Positions 1 to 9,363 of a DNA stretch of 9,363 nucleotides are shown piece by piece. This DNA is from Candidatus Lindowiibacteriota bacterium (GTDB taxonomy: Bacteria; Lindowbacteria; 2-12-FULL-62-27), in NCBI GenBank assembly GCA_023249255.1, contig JAHFCY010000127.1, positions 1 through 9,363 of the forward strand. Direction: 5' to 3'. The position numbers and the translations under genes were made by a program. Below the pieces are notes generated by a model that was not told where the DNA came from, ran no database searches, and was given only the letters and a program-made list of their open reading frames with translations. Position 1 is the first letter of the stretch. Every line of letters starts with the position of its first letter.

Positions 1-512
1 TCAAATTCATCCGGCACGCGAATCATCATCAGCACTTGCTTGTCCGCCGAATCGTTGAACCGCACGCCCTGCACATCCGGATTGTTGAGCAACACCCGCG
101 CCCCCGGATTGTTCGCCGTTTCCACGCCCTCAAAAATATCCAGCCCGATCCGCCGCCGAATCCGCGCATTGCCGGTCAGCACGCTTCGGCCCGACGCATC
201 CAGCTTGAAATCGTCCGCCGCCGCGCCGAACACCGTCTGCCCCGGAAATGTCTTGTTGCCGGCAACGGTTTCATCCCCGCTCTTATGCACGGCCACCGCA
301 TCATCCGCCTTCAAATCATTCTGCGCCTTTTGCACCGCGTGACCCGCGACCGTCCCCGCCGGCACAACTGGCGACTTCAAAAACGTCTTCACGCCATCGA
401 TCGTCTCATTCCCGGTCGCCTCCACGGTGTCATCAGGCCCAAGCGGCACAGTATTGACCGGCACCGACAGCACCACCCCACCCGCATCCACCACCTGCGT
501 CTTCAGCGACAA
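1..512 (-). CDS. Phage tail-fibre-like structural protein, partial (C-terminus off the window)
   Basis: About 170 residues are visible and the frame stays open to the left edge, so the C-terminus is missing. I choose the TTG at 512-510: it follows the upstream gene's TAG by one base and has a GGGGG tract six bases upstream. No in-frame ATG occurs until near the window edge. The protein carries a repeated motif, ETIDGVKTF (residues 36-44) and ETVAGNKTF (81-89), the latter preceded by VHKSGD. Repeats of the type 'H.(T/S)G(N/D)ET(I/V).G.KTF' are common in phage tail fibres, baseplate-associated proteins and similar virion proteins; that is family knowledge. No signal peptide or membrane segment is seen. 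Translational coupling to the gene ending at 514 is likely. It could belong to a prophage remnant or a phage-derived particle. The exact role is unknown. Confidence 0.7.
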   Translation of the reverse strand, partial: MSLKTQVVDAGGVVLSVPVNTVPLGPDDTVEATGNETIDGVKTFLKSPVVPAGTVAGHAVQKAQNDLKADDAVAVHKSGDETVAGNKTFPGQTVFGAAADDFKLDASGRSVLTGNARIRRRIGLDIFEGVETANNPGARVLLNNPDVQGVRFNDSADKQVLMMIRVPDEF

Positions 513-513
513 C

Positions 514-885
514 CTACGCCCCCAGCACGTTGATCTGCGCCGTCGATGAATTCCCCGCCGCCGTATTCTTCACCAGCACCCGGATCCGCTTGTGGACCTC
601 GTTGACGATTTTCGCAATCAAAGAATTCCCGGCCGCTACTGCCACTGCCGGTTGAATGGACACGTCAAACGTTGTCCCGTCAATCGATCCTTCAACCTGC
701 ACATCGATCGACTGACTGCCCGAATTCTTGCACCTCACCGAAACAAACCGCGAATACCGAACCAGCACACCCACCCGCCCCTGATCAAACCCGTCCGGCG
801 CCGCCGCGATCGTTTCCGTTTCGTCCACATGCCGACGATTCAAAATGTCCTGTACGCTCTCATTCCTCGGCCCTGGCTGAGCCAT
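514..885 (-). CDS. Small beta-rich hypothetical protein, probably phage-structural
   Basis: A 123-residue protein starting at the ATG at 885, preceded by a run of G (889-894) three bases upstream as Shine-Dalgarno. A longer frame to 936 exists but would begin inside the hairpin at 909-973, so I reject it. After a polar N-terminus (MAQPGPRNESVQDILNRR) the sequence alternates hydrophobic and polar residues, for example RYSRFVSVRCKN, IDVQVEGSIDG and KRIRVLVKNTAAG. This pattern suggests a beta-sandwich such as those in phage accessory and carbohydrate-binding modules. I do not recognise a specific family. It sits directly upstream of the tail-fibre-like gene with almost no gap (TAG at 514-516, next start at 512), so the two are probably co-translated. 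A 6-bp inverted repeat (CTACAT/ATGTAG, 894-907) abuts the ribosome binding site and could be an operator or a leader hairpin. Confidence 0.65.
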   Translation of the reverse strand: MAQPGPRNESVQDILNRRHVDETETIAAAPDGFDQGRVGVLVRYSRFVSVRCKNSGSQSIDVQVEGSIDGTTFDVSIQPAVAVAAGNSLIAKIVNEVHKRIRVLVKNTAAGNSSTAQINVLGA

Positions 886-908
886 ATTCCCCCCTACATG
901 GATGTAGA

Positions 909-973
909 GTCCCCGACATAGCGGCGTTCGGCACAAGGATGTGCAACGAACGGCGCATGCCTATGTCGGGGAC
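909..973. repeat. Large imperfect hairpin, REP-like palindrome
   Basis: GTCCCCGACATAG at 909-921 is perfectly inverted at 961-973 (CTATGTCGGGGAC). Inside it, GCGGCGTTCG (921-930) pairs with CGAACGGCGC (947-956) with one mismatch, and GCAC/GTGC (931-934, 941-944) closes the centre. There is no T-run on either side, so it is a poor intrinsic terminator. It lies between the end of the hydrolase operon (1014) and the phage-like pair (885). A GTAG tetranucleotide precedes the left arm (904-907), as in many REP sequences recognised by RAYT transposases. No RAYT gene is in the window. It could be a REP element, a short miniature element, or a transcript-end hairpin. Confidence 0.7.
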
Positions 974-1013
974 CGTTCTCGTCTCTCTCCCGTATAGGAG
1001 AAATCCCCTCTCG

Positions 1014-2150
1014 TCAATCGTTTTTTGTAACAGGCAACGGAACGGGTGGATTCCCTCGGCTATTTCTTCTTAACGCAAGCGGGGAATATTTCCCTCCGCG
1101 CGCGTCTCTGCCATCTGCCGACTCGATTCGGTCCCACACCGAATCATCAATCGATTCATTCACTCCAAGATTCAATGGCCGGTGGTAAGGATAGACACAG
1201 GGGAGCATGGCATAAAGTCCACACGCGAATTCCCCAAGCGAATCATGCATCAAAGCCTCGTGTGCATCTTTCTCCACGGCAACCTCACGTGTAAACTCCA
1301 GCCCGCAGGCAGCCGCCTTCTTCTGCATCCACCTTAGCGGTATTTGTTGCAATTTCCCATTTTTGTAGCCACCGCCGACGTCTGCATGCGCTCCGGAAAA
1401 CCAACGTTGCTCTACGGTCTGTCCAGGCGACGGCTTCTTGTCGATGGACCACATCGTTGCGGCAAAATCCGGTCGATGTTCATCCATGGCCACCGCATGA
1501 TAGGCATTCTCCACCATCCTGCTTAACTGTGTGTCGTGCCAACGGTAATAATCCGAACTGAATCGAATTCCATGCACAGGCACTCCCAGCGCGCCAACGG
1601 TATCCCACACGCCAAGAAACTTCACTTTGATCTCCGGCCAACTGAATGTCTTCTTGAAAGCGGTAGCCCGTAACCCGTCCGGCTCCCATTCCTTCTCTCG
1701 ATATATGTGATATGCCTCTTCAGCGAGTGCTTCTGCTTCAGAGTCCGACGCCCCGGCGGGAATACCGCATTTCCGGATCAGGCCGACCAGACTTCTTGCC
1801 GTATACGCTCCGCGGCTGAACCCGAAAATGAAAATCTCATCACCCGACTGATAGTGTTCCGTCAGCCACAAATACCCATCCTTGATGTTTCGGGACAGCC
1901 CATATCCAAAACTTCCGCCCAATAACTTCTCACCATAATTCACTCCCACGCCCGGGTGATAATATTTGATCTGCTCGACGGCCGTTCCCGTCCCTACACC
2001 CGATTCCTCAGTCGCCTTTTTCCCCATCAACCTATATTTGCCCCGAAAACTCCGTATGGATGCCGTCAGATCATAAAGCCGATAAACGTTGGTGCGGTCA
2101 TCCCGCGTGTTCCACGTCCCGTCAAAAAAGAGGGCAAGCCTTCGATTCAT
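1014..2150 (-). CDS. DUF2235 alpha/beta hydrolase (Tle1-like phospholipase/esterase family)
   Basis: A 378-residue protein with the hallmarks of the DUF2235 family: FFDGTWN near the N-terminus (residues 8-14), the nucleophile elbow GFSRG (110-114, Ser112) within IFIFGFSRGAYTARS, the acid-bearing LGVWDTVGALGVP (Asp183), and the WFSGAHADVGGGY block (250-262, His255). Ser112, Asp183 and His255 are my proposed catalytic triad. DUF2235 includes Tle1-type T6SS phospholipase effectors and uncharacterised hydrolases, so a lipid or ester substrate is likely but unproven. It has no signal peptide or membrane segment and none of the C-terminal extension that large effectors carry. The start at 2150 is preceded by GGAAGCGG. 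It is the last gene of a three-gene operon, 21 bp after the membrane-protein gene, which may position it at or protect against membrane lipid. No VgrG, PAAR or T6SS gene is visible. Confidence 0.88.
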   Translation of the reverse strand: MNRRLALFFDGTWNTRDDRTNVYRLYDLTASIRSFRGKYRLMGKKATEESGVGTGTAVEQIKYYHPGVGVNYGEKLLGGSFGYGLSRNIKDGYLWLTEHYQSGDEIFIFGFSRGAYTARSLVGLIRKCGIPAGASDSEAEALAEEAYHIYREKEWEPDGLRATAFKKTFSWPEIKVKFLGVWDTVGALGVPVHGIRFSSDYYRWHDTQLSRMVENAYHAVAMDEHRPDFAATMWSIDKKPSPGQTVEQRWFSGAHADVGGGYKNGKLQQIPLRWMQKKAAACGLEFTREVAVEKDAHEALMHDSLGEFACGLYAMLPCVYPYHRPLNLGVNESIDDSVWDRIESADGRDARGGKYSPLALRRNSRGNPPVPLPVTKND

Positions 2151-2171
2151 ACCGCTTCCATACCCATAAAC

Positions 2172-3011
2172 CTACTTCTCAGCAGCATGAATTTCTTCAT
2201 AGGCTTTATCCCAATGATCGCTCATCCTATTAAAAATGGATGCTCCCATTACCGTCGTTACGGTCAAAGAAATCATTAAAATGTATTCAAATATTACGAT
2301 TCTATTCCCAAAAGATTTATCAAGGATATTCCAAGCACCAGCCGTCATTCTATCATCTATGAAAATCCACCATTCGGCAACCAGAGGAAAAAGGAAAAGC
2401 AACCACGTGACCATACGCAGGAGAAATTCTCTCGATTTATGAGATCCACCGGGGATATTCCAGATTTGATGCATACCGGCCATTTTGTAAAAATCTCGGA
2501 ATGGGTGGATCCCTGCTTCTCGAACTGATTCAAAGGAAATTCGCAGGGTTTCTTCTTCTCTAATGAGACAAAATAGGAAGACAATGGCCAAGACATTTAG
2601 TTGCAAGGAGCTAAAAAGAAGAAAATCGTTAATATCAAAAGTGACGTCCACGAACGGAACTTTGAATGTTCCGTTGAATTGATCATCCAAATTGTATAGT
2701 TGTCGTTGTAGAAAATCCTTATCAACGGGTGTCTGTAAACCGATTCCCATTTTCTCCAATGCGCCCCGCAACCTTTTCCGTTCCTCATCGGATACATGGT
2801 CAGTATTCGTTGGACTTTTTAATTCTTCCCAATGGTTTAAAAGGGAGTGCCGAAGGTTGATTCGATGTTCCAACCAGCTTCCTTCGCGTGTCTTCCAGTA
2901 GAAGGCAAAGATCATGGCACTTGAAAGCAAGATGATATAGAAAACAACCCGGCTCCTTTTGGAAGCCTCACCCACACCATCCAAATAAAACTTTAGTCTC
3001 TCCCAATCCAT
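2172..3011 (-). CDS. Four-helix integral membrane protein, hypothetical
   Basis: I start this at the ATG at 3011 because AGGAGG sits just upstream. The open frame extends to a TTG at 3065 without such a site. The 279-residue product has four hydrophobic segments at about 21-38, 132-150, 199-218 and 238-258. A charged region of about 90 residues lies between helices 1 and 2 (containing SDEERKRLRGALEKMG), and another between helices 2 and 3 (REEETLRISFESVREAG). I do not recognise the family. It lies between the unknown first gene and the DUF2235 hydrolase, with gaps of 66 and 21 bp, so it is probably the membrane partner of the hydrolase: anchor, immunity protein or delivery component. The DNA is clearly more AT-rich than the flanking genes, a sign of foreign origin. 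Confidence 0.8.
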   Translation of the reverse strand: MDWERLKFYLDGVGEASKRSRVVFYIILLSSAMIFAFYWKTREGSWLEHRINLRHSLLNHWEELKSPTNTDHVSDEERKRLRGALEKMGIGLQTPVDKDFLQRQLYNLDDQFNGTFKVPFVDVTFDINDFLLFSSLQLNVLAIVFLFCLIREEETLRISFESVREAGIHPFRDFYKMAGMHQIWNIPGGSHKSREFLLRMVTWLLFLFPLVAEWWIFIDDRMTAGAWNILDKSFGNRIVIFEYILMISLTVTTVMGASIFNRMSDHWDKAYEEIHAAEK

Positions 3012-3077
3012 AATTCCTCCTCTTCTCGCTGGATCGAATCCAACCTCGTTCCCAGCAGACGTCAAACTGACGGTGAC

Positions 3078-3821
3078 CTATCTATGTGCCTTTCGATCAT
3101 CATAGCCGAAAATCGCGTAATCAACGTACATGTTGCCGGTCAAATCAACCACGTCCTGGCTGTTTCTTACCCCATGCGGATAATGTTCGACTCGGTCGAG
3201 CGACATATACAGCAATCCAATTTGCTGATCTCTTTTCTTTGATAGAACGTCTCCAACGATGCTGAATATGAACTTGCCGACTTCAACGGCAGCGGTGTAT
3301 CCGGGGTTCATGGTACCCCCAATGAGAGCGGGCAAGCTGTTGGCAAACGATCCGAATTCTTGGTGATTCACCACACCCAGGATTTCCGCACCCACGTCTC
3401 TGGTTCTGTCATTTAATTTTATCGCGGTGAATTGCCAGCTGAAGTCCTCCGGTATTTCTTTGGACTGATACAGGACGTACCCCGTATCGCCGAAGAATGC
3501 GGTCTGATTGTCTTTGACCGATTCGATCGGCGTCAGTCGGCGCGTTGCCGCGACAGCCTTGACAATGTCCATCACCAATTCCTTTTTCCTCTGCGGGTCG
3601 GTTGTCTTTAGCAATTCGTCCAAATTGGGCAAATCCATGTTCCCACTTACGATTAGACTCCACAGCTGAACGGTCGCCAAGTCACGACCAAGCCCCAGAA
3701 ACCCCTTAGTGGTTTCGTTGTCAATAATCTTCACCTTGTTTATGCGAAAGTAGAACACATTGGCCTCCCGGCTGACATATGGCCAGCATCGTCGACCACT
3801 TTCGAATGCCGACGCCGTCAT
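3078..3821 (-). CDS. Hypothetical soluble protein, first gene of the hydrolase operon
   Basis: A 247-residue protein, start chosen at the ATG at 3821 (MTASAFESGRR) with GGAGG a few bases upstream. A TTG at 3848 would add nine residues that include the translated ribosome binding site. No signal peptide or long hydrophobic helix is present, although residues 175-193 (TAAVEVGKFIFSIVGDVL) are moderately hydrophobic. The ends look beta-rich: VFYFRINKVKIIDNETTKG near the N-terminus, and IGLLYMSLDRVEHY plus GNMYVDYAIFGYDD at the C-terminus. The middle (64-100) is helical and charged. I do not recognise the family. A C2-like or other beta-sandwich fold is possible but is only a guess. As the promoter-proximal gene of an operon ending in a lipase-like enzyme, it could be a sensor, chaperone or regulator of the other two. 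Confidence 0.75.
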   Translation of the reverse strand: MTASAFESGRRCWPYVSREANVFYFRINKVKIIDNETTKGFLGLGRDLATVQLWSLIVSGNMDLPNLDELLKTTDPQRKKELVMDIVKAVAATRRLTPIESVKDNQTAFFGDTGYVLYQSKEIPEDFSWQFTAIKLNDRTRDVGAEILGVVNHQEFGSFANSLPALIGGTMNPGYTAAVEVGKFIFSIVGDVLSKKRDQQIGLLYMSLDRVEHYPHGVRNSQDVVDLTGNMYVDYAIFGYDDRKAHR

Positions 3822-4051
3822 CCTACCTCCGATATATCTGAATTCCAACCTAATATTTTATGGGCCGACGGCGTATCAATTTCCAACAAAACCTTCTTCT
3901 CATCTTCCTTTTCTCACGACGTACATGACCCTCCACATCTCCGGCAACAATTGCCGCGCCTTTGCCGTTTACCGCTCATAAAATCCGGTCAAACTTCCGA
4001 TAACAATAAGTAGTAGATAGTCACGATAGAAGGTTATGAACAAAGGAGTTG
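3822..4051. promoter_or_regulatory. Divergent intergenic region between the hydrolase operon and the MerR-like gene
   Basis: This 230-bp gap must hold the promoters of two divergent transcription units. On the minus strand an AT-rich stretch at 3851-3863 (CATAAAATATTAG) lies about 18 bp downstream of TTGGAA (3887-3882) and TTGATA (3880-3875). Either pair is a plausible sigma70-like promoter for the operon, but neither matches closely. On the plus strand no convincing pair is seen; AAGGAG at 4043-4048 precedes the ATG at 4052. A perfect palindromic site, CGGCAACAATTGCCG, sits at 3942-3956, with a half-site TTGCCG at 3962-3967. The same 15-mer recurs at 4251-4265 inside the next gene, so this gap may contain the operator of that gene's product and could couple control of both units. 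Confidence 0.5.
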
Positions 4052-4265
4052 ATGAAATTGGCCCCCGATACCCACTCACACGAATCTAACCACCAACGGC
4101 AAGATCTTGCCGTAGTCCCGGCAACTATTTCCCCCAGCAATCTTTCCGGAAACTCTTGCCTCGATGACGGCAACGCTTGCCGGCAAGGCGTTGCCGGAGA
4201 GCCGGCAACAATTTCCTCCGGCATCAACCCCGGAAATACTTGCCAAGACGCGGCAACAATTGCCG
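3942..4265. repeat. Array of nine palindromic sites, CGGCAA-N3/4-TTGCCG
   Basis: Five near-identical dyads are seen: 3942-3956 and 4251-4265 (both CGGCAACAATTGCCG), 4097-4112 (spacer GATC), 4168-4182 (spacer CGC) and 4181-4196 (spacer GGCG), the last two overlapping. Four degenerate copies fill the gaps: 4119-4133 (CGGCAACTATTTCCC), 4147-4161 (CGGAAACTCTTGCCT), 4203-4217 (CGGCAACAATTTCCT) and 4231-4245 (CGGAAATACTTGCCA). Centre-to-centre steps from 4104 are about 21, 28, 21, 13, 21, 28 and 20 bp, so most neighbours lie about two helical turns apart. Iterated dyads beside a gene for a DNA-binding coiled-coil protein suggest an operator or centromere (parS-like) cluster. Protein binding is inferred, not shown. 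Confidence 0.75.
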
Positions 4266-5191
4266 AAGTGGACGGCCCCGAATGGCTCTCCGTTGAATCC
4301 GTTTCCCACCAGCTCGGCGTCTCCCCTAGGACTGTACGCTACTGGGCCCAAAAAGAGATGGTGCTCGCCAAACGCACCAAAGACGGCTGGATCATCCGCG
4401 CCGACTCACTGCCCAAATTGCCCCGCTTAAGCCCCGGTCATGCCGGCGTCAGACTCGAAGTCCAGGATTCCGCACTCCTCCAGAAAGTCGAGGACATGGC
4501 ATCCGTCATCGGTGCCCTCCGCAGCAAACTCGAAGACACCGAAGAGCGCTTGCGAGAATCCCAGCGACTCCTCCCCGAGGCCCGGGAAACCATCCGAAAG
4601 CGTGAAGAAGAAATGATACGCGCCAGAGAAAAAGCGGCGGCGGAAGAAGCGCGGCGGCTCGAACTCGAAAAATCCAAGGCCCAGGAAGAACTCAAACGAA
4701 TTGACGCGGAACGCGCGGCGCTCGAAGAAAAAATCCGGCGGGAATTGATCGAAAAGGAAAAAGCGGAAGAACAATCTCGAAGACTCCAAGCCGAAAAATT
4801 AGCGGCCGAAGAAACCGCCCGCAGGATCGAAGAAGAAATCAAACGCAAAGACGCCGAACGGAAAGCGGCAGAAGAAGCGGCTCTGCGAGTCACCGCAGAG
4901 GCATCTGCAAAAAAATTCCGCGCGCGCCTGAAAACTCTTGCCTACGCCGCTGGCATTATCGTCGTCATCGGTTCGATCGCTTTCGTTATGACGACGAAAG
5001 GTTACTCCTTCTCCAAGTCCACCCACACCGATGTGTCTCTTCAATCCAGCTCAGCGCCAATCCAGCCCGCTCCCGCCACACCTGCGGCATCCGCCGCCCC
5101 ATCGACATCCGATCCCGACGCCGCTTTCGCTCAAACCCCGGTTGTTCCATCGCAACCTCAAACGCCGAACCCGGTGCAAGAACCCCGCTAA
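4052..5191 (+). CDS. Membrane-anchored MerR-like DNA-binding coiled-coil protein, candidate partition protein
   Basis: A 379-residue protein starting at the ATG at 4052 with AAGGAG three bases upstream; the adjacent TTG is less likely. Residues 17-72 are two 28-residue tandem repeats sharing PATIS and GN(S/T)C. Residues 77-125 form a MerR/excisionase-type winged HTH (WLSVESVSHQLGVSPRTVRYW, then a GWIIRADSLPKL wing). Residues 140-290 are a long Glu/Lys/Arg/Ala coiled coil. Residues 296-313 are one hydrophobic helix preceded by KKFRARLK, predicting a cytoplasmic N-terminus. The C-terminal 65 residues are Pro/Ala/Ser-rich, probably periplasmic. HTH plus coiled coil resembles pSK1 Par (single-protein plasmid partition) and RacA (chromosome anchoring), neither of which has this membrane helix to my knowledge. 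With rep genes downstream and a palindrome array in its own 5' end, a role in tethering plasmid DNA to the membrane and in autoregulation is my inference. A membrane-bound transcription regulator is the alternative. Confidence 0.85.
   Translation: MKLAPDTHSHESNHQRQDLAVVPATISPSNLSGNSCLDDGNACRQGVAGEPATISSGINPGNTCQDAATIAEVDGPEWLSVESVSHQLGVSPRTVRYWAQKEMVLAKRTKDGWIIRADSLPKLPRLSPGHAGVRLEVQDSALLQKVEDMASVIGALRSKLEDTEERLRESQRLLPEARETIRKREEEMIRAREKAAAEEARRLELEKSKAQEELKRIDAERAALEEKIRRELIEKEKAEEQSRRLQAEKLAAEETARRIEEEIKRKDAERKAAEEAALRVTAEASAKKFRARLKTLAYAAGIIVVIGSIAFVMTTKGYSFSKSTHTDVSLQSSSAPIQPAPATPAASAAPSTSDPDAAFAQTPVVPSQPQTPNPVQEPR
4100..4267 (+). repeat. 84-bp tandem duplication (two units) in the 5' coding region
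   Basis: Unit 1 is 4100-4183 and unit 2 is 4184-4267, together encoding residues 17-44 and 45-72 of the MerR-like protein. The DNA units clearly align (for example CCGGCAAC.ATTTCC and CCGGAAA..CTTGCC in both) and the protein keeps PATIS, GN(S/T)C and flanking positions. Each unit carries four palindromic sites at about the same offsets, so the whole site array was duplicated in frame at exactly 28 codons. The two copies have diverged at many positions while the CGGCAA/TTGCCG cores persist. This suggests selection on the DNA sites rather than on the encoded peptide. Confidence 0.8.
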
Positions 5192-5339
5192 ACCAACCAC
5201 ACCGGCCCTCCCGCCCCGTTTGTCCTTTCATTGCCCGCGCTGAAATTTCGTCCCATCGTCTGCCCCGCCCAAGCCTTGCCTTTTTTTCCTTGACGCCTCC
5301 TCCGGGCAATGTTTCACTCACCCCACTGAACCTCTGACT

Positions 5340-5448
5340 GCACGGCCAACTCTGTCCCCGTAACCTGATCGACTGTCCTGAAGGTGCTGTCTCGCTGAAA
5401 AAAAGGCGGGACCGCGTGCCAATCCTTCAGGACAGCATTTGGCCGTGC
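5340..5448. repeat. Nested inverted repeats in the repA1 leader
   Basis: The 316-bp gap between the MerR-like gene (stop at 5191) and repA1 contains two nested perfect inverted repeats. The outer one is GCACGGCCAA at 5340-5349 with TTGGCCGTGC at 5439-5448. The inner one is CTGTCCTGAAGG at 5373-5384 with CCTTCAGGACAG at 5424-5435. The loop carries A7 at 5398-5404 next to a GC-rich dyad (GCGGGACCGC). Read on the minus strand this becomes a small GC stem followed by T7, a weak candidate terminator for an antisense RNA. Such leaders often control rep translation or copy number in plasmids. The first part of the gap (5192-5339) shows no gene or clear structure beyond a T7 tract near 5280 without a stem. 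Confidence 0.6.
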
Positions 5449-5477
5449 GGTCGAGAGGGTGCGGCCGCGGCCCTGCC

Positions 5478-5491
5478 CCATATATATATGG
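5478..5491. promoter_or_regulatory. 14-bp AT palindrome just upstream of repA1
   Basis: CCATATATATATGG is a perfect 14-bp palindrome that ends 16 bases before the repA1 GTG start. Its TATATAT core could serve as a -10 element or as the target of an autoregulator, but no good -35 lies 17 bp upstream, where the sequence is GC-rich (GCGGCCGCGG). The following GGAAGGGGTGGG (from 5490) supplies the ribosome binding site. Assignment as a promoter or operator is tentative. Confidence 0.4.
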
Positions 5492-5507
5492 AAGGGGTGG
5501 GTGGACC

Positions 5508-6284
5508 GTGAGCAACTTTATGTACATTCCAACGTGCTTGGCGAATGCCGGCCTTCCGCATTCGGCTTTTGGCGGCGGTGTTTGGCGGCGTCAAGCCGGC
5601 GATTTTCAGCTGTTGGTGATCGCCGGAAAAGATTCCCGGATCCCGTGCGGTTCTTACGCGCGGCTCTTTTTCATGTGGCTCGTCACGCAGGTCATCCTCC
5701 TCAAAAAACAAACCATAAAAACAAACGACAGCCTCCATTCGATCCTCAAATCCCTCGGCCTCAATACCGATGGCAAAACGCGCCGTCGCTTCAAAGACCA
5801 AGCCGCCCGGTTCCTATCCTGTTCCATGTCCATGTTCAGATTGTCCGCTGGCGCCACCGACGCGGTCCACCAAATTTGTTCCGCCTTCGATCTCCAGTGG
5901 AACCACCGCCTACCGGACAACCCCTCTTTCTTCGATTCCACTTTCCTCATCAGCGACGCCTTCTTCGACCACATTATGGCCTCCGCCTTCCCCGTCAAAA
6001 AAGAAGCAGTCATCGCCATGCGCCAATCCCCGTTCTGCCTCGACATCTACCCTTGGCTGTCCCATCGCATGAGTTACAACCGCCAGGACACCAGAATTTC
6101 CTTCGACTCCCTGGAAAATCAGTTCGGATCCGCCTTCAACCGCCCCGCGGATTTCAAACGCTCATTCCGTCACCATCTCCAAACCGTCTCCGCCCACTAC
6201 CCCGAAGCCCTTACATCCTTTTACCCAACAGGCCTCATCCTGCATCCATCCCCGACAGCGGTGCCACGGATGGCGCCCCAATGA
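5508..6284 (+). CDS. repA: RepA-type plasmid replication initiator (first copy)
   Basis: A 258-residue protein. I choose the GTG at 5508 because GGAAGGGGTGGG lies just upstream and the alignment to the second RepA in this window begins here (NFMYIPTCLANAGLP against HTFLPASLAMATLP). The frame opens earlier, at a TTG at 5439, but that falls inside an inverted repeat. Conserved blocks of the plasmid-encoded RepA family (PF04796) are visible: IPCGSYARLFFMWLVTQV (45-62), DAFFDHIMASAFPV (150-163), MRQSPFCLDIYPWLSHR (171-187), LENQFG (202-207) and a terminal GLILHPSPTAVP. These proteins bind iterons at a plasmid origin and recruit the host replication machinery. Compared with repA2 it lacks about 33 N-terminal residues, and much of the sequence differs, so the two are old paralogues or separately acquired replicons, not a recent duplication. 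Three iteron-like repeats begin 37 bp past the stop. Confidence 0.85.
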   Translation: MSNFMYIPTCLANAGLPHSAFGGGVWRRQAGDFQLLVIAGKDSRIPCGSYARLFFMWLVTQVILLKKQTIKTNDSLHSILKSLGLNTDGKTRRRFKDQAARFLSCSMSMFRLSAGATDAVHQICSAFDLQWNHRLPDNPSFFDSTFLISDAFFDHIMASAFPVKKEAVIAMRQSPFCLDIYPWLSHRMSYNRQDTRISFDSLENQFGSAFNRPADFKRSFRHHLQTVSAHYPEALTSFYPTGLILHPSPTAVPRMAPQ

Positions 6285-6518
6285 TATCCACATTTTTCAG
6301 TGGATTGCCCCGACTTATCTACGTGCATTCGGTCACCGCCTCCTCCCTCTCAAAACACGCGTATTCGGTCACACCCATACGTGTAAACGGTCACAACCGG
6401 CGACCTGCCCGGCGATGTATCTGCATCAACACCAATCGATTTCCAAAACGTCCGCCACCCGCCTTGTAGTATGTCTTCTATCCTTATAGTTACCAGAAGC
6501 TGCTGTTTTGTGGATATC
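6284..6518. other. Putative replication origin of the repA1 module
   Basis: Immediately at the repA1 stop lies ATATCCACA (6284-6292), one mismatch from the DnaA-box consensus TTATCCACA. Its inverse, TGTGGATAT, is at 6509-6517; with flanking bases they form a 10-bp inverted pair (GATATCCACA/TGTGGATATC). Between them are three direct repeats (6321-6394), followed by a moderately AT-rich stretch with CTTATAGTTACC near 6480-6495. Iterons plus DnaA boxes next to a RepA gene are the usual parts of a theta-type origin. The location downstream of the initiator gene is less usual but is mirrored at repA2. The A+T-rich unwinding element is not pronounced here. Confidence 0.55.
6321..6394 (+). repeat. 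Three iteron-like direct repeats (repA1)
   Basis: ACGTGCATTCGGTCAC (6321-6336), ACGCGTATTCGGTCAC (6357-6372) and ACGTGTAAACGGTCAC (6379-6394) share the pattern ACGYGNAWWCGGTCAC. Start-to-start spacing is 36 and 22 bp. They are probably RepA1 binding sites. Short multiple repeats also occur at IS21-family transposon ends, but no istA or istB is present. Confidence 0.7.
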
Positions 6519-6537
6519 GCACCCTTCAGTAGTTTGA

Positions 6538-6591
6538 CTCACTGGCCGGTCCGCGCCATCGCCAAACCGCGATGCGCGGCCGGCCGGTGAG
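6538..6591. repeat. Long GC-rich hairpin between the repA1 origin and the DUF6880 gene
   Basis: The left arm 6538-6562 begins CTCACTGGCCGG and ends CGCCATCGC. The right arm 6569-6591 is GCGATGCGCGG followed by CCGGCCGGTGAG. The arms pair over about 23 bp with one mismatch and two single-base bulges around the loop CAAACC. No T-run follows, so a simple intrinsic terminator is unlikely. Candidates are a REP-type element, a single-strand initiation or replication-arrest hairpin, or a recombination site. It is unrelated in sequence to the 909-973 hairpin. Confidence 0.65.
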
Positions 6592-6666
6592 ATTTACCTC
6601 AACGCTCCCGCTCGCCCCGTCTCCAGCCATCTTGTCTCCGGCGAGTGAAAACGTTATGATCCCTCC

Positions 6667-8124
6667 ATGGACGATCCCCTAAAAAAAGATGCGGACACCA
6701 TCAAAGCCTTTCTCTCCAATCAGGATAAATCCAAACTGATCGACCTCCTCCTCGACCAATCCCAAACCGATGACCGCCTCCATGAAAAACTCGCGATGCA
6801 AGCCGCCAAGTCTGAACCCCGAGGTCCGGATATGGCCTCTTTCCGCAAGGTCATCAACAGCGCCGTAAAACGCCGGCGATTCATAGACTATGCCCACGCC
6901 TTCGAGTACGCCCAGGGCATCGAGCAGATCATCGACGAATTGGACCAGATGGCACAAGACCATCCGTCCGCAACCATCGACCTTTGCGAATATGCCCTGA
7001 CCGCCTTGGAATCGGCGACAGGATCAGTCGACGATTCGGACGGTCACATGACCCCCTTGATGCGCCGTCTTCAGGAAATTCATCTGGCCGCCTGCCGCAA
7101 ATCCAATCCGGATCCCAAAAATCTCGCCCGGCTCCTGTTTCAACGCGAACTGACCACAGACTACGACGTCTTTTACGGCGCCGCCGAAACCTACAAAGAC
7201 GTTCTCGGCCCCAAAGGATTGGCCGTCTTTCGGCAATTGGCAGAAGTCCAATGGTCCAAGATTCCTCCGCTCGGTCCCCGGCAGAAACGGTCGACCGAAG
7301 ACAACCCTCGATTCCAAATCACTCACATCATGGAAACCTTGGCCATGATGTCGGGCGACACGGAAGAACTGGTAGCCGTCAAAAGTCGTGATCTTTCCCT
7401 CGAATACGCTTTTTTGGAAATCGCCCAGATTTACAAAAAGGCGGGCAAGGACGACCTCGCCCTCGAATGGGCCGAACGCGGCGTCCGATCTTTCCCCGGT
7501 CGTTGTGATGCGCGCCTCCGTGACTTCCTCGCCGAGGAATACAAACGGCAATCCCGCCACGACGAAGCCATAGTCATCATCTGGTCCGAATTCGCCGACT
7601 GGCCGAACCTGACCTATTATCAAAAACTCAAACCTTACGCCGACCAAATCCAAGCATGGCCTACTTGGCGTCAAAAATCCCTCGACCTCATCCGCGATCG
7701 TATCCAACGTGAGAAAGACTCTTCACAAAAGGAACGTTCAACCTCGATCATCACATGGTCGCGCGTCCCAGACCATTCCGCCTTGGTCTCCATTTTCTTG
7801 TGGGAAAAAGACGCCGAATCAGCTTGGCATGAAGCAACCGAAGGCGGTTGCACACAAGACCTCTGGCTCAATCTTGCCGCCCTCCGGGAAGAGGAACATC
7901 CTGAAGACGCCATCCGAATCTACCAGAATCAGATCGCCCCCACGCTCGACCACAAAAACAACGCCGCCTACGAAGAAGCAGTAGCCTTCATTCAAAAAAT
8001 CCACGACATCATGTCCCGCCTCAGCCAATCCGCCGAATTCTCAAAATATCTCCAATCCCTCCGCGCCTCCCACAAACGCTTCCGAAATTTCATGAAACTA
8101 CTCGACAAGACAAACTGGTACTGA
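6667..8124 (+). CDS. DUF6880-like helical-repeat protein (SWIM-associated family)
   Basis: A 485-residue protein from the ATG at 6667. No good Shine-Dalgarno is visible before it, so the start or expression level is uncertain. The N-terminal third matches the pattern I associate with DUF6880 proteins: IKAFLSNQDKSKLIDLLLDQ, FRKVINSAVKRRRFIDYAHAFEYAQGIEQIIDEL, CEYALTALESATGSVDDSDG (about 108-127), LQEIHLAACRKSNPDP and FYGAAETYKDVLGPKGLAVF. The rest is helical, with TPR-like pairs such as YAFLEIAQIYKKAGKDDLALEWAERGVRSFPG. This region is often encoded with or fused to SWIM zinc-finger proteins, but no CxCxnCxH SWIM motif occurs here, so it stands alone. It is probably a soluble scaffold or protein-interaction module; its biochemical role is unknown. 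It sits between two convergent replication modules and is transcribed away from repA1. The family call rests on motif memory. Confidence 0.75.
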   Translation: MDDPLKKDADTIKAFLSNQDKSKLIDLLLDQSQTDDRLHEKLAMQAAKSEPRGPDMASFRKVINSAVKRRRFIDYAHAFEYAQGIEQIIDELDQMAQDHPSATIDLCEYALTALESATGSVDDSDGHMTPLMRRLQEIHLAACRKSNPDPKNLARLLFQRELTTDYDVFYGAAETYKDVLGPKGLAVFRQLAEVQWSKIPPLGPRQKRSTEDNPRFQITHIMETLAMMSGDTEELVAVKSRDLSLEYAFLEIAQIYKKAGKDDLALEWAERGVRSFPGRCDARLRDFLAEEYKRQSRHDEAIVIIWSEFADWPNLTYYQKLKPYADQIQAWPTWRQKSLDLIRDRIQREKDSSQKERSTSIITWSRVPDHSALVSIFLWEKDAESAWHEATEGGCTQDLWLNLAALREEEHPEDAIRIYQNQIAPTLDHKNNAAYEEAVAFIQKIHDIMSRLSQSAEFSKYLQSLRASHKRFRNFMKLLDKTNWY

Positions 8125-8148
8125 TCCAAGCTCTCGATCATTCCAAGT

Positions 8149-8171
8149 GGCCGGTTCTACGGTTTTTTTTT
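8149..8171 (+). terminator. Weak possible terminator after the DUF6880 gene
   Basis: GGCCG (8149-8153) can pair with CGGTT (8160-8164) using two G-U pairs around the loop GTTCTA, and a run of T follows to 8171. The stem is short, so termination strength is doubtful. The next stretch to about 8250 has another T6 tract (near 8214) and no gene. Confidence 0.3.
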
Positions 8172-8249
8172 CTTGTCCGAATACAAAATCACCAGCCGGT
8201 TTAAACTACATGGTTTTTTGGGTTTGGTATTGAATGGCCTGAACGAGGA

Positions 8250-8420
8250 TCTTATCAACAATCGAACGTATACTACATGTACCTATCTGCGAACTACTAT
8301 ATGTATATAGGGTATCAGAAGTGACACCCCTTCTGTATCAGAAGTGACACCCATAGCCATAGATTGGCCGTATCAGAAGTGACACCATTACCTTGTTGAA
8401 ACTGTGGATATTGTGGATTG
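8250..8420. other. Putative replication origin of the repA2 module
   Basis: Reading away from the repA2 3' end (minus strand), two DnaA-box-like 9-mers lie in tandem: TGTGGATTG (8412-8420) and TGTGGATAT (8403-8411). The second is the same 9-mer that flanks the repA1 repeats. Three perfect 17-bp direct repeats follow (8312-8386), then an AT-rich segment at 8251-8311 with a CTATAT-GT-ATATAG dyad (8297-8310) and TTATCAACA (8252-8260), another near-consensus DnaA box. DnaA boxes, iterons and an AT-rich tract in this order form a classic iteron-origin layout. Function is inferred from arrangement alone. Confidence 0.6.
8312..8386 (-). repeat. Three perfect 17-bp iteron-like direct repeats (repA2)
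   Basis: GTATCAGAAGTGACACC occurs identically at 8312-8328, 8335-8351 and 8370-8386 (plus-strand reading). Start-to-start spacing is 23 and 35 bp, nearly the mirror of the 36 and 22 bp at repA1 when each is read outward from its rep gene. Perfect identity indicates active maintenance or recent origin. They are likely RepA2 binding sites; IS21-family end repeats are the main alternative. Confidence 0.8.
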
Positions 8421-8432
8421 CGGGTCCAGCGC

Positions 8433-9317
8433 TCAATAGACCGATATTTGGTGTCTGAAAGAAGTCGGCGGGACGGAAGTCGGGGATGGGTACAGAATCA
8501 GGTGATCCGGCGTCGTTTTGAACCGTGCCCCACGGTAAGCGCATTTGATCAGTTCGAGGTACTTACAGCATCTGGCCTTAAACAGTCTGGATGCATCGGT
8601 CTCCGTTCCAAACTGCTTCTGGAGTGATGGCCACGGAACGCGCGTTTCGCTCTTGAGGGTATAATATCGGAACGTCAGCCACGCGTAGAGGTCCAGCGCC
8701 AACGGCGATCGGCGGATGGCATCGATGATTCGAATATCGAGAGGAAACGCGTGTTTCATGACGTGTTCGAAAAACACCTCGCCGACCGTAATTTCAGCGT
8801 CCGGCGTCTCCGGAAAATTCACGTTCCACCAAGTCGAGTACCGTGTCGCAATCTCCGCCGAAACATGGTCCCGCCGCTTTTCGCTTCTTCGCTCATACAT
8901 GATAGCCGAAAGAAGCAGCCGGTTGGCCTGGTTGGTGAATAAAATGCGAGCCTTCCCTTTTGGCTGAATTTTGAGCGCCAAAAGAAACGCGTAGTAGCTC
9001 CTCCCGAGTTTGATCACCCGCTTGCCGCTCCGTTTGATTTCGTTGGTCAGCCACATCATAAGCAGCCGCGGATAAACCCCAAACGGCAGTCCATAATCCG
9101 AGTGCGCGCGGATGTAGAGCTCAAAATCAAACGCCCGCCGCCGCCACTCAAGAACAGCAGGTCCAGGATCAACATAGGGAAGCGTAGCCATGGCAAGAGA
9201 CGCCGGCAGAAACGTATGTTCCTGCGGCAGATCGTGGATGGATAGAAGCCTATCGACCTTCCGAGAAGTCGTCTGCTGAGCGGGAGACAAAACACTCCCG
9301 ACCCCGATATCCCCCAT
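8433..9317 (-). CDS. repA: RepA-type plasmid replication initiator (second copy)
   Basis: A 294-residue protein starting at the ATG at 9317, with GAGGGAG just upstream as ribosome binding site. The PF04796-type RepA blocks are clearer than in the first copy: YGLPFGVYPRLLMMWLTNEI (75-94), LGRSYYAFLLALKI (104-117), TVGEVFFEHVMKHAFPLD (177-194), IRRSPLALDLYAWLTFRYY (201-219), LQKQFGT (232-238) and HLILYPSPTSVPP (272-284). Residues 1-35 are an extra, polar N-terminal segment absent from the first copy. It should act as the origin-binding initiator for its own replicon, with three perfect 17-bp repeats starting 47 bp past its stop. It is transcribed toward repA1. A small dyad in the short upstream segment (AGTAG/CTACT, 9340-9353) could be an operator, but the window ends there. 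Confidence 0.9.
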   Translation of the reverse strand: MGDIGVGSVLSPAQQTTSRKVDRLLSIHDLPQEHTFLPASLAMATLPYVDPGPAVLEWRRRAFDFELYIRAHSDYGLPFGVYPRLLMMWLTNEIKRSGKRVIKLGRSYYAFLLALKIQPKGKARILFTNQANRLLLSAIMYERRSEKRRDHVSAEIATRYSTWWNVNFPETPDAEITVGEVFFEHVMKHAFPLDIRIIDAIRRSPLALDLYAWLTFRYYTLKSETRVPWPSLQKQFGTETDASRLFKARCCKYLELIKCAYRGARFKTTPDHLILYPSPTSVPPTSFRHQISVY

Positions 9318-9363
9318 ATCTCCCTCAAATCTACCCCTCAGTAGACGACTACTTAAAACATGA

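Follow-up and report, generated by a model that had tools for sequence, protein, structure and literature searches.

It is an open question how plasmids or chromosomes are segregated when no motor driven by ATP or GTP takes part. The staphylococcal plasmid pSK1 carries the one-protein partition system Par, whose centromere repeats lie close to its own gene, and in Bacillus RacA anchors the chromosome at the cell envelope. For chromosome segregation in Streptococcus, RocS combines a MerR-type winged helix-turn-helix (HTH), a multimerising coiled coil and a C-terminal membrane anchor and acts with no ParA; its authors propose that DNA is tethered to the membrane, a scheme likewise proposed for pSK1 Par, and state that the way in which a single DNA-binding protein could drive segregation by membrane tethering is unclear (PMC11500499). 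TubY from type III partition systems of Bacillus plasmids has a MerR-like HTH, a parallel coiled coil and a membrane-binding tail (PMC7762940). KfrA of IncP-1 and IncU plasmids joins an HTH to a very long helix, autoregulates via repeated sites and has a role in plasmid stability (PMC7783346).

We analyzed a window of 9,363 nucleotides, i.e., the entire contig of a metagenome-assembled genome (MAG; 366 contigs, 88.7% complete) from Lindowbacteria; the searched set covers this phylum with the host genome and just two others, three in all. Its ends show no terminal repeat, and closure of the contig is therefore not demonstrated. Two RepA_C proteins, each with three iterons at the 3' side, are encoded on it, and we hence conclude that it is either a plasmid with two replicons or an integrated relative. 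The gene of interest, which encodes an HTH, a long helix and a transmembrane (TM) helix, thus adjoins plasmid rep genes as originally predicted (Table 1).

Table 1. Positions of the HTH/helix/TM gene, its site array and neighbouring features in the window.
Feature	Position	Strand	Remarks
First gene of divergent operon	3078..3821	-	No known family; shares upstream region with the 3942 site
Perfect palindrome CGGCAA-CAA-TTGCCG	3942..3956		Intergenic; extra half-site TTGCCG at 3962
Shine-Dalgarno AAAGGAG	4042..4048	+	Precedes start cluster TTG4049/ATG4052/TTG4058
ORF of HTH/helix/TM protein	4049..5191	+	380 aa from TTG4049, 379 from ATG4052, 307 from GTG4268
Block A	4097..4180		Perfect at 4097 and 4168, imperfect at 4119 and 4147
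Block B	4181..4264		Repeats the block A pattern after 84 nt: perfect at 4181 and 4251, imperfect at 4203 and 4231
MerR-type winged HTH	4283..4417	+	Residues 79-123
Heptad-bearing charged helix, probably a coiled coil	4466..4930	+	Residues 140-294, ~155 residues
Single TM helix	4934..4993	+	Residues ~296-315; KKFRARLK on N side
Pro/Ala/Ser-rich disordered C-terminal tail	4994..5188	+	Predicted outside inner membrane
RepA_C replication protein 1	5508..6284	+	Probably starts at the GTG following GGAAGGGG
Three iterons ACGTGCATTCGGTCAC near repA1	6321..6394		3' side of repA1
Three iterons GTATCAGAAGTGACACCC near repA2	8312..8387		3' side of repA2
RepA_C replication protein 2	8433..9317	-	

The HTH fragment scored 23.4 bits against PF13411 (MerR_1; cut-off 21.6) and passed the cut-off in the genome search too; the full-length protein fell just under it with 20.8 bits. 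AlphaFold2, run on the single sequence, modelled the winged HTH at residues 79-123 with good confidence and a single helix spanning 140-314, and left residues 1-77 and 315-380 disordered. Half of the residues in the long helix are charged, and its heptads run cleanly through the initial half before their register shifts; it is likely a coiled coil, and part of it is possibly a single charged helix. From the basic stretch preceding the TM helix, an N-in/C-out topology is predicted, i.e., a cytoplasmic HTH and a tail outside. In fold searches with the HTH, the closest matches included BldC, phage Xis and RacA (5i44), and pSK1 Par on its centromere (8csh) was among the next. The latter match (8csh_A, Z 4.9 over 51 residues) was level with many other MerR-type folds, no match had an E below 0.001, and Z values of 4 to 7 indicate membership of a common fold rather than a function. 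The anatomy of the original prediction, an HTH, a coiled coil of ~150 residues and one TM helix, is hence supported as a prediction by PF13411, the AlphaFold2 model, the heptads and the TM segment, and the proposed likeness to RacA and pSK1 Par holds at the level of the common HTH fold, for Par no more closely than for many other MerR-type HTHs.

Like RocS, the window protein has a MerR-type winged HTH, a probable central coiled coil and a predicted C-terminal membrane anchor; RocS differs in being chromosomal, in its DUF536 domain and in being anchored by an amphipathic helix rather than a TM helix. To our knowledge, RocS has no in-gene site array. Par of pSK1 is, like the window protein, plasmid-borne and made from a single gene, with a MerR-type HTH and a coiled coil, but no TM helix has been reported for it. 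DUF536, a mark of Par and RocS, gave no match in the window protein (whole protein with E up to 1, pieces with E up to 10), and in place of their other mark, a C-terminal amphipathic membrane helix, we found a hydrophobic TM helix followed by 65 disordered residues. TubY shares the MerR-like HTH, the coiled coil, membrane attachment and the setting of plasmid partition; it differs in its amphipathic tail and in its partners TubR and TubZ, neither of which was seen among the proteins of this unclosed contig. RacA has the MerR-type HTH and coiled coil in common with the window protein and also anchors DNA at the cell envelope, but does so via DivIVA and not through a TM helix of its own. The window protein resembles KfrA, which lacks a TM helix, in its long α-helical tail and in the repeated sites located at its gene; the KfrA_N domain had no match in the whole protein or in pieces. 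As neither DUF536 nor KfrA_N was found, we do not assign the protein to the Par/RocS or KfrA families. The membrane helix had been put forward as a new feature; a membrane link already exists in RocS (PMC11500499) and TubY (PMC7762940), whereas an integral helix would be new. The new parts would be this integral helix and, possibly, the in-gene site array.

This array comprises five perfect and four imperfect CGGCAA-N3/4-TTGCCG sites at 3942-4265, the latter with two mismatches each. Shuffled sequences gave 0.01 expected exact palindromes compared with the five observed, and even when any 6-nt half-site was allowed, no half-site formed more than two palindromes in 200 shuffles. Thirteen of the 27 half-sites in the window are concentrated in the 324 bp of the array. 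Eight of the nine sites form two phased 84-nt blocks with four sites per block and near-equal internal spacing; the blocks are identical at 54 of 84 positions (42/59 within sites, 12/25 outside). The sites are distributed over all three reading phases, which argues that the constraint acts on the DNA and rules out an origin of the array as a peptide repeat. Site spacings of 21.5, 28, 21, 13.5, 21.5, 28 and 20 form too weak a pattern for a claim of helical phasing. In the host genome, five of seven exact sites belong to this array and the other two are scattered; among 386 genomes, the adjacent double palindrome occurs in this array alone. Compared with plasmids, the array DNA produced scattered short matches only. 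The predicted nine-site palindrome array at the start of the gene is therefore real and far beyond chance, but only five of its sites are perfect, and the one at 3942 precedes the ORF by ~90 nt, leaving at most eight inside.

A single viral contig with the double palindrome, IMGVR_UViG_3300016484_000738 from IMG/VR, has an ORF (9146-10357, minus strand) encoding several N-terminal TM helices and a C-terminal AsnC-like HTH, with a CGGCAA-N3-TTGCCG array in the coding sequence between the last TM helix and the HTH; the contig also carries a ParB-like gene. This membrane/HTH protein is an orphan and its sequence is unrelated to that of the window protein. As it was located by searching this very DNA pattern, its in-ORF array may be a coincidence, and we do not use the parallel as evidence.

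Whether the array can be an in-gene "centromere" depends on which start codon is used. The Shine-Dalgarno duplex at the upstream start cluster reaches -8.2 kcal/mol, equalled by ~5% of the start triplets in the window, compared with -1.7 for GTG4268, and the reading frame stays open through the array (chance probability 0.18); both favor an upstream start at 4049-4058. GTG4268 is favored by codon statistics, i.e., a score of ~0 per codon for the array part compared with at least 0.03 in every 73-codon piece of clear genes, and by the position of the HTH, since HTHs of MerR type are normally found at the very N-terminus. Differences between blocks A and B are about evenly spread over codon positions, which also speaks for GTG4268. 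We consider a true start near 4052, with the array inside the gene, somewhat the likelier case. A start at GTG4268 would place every site upstream of the gene, an unremarkable arrangement that pSK1 par also shows. Sites within the coding sequence, where they would encode a disordered stretch, would also fit an in-gene replication origin that recruits replication to the membrane; the phage lambda O gene, which contains the origin sites bound by its product, is an established precedent. Such an origin is nevertheless very unlikely here, because replication is already provided for by the two RepA_C genes, each with its set of iterons, and no domain of an initiator or a helicase loader was seen in the protein.

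We searched for homologues with the complete protein, with its HTH and with the HTH joined to the helix, and found none. The searches covered 72,556 plasmids, 50,697 phages, IMG/VR, the contig collection of GTDB, 192 sampled genomes and the genomes of the phylum; as the collections were scanned with short peptides, which detect close relatives only, distant ones may have been missed. The matches obtained were ordinary MerR-type regulators only and were rejected. Among the neighbours at 79 RepA_C loci, there was one KfrA-like helix-rich protein and no HTH/helix/TM protein. By sequence, the window protein is hence an orphan in the sets searched, and co-occurrence of its domain order with the array cannot support the partition claim.

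The window contains neither parA nor parB, and no ParM or TubZ partner is encoded in it either. In the 88.7%-complete MAG we found no ParA of plasmid type; three AAA_31 matches were present, one of them a chromosomal parA beside parB, and the others resembled pilus and Mrp ATPases. At related RepA_C loci, parA was located within 3 kb in 29 of 79 cases, and it also occurs at the RepA_C replicon of Polaromonas pA31BJ1. The predicted segregation without a ParA-type ATPase thus agrees with what the window and the MAG contain, but absence is not established, as the contig is not closed and a ParA could sit on the missing part. The array might then belong to another DNA-binding protein, e.g., as a ParB centromere of the missing part, with the HTH/TM protein as an envelope or accessory protein. 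The incomplete contig and the common flanking of RepA_C genes by parA are consistent with this; it is improbable, however, given that the array lies exactly at the start of the HTH gene, the usual place for a protein's own sites, and that the window lacks parA and parB and the MAG search yielded no plasmid-type parA.

We propose, with a probability of roughly 45%, that protein and array form a plasmid maintenance module that would combine membrane tethering with autoregulation. The protein would multimerise through its long helix and bind the CGGCAA-N3/4-TTGCCG sites, which may repress its own promoter; one site is upstream and eight are downstream of the likely promoter region. The TM helix would hold the plasmid at the inner membrane, and plasmid copies would be drawn apart as the membrane grows, or be kept apart, with no need of a ParA-type motor. 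This mechanism resembles the RocS/pSK1 Par scheme, with an integral helix replacing the amphipathic one. We favor it because the array is far beyond chance and kept at the DNA level in all three phases, because the double palindrome is unique among 386 genomes and the array holds five of the seven exact sites of the genome, and because the MerR-type folds matched include RacA, with centromere-bound pSK1 Par among the next. Moreover, a continuous helix runs into the TM segment, the adjoining repA belongs to a type of replicon that often carries parA, no parA was seen in the window and none of plasmid type in the MAG, and precedents exist in RocS, TubY and KfrA. The proposal is weakened because no homologue, and hence no conservation of the arrangement, was found, because it presupposes that this HTH binds the sites, because a single unclosed contig could miss a ParA, and because DUF536 was not found. 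The boldest reading, i.e., a motor-free one-protein partition system anchored by an integral helix, with a centromere inside its own coding sequence that encodes a disordered N-terminal extension, appears rather unlikely to us. For the question of motor-free segregation, a module this small, provided with a true TM helix and a clearly delimited array of sites, would offer a clean test case.

The maintenance proposal is also weakened by the divergent operon behind the same region, which fits a regulator equally well. This operon (1014-3821, minus strand) encodes a Tle1-like phospholipase (PF09994), a membrane protein and a protein without known family; the latter two have no relatives among plasmids. 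As the main rival explanation, the protein could be a membrane-tethered transcription regulator of its own gene and of this operon, with the array as operator and no role in segregation. We regard this as possible, if tentative: one site lies between the divergent genes, a sigma70-like promoter faces the operon, most MerR-type HTHs are regulators, and a periplasmic tail could sense something. KfrA, a plasmid protein with an HTH and a long helix, also autoregulates through repeated sites. However, eight of the nine sites are away from the divergent promoter, at or within the start of the gene itself, two four-site blocks exceed the needs of a simple operator, and no ligand domain is seen in the protein.

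Further features were observed on the contig and in related genomes. The iterons of repA1 and repA2 differ in repeat sequence, which indicates two separate replicons on one contig. Upstream of repA1, a perfect 12-nt inverted repeat CTGTCCTGAAGG (5373-5435, arms 39 nt apart) is possibly a rep control site. A DUF6880 protein (6667-8124) matches the PADLOC candidate anti-phage defence family PDC-S62 (E 1.1e-33), and at the left contig end (3-936, minus strand) tail-fibre-like genes (BppL_N, DUF6385) are truncated by the contig end. In each of the two related Lindowbacteria genomes, a small HTH gene and an integrase-like gene come after a RepA_C gene (8903-11366 and 13389-15852); this stretch is nearly identical across the two genera and is probably an integrating element.
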